Origin: Thiomicrorhabdus sp. 6S3-12
GTDB taxonomy: Bacteria; Pseudomonadota; Gammaproteobacteria; Thiomicrospirales; Thiomicrospiraceae
Reading direction: 5' to 3'
Length of the DNA stretch: 64,000 nt
Assembly (NCBI RefSeq): GCF_017571475.1
Contig: NZ_JAGETW010000005.1
Span: 62,001-126,000, forward strand
Part shown: piece by piece, positions 1 through 64,000 of the stretch
Numbering within the stretch: position 1 is the stretch's first letter
Layout of the letters: each line of letters starts with the position of its first letter
Notes under the pieces: model-generated
Databases searched by the model: none
What the model saw: the letters and a program-made list of their open reading frames with translations, nothing else
Told to the model about the DNA's origin: nothing
Made by a program: the position numbers and the translations under genes

Positions 1-422
1 GCCGTGGTGCTTTTCCCTTAGTTCGTCAGCACGCAAATCACTATGTCAAACAAGGGTTGGCACTGGTCGGAGATGCTGCGCATACCATTCACCCGCAAGC
101 GGGTCAGGGTGTCAACCTCGGATTGCTGGACGCTGCCGCGCTGGTCGAAACGCTGTGTCAGGCCAAATCCGCAGGACGTAACTTCGCCTCTATGCCGGTA
201 TTGCGGCAATATGAACGCTGGCGCCGAGGCGACAATGCGATTGTGCAACGCTCAATGGAATGGTTTGCCTGGCTGTATCAGGATAATCCGCTCAAAAACG
301 GTTTTAGACAAACGCTGCTTCCGCTTGCAGAACGCCTTAAACCCGGCAAGAATTGGTTGATGGAGCAGGCCTTGAATGGACGTGAAGCACTTCCCGAAAT
401 GGCCAGAAAGTATTCGCTCTAG
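1..422 (+). CDS. UbiH/UbiF/VisC-family FAD-dependent hydroxylase, 3' end only
   Basis: Only the C-terminal ~139 residues are present; the reading frame is open from base 3 to the TAG at 420-422, so the gene begins left of the window. The stretch GDAAHTIHPQAGQGVNLGL is the second FAD-binding motif (GD plus the P-x-x-G-Q-G-x-N-x-G-x-x-D signature) of the aromatic-ring hydroxylases that act in ubiquinone biosynthesis (UbiH, UbiF, UbiI, VisC). These enzymes are membrane-associated flavin monooxygenases using NAD(P)H and O2. The fragment lacks the N-terminal Rossmann region, so the paralogue cannot be decided. No terminator is visible in the 150 bases before the next gene. Confidence 0.85.
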   Translation, partial: RGAFPLVRQHANHYVKQGLALVGDAAHTIHPQAGQGVNLGLLDAAALVETLCQAKSAGRNFASMPVLRQYERWRRGDNAIVQRSMEWFAWLYQDNPLKNGFRQTLLPLAERLKPGKNWLMEQALNGREALPEMARKYSL

Positions 423-573
423 CTAAGACAGTAGTTAATTGCGTTCGAGCAAGTCTGTCGAAAATTTTCAATCGAGCACTGTTTTCCCGTGCGTACCTTA
501 GGTAAGCTTTCTCTAATAAAGTCGATATTTGGGCTCTGGACCCAGTAATTCAAGCGAAATTTTAGGATGCCGA

Positions 574-1548
574 ATGAAGATTAAAGCGCTTTTGGGTGTT
601 GCGGGCGTACATGAAAGAGAAAATAGCCGTGCGCTTAGGGTCGGGAAAATTTTTGAATACCTGGTCGCTTTTGCGCTTCTTCTGGTCTTTGTCCAACTTA
701 TCCTTGCATTAAGTGATTATCCGATCGATTCCCCTTGGTTGAATGCGGTTCTGTGGAGTGTTTTCTTCTGCGAACTGGTCGTCAATCTTTCTCTGGTAGA
801 CAAGAAACGTCGCTACCTTGCTGAAAACTGGTTAAATCTTCTGATCGTGATGCTGGCGGTGCCATGGGTCAATTGGCAGGGGGATTGGGCGATGATTTTC
901 CGTTCACTGCGTCTTGTCCTGCTGTTGCGTTTTATAACCAGTTTTTTTCAGGATGCGATGCTGCTGCTCGGCCGGAATCGTTTTGGACAGATTCTGATCG
1001 GTTTCGTGTTTCTGATAATCGGTGCCGGCAGTATATTTTCCTATATCGAAGATCGGCCGTTTATTGACGGGATCTGGTATGCGATTGTCACTATCACCAC
1101 GGTCGGCTATGGCGATGTGGTGCCATATACGGAAGAGGGGCGAATTTTCGGTACCGTCCTGATTGTTTTCGGAGTGCTGTTTTTCTCGCTGGTTACGGCA
1201 AACTTCTCGGCGTTTCTGATCGGTTCGGATCAGCGAAAGCTGGAAAAAGATATTCTGAACTATGTGCGCCAGACCGAAAAACGTCTGATCAAGCAGAGTA
1301 TGGATATCGAAAAGCATGTGGAAAGCATTATGTTGCATTCGACTCAGGAAGTTGATCGTTTGCAGAAAGAGTTACAGCGTTATCAGCTTCTCGAGGAACA
1401 CTTGCAGCGACTGCAGAAGGAGAAGGATTCGGAAGAAGCGCTCTTTATGCATAAGCAGAGCAAAGAGTTAAGTGCCGGCGATAAAAACAGCGAGTCGGAT
1501 AAAAAACAGGAAGACGCCGTTTCTTCGGCTAAGCAGGATGATCTTTAG
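574..1548 (+). CDS. Voltage-gated-like potassium channel (Kch/ion_trans type)
   Basis: Predicted inner-membrane K+ channel of 324 residues. Several hydrophobic segments are followed by a pore loop with the selectivity filter TTVGYGD (about residues 175-181), diagnostic of K+ channels, then a last membrane helix. A short Arg-rich segment (RSLRLVLLLRF) resembles a weak S4 voltage sensor. The C-terminal ~100 residues are charged, rich in Glu/Lys/Gln and predicted coiled coil, likely cytoplasmic and oligomerising; no RCK/TrkA_N domain is seen. I chose the ATG at 574; an in-frame start at 529 would add 15 unlikely residues, and the Shine-Dalgarno is weak for both. It may regulate membrane potential; the role in this organism is unknown. 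Confidence 0.85.
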   Translation: MKIKALLGVAGVHERENSRALRVGKIFEYLVAFALLLVFVQLILALSDYPIDSPWLNAVLWSVFFCELVVNLSLVDKKRRYLAENWLNLLIVMLAVPWVNWQGDWAMIFRSLRLVLLLRFITSFFQDAMLLLGRNRFGQILIGFVFLIIGAGSIFSYIEDRPFIDGIWYAIVTITTVGYGDVVPYTEEGRIFGTVLIVFGVLFFSLVTANFSAFLIGSDQRKLEKDILNYVRQTEKRLIKQSMDIEKHVESIMLHSTQEVDRLQKELQRYQLLEEHLQRLQKEKDSEEALFMHKQSKELSAGDKNSESDKKQEDAVSSAKQDDL

Positions 1549-1593
1549 CTTAGAACGCCCATTTCAGTTTCAAGGTTGATTTAAAGTATATTT

Positions 1594-1640
1594 ATCCTAC
1601 GATTAATAGGATTGACTTTTTCCGATTAAAAGCCTATATT
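1594..1640 (+). promoter_or_regulatory. Promoter and overlapping inverted repeat upstream of the LysR gene
   Basis: A sigma-70-like promoter is visible: TTGACT at 1612-1617, 17-base spacer, TATATT at 1635-1640. Immediately upstream lies a perfect dyad, ATCCTA (1594-1599), 7-base spacer, TAGGAT (1607-1612), whose right arm touches the -35 box. LysR regulators commonly repress their own genes through such sites, so autoregulation is a reasonable inference. Confidence 0.55.
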
Positions 1641-1680
1641 CACCGCTAATTTATAAAAATATGACAAAAGGACAGAGCGC

Positions 1681-2634
1681 ATGGCAGATAGACGTCTTCA
1701 GGTATTTCATACCGTTGCTAAGGTAATGAGTTTTACCAAAGCTGCAGAGACACTCCATATGACTCAACCGGCTGTTACCTTTCAGGTAAAGCAGCTTGAA
1801 GATTTCTTCAATACCCGTCTTTTCGACCGAACTCACAATAAAATCACCCTCACTGAAGCCGGTAAGGTTGTTTATGACTATGCCGATCAGATTCTTGAAT
1901 TGTACGAAAAAATGAATTCGGAAGTTCGAGAGCTAACGGGTGAAGTGACCGGGACTCTGGTGATTGGTGCCAGTACCACCATCGCTGAATATATGCTTCC
2001 TAGTCTTCTTGGAGCTTTCAAAAAACAGTACGAAGATGTCAATATCCGTCTTCAGGTTGGTAATACCGATGCGATCGTCTCGATGGTTGAGAATAATATG
2101 ATCGATCTGGGACTGGTGGAAGCGCCGGTACAGAATAAGAACCTTGAAGTGGATGTGTGTCGTATCGATGAGATGCAGTTGATTTGTCCTTTGGATCACC
2201 CGCTTGCCAAGCGCGATAAGGTGACGGTCGAAGATTTCCGTAAATACGGCTATATCTCTCGTGAAGAAGGTTCCGGTTCGCGTCAGGTTATCGATTCTTA
2301 TATTCGTGAGCAGGGCTTCAGCTATAGCGACCTTAATGTTGTTATGGAATTGGGTAGCCCGGAAGCAGTTAAAATGGCTGTAGAGTCGGATGTAGGGGTT
2401 GCAGTGGTTTCCCGTACGACTATCGTTAAAGAATTGAAGTTGAACACGCTTAAAGCGATTCCGCTTGATCCGCCAATTCTACGTCCGTTCTCGCACGTGC
2501 GCCAGAAACACAAATTCCGTCACCGTGCGGTTGGTGAGCTGCTTGAATTCGCTATTAACTACTGTCGCGCTCGTGCGCAGGAGTTGGGCTTCCGTATTCC
2601 GACCGAGGAAGAACAGAAGACCATGGGTCGCTAA
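1681..2634 (+). CDS. LysR-family transcriptional regulator (CysB/CbbR-like)
   Basis: A 317-residue DNA-binding regulator. An N-terminal winged HTH (about residues 3-60, with the typical LysR pattern F-T-K-A-A-E-x-L-x-x-T-Q-P-A-V and RLFDRT) is followed by a linker helix and a periplasmic-binding-protein-like effector domain (about residues 88-300, starting TGTLVIGASTTIAEYMLP). Length matches the family. ATG at 1681 has AAAAGGA at 1666-1672. It sits alone, with its own promoter and terminator, next to none of its likely targets. Family resemblance suggests regulation of sulfur or carbon metabolism (CbbR/CysB-type), but the effector and regulon cannot be read from sequence. Confidence 0.9.
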   Translation: MADRRLQVFHTVAKVMSFTKAAETLHMTQPAVTFQVKQLEDFFNTRLFDRTHNKITLTEAGKVVYDYADQILELYEKMNSEVRELTGEVTGTLVIGASTTIAEYMLPSLLGAFKKQYEDVNIRLQVGNTDAIVSMVENNMIDLGLVEAPVQNKNLEVDVCRIDEMQLICPLDHPLAKRDKVTVEDFRKYGYISREEGSGSRQVIDSYIREQGFSYSDLNVVMELGSPEAVKMAVESDVGVAVVSRTTIVKELKLNTLKAIPLDPPILRPFSHVRQKHKFRHRAVGELLEFAINYCRARAQELGFRIPTEEEQKTMGR

Positions 2635-2662
2635 GCGAACCGAAAGCGTTTTCAGACGTGAT

Positions 2663-2691
2663 AAAAAAACCGGGCAATGCCCGGTTTTTTT
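2663..2691 (+). terminator. Rho-independent terminator of the LysR gene
   Basis: GC-rich stem CCGGGC / GCCCGG with a 3-base loop, flanked by an A-run on the left and T7 on the right, 30 bases after the LysR stop codon. Confidence 0.9.
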
Positions 2692-2706
2692 ATGTGTATT
2701 GCCAGT

Positions 2707-2731
2707 AAAAAGCCCCGCATGAACGGGGCTT
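2707..2731 (-). terminator. Rho-independent terminator of the PIN-PhoH gene
   Basis: Stem AAGCCCCG / CGGGGCTT with a 6-base loop; on the minus strand it is followed by a T-run. It lies just downstream of the leftward PhoH-family gene, back to back with the LysR terminator. Confidence 0.85.
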
Positions 2732-2737
2732 GATTGT

Positions 2738-4144
2738 TTACAGATTGTCCGAAGCGAATTCTGCCAGACGGGAACGTTCACCTTGTTGCAAGGTGATATG
2801 TGCGCTGTGTTCCCAGGATTTAAAACGGTCGACGATATAAGTCAAACCGGTGGTGGTTTCAGTCAGATAAGGCGAGTCAATCTGGCTGATATTCCCCAGA
2901 CAGATGACCTTGGTGCCTTCGCCGGCACGGGTGACCAGAGTTTTCATCTGCTTCGGCGTCAGGTTCTGCGCCTCATCGATGATAATGAATTTTTTCTGGA
3001 AGGTTCGGCCGCGCATAAAGTTCATTGATTTGATTTTGATGCGTTTGCTCAGCAGTTCCTGCGTACTCTCTTTTTCCCAGTCGGTATAGCCGTCGGATTC
3101 GGTCAGTACTTCGAGGTTATCCATCAAGGCGCCCATCCACGGAGTCATTTTTTCTTCTTCCGTCCCCGGAAGGAAGCCGATGTCTTCACCGACCGGAATG
3201 GTGGCTCGAGTCATAATGATTTCGTTGTACAGGTTTTGATCCAAAGTCTGTTCCAGTGCGGCAGCAAGGGTCAGAAGGGTTTTCCCCGTTCCGGCCACAC
3301 CCAGAAGAGAAACGAAATCGACATTCGGATCCATTAGGTGGTTCAAAGCGATGTTCTGTTCGCTGTTTCGAGCCGTAATGCCCCAAATACTGTGCGTCGG
3401 CGAGGTATAGTCACGCATGTATTCCAGAGTGGCGACGCCATTGCTGATTTTGCGGATAATTGCGCTGAATCCGGAATCATTTGCACTGACCAGTGCTTCA
3501 TTGGGTTGCCATTTACAGTCATGGCCGACCTCAAGTTCATAGAAAGTGCTGCCGTCTTCCTGCCATGAACGCATGTTTTGCCCGTGCGTTTCGAAAAAAT
3601 TCTCTTCCAATTCCTCCCAGCCGGTATACAGAAGATCGGCATCTTCCAGTACGCGGTCGTTATAGTAGTCTTCCGAATGCAGGCCGACAGCGGAAGATTT
3701 GATACGCATGTTAATGTCTTTGGTGACCAATGTAACATTGCGGCTTGGGTACTGTTCCTTAAGCGCGAGACCGGTTTGCAGAATGTGGTTGTCCGCTTTA
3801 TGGCTCGGCAGATGCGCCGGAAGTTTGGCGACCATCGGTTCGGTTTCGAAAAACAGTTTTCCTAAATGCAGCTGTTCAAGACCGCTATTCGGGTGGATGC
3901 GTTCCAGGCTGAGGCCGTTTTGAATTTCTTCGAAAGAAGCGTTGTTGATTATCTGGTCGATCAGTCGGTTGGTTTCTCGAACATTTCGGGAGACTTCCGA
4001 CATCCCTTTTTTACCGGCATCCAGTTCTTCGAGAACCGTCATCGGTAAATAGATATCGTGTTCTTCGAATTGGAAGAGCGCCATAGGGTCGTGCATCAGC
4101 ACGTTGGTGTCTAAGATAAACAGGCGGCGTGGTTCATCGGTCAT
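2738..4144 (-). CDS. PIN domain plus PhoH ATPase protein (PhoH2-type)
   Basis: A 468-residue two-domain protein. The N-terminal half is a PIN nuclease domain (opens RLFILDTNVLMHDP, with acidic residues at the expected catalytic sites), and the C-terminal half is a PhoH P-loop ATPase with Walker A GVAGTGKT (about residue 283) and Walker B IIIDEAQN. In PhoH2 proteins this combination acts as an RNA helicase/ribonuclease; that activity is assumed here from family membership. Start ATG at 4144 has AAAGGAA a few bases upstream. It is monocistronic: its own terminator lies to the left, and 77 bases separate it from the peroxiredoxin gene upstream, which reads the same way. Confidence 0.9.
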   Translation of the reverse strand: MTDEPRRLFILDTNVLMHDPMALFQFEEHDIYLPMTVLEELDAGKKGMSEVSRNVRETNRLIDQIINNASFEEIQNGLSLERIHPNSGLEQLHLGKLFFETEPMVAKLPAHLPSHKADNHILQTGLALKEQYPSRNVTLVTKDINMRIKSSAVGLHSEDYYNDRVLEDADLLYTGWEELEENFFETHGQNMRSWQEDGSTFYELEVGHDCKWQPNEALVSANDSGFSAIIRKISNGVATLEYMRDYTSPTHSIWGITARNSEQNIALNHLMDPNVDFVSLLGVAGTGKTLLTLAAALEQTLDQNLYNEIIMTRATIPVGEDIGFLPGTEEEKMTPWMGALMDNLEVLTESDGYTDWEKESTQELLSKRIKIKSMNFMRGRTFQKKFIIIDEAQNLTPKQMKTLVTRAGEGTKVICLGNISQIDSPYLTETTTGLTYIVDRFKSWEHSAHITLQQGERSRLAEFASDNL

Positions 4145-4221
4145 GGCAATTTCCTTTATGTCAGGCTGTTGTATATCGGCCTTGAATGGGGGTTACCCCT
4201 TTGCTGGCGTAGTGTGTGAAT

Positions 4222-4689
4222 TTAAAGCATCTGTTTCAGTGTCTGCAGTACCTCTTCCGCGTGACCCTTAACTTTGACCGGGCTCCAGAGAGCGGCAACT
4301 TTTCCTTCCGGGTCGATCAAAAAAGTTGAACGGACAATGCCCATGTATTCCTTGCCGAAGTTTTTCTTGAGTTGATAGACGCCAAGCGCCTGACACAGTT
4401 CGGCTTCAGGGTCGGAAATCAGGTCGAAGGTGAACCCTTGCTTGTCTTTGAAATTATCATGACGGCGCATGGAGTCCATGGAAACACCGAAGATTTGAGC
4501 ATTAAGCGCATCAAATTCAGTGTGCAGTGCGGTGAAGTCGAGGCCTTCGGTGGTACAGCCGGGAGTCGAGTCTTTGGGGTAGAAGTATAAGACGCTGTAG
4601 CGGCCGATGAAGTCTTGTTCGGAAAGGGTTCTTTCGTTGGTGGCTTGAAGTGAAAATTGTGGCAGGCTATCGCCGATTTTTGCCATCAT
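4222..4689 (-). CDS. bcp: Thioredoxin-dependent peroxiredoxin, Bcp/PrxQ type
   Basis: A 155-residue cytoplasmic peroxidase that reduces H2O2 and organic hydroperoxides. The thioredoxin fold and the active-site segment YPKDSTPGCTTE place the peroxidatic Cys at residue 45. In the typical E. coli-type enzyme a resolving Cys follows five residues later; here residue 50 is Leu, and the only other Cys is Cys99 (DPEAELCQ). The enzyme is therefore either 1-Cys-like or uses Cys99 or an external thiol. ATG at 4689 (Met-Met) is preceded by AAAGGATCG. Divergently oriented to dapA across a 280-base gap. Confidence 0.9.
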   Translation of the reverse strand: MMAKIGDSLPQFSLQATNERTLSEQDFIGRYSVLYFYPKDSTPGCTTEGLDFTALHTEFDALNAQIFGVSMDSMRRHDNFKDKQGFTFDLISDPEAELCQALGVYQLKKNFGKEYMGIVRSTFLIDPEGKVAALWSPVKVKGHAEEVLQTLKQML

Positions 4690-4922
4690 TCTCGATCCTT
4701 TATTTTTTTAGATTCGCTGAAGTTGGTATAGGCCAAGGGCGCAGTTTTGCTTTTTTACGTTACAAGGCCTCCGAAATTCCAGTATGCCATTTTTAAAAAA
4801 ACAGGCAACCGAAAAAAAGCAAAAAAACTTGCGCTTGGCTAAGCGTTGATCAAGCAGTTGCAGTCAGCCCGGAGAGAGCGGGTTAAAGGGGATGAATTTG
4901 GTTGAAGTGTCTGGGGGGAAAG

Positions 4923-4934
4923 GGTAATATTACC
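4923..4934. promoter_or_regulatory. 12-bp palindrome in the dapA leader
   Basis: Perfect palindrome GGTAATATTACC, flanked by A-runs on the left and T-runs on the right, 38 bases upstream of the dapA start. It may be a regulator site or overlap the promoter; no family is recognised. Confidence 0.35.
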
Positions 4935-4972
4935 TTTTTAAAATTTGCGTTATAGGATTGGGGAGTTTTACT

Positions 4973-5848
4973 GTGTACACAGGCAGTATGGTGGCTTTAG
5001 TTACGCCCATGTTAGAAGATGAATCTGTCGATTATGCCGCTTTGGAAAAGTTGATTGAATTCCATATAGAATCGCAAACGGATGCGATTGTTGCAGTAGG
5101 AACTACCGGAGAATCCGCGACTCTGGATTTTGATGAGCACTGTGAAGTCGTGCGTTTTGTCGTTCAGAAGGTTGCCGGTCGCATTCCTGTTATTGCCGGT
5201 ACCGGTGCCAACTCGACCCGTGAAGCGATCGAGCTGACGCAGTGTGCTAAAGATGCCGGAGCTGATGCCTGTCTGCTGGTTTCCCCATACTACAACAAGC
5301 CGACTCAGGAAGGTCTTTTCCTGCATCACAAGAAAGTGGCCGAAACGGTCGATATCCCGCAAATTCTCTATAATGTACCGGGGCGTACCGCTGTTGATAT
5401 GCTTCCGGAAACCGTTATTCGTCTTTCAACGATTGAAAATATTATCGGTGTTAAGGAAGCGACCGGTGATATCAGCCGTGTTGCTCAAATCAAAGCCGGT
5501 GTAAGTGAGGACTTTGCGCTTTATACCGGTGACGATGCGACCGCGGTCGATTTTATTCTTGCCGGTGGCCATGGCGGTATCTCGGTTACCGCGAACGTCG
5601 CTCCGAAAGCCGTTCATGATGTTTATGCCGCTGCTCTGGCGGGGGATGAAGCGACTGCTCGTGCAGTGGACGCTCCTTTGACTGCGCTGCATAAAGATCT
5701 GTTTATCGAAGCCAATCCGATTCCGGTAAAATGGGCGCTGGCGGAAATGGGATTGATCGGTCATACGATTCGTCTGCCTTTAACGATCTTGTCCGAATCT
5801 GCTCAGCCGACCGTTCGTCAGGCAATGCAGAGTGCCGGAATTCGTTAA
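4973..5848 (+). CDS. dapA: 4-hydroxy-tetrahydrodipicolinate synthase
   Basis: First committed enzyme of lysine/meso-diaminopimelate synthesis, condensing pyruvate with aspartate semialdehyde in the cytoplasm. Family marks are GTTGE near residue 44, YNVPGRT with the active-site Tyr, and the Schiff-base Lys in GVKEATGD. I chose GTG at 4973 because GGGGAG lies at 4960-4965 with good spacing and the resulting protein (291 residues, starting [12 protein letters not shown] after the initiator) matches the usual length; an upstream TTG at 4958 would overlap the Shine-Dalgarno. Followed by bamC, the classical gammaproteobacterial dapA-bamC pairing. Confidence 0.95.
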
Positions 5849-5862
5849 ATATTTTATCTGGT

Positions 5863-5887
5863 TGCCCGTGAAAGCTGGTCACGGGCA
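5863..5887 (+). other. Hairpin between dapA and bamC
   Basis: Nine-base perfect stem TGCCCGTGA / TCACGGGCA with a 7-base loop, without a following T-run. It may be an mRNA-stabilising or processing hairpin that uncouples dapA from bamC rather than a true terminator. Confidence 0.5.
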
Positions 5888-5936
5888 GATATCCAAAAAA
5901 CTTTTCAGCAAACTAAAATTTAAGGTTTAAAAGTTT

Positions 5937-7055
5937 ATGCGCTTTGCGAAAAAAACGCTGGTAGCTTCTACCCTTGTGATGACATTCGGCCTGAGCGGGT
6001 GCTCAACCATCTCAAATCTCTTCGGCTCAGATGAGTCTTACCGCGACGGTGAAGCGAAAACGGTTAAATCTCTAGAAATTCCTCCTAATCTGTTTGATCC
6101 GGGCAGAAAAGAAAATCAGTTGGCGCCTGCATTGCGTCAAGCTGAGAGTGCAATTGCCCAAGAGCAGATGAAGAATGATTACATTCCGACTTTTAAGGCC
6201 GATGGCGTGTCGATCAAGTTTAATCTTTCCGAGCGCTGGCTTGAACTTGCCACGATCGATAGCGATCAGGTCTGGGCCGGGCTGCAACGCTTTTTCAGTA
6301 ATCAGGGCTTTAAGATTGCTGAAGCACGTAAAGATATCGGTATTCTGAAAACAGATTATGTCAGCCGTAAAGAATTGGCACCGACCGATCGTTATGAAAG
6401 TGCGATCAGTAAACTTTTAAACAGCTGGCGTCCGGAGTTAGCCGACGGGGCGTTTGATAAGTACGTTGCCCGCGTGGAAACGGATATGCAGAACGGGGTA
6501 ACCCGTGTGTTTATCAATCACCACGAAATGGTCGAGCCGGGTGAGCGCAATGACACGCTAACTTCTGCGGCTTGGCAGATGCGTCCATACAGCCCGGTGC
6601 TTGAAGCTCAGGAACTGTATCAGGCAATGTTGTTCTTCGGATCGACCGAAGAGGTTGCTTTGGCGCAACTTAAAGCCAGTGTTCAACAGGTGGAAACGGT
6701 TGACGGTGAGGAGTTTGAAGGTCTGCGCATGAAAGCGTCCATCGAGGCGTCGTGGGATTACCTGCAGTCTACGATCTATCGCGCTAACTGGAATATTCAT
6801 AAGAGCAACGGCGAGACTAAGCGCATGGAAGTGGATGTTCCTGAGTCGGTTCGCGAAGAGACCGGGTTCTTTGACACTCTTGCTTTCTGGAAGAAAAGAT
6901 CCAAAACCGATCTGCCGGAACGTGTCAAGTTGACGCTGACGGAAAACGACGACCAGACCAGTCTGCTGAAAGTTTCGGCCTTGGAGGGCGACACGCCGCT
7001 TAACGCCGAGCAGAGACGTTACGTATTTGAAAGCCTCGGATTATTGGCAAAATAA
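5937..7055 (+). CDS. bamC: Outer-membrane assembly lipoprotein BamC
   Basis: A 372-residue lipoprotein of the BAM complex, which folds beta-barrels into the outer membrane. The N-terminus has a signal peptide ending in the lipobox LSGC (Cys22), followed by the extended unstructured segment that contacts BamD and two helix-grip domains. It follows dapA and precedes purL. Sequence conservation in this family is low, so the assignment rests on the lipobox, length, the NlpB/DapX-like composition and the conserved dapA linkage. Confidence 0.85.
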   Translation: MRFAKKTLVASTLVMTFGLSGCSTISNLFGSDESYRDGEAKTVKSLEIPPNLFDPGRKENQLAPALRQAESAIAQEQMKNDYIPTFKADGVSIKFNLSERWLELATIDSDQVWAGLQRFFSNQGFKIAEARKDIGILKTDYVSRKELAPTDRYESAISKLLNSWRPELADGAFDKYVARVETDMQNGVTRVFINHHEMVEPGERNDTLTSAAWQMRPYSPVLEAQELYQAMLFFGSTEEVALAQLKASVQQVETVDGEEFEGLRMKASIEASWDYLQSTIYRANWNIHKSNGETKRMEVDVPESVREETGFFDTLAFWKKRSKTDLPERVKLTLTENDDQTSLLKVSALEGDTPLNAEQRRYVFESLGLLAK

Positions 7056-7069
7056 TCCGACTTAAAGAT

Positions 7070-7101
7070 TTGCCCTCATTATTTGAGGGCTTTGTTTTTT
7101 T
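7070..7101 (+). terminator. Rho-independent terminator after bamC
   Basis: Stem GCCCTCA / TGAGGGC with a 5-base loop and a following T-rich tail (TTTGTTTTTTT). It ends just before the purL Shine-Dalgarno, so purL must be read from readthrough or from a promoter inside this area. Confidence 0.8.
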
Positions 7102-7118
7102 CGAAAGGACAAAAAACT

Positions 7119-10100
7119 ATGCAAATTATTTGGGGAAATCCCGCACATTCCGCTTATCGTTTAAATCAGTTGTTAACAAAGCTGCAAGCTGCCGCACCCA
7201 TTCGTGCGCTACAGTCTCAGTTTGTCTATTTTGTTGACCTTTCCTCGGAACTTTCCGCTGAAGAAAAAGCGCATCTGAATGTTTTGCTGAATAAAGACGC
7301 TGCAGATCAAAACGGTAATCTGGGTGATGACAGCTGTATTGTGACACCTCGAATCGGAACGATTTCTCCATGGTCATCAAAAGCGACCGATATTACTCAC
7401 ACCTGTGGTATTGATAAAGTTCTGCGTATCGAACGCGGGATTGTTTATCACTTTGAAGGGGTTAAGGCAGAAGATAAAGCGGCGCTTGAAGCGCTGGTGC
7501 ATGACCGCATGGTTGAAGTTGTCAACCATGATTTTGTCGCGCTGGAAAACCTGTTCTCGCATCAGTCTCCTAAACCGATGACCACTGTCGATGTGCTGGG
7601 CGGCGGACGTGATGCCCTTGCGATTGCGAACAAAGAAATGGGGCTGGCGCTTTCGGAAGATGAAATTGATTATTTGGTAGATGCTTTTAACGGCCTGGGC
7701 CGTAACCCTGTCGATGCCGAATTGATGATGTTTGCTCAGGCGAACTCCGAGCACTGCCGTCATAAAATCTTTAATGCCGACTGGACGATTGACGGTCAAG
7801 ATAAAGACAAGTCGTTGTTTGGAATGATCCGCAATACTTATCAGTGTAACTCGGAGGGTGTGCTTTCGGCGTACAGCGACAACGCTGCGGTAATCGAAGG
7901 ACCTATGGCGACGCGTTTCTTCCCGAACCCGCAAACCCGTCAGTATCAGTTCTCTGAAGAACCGGTGCACTTCCAGATTAAAGTCGAAACACACAATCAC
8001 CCGACGGCGATTTCGCCTTGGCCGGGTGCAGCGACCGGTTCAGGTGGAGAAATCCGCGATGAAGGTGCGACCGGACGTGGTTCCAAGCCAAAGGCTGGAC
8101 TGACCGGTTTTACCGTTTCCAATCTGAATATTCCTGGGTTTGAACAGCCTTGGGAGAAACCTTACGGTAAGCCGGGGCGCATTGTTACGCCGATGGATAT
8201 TATGATTGAAGGCCCTCTGGGTGCAGCCGGATTCAATAACGAATTCGGTCGTCCGGCAATCAATGGTTATTTCCGTACCTATGAAAATGCTTTGATTACT
8301 CACGACGGTGAAGAGATCCGCGGTTACCACAAGCCGATTATGCTGGCCGGTGGTCTGGGAAGTATTCGTGAAATGCATATTCAGAAAGGGGATATCCCGG
8401 TAGGCGCGAAACTGGTTATTTTGGGTGGTCCAGCGATGTTGATCGGTCTCGGCGGTGGTGCCGCGTCATCGGTTGAAACCGGTTCCGGTGCGGAAAATCT
8501 GGATTTCGCTTCTGTGCAGCGTGAAAACCCTGAAATGGAACGTCGTGCACAAGAAGTTATCGATCGTTGTACTTATCTGGGCGAAGATTCGCCGATTGCC
8601 TCTATTCATGACGTAGGTGCCGGTGGTATCTCGAACGCTTTCCCTGAGTTGGTCAATGATGCCGGTCGCGGCGGTAAGATTGATCTTCGCAAAGTGCCGA
8701 ACGACGAACCGGGCATGTCGCCGATGGAAATCTGGTCGAACGAATCCCAGGAGCGTTACGTTATTGCCGTTTATCCGGACAAGATTGATCAGTTCATCGA
8801 AATCTGTGAGCGTGAGCGAGCCATTTATGCGATCGTCGGTGAAGCGACCAAAGAGCAAGAGCTGGTTGTAAACGATACCGTATTTGAAAACAATCCGGTT
8901 GATATGCCTCTGAACGTTCTTCTGGGCAAGCCGCCTAAGATGCACCGTACGGCAGAAACCCGCAAGATTCCGCAGGCCGGATTTGAGACCGCTAATCTGG
9001 ATTTGAACGACGTGGCCGAACGTTTGATGAAGTTGCCGACCATTGCGTCGAAGAACTTCCTGATCACTATTGGCGACCGTACCATTACCGGTATGGTGAC
9101 ACGCGATCAGATGGTCGGGCCGTGGCAGGTTCCTGTGGCGAATGCCGGTGTCACCTGTTCCGACTATAACGGATACACCGGTGAAGCGATGGCTTCCGGT
9201 GAGCGTCCTCCGGTCGCACTGATCAATCCGAAAGCTTCTGCGCGTCTGTCGATCGCCGAAGCGATTACTAATATTGCCTGCGCTAAGATTAATAAGATGT
9301 CGGACATTAAGATCTCTGCTAACTGGATGGCCGCTGCAGGGCATCCGGGTGAAGATTCGGCACTTTATGATGCGGTGGAAACCGTTGGTATGGAATTGTG
9401 TCCGGCATTGGGCATTGCGGTTCCGGTCGGTAAGGATTCCATGTCGATGAAGACCGTCTGGAAGGACGGCGATCAAGACAAGGCGGTTATCTCTCCGATG
9501 TCTTTGAATATCACGACTTTCGCGCCGGTTGAAGATGTACGTAAAACCGTTACGCCGCAGTTGCGTACCGATTTGGGTGATACCGAACTGCTGGTTATCG
9601 ACCTTGGTAAAGGTCAAAACCGTATCGGTGCAAGCTGTCTGGCGCAGGTGTACGGTCAGGTTGGTGAAACTTCAGCCGATTTGGATTCTGCGGACGATCT
9701 ATTGAACCTGTTCAATGCGACTCAGGCGTTGTTGGCCGACGATAAGATTGTGGCCTATCATGACCGCGCCGACGGTGGTCTATTGGTAACTCTGCTTGAG
9801 ATGGCGTTTGCCGGTCATACTGGTCTGAACGTCGATATCTCTGCTTTGGGCGCTGAGCCGGTGGCTGCATTGTGTGCCGAAGAGGTCGGTGTTGTTGTGC
9901 AGATTAAATCTGCTGATAAAGCAGCCGTTGAAGCGGTATTGGCTGAATACGGTCTTTCTGCCATGAGCCACTTTATCGGTACGCTTGCAGCTGACGATAA
10001 GATCGCAATTGCGGCGAATGGTTCAGAAATCTTCAATATGCCGCGTAAACAGTTGCAGACGTGGTGGTCCGAGACCTCTTACCGTATGCAGGCGATTCGT

Positions 10101-10988
10101 GATAATGAAGAGTGTGCGAAGCAGGAATTTGCAGCGATCGAGAACGATGCGAACACCGAAATTAATCCGTTGGTTACTTTTGATATTAATGACGATATTA
10201 CGGCTGAATTTGCCGGACAAGCTCGTCCGAAAGTAGCTATCCTGCGTGAACAGGGTGTTAACGGACAGCAGGAAATGGCCGCCGCTTTCACTAAAGCCGG
10301 CTTCGATGCGATCGATGTGCATATGAGCGACGTGCTTTCCGGTGAAGTGCAGTTTGACGATTTCCGCGGTCTGGTTGCCTGTGGCGGTTTCTCTTACGGT
10401 GACGTTTTGGGAGCCGGTCGCGGTTGGGCGAATTCGATTCTGTTCAATGATACGGCGCGCAGCACTTTTGAAAGCTTCTTCCAGCGTGAAGATACCTTTA
10501 CCCTTGGGGTCTGTAATGGTTGTCAGATGTTGTCGAACCTGAAAGAAATTATTCCGGGTGCGGAAAGCTGGCCGGCGTTTGTACGCAACACCTCCGAGCA
10601 ATTCGAAGCGCGCTTCTCTCAGGTTCAGATTGAAGAGTCGCCATCTATCCTGTTAAAAGGCATGGAAGGTACGCGTATTCCGGTTGCGGTTGCGCACGGT
10701 GAAGGCCGTATGGATTTCGGTGCCGGTGATTCATCGCAGGTCGAAGGTCTGGTCGGGGTACGTTATGTCGATGCTGCCGGTAATCCGACCGAAGCTTATC
10801 CGTTTAACCCGAACGGATCCGCTCAGGGTATGACAGGTCTGACAACTCCGGACGGGCGCGTGACGATTATGATGCCGCACCCTGAACGTGTGTTCCGTAC
10901 CGTGCAGAATTCATGGCATCCGGATGAGTGGCTGGAAGATGCTCCTTGGATGCGTCTGTTCCGCAACGCCCGTAAATGGGTCGGCTGA
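7119..10988 (+). CDS. purL: Phosphoribosylformylglycinamidine synthase (FGAM synthase)
   Basis: Large single-chain PurL (1289 residues) of de novo purine synthesis: converts FGAR, glutamine and ATP to FGAM. The order is an N-terminal PurS-like domain, two AIRS-type ATPase halves ([11 protein letters not shown] near residue 300 carries the first nucleotide/substrate signature), and a C-terminal class I glutamine amidotransferase with the nucleophile in GVCNGCQM and the His/Glu pair near PHPER. The long single-chain form is typical of proteobacteria. ATG at 7119 is preceded by GAAAGGA at 7103-7109; an in-frame ATG-like start 12 codons upstream lies in the terminator and is rejected. Confidence 0.97.
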
Positions 10989-11017
10989 TTGCCGTCGAAT
11001 CATTGATTCAATAATTG

Positions 11018-11043
11018 AAAACCCGGGGTAACCGGGTTTTTAC
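11018..11043 (+). terminator. Rho-independent terminator of purL
   Basis: Stem AAAACCCG / CGGGTTTT with a short loop and following T-run, 30 bases after the purL stop. Confidence 0.8.
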
Positions 11044-11086
11044 GTAACAGGATCGGAGTAAATTAAGTTCTCATATAAGAGGAAAA

Positions 11087-11137
11087 ATTTATTAGTAAAT
11101 CCTAATAAATAAATTCTAATAATGAATAACATTCATT
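11087..11137. promoter_or_regulatory. Two AT-rich dyads upstream of soxB
   Basis: First dyad: nine-base arms ATTTATTAG (11087-11095) and CTAATAAAT (11102-11110) around a 6-base spacer. Second dyad: seven-base arms AATGAAT (11121-11127) and ATTCATT (11131-11137) around AAC. Both lie directly upstream of the likely soxB -35 box, the expected place for a thiosulfate-responsive regulator. The binding protein is unknown. Confidence 0.5.
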
Positions 11138-11140
11138 TAT

Positions 11141-11169
11141 TTGACTTTGATTTGCCGAACCCTTAAATT
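11141..11169 (+). promoter_or_regulatory. Candidate soxB promoter
   Basis: TTGACT (11141-11146), 17-base spacer, TAAATT (11164-11169). The -35 is good and the -10 matches four of six positions. It would give a leader of about 110 bases before soxB. Confidence 0.45.
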
Positions 11170-11286
11170 TGACAGAATTTTTTGGGCCGGGTTAAATGTT
11201 GCCGGTCAGGAAGGTTGGAAACTTCGACCTTTTAAGAGAAATATTCGCGTTAGCGATGTAATTTAAAATAACAACGGAGAGACCTG

Positions 11287-13200
11287 ATGTCTTTAAATCG
11301 CCGAGAATTTCTACATGTAATGTCTATGGCTGCTGCGGCAGGTATGTTGCCAGGTACGGCTTCTGCAATGTCTGGTGGTGCTGATAAAGCAGCTGCTGCG
11401 AAAGCGTCTGCAGAAATCTACAACCGCCCAATGAAAGGTAAGGTTCGTCTGCTACACATTACAGATACGCATGCTCAGTTGAAGCCAATCTACTTCCGTG
11501 AGCCAAACGTAAACTTGGGTACAGGTCCAGCTTTCGGTAAATTGCCGCACGTTGTTGGTGAAAAACTTCTTAAAGAAGTAGGTGTTGAAGCAGGTACTCC
11601 TCTTGCTCACGCATTCTCTTACCTGAACTTCCAAGACGCTTCTGAAACCTACGGTAAAGTTGGTGGTTTCGCACACCTTAAAACTGTTCTAGATATGCTT
11701 CGCGATCAAGCTGGCGGTCAGCAAAACACGATCACTATGGATGGTGGTGACCTTTGGCACGGTTCCGGTACTGCGCTATGGACTCGTGGTGCGGACATGG
11801 TTGAAGCGTCAAACCAGATCGGTGTTGATATTATGACTGGTCACTGGGAATTCACTTACAAAGAAGAAGAAGTTCTTAAAAACCTGAACAACTTCAAAGG
11901 TGAGTTCGTTGCACAGAACATCCGTGTTAAAGAAGATTCTCTATTCGGTGACGCTTACCGTGAAATGGTTGAAGCGAACAACGGCATCGGTCTATACGAC
12001 GAAGACGAAGCTCGCGCATTCAAACCATATGTAATCAAAGTTGTTAACGGCGAGCGTGTTGCGGTTGTCGGTCAGGCGTTCCCACGTACTGCTAACGCGA
12101 ACCCTCAGTCTAACTTCCCGGATTGGTCTTTCGGTCTACGTGAAGACGCGCTTCAGGAAACTGTTGATCACATCCGTGAAAACGAAAAACCTGCTGCGAT
12201 CGTTATGATCTCTCACAACGGTATGGACGTTGATATCAAGATGGCTTCTCGCGTTTCCGGTATCGATGCAATCTTCGGTGGTCACACGCATGACGGTGTT
12301 CCTAAAACTATCAATGTTAAAACTCCTGAAGGCGGTGTTTGTTACGTTACTAACGCTGGTTCTAACGGTAAGTTCGTTGGTTGTATGGACCTTGATATCC
12401 AGAACGGTAAGCTTAAAGGTGTTAATTACTCGCTTCTACCAGTATTCTCTAACGTTGTTGAAGCGGATGCAGGCGTTCAGAAATTCATCGATGACCTATA
12501 CAACACCAAGTATGACAACAACGTTATCGAATCACGTCGTGAAAGCGCTTACGTAAACAAAGATCGTCTAGGTAAAACTTACGGTGAGATCCTTGGTGAA
12601 GAGCTAGCGGTAGCGGAAGACACTCTATACCGTCGTGGTAACTTCATGGGTACTTGGGACCAGATCATCGTTAACGCACTACGTGAAGAGCACGATACGC
12701 AAATCGCAATGTCTGCCGGTGTTCGCTGGGGTACTTCTGTTCTTGCAGGTGAAACCATCACTATGGAACGCGTAATGGATGAAACTTCTATGACTTACGG
12801 TGAAACCTACAAGTCTGAAGTGACTGGTGCGCAAATGAAAGATATCCTTGAAGGTATCTGTGAGAACCTATTCCAGAAAGACCCATACCTACAGTCTGGT
12901 GGTGATATGGTTCGTCTTGGTGGTATGGACTACACTTGTGAGCCAAACGCAGCACTTGGTAGCCGTATCTCTGATATGCGTCTTGATGACGGTACTCCGC
13001 TTGAAGCGAACAAAACTTATACTGTTGCCGGTTGGGCGCAGGTTGAGGCAATCGGTGAAGGCCGCCTAATGTGGGATGTTACTGCTGATTACCTACGTCG
13101 TCACAAAAACGACATGAAGCTTAAGAAAGTTAACCATCCTAAGCTTAAAGGTGTTTCTGACAACCCAGGTATCGAAGCATACCCAGGTGAAATGGCTTAA
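11287..13200 (+). CDS. soxB: Thiosulfohydrolase SoxB
   Basis: Periplasmic dimanganese enzyme of the Sox pathway that hydrolyses the terminal sulfone of SoxYZ-bound sulfur as sulfate. 637 residues. A Tat signal with twin Arg (NRREFL, residues 4-9) and an Ala-rich hydrophobic stretch open the protein. Metal and active-site motifs of the 5'-nucleotidase/SoxB family follow: DTHAQL (Asp60, His62), DGGD, GHWEFTY (the SoxB form of the GNHE motif) and GGHTHDG. ATG at 11287 has GGAGAG upstream. Unlike the classic soxXYZAB cluster, no other sox gene is adjacent. Codon use is strikingly different from neighbours (CCA/CCT for Pro, ACT for Thr, CTA/CTT for Leu), suggesting very high expression. Confidence 0.97.
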   Translation: MSLNRREFLHVMSMAAAAGMLPGTASAMSGGADKAAAAKASAEIYNRPMKGKVRLLHITDTHAQLKPIYFREPNVNLGTGPAFGKLPHVVGEKLLKEVGVEAGTPLAHAFSYLNFQDASETYGKVGGFAHLKTVLDMLRDQAGGQQNTITMDGGDLWHGSGTALWTRGADMVEASNQIGVDIMTGHWEFTYKEEEVLKNLNNFKGEFVAQNIRVKEDSLFGDAYREMVEANNGIGLYDEDEARAFKPYVIKVVNGERVAVVGQAFPRTANANPQSNFPDWSFGLREDALQETVDHIRENEKPAAIVMISHNGMDVDIKMASRVSGIDAIFGGHTHDGVPKTINVKTPEGGVCYVTNAGSNGKFVGCMDLDIQNGKLKGVNYSLLPVFSNVVEADAGVQKFIDDLYNTKYDNNVIESRRESAYVNKDRLGKTYGEILGEELAVAEDTLYRRGNFMGTWDQIIVNALREEHDTQIAMSAGVRWGTSVLAGETITMERVMDETSMTYGETYKSEVTGAQMKDILEGICENLFQKDPYLQSGGDMVRLGGMDYTCEPNAALGSRISDMRLDDGTPLEANKTYTVAGWAQVEAIGEGRLMWDVTADYLRRHKNDMKLKKVNHPKLKGVSDNPGIEAYPGEMA

Positions 13201-13228
13201 TTTTCAATTAAGTTATAACACGCAAAAG

Positions 13229-13263
13229 AACCCGGCCCAGTTTATCTGCGCCGGGTTTTTTTA
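13229..13263 (+). terminator. Rho-independent terminator of soxB
   Basis: Stem AACCCGGC / GCCGGGTT with a 13-base loop followed by a T-run, 28 bases after the soxB stop. Confidence 0.85.
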
Positions 13264-13358
13264 TGTCTGTGGATTATTGCCGACGATGTGTTAATTTAAA
13301 AAGCGTCGATTGTCGATGTTTGAGTGAATTGAGTCTGATTGATGCATATAGGTGTTTG

Positions 13359-13988
13359 ATGATTTATTTAATTCGTCTTACTTTTCCGGCTATTTATGGC
13401 TTCGGTATTCGCCAGCTTGGCTTGCTGTTACTGCTTTCGATTCAAGGATGTGTTTGGGTTGCCACACCGGATATTGCACATCTACGTGAAGATGCCGCAG
13501 TAAATCGAGTAATGGTCTGTCACGAATACGCTTGCAAACAGCTGGATGAAGTTAACTTGAGCGTAGCCGAAAAGATGCAGATTCAACAACTGTTTCAGGA
13601 AGCGTCAACTAAACCGGAAAGAGAGCGTGTCGTTATTGCCAAAGCGGTAGCGCTGATGGAGCAACTGACTGGCCAAAAAGTAGGAACCTGGCGAGATCAG
13701 GCTGAAAATAACGGAACCGGTGAACGCGGGCAGATGGATTGCATCGATGAATCGGTTAATACGACGACGTACCTCAAATTTTTTTCTGCAAACGGCTGGT
13801 TAAAGCATCATCAGGTTATGTCGAGGGTTGTGCGCAATCCTTTCTTCTTTGATGTCCATTGGACTGCGGTCATTCGGGAAATGGCAAACGGTCAGCTGTA
13901 CGCTGTAGATTCCTGGTTCAGGCAAAACGGTGAGGAACCGGTGATTTTGCCTTTGGCGGATTGGAAGGCAAAGAAAGAAGCCTTTTAA
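13359..13988 (+). CDS. Hypothetical secreted/lipoprotein with putative Cys-His-Asp triad
   Basis: A 209-residue protein I do not recognise as a named family. A hydrophobic N-terminal segment (LLLLLSIQGC) looks like a signal peptide with a marginal lipobox. In the C-terminal half three well-spaced residues, Cys128 (MDCIDES), His167 (VHWTAVI) and Asp184 (AVDSWF), have the order and setting of a transglutaminase-like/papain-fold Cys-His-Asp triad; the segments around His and Asp look like adjacent beta strands. This is an inference from pattern alone. I chose ATG at 13359 over the earlier in-frame 13263 start, which would overlap the soxB terminator and put 32 Cys-rich residues before the signal peptide. 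It converges with the tautomerase gene, 7 bases apart. Confidence 0.7.
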   Translation: MIYLIRLTFPAIYGFGIRQLGLLLLLSIQGCVWVATPDIAHLREDAAVNRVMVCHEYACKQLDEVNLSVAEKMQIQQLFQEASTKPERERVVIAKAVALMEQLTGQKVGTWRDQAENNGTGERGQMDCIDESVNTTTYLKFFSANGWLKHHQVMSRVVRNPFFFDVHWTAVIREMANGQLYAVDSWFRQNGEEPVILPLADWKAKKEAF

Positions 13989-13995
13989 CTGTTTT

Positions 13996-14421
13996 TTAGC
14001 GCATCATTTTCATTAAATCCTGAATGCGATAGATTTTCCCTGCTCCGCCCCAGTTTCCGTCGGGAACTTCATTAATCATGACCCAGACTCGGGCGGCATT
14101 AAGTAAATTATGGTCGGTTTCTTCAACCTGCAAGATCAGATCGGTAAGCTGTGCGGTAAGCTGTTCTTTTTTATCGCCGGCCATTGTGCCTTGGAATACG
14201 CTGACATCCAGTCGGTAATGCGGTTTATCAACCTTATGACCCGCCATGTAAAAATCGTCTCGTTTAAATTCGCAGAACTGAACCCAGCTGAGGTTTTGCG
14301 CCTTGGGGTGCCCGGCCATGCCTTCAAGAGCAAGAAGGGTGTCGGTTGCCTGTTTGGCAAATTGGTGCTTTTGTTCGGCAGAAAAGGTTTTTTCCGGAAG
14401 ATGTACAGTAATAAGTGGCAT
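13996..14421 (-). CDS. Tautomerase-family protein (4-oxalocrotonate tautomerase/MIF superfamily)
   Basis: A 141-residue protein beginning Met-Pro-Leu-Ile; removal of Met would expose the N-terminal proline that is the catalytic base in this superfamily. The length corresponds to two tandem beta-alpha-beta units in one chain (about residues 1-60 and 65-141), as in the longer tautomerases. The physiological substrate is unknown. Motif NEVPDGNWGGAGK near the C-terminus is shared with family members. It stands alone, in opposite orientation to both flanking genes, and no terminator is seen in the 7-base gap to its left. Confidence 0.75.
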   Translation of the reverse strand: MPLITVHLPEKTFSAEQKHQFAKQATDTLLALEGMAGHPKAQNLSWVQFCEFKRDDFYMAGHKVDKPHYRLDVSVFQGTMAGDKKEQLTAQLTDLILQVEETDHNLLNAARVWVMINEVPDGNWGGAGKIYRIQDLMKMMR

Positions 14422-14933
14422 GGGTTGAACCTTAAGTTGGTGAACTTCAGTTTATTCTAATATCCAGTTTACCTTGGCAGATGTAATTTTTTGGATTTTT
14501 CGTAATCTCTGATTAATGGGCTCTCCAGCTGTTTAATCGTGGTCTAATCCGCTTGCCTAAGATCATAAAGAAAGAGGTTTATCCCTGATGGTTTGGTTTT
14601 GTATGAATGTTTAGGATTTTTCTATCTGAATAAGGGGCGTTATTTAAGACGGTTAGCAATTTGCTCTGGAATAAGTTTTATTAATTTTTCATGGATTTGG
14701 ATCAACTATGAGACATATGTCCAATGTAAATTTTGAGGCTGTTCGAATAATAAATAATACTTAAGGTAGTCAGCTATCTGATATCAATTATATAAATTAT
14801 GTTTATTTGTTTAAAACCTACAGGTTCTCATTTTTAGGTTTTTATCAATCGACCAGTTTGAATGATTATTAAATTAGTTTAGTTAATCGTGTATTCGTTT
14901 AAGTCTTTTAGCTTTTCCAAAAAGGTGAATTCT
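14422..14933. other. 512-base AT-rich intergenic region
   Basis: No convincing gene. It holds the divergent control regions of the tautomerase gene and the large lipoprotein gene. The only structure noted is an inverted repeat AAAACCTA (14813-14820) / TAGGTTTT (14835-14842) with a 14-base loop and a short T-run, about 90 bases before the lipoprotein start. A possible 18-codon frame near 14708 lacks a clear ribosome-binding site and is not called. Confidence 0.5.
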
Positions 14934-16991
14934 ATGAAAAAAACAGTTTTAAACTCAGCTATAGCTGCGGCGATGTTGGCATTAACCGCTTGTGGCGGAT
15001 CGAGTAGTGATTCGGATGGAACAATCACAACATCAATCAGCGGGACTGCAAGCGCACCGGGCGGTTCTGTTGCCTATTTAAAAACATCCGATCGAATTAT
15101 GATGGCCTTAGGAGAATTCTTCCTGCCGTCAGCCCATGCTGGTTTTACCGGTTTAGAGCCGGTAACCGGTGCTACCGTTGAATTAATTCGTATCGATGAT
15201 GACGGAAATCAAGTAGGGGATGTTCTGGCATCAACGACAACTTCTGTAACCGGTGAGTATACTTTGGCCTTGCCGGAAGGAGTTTCTTTGGCAGGTAATT
15301 TGGTCGTAAGAATAACCGGAACCACCGATACGCTCGAAGCGATGGTCGTTGATCAGCAAGTTGATATTAACCCTATTTCCAAGTATGTATTAGATAAATT
15401 CGTTGATGACGACACGGTCGTATTGGCGGATTTGGATGTTAACGACATAGTCACCTTGAGTGGAAAAGTTGATGAATTTGATTTAACGGCCGCTCCTGAC
15501 GCCAGTCTGACTGAATTATTGGCACAGTTGGAAGCGGAAGTCGGGGAGTTTGTCGAAAGCGAGATTGAAGTCATTGAATCTGAACCGGCGGATGCAACCC
15601 AAATTGCGTCTGTCTCCGGAACATGGGCCCTGATGCAAGGGTCCGTCGCTCAGCATGATTCTGAAGCGGGGGATTATGGGACTACGGCTTCAGAAATAAG
15701 CCTTGAGAAAATCAATGTTGCAAGCGGTGTGGAGAGTGGAGAAGTTGAAATTTCTTCGAATAGTCTGTTCTTGGATGCAGAAGCGCAAATGGGCGTCTAT
15801 AACGGCGGTCAGTCGCTAACAACCTATACAGAAACCCAGGGAGACACGTTTTCTTTTACAGCCGATCTTGATAGCAACGGAAATTTAGTTATTGAAGAGC
15901 CGTTTAGTGAGGAGTTAGAGGCCGTAGCCGCTGAAGATTTGGATGGGCCGGATTTTGGTTGGCGATATCCGCCGTCAACTATTTTAATCAACAGTTCCGG
16001 GAACGATAATCTTAAGCTTGTTTTCAATAAAAGTGCCGCAGTACGTTACGAAACGGTTGATACTAATAGTGACGGAATTAAAGACGCCATTAATCCGGAT
16101 GCCAAGTCCGGGGATGAGGTTTTTGTTGATTATACGGTGATTCTGAAACAGGCGGAAACTCCGCCAACCCAGCTAACCGGTGATTACGGTTACCTTACTT
16201 ATCAGCAGGAGATGGATGAGGGTGGTTATTCATACTATAGCGTTGAATCAGGTAAGGCTTCCTTTACCGGCGCGACTACCTTTGATATCAATTATGCGAC
16301 AAGTGAGATAGAGCGAATTAGAAATCTGTCGACAGGGGACGTGTCGGTCAGCATGGCAGCCGATCAGCTTGGGTCAGGTGCTTCGGTATCTTATTCGATT
16401 GATTCATCAACGGGTATCATTTCTCTGTCTAACGGATACCTTCAAGGTGTGATTACTGCGGATAACAGCTTTATGGCTATGTTAGGGGTTGAAAATACCG
16501 GTCCCGATACAGGATTTATCCATAGAAGCTTTGTGGCGACCAAGTTACCTGCCTCTGTTATGCCAGATCTTAGTAATGCGCAATACAAGCTTTATGCGGT
16601 GATTTCCGGATTAGATTCGTCGGGTCGAATTGTAGCCAAAACACAGACCAGCGATTCAACTCTGGCGTTCAACGGAGATGGCACATTGGCCAGCCTTTTT
16701 GTTGAAGATAGTGGTATTGAAAGAGCTAATGATACAGCTCAAATAGAGACCCTTATCGGCCAGTCTGCTACGCTGGATAATTTAGCCGTGACTGTCGGAT
16801 CCGGTGACAATCTGGGGCGTGTAAAAGTGTCTTTAGGCGATTTGTCTGATAACGGTGTTCAGGATGAATCGTTTATGGACGGCTTTGTTTCGGAAGATGG
16901 AAATTTGATGTTGTTCAAGCTGAAAACCGACTTTTCGACAACAACAGTTAATGAATATGAGGTTGGATTTGTGATTGCAGTCAAAAAATAA
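14934..16991 (+). CDS. Large hypothetical lipoprotein with Ig/carboxypeptidase-regulatory-like domain
   Basis: A 685-residue exported protein of unknown function. The N-terminus is a lipoprotein signal peptide ending LTAC (Cys about residue 20), followed by a Gly/Ser linker. Residues about 75-130 (TGATVELIRIDDDG ... TGEYTLALPEG) resemble a carboxypeptidase-regulatory-like/Ig-type beta-sandwich common in surface proteins. The rest is acidic, Ser/Thr/Asp-rich and beta-rich without a recognised domain. ATG at 14934 has AAGGTGA upstream; an earlier in-frame ATG at 14889 would add 15 residues before the signal peptide. Monocistronic with its own terminator. Probably an outer-membrane or surface protein. 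Confidence 0.8.
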   Translation: MKKTVLNSAIAAAMLALTACGGSSSDSDGTITTSISGTASAPGGSVAYLKTSDRIMMALGEFFLPSAHAGFTGLEPVTGATVELIRIDDDGNQVGDVLASTTTSVTGEYTLALPEGVSLAGNLVVRITGTTDTLEAMVVDQQVDINPISKYVLDKFVDDDTVVLADLDVNDIVTLSGKVDEFDLTAAPDASLTELLAQLEAEVGEFVESEIEVIESEPADATQIASVSGTWALMQGSVAQHDSEAGDYGTTASEISLEKINVASGVESGEVEISSNSLFLDAEAQMGVYNGGQSLTTYTETQGDTFSFTADLDSNGNLVIEEPFSEELEAVAAEDLDGPDFGWRYPPSTILINSSGNDNLKLVFNKSAAVRYETVDTNSDGIKDAINPDAKSGDEVFVDYTVILKQAETPPTQLTGDYGYLTYQQEMDEGGYSYYSVESGKASFTGATTFDINYATSEIERIRNLSTGDVSVSMAADQLGSGASVSYSIDSSTGIISLSNGYLQGVITADNSFMAMLGVENTGPDTGFIHRSFVATKLPASVMPDLSNAQYKLYAVISGLDSSGRIVAKTQTSDSTLAFNGDGTLASLFVEDSGIERANDTAQIETLIGQSATLDNLAVTVGSGDNLGRVKVSLGDLSDNGVQDESFMDGFVSEDGNLMLFKLKTDFSTTTVNEYEVGFVIAVKK

Positions 16992-17008
16992 TTAACCTTG
17001 GTTCAACT

Positions 17009-17042
17009 CAAAAAACCCAATCCTTGTGGTTGGGTTTTTTTA
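17009..17042 (+). terminator. Rho-independent terminator of the large lipoprotein gene
   Basis: Stem AAAACCCAA / TTGGGTTTT with a 9-base loop, followed by T-run. Confidence 0.9.
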
Positions 17043-17279
17043 TTTCTGATGGTGTGAAACGAATGCGGTTAATTCGATTGTCGTATTTATTTAATCTTGT
17101 CTGATGAAAAGCATGAGGTTTAAGGGCTAACCTCGAATAATATTCTGATGTTTGAGTCGCTCGCGACTATGCGCATAAGCTAGGGTTGAAGGGGGGAGGG
17201 GTTTTGCGGGCAGAGTAAAAGGCAGGGTTTGAATGGCTGGCCCCTGTGCAGATTAGCGCAGGGAATTCGGTTTCTCGGT

Positions 17280-17771
17280 TTACTGAATTTTCAGATAAGC
17301 AAAACCTTCGCTTTGCAGGATTGCGATCTTGGCGACACCGGACGGGGCGAACTGAATGCCTTTATAAACCTTGTCCTGCGGTAGGCCGACTTCGTCACGG
17401 GTTTTGTCGCACAGGTGGACTTTAACGCCGCGCACATTGATCAATGCATCCAGACGACCTTTTAATTCGTCACGACGCTCGAGAAGAGCGGCATCATGTT
17501 CGTAAGGAGTGCCTTTTAAGGCGTCGTCCGTGGTAAAGCGCAGGCCGTAACCGACAAACACCAGGTGGACTTCAGGCTCCATTAGTTCGGATTCGTAGAA
17601 GTTCATAATATTGTTAATGGAAGTCAGAGTTGCCGAATAACGGGTCGGATCGGCAAAATCGACATGATAAACCACTTTGGCGCCGTCATCGGCGGCCTGC
17701 GCCTGGGCGTTCAATCCGAAGAACGTCAGGGCGATCAGCAGGATTTGGGTCATCTTTTTGAATAGGTGCAT
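17280..17771 (-). CDS. Periplasmic DsrE/DsrF-like protein
   Basis: A 163-residue protein with a Sec signal peptide (hydrophobic ILLIALTFFGLNAQAQA) and a mature DsrE-like fold: an opening beta strand VVYHVDFADP, a middle VHLVFVGYGL and a strand ending in a conserved-position Cys (VKVHLCDKT). DsrE-family proteins carry or bind sulfur via such a Cys; the exported group (COG1416-like) is uncharacterised. ATG at 17771 has GAGGAG close upstream; a longer in-frame start at 17807 would begin in the neighbouring terminator and is rejected. It reads in the same direction as the PAS-GGDEF gene upstream but a terminator separates them. Confidence 0.75.
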   Translation of the reverse strand: MHLFKKMTQILLIALTFFGLNAQAQAADDGAKVVYHVDFADPTRYSATLTSINNIMNFYESELMEPEVHLVFVGYGLRFTTDDALKGTPYEHDAALLERRDELKGRLDALINVRGVKVHLCDKTRDEVGLPQDKVYKGIQFAPSGVAKIAILQSEGFAYLKIQ

Positions 17772-17805
17772 AGAGTTACTCCTCGTTTTATTGTTTTTTA
17801 GGGAC

Positions 17806-17841
17806 AAAAAAAGCGACTTTCCAATTGAAGAGTCGCTTTTT
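17806..17841 (-). terminator. Rho-independent terminator of the PAS-GGDEF gene
   Basis: Stem AAAAAGCGACT / AGTCGCTTTTT with a 12-base loop; symmetrical A and T runs allow bidirectional function. It sits 8 bases after the stop codon of the PAS-GGDEF gene. Confidence 0.85.
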
Positions 17842-17848
17842 GAACGGA

Positions 17849-18763
17849 TTACATAATGCGGATAATTTCGCGCGTGCTGGCTAGGCTTTGAATGGCTTCG
17901 TTGACGCGTTTGAAGAGGATTTGACTGTCTTCGTCCGGGCTGCGTAACTCGGTAACGCCGGCATGGCTGGTCAGACAGGTAGTCTGGCCGTCATCCAGTT
18001 TGAATTTATGCCCCGAGATTTTTTCCTGAATCAGTTTGCCGATGCGCAGAGCGTCGACAGCTTTGACTTCCGGTAAGGCAACCATAAATTGATCGCAGCT
18101 CAAGCGACCGATTGGCCCCATATCCTTGATGACCGATTGAATGGCGTGAGCCGCACCTAAAATCGCTTTGTCGCCCATTTCATGACCATAGCCGTCGGTA
18201 ATGTTTTTGAAGCAATCCAGATTGATCTTAATCAGGGATAGTGGCTGATTATTCATCTTGGCGCGATTGAGTTCTTCGTTGAGCAGGTCAAGGAAGAAGT
18301 CGCGGTTATACAGATTAGTCAAAGGGTCATTGGAAGAGAGATGCTCGATCTGTTCTTCCATATGCTTTCGGCTGGTAATATTAATCGCCAGCCAGATCGC
18401 AGCCGGTTGTCCGTAGCTTTCGCTGTCAACCGGATAAACCCGCGCTTCATACCATTGCCCGCCGGAAGGGCCTTCAGAAACGCCGTTGACTTCGTCATTC
18501 GCCAGCTGGTATTCGATCTCTTGCAGCGTATTGGATGCGATTGCCTTCTGCACGACTTTCAGGAAACGGTCAGCCATCTTTTCCGGCAGCACCTGATGAT
18601 AGGTTTTACCGATAAGGCTGGAACCGTCGGCATAGAGCGTACGCTCTTGACCGCCGACAATGTCCAGATAGGTGCCGTCCCGGCCCATAATGAAGATCGG
18701 GTCGGGCATCGCATTGGCTATCGCCTCAAGGTGAGAGTAAGTGTGTTTCAGCGCGTCGCTCAT
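17849..18763 (-). CDS. PAS domain plus degenerate GGDEF protein
   Basis: A 304-residue soluble signalling protein. Residues about 10-135 form a PAS sensor (ANAMPDPIFIMGRDGTYL) with a PAC-like end; residues about 140-304 form a GGDEF fold starting SSNDPLTNLYNRDFF. The catalytic signature that should read GG(D/E)EF is SCDQF at residues 222-226, so diguanylate cyclase activity is unlikely; both Gly needed for GTP contact and the Glu are gone. It may act as a GTP/c-di-GMP-insensitive scaffold or effector. No membrane segment. It lies downstream of ettA in the same direction, with a terminator between them. Confidence 0.85.
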   Translation of the reverse strand: MSDALKHTYSHLEAIANAMPDPIFIMGRDGTYLDIVGGQERTLYADGSSLIGKTYHQVLPEKMADRFLKVVQKAIASNTLQEIEYQLANDEVNGVSEGPSGGQWYEARVYPVDSESYGQPAAIWLAINITSRKHMEEQIEHLSSNDPLTNLYNRDFFLDLLNEELNRAKMNNQPLSLIKINLDCFKNITDGYGHEMGDKAILGAAHAIQSVIKDMGPIGRLSCDQFMVALPEVKAVDALRIGKLIQEKISGHKFKLDDGQTTCLTSHAGVTELRSPDEDSQILFKRVNEAIQSLASTREIIRIM

Positions 18764-18804
18764 TTAGTTGTCTCCACACGAAAAAAATTGTTGAGTAGGG
18801 AATA

Positions 18805-18835
18805 CAAAAAACGGCTGTATAAAAACAGCCGTTTA
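18805..18835 (-). terminator. Rho-independent terminator of ettA
   Basis: Stem AAACGGCTGT / ACAGCCGTTT with a 6-base loop; on the minus strand it is followed by a T-run. Located 8 bases past the ettA stop codon. Confidence 0.85.
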
Positions 18836-18843
18836 CAGTTATT

Positions 18844-20514
18844 TTAGCCTTTTGAAATCGGCTTGTACTTGATGCGGTGCGGTTGTGCTGCATCCGCACC
18901 TTTACGGCGTTTAAGGTCGGCTTCATAATCGGTGAAGTTTCCTTCAAACCACTCTACATGAGAGTCGCCTTCAAAGGCAAGCATATGCGTCGCAATTCGG
19001 TCCAGGAACCAACGGTCGTGGGAGATAACCACCGCACAGCCGGCAAATTCCAGTAGGGCCTCTTCCAAGGCTCGCAATGTTTCAACGTCAAGGTCATTGG
19101 TTGGTTCATCGAGTAACAGGACATTGCCGCCGCTACGCAGGGTTTTTGCCAAGTGGACACGGTTGCGTTCACCACCGGAAAGCTGGCCGATTTTCTTCTG
19201 CTGGTCGCCGCCTTTGAAATTGAATCTCGAGCAGTAGGCGCGCGAGTTCACTTCAATATTGCCGACCATAAAGATGTCGTCACCTTCGGAGATCTCTTCC
19301 CAGACCGATTTATTGTCGTCCAGTGCATCACGGCTTTGGTCAACATAGGATAATTTCACCGTTTCACCGAATTCAACGGAGCCCGAATCCGGCTGTTCCT
19401 GTCCAGTCAGCATGCGGAACAGGGTTGATTTACCGGCACCGTTCGCACCGATAATCCCGACAATTCCACCCTGTGGCAGGTTGAAAGAGAGGTCGTCAAT
19501 CAACAGGCGGTCGCCGAAAGATTTTGAAAGGTTATTCACTTCAATGACTTTTTCACCAAGGCGTTCAGCAACCGGAATAAAGATTTCGCTGGTTTCGTTG
19601 CGCTTCTGCTGTTCTTGCGAACTCAGCTCATCAAAACGGGCCAGACGCGCTTTGGATTTAGCGTGACGTCCTTTCGCACCTTGGCGAACCCATTCCAATT
19701 CGCTTTTGATGGTTTTCATGCGTGCCGCTTCGGATTTGGCTTCCTGTTCAAGACGCTTCTCTTTCTGTTCCAACCATGAAGAGTAGTTTCCTTCGAATGG
19801 TATGCCTTCACCACGGTCAAGCTCCAGAATCCATTGCGCGGCATTATCCAAGAAGTAACGGTCGTGGGTGATCGCCACTACGGTTCCCGGGAATTCAAGT
19901 AGGAAGCGTTCCAGCCAGGCGATCGATTCCGCATCCAGGTGGTTGGTTGGTTCGTCAAGCAGAAGCATGTCCGGTTTTTCCAGCAATAGCTTGCACAGGG
20001 CAACACGGCGTTTTTCACCACCGGATAGCTTGGATACATCGGCGTCCCAAGGCGGCAGACGCAGGGCGTCGGCGGCAATTTCCAGAGTGCGGTCGATATT
20101 GTGCCCGTCTTTAGCCTGAATAATGTCTTCGATCTCGGCCTGTTTTTTGGCCAGAGCGTCGAAATCGGCATCCGGTTCAGCATAGGCGGCGTAAACAGCA
20201 TCCAGTTCAGCCAGGGCGTCTTTGACCTCTTTAACCGCTTCTTCAATGTTGCCACGCACATCTTTAGATTCGTCCAGTTGCGGTTCCTGTGGCAGATAGC
20301 CGACTTTGATCCCCGGTTGCGGACGTGCTTCACCGACGATATCGGTGTCGATACCGGCCATGATTCTCAAAAGTGTCGATTTACCGGCACCGTTGAGACC
20401 AAGAACACCGATTTTGGCGCCGGGAAAGAAGGACAGAGAGATATCTTTTAAGATGTGACGATTCGGTGGGACAACTTTCCCCACGCGGTTCATGGTGTAA
20501 ACAAATTGCGCCAT
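18844..20514 (-). CDS. ettA: Energy-dependent translational throttle protein EttA (ABC-F)
   Basis: A 556-residue ABC-F ATPase that binds the ribosomal E site and gates the first elongation step according to ATP/ADP ratio. Two ABC domains are visible: Walker A GLNGAGKST and signature LSGGEKRRVAL in the first, GANGAGKST and LSGGERNRVHL in the second, joined by the charged P-site interaction linker (about residues 240-320, rich in Lys/Arg/Glu). Absence of membrane segments fits ABC-F. Length equals the usual EttA length. ATG at 20514 opens MAQFVYTMNRVGKVVPP, characteristic of EttA rather than Uup. Confidence 0.95.
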   Translation of the reverse strand: MAQFVYTMNRVGKVVPPNRHILKDISLSFFPGAKIGVLGLNGAGKSTLLRIMAGIDTDIVGEARPQPGIKVGYLPQEPQLDESKDVRGNIEEAVKEVKDALAELDAVYAAYAEPDADFDALAKKQAEIEDIIQAKDGHNIDRTLEIAADALRLPPWDADVSKLSGGEKRRVALCKLLLEKPDMLLLDEPTNHLDAESIAWLERFLLEFPGTVVAITHDRYFLDNAAQWILELDRGEGIPFEGNYSSWLEQKEKRLEQEAKSEAARMKTIKSELEWVRQGAKGRHAKSKARLARFDELSSQEQQKRNETSEIFIPVAERLGEKVIEVNNLSKSFGDRLLIDDLSFNLPQGGIVGIIGANGAGKSTLFRMLTGQEQPDSGSVEFGETVKLSYVDQSRDALDDNKSVWEEISEGDDIFMVGNIEVNSRAYCSRFNFKGGDQQKKIGQLSGGERNRVHLAKTLRSGGNVLLLDEPTNDLDVETLRALEEALLEFAGCAVVISHDRWFLDRIATHMLAFEGDSHVEWFEGNFTDYEADLKRRKGADAAQPHRIKYKPISKG

Positions 20515-20781
20515 GGAAGTTCCTAAATTTCTGAATAGATTAGAGGCTAATCTGTATTGGATTAAATATGAATGACGGCAAGTTTACCGAGAATCGAAAA
20601 ACAGTTAAAGACTATTAGTTTCTGTTTTCATGATTATTGATAAAAATTAGCCCTTTAATTTGCCGTGTCAGGCCAAAAAGATTAAAATTCTGGCTTTGGA
20701 TTCTAATGAGACGGTTGTGGGTTGCGAATTCCAAAAGCCGCGATAGACCGCCTCTTTTCTACTTTAACGGAGAGCTTAACA

Positions 20782-22053
20782 ATGTTTACAAAAGACATGA
20801 CGATTGCTGGATATGATGATCTGATTGCCGATGCGATTAAAAATGAAGAGAATCGTCAAGAAACTCACATTGAGCTGATTGCGTCTGAGAACTACACCAG
20901 TCCGCGCGTAATGGAAGCGCAAGGGTCTTACTTCACGAATAAATATGCGGAAGGTTACCCTGGCAAGCGTTACTACGGCGGTTGTGAGTTTGCTGATATT
21001 GTTGAGCAGGCTGCGATTGATCGCGCGAAAGAGTTGTTCGGTGCGGATTATGCGAACGTTCAGCCGCACTCCGGTTCTCAGGCGAATGCGGCAGTATACA
21101 TGGCGCTGTGCGAGCCGGGCGATACCGTTCTGGGTATGAGCTTGGCACACGGTGGGCATCTGACGCACGGTTCTCACGTTAGCTTCTCCGGTAAAATCTA
21201 CAATGCGGTTCAGTACGGTATCGATCCGGTTAGCGGTCAAATCGATTATGACGAAGTTCAGAAGCTGGCTGACGAGCACAAGCCGAAAATGATCGTGGCA
21301 GGTTTCTCTGCCTACTCTCAGGTTATCGACTGGTCGAAGTTCCGTGCGATTGCCGATTCTGTCGGTGCTTACCTGTTTGTCGATATGGCGCACGTTGCCG
21401 GTCTGATTGCCGGTGGTCAATATCCGAACCCGGTTCCGTTTGCAGACGTTGTTACCACTACAACTCACAAGACGCTTCGCGGTCCGCGCGGTGGTCTGAT
21501 TCTTTGTAAGTCGAACCCGGATCTTGAAAAGAAACTGAACTCGGCGATTTTCCCGGGCGGTCAGGGGGGGCCTCTGGTTCACGTTATGGCGGCTAAAGCG
21601 GTCGCCTTCAAAGAGTGTCTGGAACCTTCATGGAAAGACTACTGTGTTAACGTAATCAAAAATGCCAAGGCAATGGCGGAAGTCTTTAAGGCACGCGGTT
21701 GCGATGTGGTTTCCGGCGGGACTGAAAACCACCTGTTCCTGGTTAGCCTGATTGAAAAAGGTTTGACCGGTAAGCTGGTTGATGCGGCTCTGGATGCGGC
21801 GCATATCACTATTAACAAAAACTCGGTTCCTAACGATCCGATGTCTCCGTTTGTTACGTCAGGTATCCGTGTCGGTACAGCGGCGGCAACCACTCGTGGT
21901 TTCGATGTTGAAGACTGCACCAATCTTGCAACCTGGATGTGTGATGTCATCGACGCTTGCGATCAGTCAAGCGAGAGTTGGGATGAAGCTGTAGTTGCTG
22001 AGGTGCGTGAAAAAGTTTCTGCACTTTGCGCAGCCAAGCCGGTTTATAAATAA
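20782..22053 (+). CDS. glyA: Serine hydroxymethyltransferase
   Basis: Cytoplasmic PLP enzyme that interconverts serine and glycine while loading tetrahydrofolate with one-carbon units; source of glycine and methylene-THF. 423 residues. The PLP lysine lies in [14 protein letters not shown], and the substrate/PLP signatures [13 protein letters not shown] and HSGSQAN are intact. ATG at 20782 is preceded by CGGAGAG; an upstream in-frame start at 20722 would add 20 atypical residues. The gene is followed by a terminator and then nrdR, the gammaproteobacterial order glyA-nrdR-ribD. Confidence 0.97.
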
Positions 22054-22140
22054 GGTCGTATGCATCTAGAGAGCGTCATGCAACGCCGTGCGAAAAGTTC
22101 GCGTTGGGCTTTCTCTTGTGTTATAAACTTGTTTTAAACA

Positions 22141-22170
22141 GAAAAAACCACCAAATCTGGTGGTTTTTTC
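22141..22170 (+). terminator. Rho-independent terminator of glyA
   Basis: Stem GAAAAAACCACC / GGTGGTTTTTTC with a 6-base loop. A weaker upstream hairpin (CAACG...CGTTG, 22081-22105) lies between the stop codon and this terminator. Confidence 0.9.
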
Positions 22171-22278
22171 AATTCTGGGCTCAAGATAAATAAGTAAAAT
22201 CTTAATTTAGCGATAACTTATTTTTGCTTATTTATGTTCGGCCGGGAACGCCGATTTAAAAAAAGACTAGGAAACACT

Positions 22279-22749
22279 ATGCACTGTCCATTTTGTAATG
22301 CCCCGGATACCAAAGTTGTTGATTCCCGCTTGGCGACCGAAGGGGTTCAGGTTCGCCGCCGCCGCGAGTGTATTCAGTGCGGAGAACGCTTTACCACCTA
22401 CGAGTCCGCCGAGCTTTCACTGCCGCGCGTTGTTAAAAGCGACGGCAATCGTGAACGTTTTGATGAAGAGAAAATTCGTCGCGGTTTGATAAAGGCGCTT
22501 GAGAAACGTCCGGTGGCCAGTGAATCGATTGATCAGGTGGTCAATTCAATCATGAAGCGCGCCATGACCGAAGGGGTTAGAGAAATTTCTTCAAGTCAAA
22601 TCGGTGAATGGTTGATGGATGAACTGAGTGAGCTGGATCAGGTCGCTTATGTCCGGTTCGCTTCGGTGTATCGTTCTTTTCAGGATGTTAATGCGTTTCG
22701 AGAAGAGATTGAACGCTTGATGGTTTCGACAACGGCAAAGTCAAAATAA
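22279..22749 (+). CDS. nrdR: Transcriptional repressor NrdR
   Basis: A 156-residue zinc-ribbon plus ATP-cone repressor of ribonucleotide reductase genes that senses dATP/ATP. The ribbon Cys pairs are CPFC (residues 3-6) and CIQC (about 31-34), followed by the ATP-cone (about residues 49-139). ATG at 22279 is chosen because the protein then opens MHCPFCN as in all family members; an earlier in-frame start at 22234 adds 15 unrelated residues. It heads the riboflavin gene cluster, with 44 bases to ribD. Confidence 0.95.
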
Positions 22750-22793
22750 CTTTGCAGAGCGATAACGAAAGCTCACCGAAAGGAGTTGGTGTC

Positions 22794-23954
22794 ATGTGGC
22801 AGAGCGAAGATCAGGCTTATATGCAGCAGGCGATTGCGCTGGCGTATAAAGGGTTTTATTCAACCAAGCCGAATCCGGCGGTAGGATGCGTTCTGGTTAA
22901 GGACGGTAAGGTGATCGGGCAAGGGTGGCATCATAAAGCCGGCCAGCCGCACGCGGAAAAAGAAGCGCTGGCGGATGCGTTGAACAACGCTCAGAATGTT
23001 TCGGGTTCGACTGCCTACGTTACGCTTGAGCCCTGTTCGCATCATGGACGTACGCCGCCGTGCAGCGATGCACTCATTGATGCGGGTGTCAGTCGTGTGG
23101 TCGTGGCGATGCAAGATCCGAACCCATTGGTAGGAGGGAATGGAATTAAACGCCTGCAAAATGCCGGAATCGCGGTGCAGGTCGGACTCCTTGAAAAAGA
23201 GGCTCATGAGCTGAATCATGGTTTTTTGCATCGCATGCGCACCGGTTTGCCTTATGTCCGTCTGAAAATGGCGAGTAGTCTGGATGGACGCACGGCTATG
23301 GCAAACGGAGAGAGTCAATGGATTACTGGTCCGGATTCACGTGTTGAAGTGCACAAGATGCGCGCTCATGCCGGTGCGGTGATTATCGGAATCGGTACGA
23401 TATTGGCGGATGATCCGAGTATGACCGTACGACTGGATCCAGCGCATTTGGCTGAAATGAATCTGGATGTGACAGACGCAAATCCGATAAGAGTGGTACT
23501 TGATCCGAATTTAAGCCTACCTATGGAAGCAAAAATGCTTGCCCTTCCCGGCAGAACGATTGTCATGACCTCCAAAGAGACCGTTGAAAACAGTTCGGAG
23601 CGGGTTGAAGAATTTCACCGCCACGGTGTCGAATTGGTCGCAGTCGCCGCTCAGGACGATAAACTGGATATCGAGTCTGTCCTGCATTATCTGGCGGATG
23701 AAGAGCAGGTCAACGATGTGATGGTCGAGAGCGGTGCGATTGTCGCCGGAGCTTTTGTCGAATCCGGTTTTGTTAATGAAATCCACGCCTTTGTCGCTCC
23801 GGTACTGATGGGTGATCAGGCCAAGCCGATGTTTGTCTTGCCGTCGGTTACCAGCATGAATGATAAATTACAGTTTTCAATCACCGATATCGACACCTTT
23901 GGTGAAGATGTCCGTATGATTCTAAAACCTAAGAGTCATCTGAAAAGCAATTAA
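22794..23954 (+). CDS. ribD: Bifunctional riboflavin deaminase/reductase RibD
   Basis: A 386-residue enzyme carrying the second and third steps of riboflavin synthesis. The N-terminal cytidine-deaminase-like domain has the zinc motifs HAEKEAL and PCSHHGRTPPCSDAL; the C-terminal half (about residues 150-386) is the NADPH-dependent reductase (RibD_C/DHFR-like fold, opening LPYVRLKMASSLDGRTA). ATG at 22794 follows AAAGGAG closely; earlier in-frame codons from 22752 are disregarded. It is cotranscribed with nrdR upstream and ribE downstream (27 bases). Confidence 0.96.
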   Translation: MWQSEDQAYMQQAIALAYKGFYSTKPNPAVGCVLVKDGKVIGQGWHHKAGQPHAEKEALADALNNAQNVSGSTAYVTLEPCSHHGRTPPCSDALIDAGVSRVVVAMQDPNPLVGGNGIKRLQNAGIAVQVGLLEKEAHELNHGFLHRMRTGLPYVRLKMASSLDGRTAMANGESQWITGPDSRVEVHKMRAHAGAVIIGIGTILADDPSMTVRLDPAHLAEMNLDVTDANPIRVVLDPNLSLPMEAKMLALPGRTIVMTSKETVENSSERVEEFHRHGVELVAVAAQDDKLDIESVLHYLADEEQVNDVMVESGAIVAGAFVESGFVNEIHAFVAPVLMGDQAKPMFVLPSVTSMNDKLQFSITDIDTFGEDVRMILKPKSHLKSN

Positions 23955-23981
23955 TAGCAAAACAATAAAGCAATCATAATT

Positions 23982-24632
23982 ATGTTTACGGGTATTATCC
24001 AAGCTGAAGGAAAAATCAGTAAAATCGAGCCGCGTGATGGAGACTGGAAAGTCACGATTCACACCGGAAAACTTGATATGAGCGACGTGGCGCAAGGAGA
24101 TTCCATTGCCGCCAACGGGATCTGTCTTACCGCAATTGAATTCGGCAAAGATTTCTATGTCGCCGATGTGTCTTCTGAAACCTTAAGTGTTACTACGGCC
24201 GCGGAATGGTCGCCGGGAACTCCGGTCAATCTGGAAAAAGCGCTGCGCTTGCAGGATCGTCTTGGCGGGCACCTGGTGAGCGGTCATGTGGATGGAGTGG
24301 GAGAGGTCAGGACTATTTCCCAGGATGCCCGGTCATGGCGATATCAGATCGAAGCACCGCAGACAATCTGTAAATACATTGCGGCTAAAGGCTCGATCTG
24401 TATTAACGGTATCAGCTTGACGGTCAATAAAGTCGACGGGTGCGTTTTTGATGTTAATATCGTGCCGCATACCCGTCAGGAAACGACCATTAAATATTTC
24501 GAGGTCGGTACTAAGGTCAATCTTGAGGTTGATCTTCTGGCGAGATATCTGGAGCGGATGCTGAATGCACCGCAGGCAGAAGCGCAGTCCAATATTACTG
24601 AAAACTTTTTGGCGGAACACGGATTTAAATAA
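23982..24632 (+). CDS. ribE: Riboflavin synthase alpha subunit
   Basis: A 216-residue enzyme that dismutates two 6,7-dimethyl-8-ribityllumazine molecules into riboflavin, the last step of the pathway. Two tandem lumazine-binding barrels are visible: MFTGIIQ at the start with DSIAANGICLT, and the second with GHVDGVGEV and GSICINGISLTVN. ATG at 23982 gives the canonical MFTGIIQ opening. The gene abuts ribB, whose start codon follows the stop by one base. In E. coli nomenclature this is RibC; many gammaproteobacterial annotations call it RibE. Confidence 0.96.
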   Translation: MFTGIIQAEGKISKIEPRDGDWKVTIHTGKLDMSDVAQGDSIAANGICLTAIEFGKDFYVADVSSETLSVTTAAEWSPGTPVNLEKALRLQDRLGGHLVSGHVDGVGEVRTISQDARSWRYQIEAPQTICKYIAAKGSICINGISLTVNKVDGCVFDVNIVPHTRQETTIKYFEVGTKVNLEVDLLARYLERMLNAPQAEAQSNITENFLAEHGFK

Positions 24633-24633
24633 G

Positions 24634-25752
24634 ATGGCATTAAATACAATAGAAGAGCTGATTGAAGATTATAAGCAGGGCAAAATGGTCATCCTGATGG
24701 ATGACGAAGATCGTGAAAACGAGGGTGACCTGCTGGTTCCGGCCGAGACGGTAACCGCCGAAGATATTAATTTCATGGCCCGTTACGGTCGTGGCCTGAT
24801 CTGTCTGACCATGACACGCGATCGTTGCAATCAGTTACACCTGCCGCTGATGGTGCGTGACAATACAGACCCGCACGGTACTAACTTTACCGTCTCGATT
24901 GAGGCGGCCAAAGGCGTGACCACAGGGATTTCCGCTGCGGATCGCGCGGTTACGGTACGTACTGCAGTTGCTCAGGATGCCGGTCCGCAGGATATTGTTA
25001 CGCCGGGGCATATTTTCCCGCTGATGGCGCAGCCGGGTGGAGTCCTGACGCGTGCGGGACATACCGAGGCGGGTTGCGATCTGGCGCGTCTAGCCGGTTT
25101 TGAACCGTCCTCGGTTATTGTCGAAATTATGAACGAAGACGGCTCAATGGCGCGTCGCGATGATCTTGAAACCTATGCTGAAGAACATGGAATAAAAATC
25201 GGAACCATTGCCGATCTGATCGAATACCGTTTGAAGAATGAGAAAACCATCGAGCGCGTTTCAGAGTGTCTTTTACCGACCGAATTCGGCGAGTTCAAAT
25301 TGATCGGCTATCAGGACGTGCTCGATCAGAAAGCGCATTTTGCACTGGTTTACGGTCAGATCTCTTCGGATCAGCCGACAGCGGTACGCGTCCATATGCT
25401 GGATACGCTATGTGATGTTTTTGGCTCTAAACGTCCGGAATGTGGTTGGTCGCTGCAGGCGGCAATGAAGCAGATTTCCGAAGAGGGAAGCGGGGCGATT
25501 GTCGTTCTGCGCAAGAACGAAGAAGCCGGCGCTTTGCTGGATAAGATTCAGCATTACCAGATGCAGGATCGCGGTATTAAGGTGCCGGAAACGCAGAATC
25601 CCGACGATACCAAAACTTTTGGACTTGGTGCGCAGATCATTGCCGATCTGGGAATGAAGAAACTGAAGATCGTTGGTTCTGCAATGAAAATGAATGCGTT
25701 GAGCGGTTTCGGTTTGGAAGTCGTTGAAGTTATGCCGAAAAAGGATGGCTGA
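24634..25752 (+). CDS. ribB: DHBP synthase with degenerate GTP cyclohydrolase II domain (RibBX type)
   Basis: A 372-residue fusion. The N-terminal half is 3,4-dihydroxy-2-butanone-4-phosphate synthase with the acidic motif [11 protein letters not shown] and HTEAGCDL, turning ribulose 5-phosphate into the four-carbon riboflavin precursor. The C-terminal half has a GTP cyclohydrolase II fold, but the zinc site is broken: where the family has three Cys (EC...RCDC) only Cys260 (TLCDVFG) and Cys270 (RPECG) remain, and they are not in register. This is the so-called RibBX form, so a separate functional ribA must exist elsewhere. ATG at 24634 follows the ribE stop directly. Confidence 0.93.
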
Positions 25753-25913
25753 GGGTTGCACAATCAAGGCACTATTTTCAGAGTGCAGTGGATTTTTACC
25801 CTTCAGGCGGCGCTTTTTATGGCAAAATATGCGGCTATGCCTAAGGTCGCTGAATCAGCGTCATAGAAAATAATCACAAGATTGAAGATCAAAAATAAGA
25901 GGCTCAGGAATAC

Positions 25914-26375
25914 ATGAAAACAGTTGAAGGAAATCTAACCGCACAAGGAATGAAAATCGGTCTGGTTGTAGGCCGTTTTAACAGTTTTGTCGTCGATCAT
26001 CTGGTTGCAGGTGCGGTCGATACCATTGTTCGTCACGGCGGTTCCGAAGACAATATTACGAAAGTCATGGTTCCTGGCGCTTTTGAAATTCCGGTTGCCG
26101 CCAATAAAATGGCGCAGTCGGGCGATTATGATGCGATTGTAGCGATAGGCGCGGTTATTCGCGGCGGAACACCGCACTTTGATTATGTTGCCGGTGAATG
26201 CGTGAAAGGCATCGGACAGATTCAGTTGCAGACCGGGGTGCCGGTTTCGTTCGGTGTTCTGACGGTGGATACCATCGAACAGGCGATTGAGCGTGCCGGA
26301 ACCAAGGCGGGTAACAAGGGTGAAGAATGCACTCTTGCGGCAATTGAAATGGTTAATGTATTGAAGCAGATTTAA
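25914..26375 (+). CDS. ribH: 6,7-dimethyl-8-ribityllumazine synthase
   Basis: A 153-residue subunit of the penultimate riboflavin enzyme, which condenses the pyrimidine intermediate with DHBP and usually forms a 60-mer capsid-like shell. Motifs: GRFNSFV near the N-terminus, [26 protein letters not shown] with the catalytic His, and PVSFGVLT. A 161-base gap separates it from ribB, but no FMN riboswitch sequence was seen there. Its stop overlaps the nusB start by one base (TAATG), so the two are translationally coupled. Confidence 0.97.
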
Positions 26376-26857
26376 TGAAAATTACCGATTCGATTCAGCC
26401 TGGACAGGGCGAAGAAATTATAGAAAAAGAGCCGCAAGTTTCGCCGCGCAGTCAGTCGCGTCGAGTCGCTTTACAGGCTCTTTACCAGTGGCAGTTGACG
26501 AACGCTTCTGTACTGGAGATTATGAAGCAGTTCAGTGAAGACGGTTTTCTGGAGCAGCTGGATTTCGATCTTTTCAAAGAGCTGTTGAACCAGGTTACTG
26601 AAGAAGCCGACGTTTTGGATCAGATGTATGTTGATTTTATCGATCGTGACATTAAGCGTCTGGATCCGGTTGAACGTGCCATTCTGCGTATCGGCAGTTA
26701 TGAGTTGCGCAGTAAGTTGGAAACGCCATACAAGGTTGTCATCAACGAAGCGGTTGAGCTTGCTAAGCGCTTCGGGGCTGAAGAGAGTCATAAGTTTGTC
26801 AATGGCGTTCTTGATAAGGTTGCCAAGCAGGTTCGAAGCCTGGAAGTCAATGCCTAG
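26375..26857 (+). CDS. nusB: Transcription antitermination factor NusB
   Basis: A 160-residue all-helical protein that binds boxA RNA with NusE (S10) in rRNA antitermination complexes. The core (about residues 25-158) has SRRVALQALYQWQL at its start and VINEAVELAKRFG near the end, typical of NusB. The start ATG overlaps the ribH stop codon by one base. The first ~25 residues are a short acidic extension. Order ribH-nusB-thiL is the standard gammaproteobacterial arrangement. Confidence 0.96.
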   Translation: MKITDSIQPGQGEEIIEKEPQVSPRSQSRRVALQALYQWQLTNASVLEIMKQFSEDGFLEQLDFDLFKELLNQVTEEADVLDQMYVDFIDRDIKRLDPVERAILRIGSYELRSKLETPYKVVINEAVELAKRFGAEESHKFVNGVLDKVAKQVRSLEVNA

Positions 26858-26915
26858 CCTTATTGCGGTTTGCTCGATGTAGCGGCCGCTTTTGTCAATT
26901 TTGACTCATTACAGG

Positions 26916-26941
26916 AAAGCCCTCGTCTGAGGGCTTTTTTG
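26916..26941 (+). terminator. Rho-independent terminator of the rib-nusB operon
   Basis: Stem AAAGCCCTC / GAGGGCTTT with a 4-base loop and T-run. thiL starts 20 bases later, so it needs readthrough or a separate promoter. Confidence 0.9.
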
Positions 26942-26960
26942 CATTTTGCCAGAGAGATTT

Positions 26961-27971
26961 ATGGAATTTGATCTGATTGAGCGTTATTTCACTCCTCTAA
27001 GTCTGGGGTTGCCGGAAGGAGATTTGAGTATCGGTGACGACGGTGCGCTGATAACAATCCCTACGCAGCATCAATTGGTCGTGGTCACGGATACTCTGGT
27101 CAGCGGTGTGCATTTTCCGCATGATACCAGTGCTTATGACATAGCCTGGAAGGCTTTGGCGGTTAATTTAAGTGATCTGGCTGCGATGGGGGCGAAGCCG
27201 ATCGGTTTTTCTCTGGGGTTGAGTTTGCCGAAAGCCTGTGCTGAGTCGGAGCAATGGATGGCTGATTTCAGTCAAGGTTTTCATGATCTGGTTGCGTCAA
27301 CCGGTATGACGATTCCGCTGGTTGGTGGCGATACGACGCGCAGTGATGTTCTGACTCTGACCGTCAGCGCTAAAGGCGTTGTTCGCAAAGGGAATGCGAT
27401 CTTGCGATCAGGGGCCGAAGCAGGGGATATTATTGCGGTCACCGGCGTTCTCGGCGAGGGGGCTTTGGGGCTGGCACTGGCGCTGGATACCTTATCGATC
27501 GAATTAAAATCGGGGTTGAATGAGCAAGATCAACGGCACGCTTTGAATCACTTGAATCGACCGATCCCCCAGTTGGCTATGGGGCAATGTTTGTATCCTC
27601 TGGCCAATAGCGCGATCGATATTTCCGATGGCTTGTTGCAAGATTTGGGGCACATTCTTGAGCGCTCCTCGATGTCCATCGGGAAAAGCCTTGGAGCACG
27701 GGTTGAATTGAACGATCTACCGCTCTCTTCCGGTGTGCGTAAACTTATTGCTCAAGAAGCTTTGTGGCAGATGCCGCTCAGCGGTGGGGATGAGTATCAG
27801 CTTTGCCTGACGGTGAAGCCGGAGAACTGGCCTGCTTTGCGGGCATTGGCTGCTGAACATGACGTTGTCCTCTCCAAGATCGGCGAAATTACCGGGCATG
27901 CCGGAATCGAGTTGACGCTGTGCGCAGAGGGTTATGCTGTACCGGATTCTGCAGGTTTTCAGCATTTTTAA
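26961..27971 (+). CDS. thiL: Thiamine-monophosphate kinase
   Basis: A 336-residue AIRS/PurM-fold kinase that phosphorylates thiamine monophosphate to the active cofactor thiamine diphosphate. Motifs: SIGDDGALI near residue 27, VVTDTLVSGVHF with its metal-binding Asp, PLVGGDTTRSD, and DISDGLLQDLGHI. ATG at 26961 is preceded by GAGAG; an earlier in-frame start at 26946 overlaps the terminator tail. It has its own terminator downstream and converges with the DAHP synthase gene. Confidence 0.96.
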   Translation: MEFDLIERYFTPLSLGLPEGDLSIGDDGALITIPTQHQLVVVTDTLVSGVHFPHDTSAYDIAWKALAVNLSDLAAMGAKPIGFSLGLSLPKACAESEQWMADFSQGFHDLVASTGMTIPLVGGDTTRSDVLTLTVSAKGVVRKGNAILRSGAEAGDIIAVTGVLGEGALGLALALDTLSIELKSGLNEQDQRHALNHLNRPIPQLAMGQCLYPLANSAIDISDGLLQDLGHILERSSMSIGKSLGARVELNDLPLSSGVRKLIAQEALWQMPLSGGDEYQLCLTVKPENWPALRALAAEHDVVLSKIGEITGHAGIELTLCAEGYAVPDSAGFQHF

Positions 27972-27984
27972 AGTTTCAAGGTAA

Positions 27985-28013
27985 TAAAAAAGCCGTCGAT
28001 TGACGGCTTTTTT
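27985..28013 (+). terminator. Rho-independent terminator between thiL and the DAHP synthase gene
   Basis: Stem AAAAAGCCGTC / GACGGCTTTTT with a 4-base loop; symmetric, so probably bidirectional for the two convergent genes. Confidence 0.9.
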
Positions 28014-28039
28014 ATTGTCTCTATCAGGCATGATGGTGA

Positions 28040-29110
28040 TTACGCTTTTGACTTTTCTCGTCTCTGGCGTACACCTTCTGCCAGCATGTCGAGCAATTCG
28101 GTGCTGCTTTCCCAGTCGATACACGCATCGGTGATGCTCTGCCCGTAGGTGAGTTGTTTGCCTGGCTGAACATCCTGTCTTCCGCCAACCAGATGGCTTT
28201 CCACCATGACCCCCATAATCGCATCCGAACCGTCTTTTAGCTGATCGGCAATCGATTGGGCGACAATCATTTGGCGGGTGTGGTCTTTGTTGCTGTTCGC
28301 GTGGCTGCAATCGACCATCAGTTTGCTTTGTACACCCGCTTCGCTCAGTTGCTGCACGGCTTCGGAAACATAAGGCGCTTCATAGTTCGGGCCCTGGTTG
28401 CCCCCGCGTAAAATAACGTGGCAATCTTCATTCCCGGTCGTTTCGAAAATCGCCGAGTGACCTTCTTTTGTCAAAGACATGAAAATATGCGGATTGTTGG
28501 CCGCGCGGATAGCGTCAACCGCGATGCGTACACTGCCGTCGGTACCATTTTTGAAACCGACCGGGCAGGAAAGGCCGGAGGCCAGTTCGCGGTGTCCCTG
28601 ACTTTCGGTGGTTCGTGCGCCGATAGCGCCCCAAGAGATCAGATCGGCAACATACTGCGGCGAGATCAAATCCAGAAATTCGGTAGCGGCCGGTACGCCC
28701 ATGTTGTTGACGTCAGACAGTAATTTACGCGCCAGACCAAGTCCTTTGTTGATCTCGAAAGACTCATCCAGATTCGGGTCGTTAATCAGTCCTTTCCAGC
28801 CGACGGTGGTACGAGGCTTTTCAAAATAGACACGCATGACGATCAGGAGGTCGTCTTTATGTTTTTCAATCTGCCCTTTAAGCTGAGCGGCATAATCTCT
28901 GGCCGCGCCCGGATCATGTATGGAGCATGGGCCGATTACCACTAGGATACGGTCGTCACGTCCAGCCAGAATGTTATGGATCTGCTGGCGAGTATCATAC
29001 ACCGTTTGCGACGCTAACTCGGTGATAGGGTAAAGCTCATGCAGGTCCTGCGGGGAGCGAACTTCGGTAATGTTTTTAATCCGTAAATCGTCAGTCTGAT
29101 ACGTGCTCAT
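28040..29110 (-). CDS. aroG: 3-deoxy-7-phosphoheptulonate synthase (DAHP synthase, class I)
   Basis: A 356-residue enzyme opening the shikimate pathway by condensing phosphoenolpyruvate with erythrose 4-phosphate. Family marks: VVIGPCSIHDP, RVYFEKPRTTVGWKG, GARTTESQGHRELASG, and DCSHANSNKD with a metal-binding His. It belongs to the AroF/AroG/AroH group; the exact feedback type (Phe, Tyr or Trp) cannot be decided from sequence by eye, so the symbol is provisional. ATG at 29110 has only a weak Shine-Dalgarno. Divergent from the DUF3579-like gene across a 329-base gap. Confidence 0.93.
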   Translation of the reverse strand: MSTYQTDDLRIKNITEVRSPQDLHELYPITELASQTVYDTRQQIHNILAGRDDRILVVIGPCSIHDPGAARDYAAQLKGQIEKHKDDLLIVMRVYFEKPRTTVGWKGLINDPNLDESFEINKGLGLARKLLSDVNNMGVPAATEFLDLISPQYVADLISWGAIGARTTESQGHRELASGLSCPVGFKNGTDGSVRIAVDAIRAANNPHIFMSLTKEGHSAIFETTGNEDCHVILRGGNQGPNYEAPYVSEAVQQLSEAGVQSKLMVDCSHANSNKDHTRQMIVAQSIADQLKDGSDAIMGVMVESHLVGGRQDVQPGKQLTYGQSITDACIDWESSTELLDMLAEGVRQRREKSKA

Positions 29111-29439
29111 GGTTACTACTTTTTATGTGATTAAGTGTGCGCTTTCGTCTGTGCGCATCCGCGAATTGCCAGGGATTGGAGAGCGCCTCGACGCCTCTCG
29201 CCTTCTCTTAGGGGGTTCATAAATGAAAGCCGCGCCAAACCGCTTATTATGCCATTTTTTGGATTCTAGTTTACAACGAATTTAATGATTTCATAAGCTT
29301 ATTCTTATGCCGTGTTCTATGCTGCAGGATTTGCGGCTTTTTATGTATTTAAAATGCTTATTAACTTGATAGTTAAAAATAATCTACTGAAGACTCGGAA
29401 TTTTAACTAGTTATGATAAAATCCTCGCAGTTTTAAGAA
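29111..29439. other. 329-base divergent intergenic region
   Basis: Carries the divergent control regions of the DAHP synthase gene and the DUF3579-like gene. A TATGAT-like -10 candidate lies near 29412. No RNA gene, riboswitch or further reading frame is supported. Confidence 0.4.
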
Positions 29440-29754
29440 ATGCAAATAGGCAAGAGAATAGTGCATTGTAAATACGTTATTCAAGGTGTGACCGAGGACG
29501 GTCGAAAATTTAGGCCAAGTGATTGGATTGATCGGATTTCTTCAATGGGTGCTTCCTTTGGTGAATCGCATCGACTGGTGTATTCCGATTTACTGCATCC
29601 TGAATTGTATGAAGGGCAGAAGTGTTTGATTATCGATACCGAGCTGGAGATCAAGAATCCGGTGATGTATCAGTATGTCATGAATTTTGTACGCAGTAAC
29701 GGTCTGAAGATGACCGAAGTCTGTGATGTCGATGAGGAAAAGCTGGGAAGCTGA
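29440..29754 (+). CDS. Small conserved protein, DUF3579-like
   Basis: A 104-residue protein of unknown function. The segment YVIQGVTEDGRKFRPSDW matches what I remember of the DUF3579 family, small cytoplasmic proteins of beta- and gammaproteobacteria with no assigned role. No signal peptide, membrane segment or metal motif is apparent; two Cys are present. ATG at 29440 lacks a good ribosome-binding site; an alternative in-frame GTG at 29461 (starting just before HCKYVIQG) is possible. Monocistronic with a strong terminator. Confidence 0.75.
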   Translation: MQIGKRIVHCKYVIQGVTEDGRKFRPSDWIDRISSMGASFGESHRLVYSDLLHPELYEGQKCLIIDTELEIKNPVMYQYVMNFVRSNGLKMTEVCDVDEEKLGS

Positions 29755-29782
29755 ACCGAGCGATTGTTATGCGCCCGTTAAT

Positions 29783-29812
29783 AAAAAGCCGGAATCTTTC
29801 CGGCTTTTTTTA
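29783..29812 (+). terminator. Rho-independent terminator between DUF3579-like gene and pilD
   Basis: Stem AAAAAGCCGGAA / TTCCGGCTTTTT with a 3-base loop; symmetric, probably serves both convergent genes. Confidence 0.9.
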
Positions 29813-29830
29813 TCTGTCTGTTTTGCAGCT

Positions 29831-30646
29831 TTAAATAAGGTTGCTTCCGGCAAATAGGGTAATCCAGCCGGCCAGTGCCAGAAACGGGCCGAAAGCAAAA
29901 GGCGCGTCGTGTTTTTGCAGTTTGATCAGGCTTAGAAGCAATGTGATCAGAATGCTGCTCACGGCAGCAATCAGGACGATTTGCGCCAGAGCCATGACGC
30001 CGAACCACGCCCCCAGTGCCGCCAACATTTTGAAATCTCCATAGCCCATTCCTTCTTTGCCGGTGGCCAGCCGAAAGCTGTGGAAAACCAGCCATAAAAG
30101 CAGATAGCCCAGTGCGGCTCCCCAGACGGCCATCTCTAGACTGGTAAAAACTTCCTGAGTATTCAAAAGTAGACCGAGCCAGAGCAAAGGCAGACTCAGA
30201 TTGTCTAGAATCAGCTGGTGTTCGATATCAATAACGGTAATGGCGAGCAAATACCAGGTGAAAATCAGCGCGATAAGCCCTAAGGGGGAGAGGCCGAAGT
30301 GAATGATGACTGCGGTTGTCGCCAAAGCACTGCTGAGTTCGATCAGGGGGTAGCGTTTGGAAATCGGCTCGTGGCAGTTATGACATTTGCCTTTGCTGTA
30401 AAGCCAGCTAAAGAGTGGGATAAGTCGGTACCAGGGCAGGGCGACGTGGCAATGCGGACAATGTGAACGATCCATACTCATTATTTTGTAATGCGGGGTA
30501 TTTTCGTCCGCTTCGAATAAAAAGCGCGGCATGCGCCAGGTCAACATGCTTAAAAAGCTGCCGATTATCAGGCCGAGAAGAAGGGCGAATACAATCGTTA
30601 AAAAGAAAGGCAGCTCCAAAATTGGCGTCATTAGGTGTGTTTGCAT
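29831..30646 (-). CDS. pilD: Prepilin leader peptidase / N-methyltransferase
   Basis: A 271-residue inner-membrane aspartic protease that cleaves type IV prepilin and type II secretion pseudopilin leaders and methylates the new N-terminus. An N-terminal cytoplasmic domain carries two Cys pairs (CPHC and CHNC), followed by multiple membrane segments; the second catalytic Asp sits in GMGYGDFKM and the first in the VIDIEHQL segment. I prefer ATG at 30646; starts at 30676 or 30631 are possible, and none has a strong Shine-Dalgarno. No pil genes adjoin it here, so it is an orphan pilD. Confidence 0.92.
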   Translation of the reverse strand: MQTHLMTPILELPFFLTIVFALLLGLIIGSFLSMLTWRMPRFLFEADENTPHYKIMSMDRSHCPHCHVALPWYRLIPLFSWLYSKGKCHNCHEPISKRYPLIELSSALATTAVIIHFGLSPLGLIALIFTWYLLAITVIDIEHQLILDNLSLPLLWLGLLLNTQEVFTSLEMAVWGAALGYLLLWLVFHSFRLATGKEGMGYGDFKMLAALGAWFGVMALAQIVLIAAVSSILITLLLSLIKLQKHDAPFAFGPFLALAGWITLFAGSNLI

Positions 30647-30747
30647 GAATTGAGTCTCAATCGATATTCTGCACAAATCCTAAAAGTAAGGATCGAAAAG
30701 GTCAAGCTGAAACGGGTTTCGGGAAAATATCGGGTGTTTTTCCGATA

Positions 30748-30780
30748 TAAAAAAGCCGGGTTTTGCTTTCCCGGCTTTTT
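30748..30780 (-). terminator. Rho-independent terminator of queD
   Basis: Stem AAAAAGCCGGG / CCCGGCTTTTT with a 9-base loop. A second hairpin, ATATCGG / CCGATAT (30727-30748), follows on the minus strand. Confidence 0.85.
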
Positions 30781-30805
30781 GATAATTGAAAACATGTGGA
30801 GTCGT

Positions 30806-31189
30806 TTATTCGTCTTCCGAATAGATGACGCAGTTGCGATCATTTTCCCAGACGGTAATACTGTGCATGGCAACCCGTTCGTCACTGATGCGTTCGGCGA
30901 TCTGGCGATACAGGAACGCGGCGATGTTTTCAGCCGTCGGATTGACTTGAGTAAAGTGCGGGTGGTCGTTCAGATAGGTGTGATCAAGCTCTTTGATCAC
31001 CTCTTTAGCGTGACGCTTGATTTCCTTGAAGTCAACGACCATTCCGATTTCATTCAGTTGACTGCCGACAATCTGGACTTCAATTTTCCAGTTGTGTCCG
31101 TGCAGTTTCGAGCAGTCGCCGGGGTAGCCTTGCAGAGTGTGAGCCGCGGCAAAATCAAGAACGGTTTTTAATACAAATTTTTGCGCCAT
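30806..31189 (-). CDS. queD: 6-carboxytetrahydropterin synthase QueD
   Basis: A 127-residue zinc enzyme that converts dihydroneopterin triphosphate to 6-carboxy-tetrahydropterin, the first dedicated step to queuosine in tRNA. The catalytic Cys and zinc His residues are in GDCSKLHGHNW plus the early AAAHTL His; LDHTYLND and the C-terminal WEND supply further active-site residues. It is a partner of queC found at 44920 in the same window but not linked. Monocistronic. Confidence 0.94.
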   Translation of the reverse strand: MAQKFVLKTVLDFAAAHTLQGYPGDCSKLHGHNWKIEVQIVGSQLNEIGMVVDFKEIKRHAKEVIKELDHTYLNDHPHFTQVNPTAENIAAFLYRQIAERISDERVAMHSITVWENDRNCVIYSEDE

Positions 31190-31316
31190 TTACGCTTACC
31201 CTGAAAATTCAAATTAAGCAAATAATTATATATTAAATTGCTCGGCGATTAAAAGATAAGTCTCTGAAATTGGTTGGATTTTATCGGGTTTATGCGGATT
31301 TATGCGGATTTTGTCT

Positions 31317-32198
31317 TTAATGCTCGCGCAACGCAATATAGTCCGTCAAATCCCATAAAAACTCGCTTTTGAACGGCAGGCGTTGCAGCGCTTTTTTGGC
31401 TTCAATGACCAGATTGTCACGATAGGCTTGTGCTTTGCGCAATCCAAGCAGTTTCGGGTAAGTGGATTTGTCCGATTTAAGATCCGATCCTTGCGGTTTA
31501 CCAAGCGTTTCGGTATCGGAAGTGATGTCCAGAATATCGTCCTGTACCTGAAACGCCAGTCCGACTGCTTTGGCGTAAATGATAAGGTCTTCCTTGATTT
31601 GCGGATAAGCAGGATGCTGGCAGGCGCCAAGGAGCAGGGACGACTGAATCAATGCACCGGTTTTAAGTTGATGCATCCGTTCCAGTGCCGATTGCTCCGG
31701 GAGTTTACCGGCAGAATCGATATCGATTTGCTGACCGCCGATCATGCCATTCAAGCCGGCAGCATGTGTAAGCACTTTGATCATCTCGACTTTATTGTGA
31801 TCGTTGATGTGCCCATCGGTCGCAATCAGCTGGAATGCCAGCGTCTGCTGGGCATCACCAACCAGAATGGCGGTTGCTTCGTCGTATTGAATATGCGTTG
31901 TCGGCTTTCCTCTCCTAAGCTCGTCGTCGTCCATTGCCGGCAGATCGTCGTGTACCAGCGAGTAGCAATGAATCAATTCAACGGCAGCCGCAGGCGTGTC
32001 CAGTATTTCCAGGGGCATATTCAACGCTTCTCCGCAGGCGTAAACCAATGCAGGTCGAAGTCGTTTGCCCTGATCCAGGGTCGCATAGGCAATCGCTTCC
32101 TGAAGTTTTTGCGGACAAGTTGTCTGTTTAAGCTGACTTACTTTTAGTGACAAGTATTGATTGATGCGCTGTTGGTAGAGGTTTAGTTGAGTATGCAA
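31317..32198 (-). CDS. ispA: Farnesyl diphosphate synthase
   Basis: A 293-residue all-alpha polyprenyl synthase making farnesyl diphosphate from IPP and DMAPP, precursor of undecaprenyl phosphate and the quinone tail. The first Asp-rich motif is DDLPAMDDDELRRG and the second is DDILD; the short-chain form is indicated by length and by residues before the first motif. An exonuclease VII small subunit gene (xseB) and dxs, its usual neighbours, are absent here. A short tandem repeat (TATGCGGATT twice, 31291-31310) lies just beyond its stop. Confidence 0.93.
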   Translation of the reverse strand: MHTQLNLYQQRINQYLSLKVSQLKQTTCPQKLQEAIAYATLDQGKRLRPALVYACGEALNMPLEILDTPAAAVELIHCYSLVHDDLPAMDDDELRRGKPTTHIQYDEATAILVGDAQQTLAFQLIATDGHINDHNKVEMIKVLTHAAGLNGMIGGQQIDIDSAGKLPEQSALERMHQLKTGALIQSSLLLGACQHPAYPQIKEDLIIYAKAVGLAFQVQDDILDITSDTETLGKPQGSDLKSDKSTYPKLLGLRKAQAYRDNLVIEAKKALQRLPFKSEFLWDLTDYIALREH

Positions 32199-32434
32199 AC
32201 GTCAATTCCTGAAGTTGTCGGAGATGAAGAATTACGCCCGTTAGCGGCGAAAAAGAATTATTCTAATGAATTAGCGTAGCGCTGTACAAAATTTGTTTGC
32301 AAGCTTGAGGGGGTATAAAAATTACAATAGCCGCTGTTATTGGCGTTAAGTTACTGAAATTCAAGCCGATATAATTGTATATGTACCGGGCGATTGTTCC
32401 CGGGGTGTGTTTTCGAATTTACCGAGAGTCGGAT

Positions 32435-33070
32435 ATGTTTATTGTTTATAGCCCGGAAGGCCAGTCGTTAGCTTTGACCGTGCAGCAGCTTCCCGTTCTG
32501 AGGGTTGACCCTGCCACTCGGGTAAATAAAGTGGAAGACACCGGGCTTGAGCAGTTGAAACCGGACGAGGGTAAACAACAGTCGGTTTTAGCCGGGCAAA
32601 GCAAAGCGTTGCGAGCCTATCAGCAGAGCGCTAAGGAGCAGCCGCAGAGACGCGTTGCGGTTCAGGTGGCCGAAATTATGTCCGAGCCGCTGATTACCAT
32701 TAACCAGGAGGCGACTTTGGCTCAGGCGTTCGACCGGATGACCCGCTTGAAAATCGATTATCTTCCTGTTGTAGACGAAACAACGCTTGTCGGTCTGCTT
32801 AGTCGGGAACGTTTACTGCATAAGATATTGCTGGACGACAACGGTGAAATCGAGCTCGGTGGAGAAAAGCAGGTTTTTGATGTTATGCAGAAACAGGTGA
32901 TTACCACCAGCCGGGACACGGATATCCGTCAGGTTGCCCAGGTTTTCAGCGAGTATCGTGTCGGTGCCTTGGTCATTATGAACTCCGTCGAGCAGCCTAT
33001 CGGCATGGTGACGCGCGGAGATCTGATCAAGCGGCTCGCTAAAGAGCCGCCGATTGAAATCTATATCTGA
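32435..33070 (+). CDS. CBS-domain pair protein
   Basis: A 211-residue cytoplasmic protein with a ~80-residue N-terminal region of unknown fold and a C-terminal tandem CBS pair (first: VAEIMSEPLITINQEATL, second: VFDVMQKQVITTSRDTDI). CBS pairs usually bind adenine nucleotides and act as regulatory modules. No catalytic domain is attached, so it is a stand-alone regulator of unknown target. I chose ATG at 32435 (GAGAG upstream); an in-frame ATG at 32375 would add 20 residues that look unlike coding sequence. Monocistronic; 235 bases upstream hold no other gene. Confidence 0.85.
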   Translation: MFIVYSPEGQSLALTVQQLPVLRVDPATRVNKVEDTGLEQLKPDEGKQQSVLAGQSKALRAYQQSAKEQPQRRVAVQVAEIMSEPLITINQEATLAQAFDRMTRLKIDYLPVVDETTLVGLLSRERLLHKILLDDNGEIELGGEKQVFDVMQKQVITTSRDTDIRQVAQVFSEYRVGALVIMNSVEQPIGMVTRGDLIKRLAKEPPIEIYI

Positions 33071-33304
33071 AGGATTGCGCCCGATTTTTATCCCGTCTTA
33101 TTTGGCTTTGCGTACGCTGAATCGCTCTGTCGCAGGCGGTTTTATGTCTTTAATTCTTTCTGTAATAATCCGTCTTGAAGTAGGTTAGGGATTGAATCTA
33201 GCCTTATTCTCCTGTCGCCGAAGAAAAGCGCCGGTTTCCTTTTCAAATCTGAGTATTATTCCTTTATAATAAGCGGCTAAGTTTTTTCAACGGTGTATAA
33301 GGCC

Positions 33305-33973
33305 ATGTCCTTTTTAAAGCGTTATTTGATTGCCGGTCTTCTGGTGTGGCTCCCACTTGGTGTGACCCTCGCCGTCATCAAGTTCCTGGTTGATCTGTTT
33401 GATCGCAGTCTGTTATTGCTGCCGTTGGAATACCGACCTGAAACCCTTTTGGGATTCAATATTCCGGGGTTGGGGATTCTTCTGTCCTTCCTGCTGATTT
33501 TGATCACCGGTATTCTGGCCGCGAACCTTCTTGGCAGCAAGCTGGTGGGTATTTGGGAATCGATTCTGTCGAGAATTCCGCTGGTCCGAAGCATCTACAA
33601 GGCGGTTAAGCAGATCGCCGAGGCGGTTTTCGGTTCGGGCGAGCAGACATTTCAGAATGTCTTTTTGATCGAGTATCCACGTAAAGGGTTGTGGACGCTG
33701 GCTTTCCAGACCGGAAAAAATATCTCGGAACCGCAGCGAAAAACCGGATTCGATGAAGTCGTTAATTTGTTTGTGCCGACGACGCCGAATCCAACCTCCG
33801 GCTTCTTTATCATGGCCGACCGTAAAGAGGTGATTAAGTTGGATATTGAGGTCGATGACGCTTTGAAAATGGTGATTTCCGGAGGTGTTGTTGCACCGGA
33901 CTCACTGCCGCAGGCTGTAGAAGAATCGAATAAACCGGAAGCGGCTCGCGAGGAAAAGAATTCCGGCAATTAG
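33305..33973 (+). CDS. DUF502 family membrane protein
   Basis: A 222-residue inner-membrane protein of unknown function. It has an N-terminal membrane segment (YLIAGLLVWLPLGVTLAVI) with a second at about residues 50-75, then the conserved soluble part including IPLVRSIYKAVKQI and PTTPNPTSGFF, both typical of the DUF502 family. DUF502 genes commonly precede aspS in gammaproteobacteria, as here. ATG at 33305 is preferred; a GTG four codons upstream is possible. A TATAAT box at 33265-33270 may be its -10. Confidence 0.87.
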   Translation: MSFLKRYLIAGLLVWLPLGVTLAVIKFLVDLFDRSLLLLPLEYRPETLLGFNIPGLGILLSFLLILITGILAANLLGSKLVGIWESILSRIPLVRSIYKAVKQIAEAVFGSGEQTFQNVFLIEYPRKGLWTLAFQTGKNISEPQRKTGFDEVVNLFVPTTPNPTSGFFIMADRKEVIKLDIEVDDALKMVISGGVVAPDSLPQAVEESNKPEAAREEKNSGN

Positions 33974-34106
33974 TATTACGGTTAATCGGGCGTTGAAATT
34001 GATATTGCCGCCCGTTTGCCAGTTCCCTTCGAGGGGGCAAGGTAAGATGGCTTACCAATAGATTTGAAATTTTTTAAAAGACTTTTAGCAAAAGGGTTAA
34101 ATGAAT

Positions 34107-35891
34107 ATGCGTACGCATTATTGTGGACAAGTAACAGAAACTTTAATCGACCAGACGGTACAGGTTGCCGGTTGGGTACACCGTCGTCGCGATCACGGTG
34201 GCGTAATCTTTATCGATCTGCGCGATCGTGAAGGACTTGTCCAAGTTGTCGTTAATCCTGATGCTGCCGAAAATTTCAGCAAAGCCGAAAAATTGCGTGC
34301 CGAATGTGTTCTGAGCATTACCGGAAAGGTTATTCCGCGTACTGAAGGAACAGTTAACCCTAATATGGCGACCGGTAAGATCGAGATCGTTGCCGAGAAA
34401 CTGGATGTGCTGAGCATGGCAGAGCCGATTCCGTTCCAGTTGGACGAGAAGAATGTCGGTGAAGAGACGCGCTTGAAATACCGTTATATCGACTTGCGTC
34501 GCGACGAAATGCAGAACAACCTGAGATTGCGTTACGGCATTACGCGCGCTATGCGCCGTTACCTTGACGACAACGGCTTTATGGATATGGAAACGCCGAT
34601 TCTGACCAAATCGACACCGGAAGGTGCGCGTGATTATCTGGTTCCAAGCCGAACTCATCCGAATAAATTCTTTGCGTTGCCGCAGTCGCCACAGCTGTTC
34701 AAACAGCTGCTGATGATGTCCGGTTTCGATCGCTATTATCAGATTACGCGCTGCTTCCGTGACGAAGATCTGCGTGCCGACCGTCAGCCGGAATTTACCC
34801 AGCTGGATATCGAAACCTCTTTTATGAGCGAAGAGCAGGTTATGCAGACAATGGAAGGTCTGACTAAAACCATCTTTAAAGAGGCGATCGGTTATGAGTT
34901 CGACGGGGATTTCCCGCGTATGACTTATGCCGAAGCGATCGAGAAATACGGGATTGACCGCCCTGATCTGCGTATCGACATGCAGTTGGTGGACATTGCC
35001 GACCTTCTGCAAGATATCGAATTCAAAGTCTTTGCCGGTCCGGCGAAAGATCCGAAAGGGCGAGTGGTCGCTCTGCGCGTTCCGGGGGCGGGTTCTATGT
35101 CGCGTAAAGAGATCGACGAATATACCAAGTTTGTCGGCATTTACGGCGCCAAAGGCCTTGCCTATATTAAGGTCAACGATATGGCGGCCGGTATCGACGG
35201 CTTGCAGTCGCCGATTATCAAATTCTTCCCGGATCAGGTAATGCAGATTATGGAACGTGTTGGCGCACAGGATGGCGATATCGTCTTCTTCGGTGCGGAC
35301 AGTGCGAAAGTCGTTAATGATGCGATCGGTGCGCTGCGTGTTAAACTGGGTGAAGATCTTGGAATGCTGGAAGGGCGTTTCAAACCAGTTTGGGTTGTTG
35401 ATTTCCCGATGTTCGAAGAAGACGAAGAGACAGCGCGTATGGTGGCGATTCACCATCCGTTCACCCAGCCGAAAGCGACTACCGAAGAGATTCTTAGCCA
35501 TGATGCACCGCACCAGATGCTGTCGCGCGCCTATGACCTGGTTATCAACGGTCTGGAAGTCGGTGGTGGTTCGGTGCGTATTCACGACAGCAAAATGCAA
35601 GCAGCGGTCTTTAAATTGCTAGGAATCAGCGATGAAGAAGCGCAAGACAAGTTCGGCTTCCTGCTGGATGCTCTGAAGTACGGTTGTCCTCCGCATGCGG
35701 GTATGGCGTTCGGATTGGATCGTCTGGTCATGATTCTGGGGGATATTCCTTCGATTCGCGATGTTATTGCCTTCCCGAAAACACAGTCAGCAGCTTGTCC
35801 TTTGACCGAAGCACCGGGAATGGTCGATAACGCACAGTTGCAAGAGTTGTTGCTGCGTTTCCGTAAGCCGGTACGATCTGCGGATAAATAG
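34107..35891 (+). CDS. aspS: Aspartyl-tRNA synthetase
   Basis: A 594-residue class II aminoacyl-tRNA synthetase. N-terminal OB-fold anticodon-binding domain ([21 protein letters not shown]), the catalytic core with motif 2 [21 protein letters not shown], the bacterial GAD insertion and motif 3 near GLDRLVM. It matches bacterial AspRS in length; whether it is discriminating or also charges tRNA-Asn cannot be told by eye. AAAGGG at 34091-34096 can serve either ATG 34101 or ATG 34107; the second gives the common start MRTHYCGQ. nadA follows after 8 bases, probably in one transcript. Confidence 0.96.
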
Positions 35892-35899
35892 GAGTTTTG

Positions 35900-36976
35900 A
35901 TGTCAGAGTCCCACGCCAAGCAGATTCCTGTTCAGCTTGAGTCGCGTATCCAGAAGCTTGCTTCGGATGCGCCGACTCAGCCGTGGTTGAACAAGCAGCA
36001 GAAGCAGGCACTTAAGGACGAAATCAAGCAGCTTCTGAAACAGCATAATGCCCAGTTAGTGGCGCATTATTATGTTGATGATGAGTTGCAGGCTCTGGCG
36101 GAAGAAACCAGCGGCGTTGTCGCGGACTCGCTTGAAATGGCCAATTTCGGCGCGCAGTCCGCAGCGGACGTTCTGGTCGTTTGCGGCGTACGTTTCATGG
36201 GCGAAACAGCCAAAATGCTCAGCCCGGAAAAAACCGTTCTGATGCCGGATCTTGAGGCTACCTGTTCTCTCGATGTCGGTTGTCCCGCCAAAGAATTTGC
36301 CGAATTTTGCGCCCAGCACCCGGATCATACGGTTGTGGTGTATGCCAATACCAGTGCCGAAGTCAAAGCGATTGCCGACTGGGTCGTGACCTCCGGGAAT
36401 GCGTTGCAGATCGTGCGTCATCTGAAAGATAAGGGTGAAAAAATTATCTGGGCACCGGATCGACATCTCGGCAACTGGATCGAAAAAGAGACCGGTATCG
36501 AGATGATCCGTTGGCAGGGCCACTGCATTGTGCACGATGAGTTCAAGAGTTTTGAGCTGGATGATTTGTGTAAAAAACATCCGCAGGCTAAGGTTCTGGT
36601 TCACCCCGAGTCACCGGCTTCGGTGGTCGACCAGGCCGATGTGGTCGGTTCCACCAAAGTACTGCTCAATGCCGTACAGACTATGCCGGACAAAGAGTTT
36701 ATTGTCGCTACGGATTACAATATCTTTTACAAAATGCAGCAATTGGCACCGGATAAACAGCTGTATGTGGCACCTACCGGCGGGCATGGCGCAACCTGCA
36801 AAAGTTGTGCGCATTGTCCGTGGATGGCGATGAACGGTTTGGAAAACCTGCGCGATTGTTTACGTAATATGGCGCCGGAAATTGTGCTTGACGAAGAGGT
36901 GCGTAAAAAGGCCTTGAACTCTGTACAGAGGATGCTCGAATTTTCCCGTCAGGCGGGGCTGGTTCAGACTAAATAG
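35900..36976 (+). CDS. nadA: Quinolinate synthase A
   Basis: A 358-residue [4Fe-4S] enzyme condensing iminoaspartate with dihydroxyacetone phosphate to quinolinate in de novo NAD synthesis. Three-fold pseudo-symmetry is seen, with cluster-ligand Cys in [20 protein letters not shown] and the C-terminal [17 protein letters not shown] at 35900 has TAGGAG upstream; a TTG at 35897 is disregarded. Its partner nadB is not in the window. Confidence 0.95.
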
Positions 36977-37034
36977 TCTTGCTCCGTTTAATCATTTATC
37001 TTTAATCTCACTGGGTTAACGGCAGGAGAAGCTC

Positions 37035-37556
37035 TTGCAAAAAGCGAAAAAACGGATTTTAGGTGTTGACCCAGGTTCTCGCAAAACCGGATTCGGTATT
37101 ATCGAATCCGGTCGCTTTAATCCCAACTATGTTGTCAGTGGTGTGATCCGGGTTGAAAAATTTTCCGGATCGCAACGTCTCAAAAATATCTTTGAATCAA
37201 TCTGCCAGATTATCGACCAGTATCAGCCGGATGTGGTTGTGGTCGAGAAAGTATTTGTCTATAAAAACCCCAAATCGGCGATTACCCTGGGACAGGCTCG
37301 CGGGGTGATTTTATGCGCCGCAGCAATCAAAGACGTTCCGATTATGGAATACACTCCCACTCAGGTTAAAAGCACGATCGTCGGCAAAGGGCATGCCGGA
37401 AAAACCCAAGTGCAATATATGGTGCAGAATCTTTTGAAGCTGACCGAGTGCCCGCAGGAAGATGCGGCGGACGCTTTGGCCTGTGCCTTGTGTCATGATC
37501 GTTATATGTCTTTGGGATTGGATGCGGAAACCATTTCTAAGGGGACAAAGTTTTAA
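37035..37556 (+). CDS. ruvC: Holliday junction endonuclease RuvC
   Basis: A 173-residue resolvase that cuts Holliday junctions symmetrically after RuvAB migration. Catalytic acids: Asp in ILGVDPGSRKTG, Glu in VVVEKVFV, and C-terminal DAADALACALCH. A TTG start at 37035 is chosen, with AGGAGA six bases upstream. Part of a ruvCAB operon. Confidence 0.95.
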   Translation: MQKAKKRILGVDPGSRKTGFGIIESGRFNPNYVVSGVIRVEKFSGSQRLKNIFESICQIIDQYQPDVVVVEKVFVYKNPKSAITLGQARGVILCAAAIKDVPIMEYTPTQVKSTIVGKGHAGKTQVQYMVQNLLKLTECPQEDAADALACALCHDRYMSLGLDAETISKGTKF

Positions 37557-37580
37557 TTTATCTTTTGGAATCAATAATCT

Positions 37581-38243
37581 ATGATCGGTTTTTTAAAAGG
37601 AATTTTGGTTAAAAAGCAGCCGCCTCTACTGTGGCTTGACGTTCGCGGCGTCGGCTATGAGGTGGAAGCGCCCATGTCGACTTTCTATCAGTTGCAAAGC
37701 GGTGATGAGGAATCCGAGGTACTGTTGCTGACGCATATGCATGTACGTGAAGATCTGATTCAACTATACGGTTTTGCTTCGGAAGCGGAGCGTACCCTGT
37801 TCAAAACCTTATTGAAGGTTAACGGTGTCGGGGCCAAGATGGCGTTGGGGATTCTTTCGTCGATGTCGGTGAATGAATTTTGTCAGTCGGTTGAGCAGGG
37901 CGATGTCACGGCTTTGACCAGAATTCCCGGTGTCGGCAAGAAAACCGCCGAACGTCTGCAGATCGAGATCCGTGATCGCCTGAAACCTCTGGTCGAAGCC
38001 GGGCTGCTTAACTATGCTTCGGAAGATTTTGCTCTGCAACCTTCAGGGGATATGGGCGGAGAAGCTAAAAATTCTCTTAACAATCTTAAGGGTGAAGTCA
38101 TGGTTGTTAATAAGGCGGTTGAGGCATTATTGGCTTTGGGCTACAAATCGACGCAGGCGGAAAAAATGGTCAAACAGGCGTATCAGGACGGAATGCTGCT
38201 AGAAGAGGTGATTAAAGCCGCACTGCAAGGGGTGAAAATCTAA
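37581..38243 (+). CDS. ruvA: Holliday junction helicase subunit RuvA
   Basis: A 220-residue DNA-binding tetramer subunit that grips the junction. An N-terminal OB fold ([10 protein letters not shown]), tandem helix-hairpin-helix motifs ([12 protein letters not shown] and [15 protein letters not shown]) and a C-terminal domain that binds RuvB are all present. Its stop is followed immediately by the ruvB ATG, indicating translational coupling. Confidence 0.95.
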
Positions 38244-39257
38244 ATGATTGAAACAGATCGTATTGTCGGTGCCCAAGAGACCGAAGATGATATTTACAAT
38301 GTGCCGTCTGTACGTCCGCAGCAGCTTTTCGAATATATCGGACAGGGTGCGGTTCGCGAGCAGTTGAGTCTGTCGATGCAGGCGGCGAAAATGCGCGCGG
38401 AACCATTAGATCATGTTTTGCTGTATGGCCCTCCGGGGCTGGGGAAGACCACCTTGTCGAATATTATCGCCCAGGAGATGGGCGTGACCTTACGCCAGAC
38501 TTCCGGGCCGGTGATTGAAAAGCCGGGTGATCTGGCTGCTATTCTGACGCGTCTTGAACCTCATGATGTTCTTTTTGTTGATGAAATTCATAGGCTTAGC
38601 CCGGTTGTTGAAGAAGTTCTCTATCCTGCGATGGAAGATTTTCAGATCGATATTGTTATCGGAGAAGGGCCGGCTGCACAGAGCGTCAAGATTGATTTGC
38701 CTCCATTTACTCTGGTAGGCGCGACGACGCGGGCGGGCCTTTTGACTTCGCCACTGCGTGATCGTTTCGGTCTTGTGCAGCGCCTGGAATTCTATTCACA
38801 TGACGAGTTGTGCCAGATCGTTACCCGTTCGGCAAATATACTCGGACTGGAAGCGCATCTTGAAGGGGCGATGGAAGTTGCCAGACGATCACGCGGAACG
38901 CCGCGAATCGCCAACCGACTTCTGCGCCGGGTTCGAGATTATGCTCAGGTTCGCGGAGATGGGATTATTACCCAGGAGATCGCCAATGCTGCGCTAAACC
39001 TGTTGGAAGTCGATCAGCTCGGTCTGGATAAGATGGATCTGCGTTTTCTGGATGCATTGATTAACAAATTCGATGGCGGGCCGGTCGGCATCGACAGCCT
39101 GTCTGCCGCAATGGGTGAAGAGCGGGGTACCATCGAGGATGTGATTGAACCGTTTCTGGTTCAGCAAGGGTTTGTCGTACGTACATCGCGCGGACGTCTG
39201 GCAACCAATCAGGCCTATCAGCATTTGGGTGTTGAAAAACCGCAAACGAATGGGTAA
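38244..39257 (+). CDS. ruvB: Holliday junction helicase subunit RuvB
   Basis: A 337-residue AAA+ motor driving branch migration. Walker [10 protein letters not shown], Walker B FVDEIHRL, sensor 1 VGATTRAG and the C-terminal winged helix ([16 protein letters not shown]) are intact. It is followed by tolQ after 153 bases; the thioesterase gene ybgC, which often lies between them, is absent. Confidence 0.96.
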
Positions 39258-39410
39258 AGTGCATTGCGGCATTTTGAAATAAGTTGCAGCTAATATAAAG
39301 ACTTATTGACTGTGTGGGTATTCAATACGCTGTGCAGTCGGATATTAAACGCCAATAAAAATAATACAATTTTCTTTTGACAGATATATTTTAGAGTAGG
39401 GTTAACAAAT

Positions 39411-40142
39411 ATGGATAGCGGTATCTTAGATCTCATTTTAATGGCCAGTCCGGTCGTTCAAATCGTTATGTTAATTTTGGCCGTGATGTCTATTGCCGCT
39501 TGGACCGTTGCCATTGCCAAATCCTACCAGTTGAAAAAATCTCTGCAAACTGCGCGTAACTTCGAAAACGACTTTTGGGAAGCGCAGGATCTTACCAATC
39601 TCTACTATAAAGTCGAAGCTACCCGCGATACTTCCGAAGGGATGGCGGTTATCTTTGCCGATGGCTTCAAGGAGTTTATGCGTTTGCAGAAACAGGGCGT
39701 GGCCAACTCCAACGATTTGCTGGCGGGAGCTCAAAGAGCGATGAAAATCGCGTTCAGCCGACAGGCGGACGAACTGGAACTGCGTTTGCCGTTATTGGCG
39801 ACCGTCGGTTCTTCCGCGCCTTATATCGGACTGTTCGGGACAGTATGGGGTGTTATGCACGCTTTCCAATCGCTGGGTGATGTGCAAAACGCGACCCTTT
39901 CCACGGTTGCGCCGGGGATTTCGGAAGCTCTGATTGCTACGGCAATCGGTTTGTTCGCCGCTATTCCGGCGGTTATCGCCTATAACCGTTTGAGCACAAA
40001 AGTGGATCGCCTTTTGAGTGATTATGAAAACTTTGCCGAAGGGTTTATGAGTATTCTTCAGCGTCAGGCGCATCATCTGCAGGCCGGCAACAAAAAACAA
40101 ACGGAATCTCAGCCAAGCGTTCAAAACGTGTCCGAAGCTTAA
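39411..40142 (+). CDS. tolQ: Tol-Pal system proton channel protein TolQ
   Basis: A 243-residue inner-membrane protein of the MotA/TolQ/ExbB family with three membrane segments (about residues 18-40, 138-160 and 172-194). With TolR it uses the proton gradient to energise TolA, needed for outer-membrane constriction at division. The GTVWGVMHAF and SEALIATAIGLFAAIPAV signatures are present. First gene of a tolQRAB-pal-cpoB operon. Confidence 0.95.
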   Translation: MDSGILDLILMASPVVQIVMLILAVMSIAAWTVAIAKSYQLKKSLQTARNFENDFWEAQDLTNLYYKVEATRDTSEGMAVIFADGFKEFMRLQKQGVANSNDLLAGAQRAMKIAFSRQADELELRLPLLATVGSSAPYIGLFGTVWGVMHAFQSLGDVQNATLSTVAPGISEALIATAIGLFAAIPAVIAYNRLSTKVDRLLSDYENFAEGFMSILQRQAHHLQAGNKKQTESQPSVQNVSEA

Positions 40143-40154
40143 GAGGAATTTGCC

Positions 40155-40616
40155 ATGTTCAGACAAGGTATGCGCAGTTCCAGACAAAAACGCCGCCTGA
40201 TGGCGGAGATCAATGTCGTTCCCTATATCGACGTTACGCTTGTTCTGTTAATTATCTTTATGGTGACGGCTCCGATTGTTCAGCAGGCGGTCAGTGTGGA
40301 TCTCCCGAAAACACCGGAAGTCGAAAAGCGAACCGTCGAGCAGCTGGAAGTAGCGCCTCCGTTTGTAATCACCATTACCCGCGACGGTTTATACCGCACT
40401 TCGGCTCAGCCGGATATTATCATCAGTGATCGTGAAGTCCAGAATCTGGTCGCAGAAGTCGTGGCACGTTCCCAGGTCAATCAGGAACAGCAATTCTATA
40501 TCCAGGGGGATAGTTCCGCGCCCTATGGTAAAGTGATTCAAATCTTTACGCTGTTGCAGGCCAACGGGGTCAACAATGTGTCGTTAATTACGCAACCTGA
40601 AATTCAGGAGCGCTAA
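40155..40616 (+). CDS. tolR: Tol-Pal system protein TolR
   Basis: A 153-residue inner-membrane protein with a single N-terminal membrane anchor whose Asp (VVPYIDVTLVLLIIFMV) is the proton-responsive residue, followed by a periplasmic ExbD/TolR domain. It lies 12 bases after tolQ and 3 bases before tolA. Confidence 0.95.
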   Translation: MFRQGMRSSRQKRRLMAEINVVPYIDVTLVLLIIFMVTAPIVQQAVSVDLPKTPEVEKRTVEQLEVAPPFVITITRDGLYRTSAQPDIIISDREVQNLVAEVVARSQVNQEQQFYIQGDSSAPYGKVIQIFTLLQANGVNNVSLITQPEIQER

Positions 40617-40619
40617 GCG

Positions 40620-41825
40620 ATGCTGGATTTTTTGAAGCAATATCCGAAATCTTTTGCTTTTGCGGTTTTGCTGCACCTGAGCATTTTTACGCTGTTGGCG
40701 ATCAAGTGGGAGTTGTTCAGCGATCCGGTTAAAATCGAGATCGGTTCGGAGGCCGGTCAGGAACCTCAGAATCCACAGCCGAATCTTGTGCAACCGATGC
40801 AGACCCGTACCGTCGATGCCAAACAGGTTCAGGAACAGATTAAATTAATCGAACAGCAGCAACAAGCACGCATTCAGGAGAAAGAACGTCTGGTGCAAGA
40901 GGCGCAGCAGGAACAGCAGCGTCTAGAGGAAGCAAAACGTCAGGCTGCCGAAGAAAAGCGTAAGGCTGAGGAAGCTGAACGTCAGGCAGAAGCGCAGCGT
41001 CTTAAAGCCGAAGAAGAAAAGCGTAAAGCGGCCGAAGCGCAGAAACAGGCTGAAGAACAGAAACAGAAAGAACTGCAGGCAAAACGTAAAGCGGAAGAAG
41101 AAAAACGTAAGGCTGAGGAAGCCAAGCGGGTTGCTGAAGAACAGCGCAAGCAAGCTGAACTGGAAAAACGTAAAGCTGAAGAAGAGCGTAAACGCGCGGC
41201 CGAAGAAAAGCGCAAAGCCGAAGAGGCGAAACGTTTGGCCGAAGAAGCCCGTCAGAAAGAACTGGAAGCGAAGCGTTTAGCGGAAGAGGAAAAACGCAAG
41301 GCCGAAGAAGAGCGCAAACGTGCCGAAGCGGAAAAACAGAAGCGCTTGGAAGCTCAGCGTAAAGCGGCAGAGGCCGAGAAAAAACGCTTGGCGGAAGAAC
41401 AGCGCAAACGTGAGCTGGAAGCAGAAATCAAGCGTAAAGAGCTGGAACGCCAGCGTGCTGAGCAGGCTGCACGCGAAGCCGAACTGCAACGTCAGTTGAA
41501 AGCCGAAGAGAGTGCGCGTCTGGAAGCGGAACGTAACCGACAGATTCAAAGTCTGAAAGTTCGCTATGTCACCGAAATCGCCGCCAAAGTAAAAAACAAC
41601 TGGCGTACACCGGCAAATGTATCGCCTGAGGCGCAATGTGATTTGCATATTCTGCAGCGTCGCGACGGCTCGATTATTTCGGCGCGAGTGCTGAACTGTA
41701 ACTCTCTGGCATCCAAGCAGTTTCAGGATGCTGCCGTAAACGCGGTCTACCGCGCGTCGCCGCTGCCGCAGGCTCCGGTACCGGAAGTGTATGAAAAAGA
41801 GATTCTGTTTACCTTTAAACCTTAA
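40620..41825 (+). CDS. tolA: Tol-Pal system protein TolA
   Basis: A 401-residue protein spanning from inner membrane to outer membrane. N-terminal anchor (FAFAVLLHLSIFTLLAI), a very long Lys/Glu/Ala helix (about residues 80-305, made of imperfect KRKAEEAKR-type repeats) and a C-terminal TonB-like domain (about residues 310-401) that contacts Pal and TolB. The repetitive helix produces long spurious open frames on the other strand. Confidence 0.93.
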   Translation: MLDFLKQYPKSFAFAVLLHLSIFTLLAIKWELFSDPVKIEIGSEAGQEPQNPQPNLVQPMQTRTVDAKQVQEQIKLIEQQQQARIQEKERLVQEAQQEQQRLEEAKRQAAEEKRKAEEAERQAEAQRLKAEEEKRKAAEAQKQAEEQKQKELQAKRKAEEEKRKAEEAKRVAEEQRKQAELEKRKAEEERKRAAEEKRKAEEAKRLAEEARQKELEAKRLAEEEKRKAEEERKRAEAEKQKRLEAQRKAAEAEKKRLAEEQRKRELEAEIKRKELERQRAEQAAREAELQRQLKAEESARLEAERNRQIQSLKVRYVTEIAAKVKNNWRTPANVSPEAQCDLHILQRRDGSIISARVLNCNSLASKQFQDAAVNAVYRASPLPQAPVPEVYEKEILFTFKP

Positions 41826-41841
41826 AATGTAGGAAATCAAA

Positions 41842-43140
41842 ATGCATTATCGAAACTTGTGGGCGCTAAGTTTAAGTCTGATTTTGATGTTGTTTTCGGC
41901 GCAGTCGAAAGCCGCTTTGACGATCGAGATCAGTGAGGGTTTTGATAATGCATTACCGATCGCCGTCGTGCCTTTTCAAAGCTCCGATCGCCGAGTTCAG
42001 GATCTGGCCCAGGTGGTTTCGGCCGACCTGAAACGCAGCGGTCGCTTTAAGCCGTTGTCCAGCGGACAGATGCCGGCGCTGCCGAGCGAACTGAACGAAA
42101 TCGATTATGCCCAGTGGCGTCCGATGAATATCGACAATATGGTGATCGGTAAGGTCATCCGTCTGAGCAATGGTTTCTATCAGGTGGATATGCGTCTGGT
42201 CAATGTATTGCGCAAAGAACAGGTAATGGGCAAGCGCTGGAGCAACGTTCCGGAAGCGAGTCTGCGTCAGGTCGCGCACCAGATCAGTGATGCGGTCTAT
42301 GAAGAGCTGACCGGTATCCGCGGTGCTTTCAATACTCAAATCGCCTATGTGACTATGTTGCGTGGTGCCAAACAGCGTTTTTACACCTTGGAAGTGGCTG
42401 ATGCGGACGGTTACAACCCGCAACCGATCCTAAAATCGAGCAAACCGATTATGTCGCCAAGCTGGTCGCCCGACGGTAGCAAACTGGCGTATGTCTCTTT
42501 CGAGGAAAACCGTTCACAGGTCTATGTACAGAGTCTGGACGGAACTTATCGTAAAAAGATTGCCGGTTATCGCGGGATTAACAGTTCTCCGGCCTGGTCT
42601 CCGGACGGCACTCAATTGGCGTTGACCTTATCCAAAGGTGGTAATGCGGATATCTATATTATGGATGTCGCCAGCGGAAGTTTGAAGCAAGTGACTCGTG
42701 ATCGTGCAATCGAGACCGAAGCGACCTGGGCGCCGGATGGTAAATCGTTATTCTTTAACTCGGATCGTCGTGGTCAGCCGCAGGTTTTTCAGGTTTTCCT
42801 GGATAGCATGAATGTCCAGCGCATTACCTTTGAAGGCAAATACAACTCAAACCCTGAAGTCTCGCCGGACGGACGCTATGTCGCCGTGGTTCACGGTGGC
42901 GGCGGTTACCATATCGGTTTGCTTGATCAGCAAACCAAAAAGTTCGAGGTGATTACCGACACTTTCCTTGACGAGTCACCGAGCTTTTCTCCGAATGGTG
43001 AGATGATTCTGTATGCGATGAATAAGGGCGGACGCGGTCAATTGGCTGTGGTCACGGTCGACGGTAAAACTTCGCAGACCCTGCAGGTTAAAAATGCCGA
43101 AGTGCGTGAGCCGGCGTGGGGGCCTTACCTTAATCGCTAG
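41842..43140 (+). CDS. tolB: Tol-Pal system periplasmic protein TolB
   Basis: A 432-residue periplasmic protein with a signal peptide (LSLILMLFSAQSKA), an N-terminal alpha/beta domain and a C-terminal six-bladed beta-propeller with repeated (S/A)WSPDG(S/T) motifs. It shuttles between Pal and TolA, freeing Pal to bind peptidoglycan at the septum. Located 16 bases after tolA. Confidence 0.96.
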   Translation: MHYRNLWALSLSLILMLFSAQSKAALTIEISEGFDNALPIAVVPFQSSDRRVQDLAQVVSADLKRSGRFKPLSSGQMPALPSELNEIDYAQWRPMNIDNMVIGKVIRLSNGFYQVDMRLVNVLRKEQVMGKRWSNVPEASLRQVAHQISDAVYEELTGIRGAFNTQIAYVTMLRGAKQRFYTLEVADADGYNPQPILKSSKPIMSPSWSPDGSKLAYVSFEENRSQVYVQSLDGTYRKKIAGYRGINSSPAWSPDGTQLALTLSKGGNADIYIMDVASGSLKQVTRDRAIETEATWAPDGKSLFFNSDRRGQPQVFQVFLDSMNVQRITFEGKYNSNPEVSPDGRYVAVVHGGGGYHIGLLDQQTKKFEVITDTFLDESPSFSPNGEMILYAMNKGGRGQLAVVTVDGKTSQTLQVKNAEVREPAWGPYLNR

Positions 43141-43213
43141 AAGTGTATGCCAAGGTGTTTGTAAACGAATTCTAGATCAGTAGCCCGTTTAAAACGGTGC
43201 ATAAGGAGACAAA

Positions 43214-43834
43214 ATGAAAACTTTTTCCAAAGTGCTACTCTTGGCACTGAGCGCTTCTCTGGCGGCTTGTAGTACGCCACCGCAAAAAGATGTCGATCAG
43301 GCTTTGGACGGTTCTGATGGCGACACGGCTCCGGGATTGGATGGTTTCCGACTTAAGAACGAAGACTTGAACTCACCACAAATTCAGGGGGTTGAAGTGA
43401 TCAGTGCGGACGGTCAATCGATGGGCAGCGTCGATCCGTTGGACGGCATGGATAATGTTGATCTGTTGGACCCGAATCTTCCGACTTACGAACTGGAAAA
43501 TGCACTTTATGAACCGGTTATCTATTTCGGTTTTGATCAGTATGACCTTGATCCAAAGTCGATGGAAACCGTCAACTATTATGCTGAAGTGCTTCTGGCT
43601 AACCCGGAACGACGTGCCATTTTGCGAGGCCATACCGATGAACGCGGCTCGCCGGAATACAATCTGGCATTGGGCGAAAAACGTGCCGCTGCGGTTAAGA
43701 AGGCGATGATTGTTTTAGGCATCGCTCCGGAGCGTTTGGAAGCGGTCAGTATGGGAGAAGAGTTTCCGGCTGCTCTGGGAAGTAATGAAGCGGCCTGGGC
43801 AAAAAATCGCCGTGTGGAAATTGAATTGAAGTAA
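43214..43834 (+). CDS. pal: Peptidoglycan-associated lipoprotein Pal
   Basis: A 206-residue outer-membrane lipoprotein. Signal peptide with lipobox LAAC (Cys19), an acidic linker longer than in E. coli Pal, and a C-terminal OmpA-like peptidoglycan-binding domain (FGFDQYDL ... GHTDERGSPEYN, where Asp and Arg bind diaminopimelate). It tethers the outer membrane to the wall. Confidence 0.95.
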   Translation: MKTFSKVLLLALSASLAACSTPPQKDVDQALDGSDGDTAPGLDGFRLKNEDLNSPQIQGVEVISADGQSMGSVDPLDGMDNVDLLDPNLPTYELENALYEPVIYFGFDQYDLDPKSMETVNYYAEVLLANPERRAILRGHTDERGSPEYNLALGEKRAAAVKKAMIVLGIAPERLEAVSMGEEFPAALGSNEAAWAKNRRVEIELK

Positions 43835-43870
43835 TTCTTTAATCGGTGCACTCATTGAACAGGGACAGGA

Positions 43871-44794
43871 ATGAATCCAAAAAATGTATCAGTTAAAAAG
43901 GTTTGGCTTGCGGCATCGCTCTCACTGCTTTTTGTAACCTCTTCGGCTCAGGCTCAGAGTATCGAGCAGCGCCTTGAGCGTCTGGAACGTATGGCCAGTA
44001 ATCCGGTCATGCTGGAGATGACTCGCAAGATCAACGATCAGGAGCGTGAAATTCAAGGGCTTCAGGATCAGTTGGATCGTATTCAGCGTGATATGCCACA
44101 GTCTGCGGCGGTGAGCGGTAATGCCAATACGCCACAGAACTCGGACTTGCAGAAAGCACTCGCGGATCTGCAGGCAAGGCTCGATGAAATGAACGAAAAG
44201 CTTACGGTGCAAGGGGCGCGAATCATCGTTCTGGAAGATGAGTTGCGTACCCTTAAATCGGTACCGGTTCAAACTCAGACACCTGTTGCCGAAGCGCATA
44301 AGCAGGCAGATTCAGCGGTTAGCGCAGTAGCGCAAACGACAACCGCAACGGCACAGCAATCTCAGAGTGAAGAGACTGCAAAACCAGCCTCCGTATTGCC
44401 GATCAAGACCCGTCCGGCAACCACCGAAGAGAAAAAGGCTTATCAGGACGCTTTCGGTCTGATGCGCAGTTCAGATTACGACGGTTCAATTAAGGCTTTT
44501 TCCGGATTTATCGAAAATTCTGCTGAAAGTGATCTGGCTGCCAATGCCTACTACTGGATGGGCGAGGGTTACTTTATCAAAGGCCAGTTTGCTAAGGCGT
44601 ATGAGGCTTTTCAAGCAGTTTATCTACGTTACCCGGATTCTGTGAAAACTTCCGATTCCATGCTTCGATCAGCGGATGCGCTGGAAAAGCTTGAGCGTCT
44701 CGACGAGGCAAAACAGGTCTATCAGGAGGTGGTAAACCTCTTCCCTGAAAGCCGTGCGGCGAATAACGCCCAGAAGCGTCTGGAAAAAATGTAA
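43871..44794 (+). CDS. cpoB: Cell-division coordinator CpoB (YbgF)
   Basis: A 307-residue periplasmic protein that links PBP1b activity with Tol-mediated outer-membrane constriction. A signal peptide (LSLLFVTSSAQAQ) is followed by a coiled-coil trimerisation segment (residues about 28-130), a Gln/Ala/Thr-rich linker and a C-terminal TPR domain (about residues 180-307, KKAYQDAFGLMRSSDYDGSI onward). Last gene of the Tol-Pal operon. Confidence 0.93.
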   Translation: MNPKNVSVKKVWLAASLSLLFVTSSAQAQSIEQRLERLERMASNPVMLEMTRKINDQEREIQGLQDQLDRIQRDMPQSAAVSGNANTPQNSDLQKALADLQARLDEMNEKLTVQGARIIVLEDELRTLKSVPVQTQTPVAEAHKQADSAVSAVAQTTTATAQQSQSEETAKPASVLPIKTRPATTEEKKAYQDAFGLMRSSDYDGSIKAFSGFIENSAESDLAANAYYWMGEGYFIKGQFAKAYEAFQAVYLRYPDSVKTSDSMLRSADALEKLERLDEAKQVYQEVVNLFPESRAANNAQKRLEKM

Positions 44795-44818
44795 AAGCCG
44801 ATGCTTCTGTTGATACCC

Positions 44819-44857
44819 AACCCGCTGTGAATCTTCGGTTCATCGCGGGTTTTTTTG
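44819..44857 (+). terminator. Rho-independent terminator of the Tol-Pal operon
   Basis: Stem AACCCGC / GCGGGTT with an internal TGAA/TTCA extension and a T7 tail, 25 bases after cpoB. A TATAAT box at 44869-44874 just beyond may be the -10 of queC. Confidence 0.85.
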
Positions 44858-44919
44858 TTTTCGCCCGTTATAATAGTCGGCAAGAAACCCAAATTTCCGA
44901 ATGAATAAGCGAGTAGAGA

Positions 44920-45612
44920 ATGCAAGAGAGCAAAAAAGCCGTCATTTTACTTTCCGGCGGATTGGATTCGGCCACCGTCCTGGCGATCGCCAAAGATCGT
45001 GGTTTTGAATGCCATACGATGAGCTTCGACTACGGGCAGCGCCACAGGGCTGAACTGCATGCGGCCGAGCGCCTGGCTAAAAGCATGGGCGCTCAGACAC
45101 ATCGTGTGATGAATGTCGATATGCGCCAGATCGGTGGATCGGCTTTAACCGATGATTCGATGGCGGTTCCGGTTGGCGGGGTGGAAAAAGATACCATTCC
45201 GGTAACCTATGTTCCGGCTCGAAATACCGTGTTTTTATCCTATGCTTTAGCACTTGCGGAGGTGATCGGTGCCGATGATATTTTTATCGGCGTCAATGCC
45301 GTTGATTATTCCGGTTATCCCGATTGCCGCCCGGAATTTATCGAAGCTTATGAGAAAATGGCCAATCTGGCAACCAAGGCTGGCGTTGAAGGACATCACC
45401 TAAGTGTTCAGACTCCGTTAATCGATTTATCCAAAGCCGAAATCATCCAGACCGGCCACCAATTGGGGGTTGATTACGCTTTGACCGTTTCCTGTTATCA
45501 GGCCGATGATCAGGGGCGGGCATGCGGCGTTTGCGATTCCTGTCGTTTAAGAAAGCAAGGCTTTAAAGAAGCCGGAGTCGAGGATCCAACCTTATACCAA
45601 AATGGTGCATAA
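44920..45612 (+). CDS. queC: 7-cyano-7-deazaguanine synthase QueC
   Basis: A 230-residue ATP-dependent enzyme converting 7-carboxy-7-deazaguanine to preQ0 on the queuosine pathway. Pyrophosphatase loop SGGLDSAT (residues about 12-19) and the zinc-ribbon Cys group at the C-terminus ([15 protein letters not shown]) are intact. queE, often next to it in related genomes, is absent here. The neighbouring tRNA-Lys genes and upstream pal-cpoB match gammaproteobacterial synteny. Confidence 0.95.
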
Positions 45613-45751
45613 AACTGTATGTCACGCAAAAGAAATGGAATTAACTGCTAAGCGTTTGATTTTACAGAAGCATTTATCTGAGGCTTGACCAGCATGGCGA
45701 AAACCGGCATTTGAATTGAAAAAAAAGTTGTAAAAAAATGCGTAAAAGGAC

Positions 45752-45779
45752 TTGCGCGAAAGCTTCAGGCTTGTATAAT
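45752..45779 (+). promoter_or_regulatory. Promoter of the tRNA-Lys pair
   Basis: TTGCGC (45752-45757), 16-base spacer, perfect TATAAT (45774-45779), followed by a GC-rich discriminator (CGCCGC). Such discriminators mark stringently controlled stable-RNA promoters. It sits 17 bases before the first tRNA. Confidence 0.7.
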
Positions 45780-45795
45780 ACGCCGCATTCCGAAC

Positions 45796-45871
45796 GGGTC
45801 GTTAGCTCAGTTGGTAGAGCAGTTGACTTTTAATCAATTGGTCGCGCGTTCGAGCCGCGCACGACCCACCA
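45796..45871 (+). tRNA. tRNA-Lys (anticodon UUU), copy 1
   Basis: A 76-base cloverleaf with acceptor stem GGGTCGT / ACGACCC, D-arm GCTC...GAGC, anticodon loop CTTTTAA (anticodon TTT), T-loop TTCGAGC and an encoded CCA end. Identical in all 76 bases to the second copy. Confidence 0.97.
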
Positions 45872-45922
45872 CGGAATAAACCTTTAACTTTAATCATTAA
45901 GTTATTGGACACCATACAATAT

Positions 45923-45998
45923 GGGTCGTTAGCTCAGTTGGTAGAGCAGTTGACTTTTAATCAATTGGTCGCGCGTTCGAGCCGCGCACGACCCACCA
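45923..45998 (+). tRNA. tRNA-Lys (anticodon UUU), copy 2
   Basis: Identical in sequence to copy 1, including encoded CCA; 51 bases of unrelated spacer separate them. No separate promoter is evident, so both are likely cut from one precursor. Confidence 0.97.
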
Positions 45999-46005
45999 TA
46001 TTTTG

Positions 46006-46042
46006 AAACCCCGTCAAATCTCTGATTTGGCGGGGTTTTTTA
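46006..46042 (+). terminator. Rho-independent terminator of the tRNA-Lys pair
   Basis: Long stem AAACCCCG(T)CAAATC / GATTTG(G)CGGGGTTT with a very short loop and a T-run, directly after the second tRNA. Confidence 0.92.
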
Positions 46043-46279
46043 TTTCCCGGATAGTCACAGCGTCAAAAGCTATCTCGTCAATGCAGGCAACTCAAGCTCG
46101 TCTTTATCTCTTGTGTCGTTTATTTTAGGGTTATTGTATTTTTACCCTATCCATCTCGTGGATTATTTTATACTCTCTATTAACGAGAATTAATGATTAA
46201 TGAGTATTTCATGTATATTCTGTAGCGGAATTTGTTTGAAATCGAACCGACCAAGTATTCTCGAACGAGAGGATTCGAT

Positions 46280-48937
46280 ATGCCGCAACGGCTTTTACAA
46301 AGAACACTGATTGTTGTTTTTTGCTTGTTGGGATGGAATGCTTCTGCCGCGGAAGTTCGTATCGGCGTACTCGCTCTTCGCGGTGAAGAAAAAGCCATGC
46401 TCGATTGGCAACCGCTTGCCGAAAAACTCAATCAGCAGATTCCCGAGCACCATTTCTCCATTCTTCCATTGGATTTTAAAGAAACCCGTTTACTGGTTCG
46501 CCAGCATAGGGTGGATTTTATTATTGCCAATCCCGCCTTCTATGTTGAATTGGAAAAAAACGACGGCATTACTCCAGTCGCAACCATGCGAACCAAAGGT
46601 GTCAACGGCAGCGAGTTAAAGCGTTACGGCGGTGTAATTTTTACGCGAGCCGATAGAGAGGATATACAAACACTCAGAGACCTCAAGGGACTGAATCTGG
46701 CGGCAGTGGATCCGGCGTCTTTCGGTGGCTGGCAGATCGGTTGGCGAGAACTGAAGAATCACGCGATAGATGTCGATCGTGATCTTGAGAGCGTCAAGTT
46801 TATCGGCACTCATGATGCCGTGGTGTATGCGGTTGCTCAAGGGAAGGCTGATGTCGGGATCGTACGGACCGGAACTCTGGAGAAGATGGCCGCCGAAGGC
46901 GGGATTTCGCTGAACGAATTTGTTGTTCTGGCGCCAAGGCATATTGCCGGTTTTCCTTATATGCTCAGTACGGACCTCTATCCCGAGTGGCCGATTGCTA
47001 AAGTTTCCGGAGTCAGTGAGGCTCTGGCGATTAAGGTCGCCGTCGCTTTAATGCAGATTTCATCGCAGGACCCGTCTTTTCAAAATTCCAATCTGGCAGG
47101 CTGGACCTTGCCTCTGAATTATCAGAGCGTGCACGATGCGCTGAAAGAATTGGAGGTCGGCCCTTACGCCTATTTGCGTGAGGTAAGCTGGCAGCAGGTT
47201 TTCGAGCACTACTGGTATTGGCTGGTCATCCTTACTCTGTCGATGATTTTGCTTCTGTCTATGGCTTTTTATGTATTGAGCATGAACCAGCGTCTTAAGA
47301 AACATCATGCGGAATTGCGCAATCTGAATGCCAGTCTGGAAAACCGGGTGGCCGAACGTACCGAAGAGATCGAAGGGCTTATGCTGCATGAACGGTTGCT
47401 GCGCGGAGTGGTGGAAACGGTTGCTGACGTTAATCAGATTATTATTACCTCCGATGCGGAGCAACAGATGCTCAAAGCAGCCTGCGACCGATTGATCGTT
47501 CATCCTGACTACCGTTTCGCCTGGGTTGGAAAATTAGAGGGCATTGCGGATGAGGCTCCTGTCGCAAGGCAGGATGGGCTGCAACAGGAATTACAAATTG
47601 TCGCCAGATCTTTCGGTTCGGCCGAACAGATGCGAGCGCTGCTCGATACAGATGAAGACAGTCTGGCGTTACGCAGTATCTCTGCAAATCAAAGTCTTCA
47701 GGAGCAATTGCCATCCGTTCTCTTGGGATGTCGCAGTGTGGTCGCACTGCCACTTCGCCAGGATGCATTCAATCTGCCGTTTGGTGTTCTGGTGGTTTTC
47801 AGCGAGCGTGAAGAAGGGTTTGATTATGAAGAGATGCGTATGCTGGAGCAGTTGGCGGGCGATCTGGGCTTTGCCGTACATGCCTTTGAGCAGCGTAATG
47901 AGCGTATTCGCCTGCAGCAGGATCGTATCAGTAATTACGAAGAAACCATTCTTTCAATGGTCGATTTGATCGAACAGCGCGACTCTTATACTGCCGGGCA
48001 TACCCAGCGAGTAGCAGAGTATTCTGCTTTGATTGCGCGTCAGATGGAATTACCGGAAGAGAGCGTAGAGAGGCTATATCGGGCGGCGGTTTTACATGAT
48101 GTAGGTAAAATTGTTATTCCGGACTCGGTACTGCTGAAGCCCGGTAAACTGACGCCGTTGGAATATAAGTTGATCCAGCAGCACGTTACCGCGGGCTATC
48201 AGACGCTTTCCAAAATTAAAATGTATCAGGATCTGGCGGAAATCATGCGCCACCACCATGAGTGGGTTGACGGAAGCGGTTACCCCCAAGGTCTTAAAGG
48301 CGAACAGATTCCTCTGGAAGGGCGCATTATGGCGGTTGCCGATTCGTTCGATGCCATGACGTCCTATCGAATCTATAAGCCGCGTAAATCGGTGGAAACC
48401 GCTTTGCTGGAGTTGAACGAGCTGGCCGGCCGCCATTACGACGAGGAGGTGGTTGCGGCCGCGCAAATAGTGCTGCGTAACGTGATTGTAGATGAAGAAG
48501 CCAAGCAGTTGCCGAAAACGGAAATTGAACAGCAACGCTTCGCGTATTTCTTCAACGACCAGTTGACCGGGGCTTATAACGAAAATTATCTGGAATTTAT
48601 GCTGATTAACGGCCTGGACCCTCAATTCAAACATGCGAAGCTGGTCTGTCTGCACGGCTTTGCCGAACTGAACCAGCATGCCGGCTGGCTCAAGGGGAAT
48701 GAGGTGCTGAAATCGGTTGCGGAGTATTTGATGGGGCTTGAGGACGAAGCCATTGTTTTCCGTGTTATGGGGGATGATTTCGTTATTCTAAGTCCTGCTG
48801 ATCTGCATTTGGACACTGAAGAGCTGGTTGCCAATACCGCTATGCAAACGGTCGCTATTTCGGTGGATTTTGCCAGTCTCAGTGTGCACAAAGAGGAAGG
48901 CGTTCAGCAGCTTAAAAAATTGGCCGGATTGGGGTAG
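46280..48937 (+). CDS. PhnD-like sensor with GAF, HD-GYP and degenerate GGDEF domains
   Basis: An 885-residue membrane signalling protein. Signal peptide, then a periplasmic PhnD/phosphonate-binding-like domain (about residues 25-290: EVRIGVLALRGEEKA), one membrane segment (about 315-340), a coiled coil, a GAF-like domain (about 385-545), and an HD-GYP c-di-GMP phosphodiesterase with HDVGK (His606) and HHEWVDGSGYP. The last ~120 residues look like a GGDEF relic: the signature reads MGDDF (residues 830-834). ATG at 46280 has GAGAGG upstream; an earlier in-frame start at 46232 precedes the signal peptide. It likely lowers c-di-GMP in response to a periplasmic ligand. Confidence 0.85.
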   Translation: MPQRLLQRTLIVVFCLLGWNASAAEVRIGVLALRGEEKAMLDWQPLAEKLNQQIPEHHFSILPLDFKETRLLVRQHRVDFIIANPAFYVELEKNDGITPVATMRTKGVNGSELKRYGGVIFTRADREDIQTLRDLKGLNLAAVDPASFGGWQIGWRELKNHAIDVDRDLESVKFIGTHDAVVYAVAQGKADVGIVRTGTLEKMAAEGGISLNEFVVLAPRHIAGFPYMLSTDLYPEWPIAKVSGVSEALAIKVAVALMQISSQDPSFQNSNLAGWTLPLNYQSVHDALKELEVGPYAYLREVSWQQVFEHYWYWLVILTLSMILLLSMAFYVLSMNQRLKKHHAELRNLNASLENRVAERTEEIEGLMLHERLLRGVVETVADVNQIIITSDAEQQMLKAACDRLIVHPDYRFAWVGKLEGIADEAPVARQDGLQQELQIVARSFGSAEQMRALLDTDEDSLALRSISANQSLQEQLPSVLLGCRSVVALPLRQDAFNLPFGVLVVFSEREEGFDYEEMRMLEQLAGDLGFAVHAFEQRNERIRLQQDRISNYEETILSMVDLIEQRDSYTAGHTQRVAEYSALIARQMELPEESVERLYRAAVLHDVGKIVIPDSVLLKPGKLTPLEYKLIQQHVTAGYQTLSKIKMYQDLAEIMRHHHEWVDGSGYPQGLKGEQIPLEGRIMAVADSFDAMTSYRIYKPRKSVETALLELNELAGRHYDEEVVAAAQIVLRNVIVDEEAKQLPKTEIEQQRFAYFFNDQLTGAYNENYLEFMLINGLDPQFKHAKLVCLHGFAELNQHAGWLKGNEVLKSVAEYLMGLEDEAIVFRVMGDDFVILSPADLHLDTEELVANTAMQTVAISVDFASLSVHKEEGVQQLKKLAGLG

Positions 48938-48976
48938 CTAAACTCCATCCGACCACTGACAAGGAAGGCGTCGTGC

Positions 48977-49612
48977 TTATTCCGGCGTGTTAAAAGCGCG
49001 GTCGCCGGCATCACCCAGACCGGGGTCGATAAATTTGTTTTCATCCAGGCGCTCGTCGATTTGGGCAATATATATGTCCAGTTCCGGATGACGTTCGCGA
49101 ACGCGTTGAATGCCTTCCGGAGCCCCGATAATATTCAAAGAGATGACTTTTTTCGGACTGCGTTCGCGAATTACCGCGACGGCATCGTTTAGTGATCCGC
49201 CTGTGGCAACCATCGGATCCAGAAGAATCACGGTTTTGTCGGTACAGTCCGGGATTCTATCGTAGTAAAGTTTGGCTTCATGAGTTACTTCGTCTCGGCG
49301 CATCGCCATAAAACCGTTTGGCGCGTGCGGAAGTAAGGCGTAAAGCCCGTCGAGCATCGGAAGCCCGGCACGCATGATCGGTATGAGGACTATGTCTTGC
49401 TGGTTGATTCGCGGGTACTCGGATTCGCCGCGCCAGGTTTGGGTCTTTTTCGGCTGTAAATCGATCTCTTCCAGAGCACGGTAAATCAGGATCCGGCTCA
49501 GTTCTTCGATAATTTCCTTGAATGCAGATGCTTCCGTCCGAGTCGAGCGCAGTCGATTAACCAAGTCTTTGGCAAGAGGGTGGGTGAGTTCAACAAGCAT
49601 GGCGTTACTCAT
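48977..49612 (-). CDS. upp: Uracil phosphoribosyltransferase
   Basis: A 211-residue salvage enzyme making UMP from uracil and PRPP. The PRPP-binding loop VILLDPMVATGGS and the uracil-binding C-terminal segment (FIDPGLGDAGDRAF) are intact. The start could be ATG 49612 or the Met five codons later at 49600, which has a slightly better upstream context. No uracil permease gene is adjacent. It converges with the HD-GYP gene. Confidence 0.95.
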   Translation of the reverse strand: MSNAMLVELTHPLAKDLVNRLRSTRTEASAFKEIIEELSRILIYRALEEIDLQPKKTQTWRGESEYPRINQQDIVLIPIMRAGLPMLDGLYALLPHAPNGFMAMRRDEVTHEAKLYYDRIPDCTDKTVILLDPMVATGGSLNDAVAVIRERSPKKVISLNIIGAPEGIQRVRERHPELDIYIAQIDERLDENKFIDPGLGDAGDRAFNTPE

Positions 49613-49790
49613 AGTAAAAAGTGAATATTAGACCCGTATTCTAGCAAATACTTGGTGTATGAATAGTTTTCCGGAAAGGAAGGCGGTTGCAATGAGGCAG
49701 GGCATTACTCGACCGAATGGGCGGATTTGTCGTGCTGAAATATACCGGTAGACATTTCAACGATGTGCTTGCTTAGCGCAAGGAAGAATA

Positions 49791-49812
49791 CAGCTGCCGG
49801 ACGGCAGCTGTT
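49791..49812 (-). terminator. Hairpin downstream of the Rossmann-fold gene
   Basis: Stem CAGCTGCCG / CGGCAGCTG with a short loop around 49792-49811, just beyond the stop codon of the leftward gene. The T-run is weak (TATTCTT on the minus strand), so it is a likely but imperfect terminator. Confidence 0.5.
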
Positions 49813-49824
49813 GGTTTGCCTTGT

Positions 49825-50592
49825 TTACAAGGCGTTGCGGGCGATTTCTCGCAGCTTAGGCACTTCAAGATTGGCGTGGTCGGCAAAACTCAAAGCGCGT
49901 TTCAGTCGAGCCGGAGCGGAGCGTCCCATGCAACCGTGTTGCGGATCACCGTCAAATGCTTCCAGCATCCCTGCAATCAATCGTTCGACATCGTGGGTCT
50001 GTCCACTCAGATAGGATTGAACCTCCAGAACATCGTGCGCGACAGCCTGCATTACGTCGACGTGTTCGTTTTTAAGCTGTTCGACATTTCCGCCGACTTC
50101 CAGTCCTGCGATATTGGTGGTCAGAATATAAAGGTTCTTGCGTACCAGTTCATACAGCAGCTCCTCTTCACTGTCGACAATATAAGCCGGCAGATCGACT
50201 TTAGCCAGGGCGTCAAAAACCAGTTTGGCTTTCTCGCCGAAAATAGGTGAGGGCAGTACCACTTTTGAATCCATGCCTTTTTTCTTTTCGAACCAGACGG
50301 AAATAACCGTCGGCGTCGGCAGATCAGCGGCTTTCCAATCGCGTGGAAGCAGTTCGTTTTGCAGCAGAATCAGTTTGTTTTTCCAGCTGTCGGGAATTTC
50401 CGAAAGCACCTGATGGATGTCGGCTTCACCAACTGAAATTAACACGGCTTCCGGGTTTGGTATATCATTCGCTAGCTGGGTCATATTTTGATCACGATTG
50501 ACACCTTGAACCGGGTAACCAAGACGGAGAAATCCACGAGCGAAAACGCTGCCCAGTTCGCCTAGCCCAACGACAACAATAGGGTTTTTCAT
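49825..50592 (-). CDS. NAD(P)-binding Rossmann-fold protein of unknown function
   Basis: A 255-residue cytoplasmic protein. The N-terminus has the dinucleotide motif VVVGLGELGS (G-x-G-x-x-G), followed by an alpha-beta Rossmann domain (to about residue 130) and a helical C-terminal domain, a layout like ketopantoate reductase or 6-phosphogluconate-dehydrogenase-like proteins. No catalytic signature specific to one reaction is recognised. ATG at 50592 has AGGAAG nearby. Monocistronic; function not assigned. Confidence 0.7.
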   Translation of the reverse strand: MKNPIVVVGLGELGSVFARGFLRLGYPVQGVNRDQNMTQLANDIPNPEAVLISVGEADIHQVLSEIPDSWKNKLILLQNELLPRDWKAADLPTPTVISVWFEKKKGMDSKVVLPSPIFGEKAKLVFDALAKVDLPAYIVDSEEELLYELVRKNLYILTTNIAGLEVGGNVEQLKNEHVDVMQAVAHDVLEVQSYLSGQTHDVERLIAGMLEAFDGDPQHGCMGRSAPARLKRALSFADHANLEVPKLREIARNAL

Positions 50593-50750
50593 ACTGCTTC
50601 CTATAACCTTTTATTTGAGAAAATATTTTGGTGCAAGCATGCACTAAAACAGTTAATTAGAGTAAGTAATCTGTTTCTTTTTCGAGTAAAATGAGCGCAT
50701 CATGCGCTTGGCCACTTACGGCTGAATCTGATTTAGCAAGGATATTAGCA

Positions 50751-51005
50751 ATGAATCAACAAAAAGCAAAGTTTACTTGGCACTACTACATGATGGCGCT
50801 TGGTGCCCTCTTGGCAATGCTGGCGGCGACACTGGGCGCAGTTGGCGGGATAGTCTCCGGCCTTGCGATTGCGGTAATCAGTCACCCCAGACTTCAGTTT
50901 CAAGGGCTGGGACGCTTTGTCTTTTATGTCCTTTTTCTGGTTATTTACATCTTCGCATTTCCCGATCCGGAGGTGGTTCGGGAAATGATGGCGCAAACGA
51001 AATAA
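50751..51005 (+). CDS. Small membrane protein of unknown function
   Basis: An 84-residue protein with two predicted membrane segments (about residues 12-42, ALGALLAMLAATLGAVGGIV, and 58-72, FVFYVLFLVIYIFAF). ATG at 50751 has AAGGAT upstream; an in-frame start at 50691 would add 20 residues before the membrane segment and lacks a ribosome site. It lies 209 bases before glnL in the same direction. Not recognised. Confidence 0.6.
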   Translation: MNQQKAKFTWHYYMMALGALLAMLAATLGAVGGIVSGLAIAVISHPRLQFQGLGRFVFYVLFLVIYIFAFPDPEVVREMMAQTK

Positions 51006-51213
51006 TTGGGTTCTCGAAGCTTTATTAGCCACTTTTATCGTTTTTGGAACATTATTTGGTAGGGGACTCTCGAAACCGGCTGGTTTTACATTCCAGGCCG
51101 GGGAGTTATGCAGAGATCTTGCCTGCAAACCTTCTTGAAATTAATCAGACGGAGCTTGCTTGCAAGCGCCGAAAATGACTGGGCTCTTCAGAGTCTCTAA
51201 ATGGTGGAGTTGA

Positions 51214-52299
51214 ATGGTCGAAAAAAGTAAACAGAACCTTATGTCGACTGGACAGACAGAATTTTTTCGTGAAGTTCTGGAAGGGCTGACGACAGCGGTA
51301 ATCTGGGTTAACGAAAGCGAAGAGATCGCCTTTATGAATGTTGCCGCCGGGGAGATTTTTCAACTCAGTCCGAACCGGGTGCTAGGCACCAGATGGCAGA
51401 TGCTGATGCCTGATTTAATCGACTCCCTGAGTCTGGCGAACGAGAAAAAAATCACCATTCACGAATATGTTGTAGAACAGAGCGACCTGTTTAAGGTTCG
51501 TGTCAGTTGTACCATTTCGCCTTACGAACTGGGCGACGAAAAAGGCTGGCTGTTTGAACTTTACAACACCGAACGTCACCATCGAATCGTAGAAGAGGAC
51601 GAACGTTGGCACCAGTACGAAGCGGGCAACCTGCTGATCAGAACGCTGGCGCACGAAGTAAAAAATCCTCTGGCCGGTATTCTCGGCGCAACTCAGCTTT
51701 TGCAACGACGCTATGAACCGGAAGACAAAGCGAATGACTTTCTGGAAATTATTTCCCGTGAAGTGCAGCGTCTTAAAAACCTTGTCGATCGGATGCTGGG
51801 GCCGAAACAGTCGGCGCATAAAGAGGCGCATAATATCCACGAGATTATCCGCTATGTGCTGCAGATTATCGAAGGGGAAAAGCCGGCAAATGTTTATATC
51901 AAACTGGACTATGACCCGTCGATTCCCGAAGTAACGGTTGATTTTGAAGCCATGGTGCAGGCCTTGCTGAATTTGATCAAGAACGCGATCCAGGCGATGG
52001 AACAGTTCGGCGGACTCTTGACGATCAAAACACGGGTCGAGCATAAGTTCACCCTTGGAACCCAGACCTATCCTCTGGTCGCCATGATCAGCATTACCGA
52101 CGAAGGCGAAGGCATTCCTCCGGAAGTATTCGATTCGATTTTTTACCCGATGGTCAGTTCGAAAAAAGAGGGATCGGGTCTGGGATTGCCGGTGGCGCAG
52201 AATGTCCTGCGGCAGCATGAAGGTTTGATCGTAGCGGAAAGCGAGCCGGGTAAAACCACATTTAATGTTTATCTTCCACTGAAGCAGAAGGAACGCTAG
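51214..52299 (+). CDS. glnL: Nitrogen regulation sensor histidine kinase NtrB
   Basis: A 361-residue soluble kinase/phosphatase that reads nitrogen status through P-II and phosphorylates NtrC. A PAS domain (about residues 15-115) is followed by the H-box HEVKNPLAGILGATQLL, the N-box NLIKNAIQAM and G-boxes DEGEGIPPEVF and GSGLGLPVAQ. ATG at 51214 follows GGTGGAG. It is 3 bases from glnG. glnA, the usual upstream partner, is not here. Confidence 0.95.
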   Translation: MVEKSKQNLMSTGQTEFFREVLEGLTTAVIWVNESEEIAFMNVAAGEIFQLSPNRVLGTRWQMLMPDLIDSLSLANEKKITIHEYVVEQSDLFKVRVSCTISPYELGDEKGWLFELYNTERHHRIVEEDERWHQYEAGNLLIRTLAHEVKNPLAGILGATQLLQRRYEPEDKANDFLEIISREVQRLKNLVDRMLGPKQSAHKEAHNIHEIIRYVLQIIEGEKPANVYIKLDYDPSIPEVTVDFEAMVQALLNLIKNAIQAMEQFGGLLTIKTRVEHKFTLGTQTYPLVAMISITDEGEGIPPEVFDSIFYPMVSSKKEGSGLGLPVAQNVLRQHEGLIVAESEPGKTTFNVYLPLKQKER

Positions 52300-52302
52300 A
52301 AA

Positions 52303-53736
52303 ATGAGTGAGGAAATGGAAGTAATGCCAATTGTTTGGGTGGTGGATGATGACGCCTCTATCCGCTGGGTATTGGAAGCCGCTTTAGAGGACAAACCGTA
52401 TATTGTTAAGGTGTTTGATTCTCCTCTGATGGCTCTTAAAAGCATAGAGGATTTTCCTCCCTCGGCAGTTCTTTCCGATGTTCGCATGCCGGACATGGAT
52501 GGCTTGACCTTTATGGAAGCGATCCATGAGAAAGATAAGCAGATTCCGGTCATTATTATGACCGCTCACGCCGACTTGGATACGGCGGTGAAATCCTATC
52601 AGAGCGAAGCGTTTGAATATCTTCCGAAACCGTTCGATATAGATGAGGCGACTTCTCTGATCGAACGTGCCGTAAAACGCTATCTTTCCGGCGGCATGGT
52701 CAAGTCGCGACGCAGCAACAAGGCCAGTAAGCAACCGTTGAACATCATCGGTGGCGCACCGGCGATGCAGGAAGTTTTCCGTGTTTTGGGGCGCGTCTCC
52801 AAACTGGATGTAACCGTACTGATTAACGGGGAAACGGGGACGGGTAAAGAACTGGTGGCCAGAGCGCTGCATGAGTTGAGCCCGCGTTCCGAAGGTCCTT
52901 TTGTCGCCTTGAACACCGCGGCGATTCCGCGGGAACTGCTTGAATCGGAACTGTTCGGGCATGAGAAAGGTGCCTTTACCGGAGCACATTCGCAGCGCAT
53001 CGGGCGTTTCGAACAGGCCGATGGCGGTACGCTGTTCCTGGATGAAATCGGGGATATGCCGGTTGACTTGCAGACGCGACTGCTGCGCGTTCTCAACGAC
53101 GGCAGTTTCTATCGCGTCGGTGGCCGTAATCCGATTCACACCAACGTGCGAATTGTGGCCGCAACTCACCAGAATATGGAAAAACTGGTACGCGAAGGCC
53201 GCTTCCGTGAAGATTTGCTGTACCGCTTGAATATTATCCGCATCAAGGTGCCGGCCTTGCGTGAAAGACGTGAAGATATTCCGCTGCTGGCCCGTTATTA
53301 CCTGGAGCAGGAAGCCAAGGCGCTTGGTCTGGAAGAGAAAACGCTCAGTAAAGAGGTCGAGAAATTTCTTTCTGCGCAGCAATGGCCGGGGAACGTCCGC
53401 CAACTGCGCAGCCTCTGTACCTGGTTGACGATTATGGCACCGGACAAGACGGTCTATATCGAAGATCTTCCGCTGGAACTTCAGGAACCGAGCGAAGATC
53501 TTTCCGGTGAGCTGGAAAACGATAACTGGGAAACACCTTTAAGACGCTGGGCGCAGCAGTTCTTGTCCACCGGGAAAGAAGGATTGCATACCTCGGCTGA
53601 GCCGAAATTCGAAACGGTGCTGATTCAGGAATCTCTCAAGGCGAGCGGTCAGCACAAACAGAAAGCGGCAGCGCTGCTTGGTTGGGGGCGCAATACCCTG
53701 ACCCGCAAGATGCAGGCTTTGGGATTAGAAGATTAA
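52303..53736 (+). CDS. glnG: Nitrogen regulation response regulator NtrC
   Basis: A 477-residue sigma-54 activator. Receiver domain with phosphorylatable Asp in LSDVRMPDMDG, AAA+ domain with Walker A GETGTGKE, the sigma-54-contact loop GAFTGA and Walker B DEIGDMP, and a C-terminal Fis-type HTH (KAAALLGWGRNTLTRKMQALG). All parts needed for activation of nitrogen genes are intact. Confidence 0.95.
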   Translation: MSEEMEVMPIVWVVDDDASIRWVLEAALEDKPYIVKVFDSPLMALKSIEDFPPSAVLSDVRMPDMDGLTFMEAIHEKDKQIPVIIMTAHADLDTAVKSYQSEAFEYLPKPFDIDEATSLIERAVKRYLSGGMVKSRRSNKASKQPLNIIGGAPAMQEVFRVLGRVSKLDVTVLINGETGTGKELVARALHELSPRSEGPFVALNTAAIPRELLESELFGHEKGAFTGAHSQRIGRFEQADGGTLFLDEIGDMPVDLQTRLLRVLNDGSFYRVGGRNPIHTNVRIVAATHQNMEKLVREGRFREDLLYRLNIIRIKVPALRERREDIPLLARYYLEQEAKALGLEEKTLSKEVEKFLSAQQWPGNVRQLRSLCTWLTIMAPDKTVYIEDLPLELQEPSEDLSGELENDNWETPLRRWAQQFLSTGKEGLHTSAEPKFETVLIQESLKASGQHKQKAAALLGWGRNTLTRKMQALGLED

Positions 53737-53750
53737 GAGGGCTCAGGCCT

Positions 53751-54521
53751 GTGATACGGGAAATCTGGCAATACCTTACGACACCGGTTGCATTTTCTTA
53801 TGTTCGCAACAAGGGGTTTCTGAAAGAAGCTATTGCCATGGCCGCCCGTGCCAGACGTTGTCGCAGACAGTGGGATAAACATTACCGTTATTGTGAACAA
53901 ACGATTGTCAATGCCGCCAAGGATCTTGATCATCGGCACACGGTATTGATTATCGGAGCCGGTTCCCTGCGCGATGTTCCTTTAGACTATCTGGCGCGGC
54001 ATTTTGAGCAGGTATTGCTGGTCGATTTGGTGTTTCTCAAAGCGGCCCGCAGGCAGGCTGCTGTGTATACTAATGTTCAACTCATCGAGCATGATGTCAC
54101 CGAATCCCTGGAGGATATCTTTGACGGTGATCCGAGTATTCATAAGCCGTCACGCTGGCTGGACGACGAGCAGGTCGACCTGGTGGTTTCTTTAAACCTG
54201 ATTACCCAGTTGCCACTGATTCCAGTGCGCCAGCTGATTGTTAACAACCGCATCTCGGAACATCAGGCGGATGAGATAGGCAGAAAGCTGATTCGTGCAC
54301 ATCTTGATTACCTGCAACGTTTTCCGGGTCGGGTTTGCCTGATTGCCGACCGAGAATCGGTTGAATATAACGTCTATGACGAAGAGACCGACCGCTTGGA
54401 TACCTGGTGGGAAGTCGAAGCGCCGTCGGAGGAAGAAAGCTGGGATTGGGAATTGATCCCTTTTGGCGAAGGCCGAGCCAACAGACGGCAGATCAACCGT
54501 GTTGCCGTCTCCATTCTGTAA
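53751..54521 (+). CDS. SAM-dependent methyltransferase-like protein
   Basis: A 256-residue cytoplasmic protein. Residues about 58-100 (HTVLIIGAGSLRDVPLDYL ... LLVDLVFLKAAR) resemble the GxGxxxD and acidic-end motifs of class I SAM methyltransferases, followed by VDLVVSLNLITQLPL in the position of motif IV. The substrate is unknown. GTG at 53751 is inferred because the reading frame before it overlaps glnG in another frame; AGAGGG lies upstream. It follows glnG by 14 bases, so it is probably cotranscribed with the nitrogen sensor pair. Confidence 0.65.
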   Translation: MIREIWQYLTTPVAFSYVRNKGFLKEAIAMAARARRCRRQWDKHYRYCEQTIVNAAKDLDHRHTVLIIGAGSLRDVPLDYLARHFEQVLLVDLVFLKAARRQAAVYTNVQLIEHDVTESLEDIFDGDPSIHKPSRWLDDEQVDLVVSLNLITQLPLIPVRQLIVNNRISEHQADEIGRKLIRAHLDYLQRFPGRVCLIADRESVEYNVYDEETDRLDTWWEVEAPSEEESWDWELIPFGEGRANRRQINRVAVSIL

Positions 54522-54735
54522 AACCGTGTCATCCAGTCTATTCATGTAACGCTTAAACTCGCCGCGTGATTCGGGATTCCGTCGTAGATGGTTTACCTCT
54601 TGATCTCTCTATAGTTTTGCGTATTTATTCGTAAAAAGCGATCCATTTCCGATGAACAGCGTGCTATCCTCAGGGCATTGCAGTTAATTATTACAGGTAG
54701 TCGACCTGTTAAAAATGCCTATTAGGGATGGTGTT

Positions 54736-57207
54736 ATGCAAAGCCTGTCGAGAAACTCTCAATCCATTGCCGATCAATTATCAGTCAAGCAGTCAGAGCT
54801 GTACCATGCTTGCGATCTAAGCCGATTCCCCTTCGCGACGACAGCCGAACTTGAGCCGCTGGAAGAGCATTTAGGCCAGTCACGGGCGATGCAGGCGCTG
54901 AAGTTCGGCATCGGCATCAAACAAGAGGGTTATAACCTGTTTGTTCTCGGTTCAAGCGGGCTGGGCAAGCAGACGACGATTCGCGAACTGCTGAGCGAAC
55001 AGGCCGAAGAGACGGCCGTGCCGAGCGACTGGTGTTATGTCAATAATTTTGAACAGGCGCATAAGCCATTGATTCTGTCTTTACCTAAGGGAATGGGGCG
55101 CCAGCTTCAGCAGGATATGCTACGTTTCATCGATGATTTGCTGATCGCCTTGCCGGCCGCATTTGAAAGTGATGAATATCACGCCGCACTGCAGACGATC
55201 AATGAAGAGTATTTGCGTCGCGAAGAGCAGAGTCTGGACGAAGCGGCCGCCAAGGCGGAAAAGAATAATATCATGATGATGCGTACACCGAGCGGCTGGA
55301 ATCTCGGGCCCAAGCAGGGCGATAAGGTCATGTCGCCGGAGGAATTCTCGCAGCTTCCGGACGAAGAACAGCAGGCGGTCACTCAGGTTGTCGAAGAGGT
55401 CCGCGACGAGCTTAAGCGCATTCTGCGGCAGATTCCTAAATGGCAGAAAGAGAGTCGGGCCAAGGTAAAACAGCTTAACCGCGAAGTTTCGCAAGGCACA
55501 GTAAAACAGTATGCCGAAGACCTGAAGCAGAAATATCTTGAACTAGATTCGGTGATTCATTTTGTCGATAAAGTGACCGAAGACGTCATTGAAAATACCG
55601 ATCTGTTCCGCAAGTATGCAGCGGAAATGAAAGATTCCAGTCAGACCGGAATCAACAAACTGCCGCCGGAGTTTAACGCTTATCAGGTCAATGTTCTGGT
55701 CGACCACACCGCTACTCAGGGGGCGCCGGTTGTATTCGAAGATCATCCCAGTTATCAGAATCTGATTGGCCGTATCGAACACATTGCCCATTTCGGCTCT
55801 CTGATTACCGATTTTTCGCTGATAAAACCGGGAGTGCTGCATCAGGCGAACGGCGGCTATCTGGTTTTGGATGTACGTAAAATTCTCAGTTCTCCTTATG
55901 CATGGGAGGGGTTGAAACGCGCGCTGTCGTCGCGTGAAATCAAAATCGAATCGCTTGAACAGTTAATGAGTCTGGCCAGCACAACGTCTCTGCAGCCGGA
56001 GCCGATTCCGCTGGATATCAAAGTGGTTCTGACCGGGAGCCGTCTTTTGTACTATCTATTGAAGCACTACGATCCCGAGTTCAGTCGTCTGTTTAAGGTC
56101 TCGGCGGATTTCTCGGAAGACATGATTCGCGATGACGATAACATTGAACTCTATGTCCGTCTTATTGCTGGAATTCAACAGCGAAACCATTTATTGCCTT
56201 TGGATCGGAATGCGGTGGAAAAAGTGATTGAACAGAGTTCACGTATGGCGCAGGACGCTTTCAGGATTTCGTTGCATATGGGAAATCTCAGCGATTTGTT
56301 GGTCGAGGCAGATCATTGGGCGCGTAAGCAGCGGCGCGAATCGATTGCCAAACAAGATGTCCGACAGGCGATCGAGATGCGATTGTTTATGATGGGGCAG
56401 ATCAAGGAGCGCTTACAGGAAGCGGTTATCCGCGGTATTTATAAGATTGCGACCTCCGGAGAAGCCGTAGCCCAGGTCAATGGTTTGAGCGTGATGGAGT
56501 TGGACGGCTACGCTTTTGGTCGGCCTTCACGGATTACGGCAACAGCTCGTCTTGGCAGCGGAAAAGTGATTGATATTGAACGCGAAGTCGAACTGGGCGG
56601 AGCGATTCACTCCAAAGGCGTGATGATTCTCTCTTCCTATCTCGCTTCCCATTATGCACGAGAACGACCTCTGGCGCTGTCCGCGACCTTGGTTTTCGAA
56701 CAGTCTTACGGTTCACTGGAAGGTGACAGTGCATCCGCAGCCGAACTGTGTACTTTGCTGTCGGCGATTGCTGAAGTGCCGCTTAAACAGAGTCTGGCAA
56801 TTACCGGATCGGTGAATCAGCATGGTGAAATTCAGGCGATCGGTGGGGTCAACGAAAAGGTCGAAGGCTTTTTCGATATTTGTCGCGAGCGCGGTCTCAG
56901 CGGAGAGCAAGGAGTTATCATTCCGCACTCCAATATCCAGCATCTGATGCTTAAGGAGGAAATCGTTCAGGCAGTCGAGAAAGGTAAATTCCATTTGTAT
57001 GCGGTATCGAAGATTGATGAAGCAATGACCTTATTGACCGGTGTTGAGATGGGAATGCGCGAGGACGATGGAAAATACCCGACCGGAACCCTGAATGCAT
57101 TGATCGATAAAAAGCTGGTGCACTTCGCTGCACTTCAGCAGCAGTTTGCCAAAAGCGATCATGGAGAAAACCGATTGTCGAAGAGAAGAAGCAGTAAAGA
57201 CAGCTGA
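54736..57207 (+). CDS. Lon-family AAA protease (COG1067/LonB-like)
   Basis: An 823-residue protein. N-terminal AAA-like domain with a nonstandard P-loop (GSSGLGKQT: the residue after GK is Gln, not Thr/Ser), a long helical insertion (about residues 150-300), a second ATPase segment, and a C-terminal Lon-type peptidase with Ser665 (GDSASAAE) and Lys708 (NEKVEGFF), spaced exactly as in Lon. No N-terminal Lon substrate domain. ATG at 54736 follows AGGGATGG; the earlier ATG at 54715 is possible. Monocistronic. Members of this group are poorly studied; ATP dependence is uncertain. Confidence 0.85.
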   Translation: MQSLSRNSQSIADQLSVKQSELYHACDLSRFPFATTAELEPLEEHLGQSRAMQALKFGIGIKQEGYNLFVLGSSGLGKQTTIRELLSEQAEETAVPSDWCYVNNFEQAHKPLILSLPKGMGRQLQQDMLRFIDDLLIALPAAFESDEYHAALQTINEEYLRREEQSLDEAAAKAEKNNIMMMRTPSGWNLGPKQGDKVMSPEEFSQLPDEEQQAVTQVVEEVRDELKRILRQIPKWQKESRAKVKQLNREVSQGTVKQYAEDLKQKYLELDSVIHFVDKVTEDVIENTDLFRKYAAEMKDSSQTGINKLPPEFNAYQVNVLVDHTATQGAPVVFEDHPSYQNLIGRIEHIAHFGSLITDFSLIKPGVLHQANGGYLVLDVRKILSSPYAWEGLKRALSSREIKIESLEQLMSLASTTSLQPEPIPLDIKVVLTGSRLLYYLLKHYDPEFSRLFKVSADFSEDMIRDDDNIELYVRLIAGIQQRNHLLPLDRNAVEKVIEQSSRMAQDAFRISLHMGNLSDLLVEADHWARKQRRESIAKQDVRQAIEMRLFMMGQIKERLQEAVIRGIYKIATSGEAVAQVNGLSVMELDGYAFGRPSRITATARLGSGKVIDIEREVELGGAIHSKGVMILSSYLASHYARERPLALSATLVFEQSYGSLEGDSASAAELCTLLSAIAEVPLKQSLAITGSVNQHGEIQAIGGVNEKVEGFFDICRERGLSGEQGVIIPHSNIQHLMLKEEIVQAVEKGKFHLYAVSKIDEAMTLLTGVEMGMREDDGKYPTGTLNALIDKKLVHFAALQQQFAKSDHGENRLSKRRSSKDS

Positions 57208-57223
57208 AGGCCCGGGGCGTTTT

Positions 57224-57658
57224 TTAAAGTAATACGATGCCCTGAGCTACTCCGAGAACCAAGGCGTAGCGAACTGCTTTACCGGTAAAGACCAAAAGCA
57301 AAAAAAGAATAAATTTCAGGCGCATAATGCCAGCCAGCAAGGTTAGCGCATCGCCGAACAACGGTGCCCATGCCAGAAGCAGTGACCAGTAACCGTAGCG
57401 GTTAAACCATTTCTGTCCTCTGTTCAGCTGGGCTGGAGAGACTGGAAACCATTTTCGATCCTGCCAATGCAGCAGATAGCGACCAAGCAGGTAATTGATT
57501 GCCGAGCCAAGGGTGTTACCGATAGTTGCGATCAGCCAGAGAAGCCAGATTACGGATTGCGGTTCCTGTGCGAGAGTCAGCAGATAGACTTCCGAGCCGC
57601 CGGGCAGTAAGGTAGCCGACAGTAAAGCCAAGATAAAAAGGGTTAGATAGTCGAACAA
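57224..57658 (-). CDS. YqaA-family membrane protein (DedA/SNARE-associated superfamily)
   Basis: A 144-residue inner-membrane protein with about four hydrophobic segments, including LLPGGSEVYLL near the N-terminus and GDALTLLAGIMRLKF, both typical of YqaA. Function unknown; the larger DedA relatives are lipid-carrier transporters. The start is an inferred TTG at 57658 with no good ribosome-binding site, so the N-terminus is uncertain. It converges with the Lon-like gene, 16 bases apart. Confidence 0.75.
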   Translation of the reverse strand: MFDYLTLFILALLSATLLPGGSEVYLLTLAQEPQSVIWLLWLIATIGNTLGSAINYLLGRYLLHWQDRKWFPVSPAQLNRGQKWFNRYGYWSLLLAWAPLFGDALTLLAGIMRLKFILFLLLVFTGKAVRYALVLGVAQGIVLL

Positions 57659-57757
57659 GTTAAGAGAGAGGCAGGCATCAAGAAAGCGGCTTTGCTTTGA
57701 CCTAGCATTTGAGAAAATTGATTGGGTGCTAAGTTGCGCAAAGCCGTATGGTCGATT

Positions 57758-58108
<351 letters not shown>

Positions 58109-58166
58109 TTAACTTGGTCTTTGCGCGGATTTTTCTACTTGGTTTATTTTTGGTCTTATATGATCT

Positions 58167-59039
58167 TTACGCCAATGTATCTGGATAGTCTGCCAGATGT
58201 TGCCCCATTTGAATAGGGGTATTCGCAGGGATTTTTCCTAAATCGGGCATTTGATTTTCCGGAGTCATCAGAACAACGGTCGATCCCATATTAAAACGGC
58301 CGATTTCATCCCCTTTTGTATAATGCAAATCCTGATCCGAATAATCCCAATATTCGATGGTCGGGCGGTATTCCGGCGTAATTTTGCCCTGGAAAACGGT
58401 TTCCATCGAGCCGACAAAAATTGCGCCCACCATAACCAGGCAGAAAGGCCCTTGTTCGTTTTCGAAGCGCAGAACCAGACGTTCGTTACGTGCGAACAGG
58501 CCTTCGACGTTTCTGACCGTAGCCGGATTGACCGCAAAAAGATCGCCCGGAACATACGTCATGGAAATCAATTTGGCATCACATGGCATGTGAATGCGGT
58601 GGTAGTCCTTCGGCGACAGATAGATAACTGCCGCATCACCGTTATGAAACTGTTTGGCATATTCGATGTCGCCGCCAACCAAAGCTTCGACCGAATAGTA
58701 GTGGCATTTGGCCTGAAGGATTTTACCTTGTTCGATTTTGCATGACTGGCTGACCAGACCGTCAACCGGGGAACACCAGGAATTCGGAGTTTCATCGATT
58801 AAGCGGGCGTCTTTTTTCAATTCACGGGTGAAAAAAGCGTTGAAGTGCGGGTAGTCGTTCGGGTCGCTGCTGGCGGCCTCGTCGAGGTTGATTCCGTACA
58901 GTCGGGTCAACAGCCTGATAATGCCGTTCTTGATCCACTTCACCTCGACATGCATAAACCAGTGCATCAGGCTCGACAGCAGGTGCTGCGGAATAAGATA
59001 TTGAGGAGTGACTTTAAAAAAGTCGAGTAACTTGGTCAT
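58167..59039 (-). CDS. psd: Phosphatidylserine decarboxylase proenzyme
   Basis: A 290-residue membrane-associated enzyme making phosphatidylethanolamine. The self-cleavage site that produces the pyruvoyl group is the Gly-Ser of FNMGSTVV (about residues 250-257; usual motif LGST, here MGST), and the [15 protein letters not shown] (catalytic His) and PGDLFAVNP motifs are present. Monocistronic and divergent from argG. Confidence 0.95.
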
Positions 59040-59100
59040 AGTGTCGTCCCGCCTTGAGAGGGCTGTAAAATCATCATTTAAGCAGAGACCGGCAGATAAA

Positions 59101-59158
59101 AAAATCCACCTAAAATCCCTTTGTTTATTTCTCTAAGATGTGGATTTTAAGGTATAAT
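59101..59158 (+). promoter_or_regulatory. argG promoter region with inverted repeat
   Basis: A TATAAT box lies at 59153-59158. Perfect nine-base arms AAAATCCAC (59101-59109) and GTGGATTTT (59140-59148) bracket the likely -35 region, 30 bases apart. It does not match the E. coli ARG box. An operator role is an inference. Confidence 0.4.
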
Positions 59159-59214
59159 CCGCGCAATTCATAGAAGACACAAAATTTTTAAGAAACCGGG
59201 AAAGGAAATCAGCA

Positions 59215-60426
59215 ATGTCCGAAGTTAAAAAAGTCGTTTTAGCCTACTCTGGCGGCCTTGATACCTCAATTATCGCTAAGTGGTTGCAAGAAGAGTATAA
59301 CTGCGAAGTCGTTACATTCACTGCCGATATCGGTCAGGGTGAAGAGATTGAGCCGGCTCGAGCTAAAGCGCAGGCGATGGGCATTAAAGAGATCTATATT
59401 GAAGATCTGCGTGAAGAGTTTGCGCGTGATTTCGTTTTCCCGATGATGCGTGCGAATGCGATCTACGAAGGTGAGTACCGTCTTGGAACTTCAATCGCGC
59501 GTCCGCTTATCTCCAAGCGTCTGGTTGAAATCGCGCAGGAAACCGGTGCGGACGCGATCTCCCACGGCGCGACCGGTAAAGGGAACGATCAAGTCCGTTT
59601 CGAACTTAATGCTTACTCGCTGATGCCGGACGTTAAAGTTATCGCTCCTTGGCGTGAGTGGGATCTGATGTCTCGTGAAAAACTGATGGCGTATGCCGAA
59701 GAACACGGAATTTCCATCGAGAAGAAAAAAGGTAAAAAATCGCCTTACTCCATGGACGCCAACCTGCTGCACATCTCTTATGAAGGCGGCATTATCGAAG
59801 ATCCTGCGAATGAGCCGGAAGAAGATATGTGGCTGTGGACCGTTTCTCCGGAAAATGCACCGGATCAGCCGACCTATCTGGACATCTCTTATGAGAAAGG
59901 CGATATCGTGGCGATTAACGGTGAAGCCATGTCTCCTGCAACGGTTATGGAATACCTGAACAAAGTTGGTGGCGAAAACGGTATTGGCCGTGACGATATC
60001 GTCGAAAACCGTTTTGTCGGTATGAAGGCGCGTGGTTGTTACGAAACGCCAGCAGGAACCATTATGTTGAAAGCGCACCGCGCAATGGAATCACTGACGC
60101 TTGACCGTAACGCAGCGCACTTGAAAGACGAGTTGATGCCGAAATACGCTGAAATGATCTATAACGGATTCTGGTTCGCGCCGGAGCGTGAAATGCTACA
60201 GGCGTTGATCGATAAGTCTCAGGAAAATGTTTCCGGTACGGTACGCGTTAAATTGTACAAAGGGAACGTGGTTGTAGTTGGTCGTACTTCGGACAACAGT
60301 TTGTTTGATGAAGCGATCGCGACCTTTGAAGAGGACGGTGGTGCCTACAACCATAAAGACGCAGAAGGCTTTATCAAACTGAATGCTCTGCGTCTGCGTA
60401 CTGCGGCGAAAAAACGCGGAAAATAA
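59215..60426 (+). CDS. argG: Argininosuccinate synthase
   Basis: A 403-residue enzyme ligating citrulline and aspartate in arginine synthesis. The ATP pyrophosphatase motif AYSGGLDTS and the citrulline/aspartate-binding segments ([17 protein letters not shown]) are intact. Single gene with a strong terminator. A broken, diverged copy of its C-terminal region lies 1.1 kb downstream (61528-61690). Confidence 0.97.
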
Positions 60427-60457
60427 AACACGTTCTTAATTAACAGAACGCAGTTGA

Positions 60458-60491
60458 AAGAAAGGCGCGGGTTGTCACCCGCGCCTTTTTT
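60458..60491 (+). terminator. Rho-independent terminator of argG
   Basis: Very strong stem AAAGGCGCGGGT / ACCCGCGCCTTT with a 4-base loop and T-run, preceded by a smaller hairpin CGTTCT / AGAACG (60431-60450). Confidence 0.95.
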
Positions 60492-60621
60492 GTTTCAGGT
60501 GCGTTCGGCATCGATTGATGCCTGGTTATTATGTGACAATGAAAATGACGGCACTTCCGGTATATTGGACGTTCTATCTTATAGTCGCTCGTGCCTTGTC
60601 TGCACTTTAAAAAGGGAAATC

Positions 60622-61452
60622 ATGCAAACGAAATACAAAAAAGAGTTGAGTCGTTACCTGCTGATCCTTATTGGCGGGATGATTCTGGCTAGCGGGGTGA
60701 GCCTGCTATTGGTTCCGAATGAGATTACCTCCGGAGGGACTCCGGGGATGGCGATTCTGATCAACTATTTCACAGGCTTTTCCGTCGGAATGATTATGTT
60801 AGCGATTAATATTCCTCTGATTCTGATCAGCATGAAGTTTATTGGACGGGGTTATGCGTTTCGAACCGTCTTTGCGGTTCTTGTTATCGCGCTCTCCACG
60901 GATATTTTATTGGAGTTTTTCAAGCTTCCCGCCTTGACGCATGAACCTTTACTTGCGGCAGTATTTGGCGGAATGTTTATCGGTCTGGGGGTAGGGCTCA
61001 TTCTGCATTCCAGTGCCTCTCCGGGCGGCCCGTCAATCATTGTCGGCATCATTGCTCGCAAAACGCATTGGAAAGAGGGGAATATGGTTGTCCTTGTCGA
61101 TGCTTTGATCGTCTTTTCGGCAGGCTTTGTTTTCCCAGAACTCGACAGCATGCTCTGGAGTTTATTGGGTGTCTACGTCAGTGGGCGAGGCATCAACCTT
61201 ATTCTCTCCGGACGTCCATCCAAGAAAGTCGTGCATATCTCTTCGGACAATGCCGAAACCATTAAGACGCAGTTGATACATAAATTAGGACACGAAGGCG
61301 GCATGATTCTAGAGGGTGAAATGCTGCACACCGGCAACGAGCGACGACTGCTGATGCTCATTATTGATAATAATAAAGTACAGAGCGTCCGCCAGATCGT
61401 TAAGGAATTCGATCCTTCGGGTGTCGTGGTGGTGATGGAGGCGTCGGAGTAA
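60622..61452 (+). CDS. YitT-family membrane protein with DUF2179
   Basis: A 276-residue inner-membrane protein with about five to six membrane segments (first: YLLILIGGMILASGVSLLLV), the YitT signature NEITSGGTPGMAILINY and SASPGGPSIIVGII, and a C-terminal soluble DUF2179 domain (about residues 200-276). Function unknown. ATG at 60622 has AAAGGGAAA upstream; the longer frame from 60454 runs through the argG terminator and is rejected. Downstream lies the first 27-bp direct repeat. Confidence 0.9.
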   Translation: MQTKYKKELSRYLLILIGGMILASGVSLLLVPNEITSGGTPGMAILINYFTGFSVGMIMLAINIPLILISMKFIGRGYAFRTVFAVLVIALSTDILLEFFKLPALTHEPLLAAVFGGMFIGLGVGLILHSSASPGGPSIIVGIIARKTHWKEGNMVVLVDALIVFSAGFVFPELDSMLWSLLGVYVSGRGINLILSGRPSKKVVHISSDNAETIKTQLIHKLGHEGGMILEGEMLHTGNERRLLMLIIDNNKVQSVRQIVKEFDPSGVVVVMEASE

Positions 61453-61484
61453 TTACAAATAGAAAAGATATGCATGACGGCAAG

Positions 61485-61511
61485 TAATAATCGGGGTTAG
61501 AGTTAAATTAA
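61485..61511 (+). repeat. 27-bp direct repeat, left copy
   Basis: The 27 bases at 61485-61511, ending GAGTTAAATTAA, match 62564-62590 at 24 of 27 positions in the same orientation. The core resembles the (G)GGGTCAGAGTAAATTA-type sequences often seen at the edges of small mobile or REP-associated segments, as I recall; that link is inference. Confidence 0.6.
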
Positions 61512-61527
61512 AGTTTTACCTTTTGCT

Positions 61528-61690
61528 CTTTTGAGCTGGAAGGGAAAAGATGTAGGTGGCGATCGACAAGTCGCAAAAATACGTTTCCGCTAATGTGCGT
61601 GTAAAGCTGTATAAAGGTAATGTTATTGTTGTCGGCCGGTACTTCTAAATACAGTCTGACTAAGCGACTGTAACTTCGAAGAATGGAAAA
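61528..61690 (+). pseudogene. argG relic (C-terminal fragment, frameshifted)
   Basis: A decayed fragment of a second argininosuccinate synthase gene. From 61559 the frame reads [20 protein letters not shown] and continues NVIVVGR, matching the intact ArgG segment [19 protein letters not shown] / NVVVVGR encoded at about 60210-60290. An in-frame TAG precedes it, a one-base insertion after the GR codon shifts the frame, and nucleotide similarity then continues (ACTTCTAAATACAGTCTG versus ACTTCGGACAACAGTTTG) to about 61690. Many third positions differ from the local argG, so it is not a recent copy of it. No start, ribosome site or full domain is left; it is nonfunctional. Confidence 0.8.
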
Positions 61691-61723
61691 GGGCATGAAG
61701 GTTTAACTTTTATGCCCTTTTTT
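61687..61723 (+). terminator. Terminator-like hairpin after the argG relic
   Basis: Stem AAAAGGGCAT / ATGCCCTTTT with a 15-base loop and a T-run. It may be the original terminator that came with the relic argG gene. Confidence 0.75.
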
Positions 61724-61905
61724 ATTAAAAATACTTTTTAAGAGTGCAAAATAACAGCATTAACTAATAGGTATTGCAATGCTATCTTCAATCCAGTTCA
61801 ATAGAATGCACCCAGGAAATAACGCTTTGTACTAAATGTTAGGTTCCATTATCGTCGCTGTGGGGCTTTAACTAATTAAAAGCGACGCCATAGAGGTGTG
61901 TGAAG

Positions 61906-62487
61906 ATGGGTAAAATAGTTAATGAGATAACAGCTGCTAATTCTGAATATGTCGCAAGCTTTGGCGAAAAAGGAAACCTGCCCATGCCGCCCGGGAGGCA
62001 GTTTGCGATTTTAACTTGTATGGATGCTCGCTTAGATCCGGCAAAATATGCAGGTCTTGCTGAAGGAGATGCCCATGTGATTAGAAATGCGGGTGGCAGG
62101 GCAAGCGATGATGCCATCCGTTCTTTAGTGATTTCTTACAAATTGTTAGGGACAAAAGAGTGGTTTGTTATTCATCATACCGATTGCGGTATGGAAACAT
62201 TCACCAACGAAATAATGGGGGATTTATTATCTGGCAGTCTGAAAACGGCAAGTGTAGACGAAACTGGCTGGCATGATAGTAATGCCGGTGGAGGAACGGC
62301 AGATGGGAAGTATATCAACTGGCTGACTATCAAAGACAATGCAAAAAGTGTTGTTGAAGATGTGCAACGAATCCGCAATAACTCAATGGTGCCATCCGAT
62401 ATACCAATTTACGGCTATATCTACAATTGCAAAACTGGTGAATTAGTTGAAATACCTGAGGCAACAGAAGCAGGCAGGGTAAATTAA
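61906..62487 (+). CDS. Beta-class carbonic anhydrase
   Basis: A 193-residue zinc enzyme interconverting CO2 and bicarbonate. Zinc ligands and the Asp-Arg dyad are present: CMDARLD (Cys38, Asp40, Arg42) and HHTDCGM (His91, Cys94). No signal peptide, so cytoplasmic. It belongs to a compact beta-CA subgroup whose C-terminal part ends with [22 protein letters not shown] at 61906 has AGAGGTG upstream (an in-frame GTG at 61900 is possible). It lies between two direct repeats together with the argG relic and is preceded by 180 bases of AT-rich sequence, which suggests acquisition. In an autotroph it could support bicarbonate/CO2 supply. Confidence 0.92.
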
Positions 62488-62504
62488 AACCATACAATCT
62501 TACC

Positions 62505-62553
62505 AACCTGGACTGCCCTGAACAGCTTCGTCATATGGTTGGGGCAGCCGGTT
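62505..62553 (+). repeat. Bulged inverted repeat after the carbonic anhydrase gene
   Basis: AACCTGGACTGCCC (62505-62518) pairs with GGGCAGCCGGTT (62542-62553) to give 12 base pairs with two unpaired bases on one side (T62509 and A62512), around a 23-base loop. Unpaired bases on one arm and a terminal AAC/GTT pair recall integron attC sites, but the flanking R-box sequences do not match well. Confidence 0.45.
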
Positions 62554-62563
62554 ATGTGTTATG

Positions 62564-62590
62564 TAATAATTGAGGTCAGAGTTAAATTAA
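62564..62590 (+). repeat. 27-bp direct repeat, right copy
   Basis: Second copy of the repeat at 61485-61511, three mismatches. CAGAGT here is also mirrored by ACTCTG at about 62604-62609, making a short inverted repeat at this end. Confidence 0.6.
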
Positions 62591-62625
62591 TGAGTATTAC
62601 CTGACTCTGCCCATTGATAAATATA

Positions 62626-62661
62626 AGTTTCCCTCTCGTTCAAAAAAGCAAAAGGGAAACT
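62626..62661 (-). terminator. Candidate terminator of the DoxX-sigma-antisigma operon
   Basis: Nine-base perfect stem AGTTTCCCT / AGGGAAACT with an 18-base loop, about 50 bases beyond the anti-sigma stop codon on the minus strand. The tail (TATATTTAT) is only moderately T-rich. Confidence 0.4.
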
Positions 62662-62712
62662 ATTTAGCCGAAAGACACGCTGCCACGATTAAAAATTATT
62701 AATCGGCCTTTT

Positions 62713-62907
62713 TTAGCTCTTCTCGAATTCTTCTCTTCGCTGTTCACAGGCCTTTTCCAGTAGCTCAAACTGTTTGTTGCAGCGGCGGCAGTTGTGGCAC
62801 AAGGTCAGGTGAGTTATCAGCCAGGATTGTTCTTTAAAGGTCAGTTTTCGGTCTTGTTTTTGCGACATCAGTTCGGTGGCGTGTTTACAGGAGCTCATCT
62901 TTTTCAT
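62713..62907 (-). CDS. Zinc-finger (zf-HC2-like) anti-sigma factor
   Basis: A 64-residue cytoplasmic protein with the His-Cys pattern of anti-sigma zinc-binding domains: an early SCKHATELMS and then HLTLCHNCRRC (H-x3-C-x2-C). No membrane segment follows, so it is a soluble single-domain type. ATG at 62907 has AGGAG upstream and overlaps the stop of the sigma gene by the ATGA arrangement, showing tight coupling. It most likely holds the adjacent ECF sigma factor inactive until a metal or redox signal releases it. Confidence 0.8.
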   Translation of the reverse strand: MKKMSSCKHATELMSQKQDRKLTFKEQSWLITHLTLCHNCRRCNKQFELLEKACEQRREEFEKS

Positions 62908-63503
62908 TGTCTATTCTCCTCAGCGGTAAACCAGTTTTGTTCCAGGCAGGCGCGCAGTCTTAGCCGTGCGCGGTGCAGAATGGTCCAGCAGTTGTGTTCG
63001 CTAATGTGCAGAGATTCGCAGATTTGTGCGGTTTCAAATCCCATAAACTCGCGTAGCGTAAATACGCGTGATGTCTGCTCCGGCAGGTGAAAGACGCAGA
63101 TATCAAAAACCTGCCAAAAATGTTCGTTTTCCAAAGTCTGATAAGGGCTGCTCCAGTTCGAAGGCGCATGTTCGTTGTGCCAGTGTTCGTCTTTTTGAAA
63201 CCAGCCGTCGGTATCGGGCAGCTTTGATTCGTTATATTCGAAAGTCCGGATTTTTGAGTGATGACGATAGAGGTCAATCAATTTGTGTCGCAAAATGCCA
63301 AATACCCAGGTTTCCAGAGACGACTTGCCGGCAAACTTTTCCAATTGTTTCCAAGCGCTAATTAAACATTCCTGAACTGCGTCTTCGGCATCTGCTTCGA
63401 ATTTCAGATGCAATTTCGCAAAGGCAATCAGCCTGGGACGTAGAGGATCTATGCGTTGTTCGAATTCTGTTTGGCTGCAATTTTGACATGGTTCCGCTGG
63501 CAT
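62904..63503 (-). CDS. ECF sigma factor (sigma-70 family)
   Basis: A 199-residue alternative sigma factor. Region 2 is seen in AEDAVQECLISAWKQLEKF and TWVFGILRHKLIDLYR; region 4 in LPEQTSRVFTLREFMGFETA followed by an HTH (ICESLHISEHNCWTILHRARLRL). An N-terminal CQNC pair and several further Cys are unusual and could respond to metal or thiol stress. It lies 29 bases downstream of the DoxX gene and overlaps the anti-sigma gene. ATG at 63503 has AAGGAAGG about 12 bases upstream. Confidence 0.9.
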   Translation of the reverse strand: MPAEPCQNCSQTEFEQRIDPLRPRLIAFAKLHLKFEADAEDAVQECLISAWKQLEKFAGKSSLETWVFGILRHKLIDLYRHHSKIRTFEYNESKLPDTDGWFQKDEHWHNEHAPSNWSSPYQTLENEHFWQVFDICVFHLPEQTSRVFTLREFMGFETAQICESLHISEHNCWTILHRARLRLRACLEQNWFTAEENRQ

Positions 63504-63532
63504 TGATTATTTAGCCTTCCTTGTATTGACTC

Positions 63533-64000
63533 TTATCGGTTTGCCGCGCCTCCTTGAATCCAACGATGAATCCAATAGTCGGCACTGACATAACGACCGC
63601 CGCCGGTAAACAGCAAGCTTAATAGCATTATGAAGTAGGTAGCGGCAAATTCAATCCCGTTATTGAGAATAACAATCTGTCCATTACTGGTCAGCCATTC
63701 AAAATTACCGTGCGTTTGCAGGATTTGCTGGCTCATCGCCAGCTGCTGCTGTGCATCGAATACCTGTTGATTAGCGAGCCAACTTGAAGCATCTGAAATA
63801 GCCAGCCAGCCGTTAGGCCAGTGTACAGTGACAGCGGCAACGATCATGGTGATCATTAAGGGGATCGAGAACCAGCGCACTGCCAAGCCGACAATCAAAG
63901 CGATACCGCCAAGAAATTCCGAGCCGCCGGCGAGTAGGGTCATCAGTTCGGGAAAGGGCAGTCCGAGCCCCCATTCAGGGTTACCAAACCAGGCGGAGGT
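63533..64000 (-). CDS. DoxX-family membrane protein, 3' part only
   Basis: The C-terminal 155 codons of a membrane protein that continues beyond the window: the frame stays open from 63943 to base 64000 (reading FGNPEWGLGLPFPELMTLLAG). At least three membrane segments remain (GGIALIVGLAVRWF, IPLMITMIVAAVTVHW, YFIMLLSLLFTGGG) with a lumen-like insertion holding VHWPNGWLAISDA. This HWPNGW-bearing DoxX type is the one that accompanies MNIO (DUF692)/DUF2063 genes in bufferin/gig-type operons, as far as I recall. It is the first visible gene of the operon with the ECF sigma and anti-sigma genes. Confidence 0.85.
   Translation of the reverse strand, partial: TSAWFGNPEWGLGLPFPELMTLLAGGSEFLGGIALIVGLAVRWFSIPLMITMIVAAVTVHWPNGWLAISDASSWLANQQVFDAQQQLAMSQQILQTHGNFEWLTSNGQIVILNNGIEFAATYFIMLLSLLFTGGGRYVSADYWIHRWIQGGAANR

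Follow-up and report, generated by a model that had tools for sequence, protein, structure and literature searches.

A Cys-His-Asp core is found in the arylamine N-acetyltransferases and in the cluster III papain-like families. The former have been grouped with the latter in the accessible text of an account of cluster III (PMC10318531), where the family described below is not named. Another point of comparison is the LapG/BTLCP family (PF06035), which includes HvyA and DvhG. LapG cleaves the adhesin LapA and requires its cysteine (PMC3032545). In HvyA, alanine at C192, H226 or D241 abolishes function and D194G damages it, and the protein with Asn for the triad Asp still works (PMC4241560). 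In DvhG, the Glu following the Cys is part of a required calcium site, and the calcium-site mutant alters the residues on both sides of the Cys (PMC13090378).

The window, i.e. the whole stretch of DNA that was analysed, comprises 64,000 nucleotides of Thiomicrorhabdus sp. 6S3-12 (assembly GCF_017571475.1, contig NZ_JAGETW010000005.1, positions 62,001 to 126,000, forward strand). It encodes, at 13359-13988 on the plus strand, a protein that we call X, using this working label also for its relatives. X resembles the LapG/BTLCP proteins in the predicted fold, export, the motif D-C-x-D, the order of C, H and D and their close spacing; by motif, D194 of HvyA corresponds to D130 of X. However, it differs from LapG in the lack of profile similarity, the absence of Glu at Cys+1, the extra pair C54/C59 and the gene neighbours. 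Arylamine N-acetyltransferases are among the structural neighbours of X (Z 3.7-5.4), but X is an exported protein and the PDB searches showed no sequence similarity between it and either these enzymes or cluster III.

The reading frame of X is open and, from the ATG at 13359, encodes 209 amino acids including C128, H167 and D184. The upstream gene at 11287-13200 (plus strand), an open reading frame, carries the presumptive name soxB from the first-pass annotation. It is followed by an intrinsic terminator at 13224-13262 (plus strand), a strong one by RNA folding (-23.3 kcal/mol, z -6.0 against shuffles) that is missing from the list of a simple terminator scan. X starts 96 bases downstream, and the soxB terminator named in the first-pass annotation is real. 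A longer alternative of 241 residues would start in frame at the ATG at 13263, placed exactly at the terminator end. In the ortholog from a sister species (G051, 80% identical) the matching ATG enters a different frame, and a GTG stands at the position of 13359. Because of both observations the start at 13359 is favoured and that at 13263 is unlikely. Comparison with the same ortholog yields dN/dS 0.126, that is, purifying selection, and therefore the protein is maintained.

The synonymous distance to the sister-species ortholog (L139) is dS 0.88 for X, 0.20 for soxB, 0.19 for a GGDEF gene 4 kb away and 0.54 for the tautomerase-like neighbour, which points to recombination at the X locus or to a local difference in rate. 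This neighbour (13996-14421 in the window, its family judged by eye) is convergent to X; in G051 it keeps its synteny with X and shows 94% identity. Further downstream, at 14889-16991, there is a lipoprotein-like gene of 700 residues; the matching place in G051 holds a chemoreceptor-like ORF of 749 residues instead.

The N-terminus of X (residues 1-31, positions 13359-13451, plus strand) looks like an export signal in a hydrophobicity and lipobox scan. It ends in SIQGC, which matches the lenient lipobox pattern that we take to be the PROSITE form, with C31 as the candidate lipidated cysteine. In a rough home-made scan (within 75 residues at most), a hydrophobic 12-mer precedes the conserved domain in 80 of 81 members, and a lipobox-like pattern occurs in 31 of 81, the window protein included. 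The signal peptide proposed earlier is consistent with these counts. We take X to be exported and probably lipid-anchored.

The first-pass annotation could name no family for X, and this holds for the four libraries searched. In Pfam, NCBIfam, PHROG and PADLOC no model fits the window protein, the single Pfam line being at chance level (E 0.17); the PADLOC defence library, searched with the window protein alone, gave nothing. A plasmid collection contains no match to X, and sequence searches of the PDB, whether queried with the protein or with either alignment, returned chance matches only. No paper recognised as dealing with the family emerged from the literature searches, and its absence is limited to those searches. 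Single members produce weak matches to Pfam, NCBIfam and PHROG models, which are scattered over unrelated families and were taken as chance. In Pfam, 23 families are matched at E 10 or below by any of 84 members, PF06035, PF01841 and PF00877 not among them, and the lowest match is to CATASP (2.5e-05, two of the 84 members). In PHROG, 43 families are matched at E 1 or below, and the judgement was made on 25 of the 43.

Six peptide patterns identified 206 stretches in species genomes that encode relatives of X. Of these, the best 80 belong mostly to Gamma-, Beta- and Alphaproteobacteria; one is from a Nitrospinaceae bin. The distribution is patchy: X is present in 4 of 62 genomes of its own family, 50 of 370 of the class and 11 of 397 of the phylum, the window genome being counted each time. 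The X proteins form a new and widespread sequence family that falls within a known enzyme class or close to one.

The three residues proposed in the first-pass annotation as a catalytic triad are exactly where it had placed them. C128 (codon 13740-13742), the proposed nucleophile, lies in the segment GQMDCIDESVN (residues 124-134, positions 13728-13760), at the start of the predicted helix 128-144. H167 (13857-13859), the proposed base, is the first residue of the strand 167-174, and D184 (13908-13910), the proposed third member, is the last residue of the strand 180-184. A further pair, C54-x4-C59 (13518-13535), falls in a predicted beta-hairpin with strands 50-55 and 61-66; all these features are on the plus strand. 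Columns C54, C59, E89, E101, G124-C128, D130, E131, N134, H151, H167, D184 and W202 are invariant in an alignment of 84 rows. In a larger alignment (A2) of 124 rows, 117 of them distinct and forming 80 groups at 70% identity, only C54, C59, E89, D127, C128, H167, D184 and W202 never vary. The rows in this count are 25-94% identical to the first one. A2 omits ten near-redundant loci of the Brucella/Ochrobactrum type and, deliberately, three homologues lacking the triad, and thus its 124 of 124 should be read together with the 50 of 53 given below.

One of the six search patterns contains C128 and another contains C54 and C59, whereas H167 and D184 are in none. Since two patterns of the first search contained the Cys motifs, the count was repeated on homologues found with a profile, itself built from triad-bearing members. 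In the class this search gave 57 places other than the query's own, of which 53 were examined and two fragments, one contig-edge case and one sequence with a stop were left out. The triad is kept in 50 of the 53; seven repeat loci of the first set, and among the 46 that are new relative to the first 80 loci it is kept in 43. Residues G124, Q125, M126 and D130 vary in these homologues. The phylum-wide profile search gave ten hits other than the query's own, and the triad is present in all eight that were checked, at least one of which repeats a species already in the set.

Two structures were predicted with AlphaFold, that of the window protein (model 1; mean pLDDT 82.8, 117 of 209 residues at 90 or above) and that of a member from Stappia with 37% identity to it (model 2; mean pLDDT 92.5, 137 of 168 residues at 90 or above). 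The order of elements is common to both: a hairpin, two helices, a helix starting at C128, a strand, a strand starting at H167, a strand ending at D184, another strand and a short helix. In both models the Cys is at the start of the core helix, the His on a strand and the Asp on the next strand. The predicted placement of C128, H167 and D184 is that of a transglutaminase-like fold.

Fold searches with the two models gave mixed results. Foldseek reported no hit at E 0.001 or below for either (best E 0.091 and 0.14), and the two best hits of model 1 are unrelated proteins. In the VIA-align 2 lists of 50 entries each, 45 (model 1) and 48 (model 2) are proteins of the transglutaminase/papain-like fold, although many rows repeat one protein; these counts include Rad4/XPC, protein 4.2, menin, RavJ and Ceg10, which we take to have this fold. 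The neighbours include LapG, TglA, transglutaminase 2, arylamine N-acetyltransferases, vasohibin, the PMT C3 domain and SseI. LapG aligns with model 1 at Z 5.4 (rmsd 4.5 A over 123 residues) and TglA with model 2 at Z 6.2 (rmsd 4.9 A over 120 residues), and the rmsd exceeds 6 A in some Rad4 rows of model 1. The best Z values, 6.0 and 6.3, are in the range that the tool calls common for unclear models. Such values prove little by themselves; what counts is that both neighbour lists agree with the conserved triad. The predicted fold class is the one suggested in the first-pass annotation, a transglutaminase-like or cysteine-peptidase core: residue placement and the coherent models and neighbour lists favour it, and the absence of significant Foldseek hits and of a profile link counts against it.

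At the profile level, X shows no link to the transglutaminase-like families compared. With hhalign, X (alignment A1 or A2) scores a probability below 1% against each of the three sets compared: 0.2% for LapG-like, 0.4-0.5% for transglutaminase-core and 0.2-0.3% for NlpC/P60 sequences. In the control with the same method and sets, LapG-like and transglutaminase-core sequences recognise each other at 84.8% (E 6.5e-06), so the distance from X to either set is greater than that between the two sets. X may have branched off early within the fold, or else part of the resemblance is due to convergence. Given these probabilities and the absence of any match among the 84 members, membership by profile in Transglut_core (PF01841) and NlpC/P60 (PF00877) was rejected. 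Transglut_core proteins share with X the predicted fold class and the triad order. Their distances are 44 (Cys-His) and 16 (His-Asp) in most of 25 sequences, as compared with 39 and 17 in the window protein, which differs from them also in being a small stand-alone exported protein.

We consider it somewhat more probable than otherwise that X is an exported lipoprotein, probably anchored in the outer membrane, whose mature part would be a small cysteine enzyme with the transglutaminase fold and hydrolysis as its most likely reaction. Our confidence had been slightly higher and was lowered because of the hhalign control. In the proposed mechanism D184 would orient H167, and H167 would deprotonate C128, the first residue of the core helix. 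This cysteine would then attack an amide carbonyl of a periplasmic or surface substrate, either a protein or the peptide part of the cell wall. The resulting thioester acyl-enzyme would most likely be resolved by water, as in a peptidase or amidohydrolase, and less likely by an amine, that is, by transamidation. C54 and C59 would probably form a disulfide that stabilises the N-terminal hairpin. The most likely putative activity of X is that of a peptidase or amidohydrolase.

The same triad and thioester would serve a transamidase, a cross-linking transglutaminase or a deamidase acting on envelope proteins, with the acyl group passed to an amine or a glutamine deamidated. The PMT C3 domain and SseI have deamidase activity, and both, like transglutaminase 2 and TglA, are among the structural neighbours. 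However, nothing in the sequence of X separates hydrolysis from transfer, and the profile link to Transglut_core is missing. On balance we regard a transferase or deamidase as unlikely.

The triad might also be kept for the fold rather than for catalysis, X being a structural or binding lipoprotein. The three exceptions among the profile-found homologues (L133, L134, L135 from genomes G423, G358 and G180, all of one taxonomic family, f120, in the sample) have N-E-D, T-N-E and R-S-E in place of C-H-D and keep C54, C59, E89 and H151; they are apparent pseudoenzymes, judging by their sequences. Their existence implies that the X family is able to do something without catalysis, which counts against the enzyme reading. 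Moreover, conservation equal to that of the triad is seen at C54, C59, E89, D127 and W202. On the other hand, C128, H167 and D184 do not vary in rows as little as 25% identical to the first one, and the exceptions lack the Cys and the His jointly, the pattern that a catalytic unit would be expected to show. A purely structural role seems quite improbable, and an enzyme remains the preferred reading.

X could be a divergent LapG (BTLCP, Peptidase_C93) that frees a surface adhesin under c-di-GMP control. It is of similar size, is exported, has the motif G-x-x-D-C-x-D and a close His-Asp spacing, and LapG structures are among the top VIA-align rows. By motif, spacing could be measured in 14 of 15 LapG-like sequences, the fifteenth having Ser for the Cys (L154, G062:C223, a Peptidase_C93 sequence), and in 25 of 29 transglutaminase-core ones. 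In LapG-like sequences the His is at Cys+35-38 in 12 of 14 and the Asp at Cys+50-55 in 11 of the 13 sequences in which it could be located. In X the Cys-His distance is 38-43 together with a His-Asp distance of 17 in 106 of 124 rows, and the Asp of the window protein is at Cys+56. However, 14 of the 15 LapG-like sequences have D-C-E-D, as opposed to G-Q-M-D-C-I-D in X. X has the Asp before the Cys, but the residue after the Cys is I, V or L in all 124 rows of X and I, V, Y or W in the eight phylum-search hits, never the calcium-site Glu. Besides, the window genome has two separate Peptidase_C93 genes elsewhere (G000:C11:156326-156664 and 311746-312081). A lapG-like match occurs near X in one of 150 rows, that of the query's own genome, a weak count coming from one query and many rows with short flanks. 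With PF06035 unmatched by any of the 84 members, the hhalign probability of 0.2% and no calcium-site Glu, membership in LapG/BTLCP was rejected, and a LapG function of this kind is very improbable. Although not a LapG, X may act in a similar manner.

Among the rows examined, nudJ-X-mnmA-hflD is the most frequent arrangement, and mnmA comes after X in 42 of 150 locus rows (34 of 132 distinct ones). In many Alphaproteobacteria a divergent trmFO adjoins X (23 rows, 22 distinct), and in some Betaproteobacteria accA-tilS follows it (nine rows). Other settings are rimP-nusA, sucAB-acnA and hemW. Genes here are longest-ORF calls with rough gaps and starts, and the names, recognised from sequence, are presumptive. 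Upstream of mnmA, tandem pairs of X with the triad in both copies were observed twice (L104/L116/L225 in G133:C4 and L086/L138 in G262:C12). Since X is exported and also occurs among unrelated housekeeping genes, its link to tRNA-modification genes is probably an inherited location and not a shared function. No partner gene is conserved across the family in the neighbourhoods examined and none points to a substrate, which suggests an enzyme that works by itself on a common envelope substrate and does not depend on a dedicated partner.

A functional link of X to soxB and thiosulfate oxidation, as hinted at in the first-pass annotation, was rejected as extremely improbable: only the window and the sister species G051 have the two genes side by side, in the same order, the strong terminator separates them, the other 80 of the 81 neighbourhoods compared contain no soxB-like gene, and G025 and G050 have X in a different setting. 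The place of X beside soxB is incidental.

A broader reading, which we hold tentatively and find rather unlikely, is that the X proteins make up a pan-proteobacterial family of cysteine enzymes of the envelope, controlled in a way of their own. The pair C54/C59 would act as a redox latch on C128, and the clade lacking the triad would retain the latch domain in a non-catalytic role, as a regulator or a binder. If this is true, its position in the nudJ-mnmA housekeeping operon, the commonest among the sampled genomes, would make X a general envelope-maintenance enzyme and not a part of a sulfur pathway, and the lack of a profile link, while LapG and transglutaminases recognise each other, would set it apart as a separate, early branch.

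The family is present in the 50 of 370 class genomes and in named Alpha- and Betaproteobacteria, yet it has no Pfam or NCBIfam model in the copies searched, and so its members are likely carried as 'hypothetical'. To LapG and HvyA, which control adhesion and capsule, X adds a protein of similar predicted fold without the calcium site. The alignment, the motif set and the natural variants lacking the triad make the activity of X directly testable.
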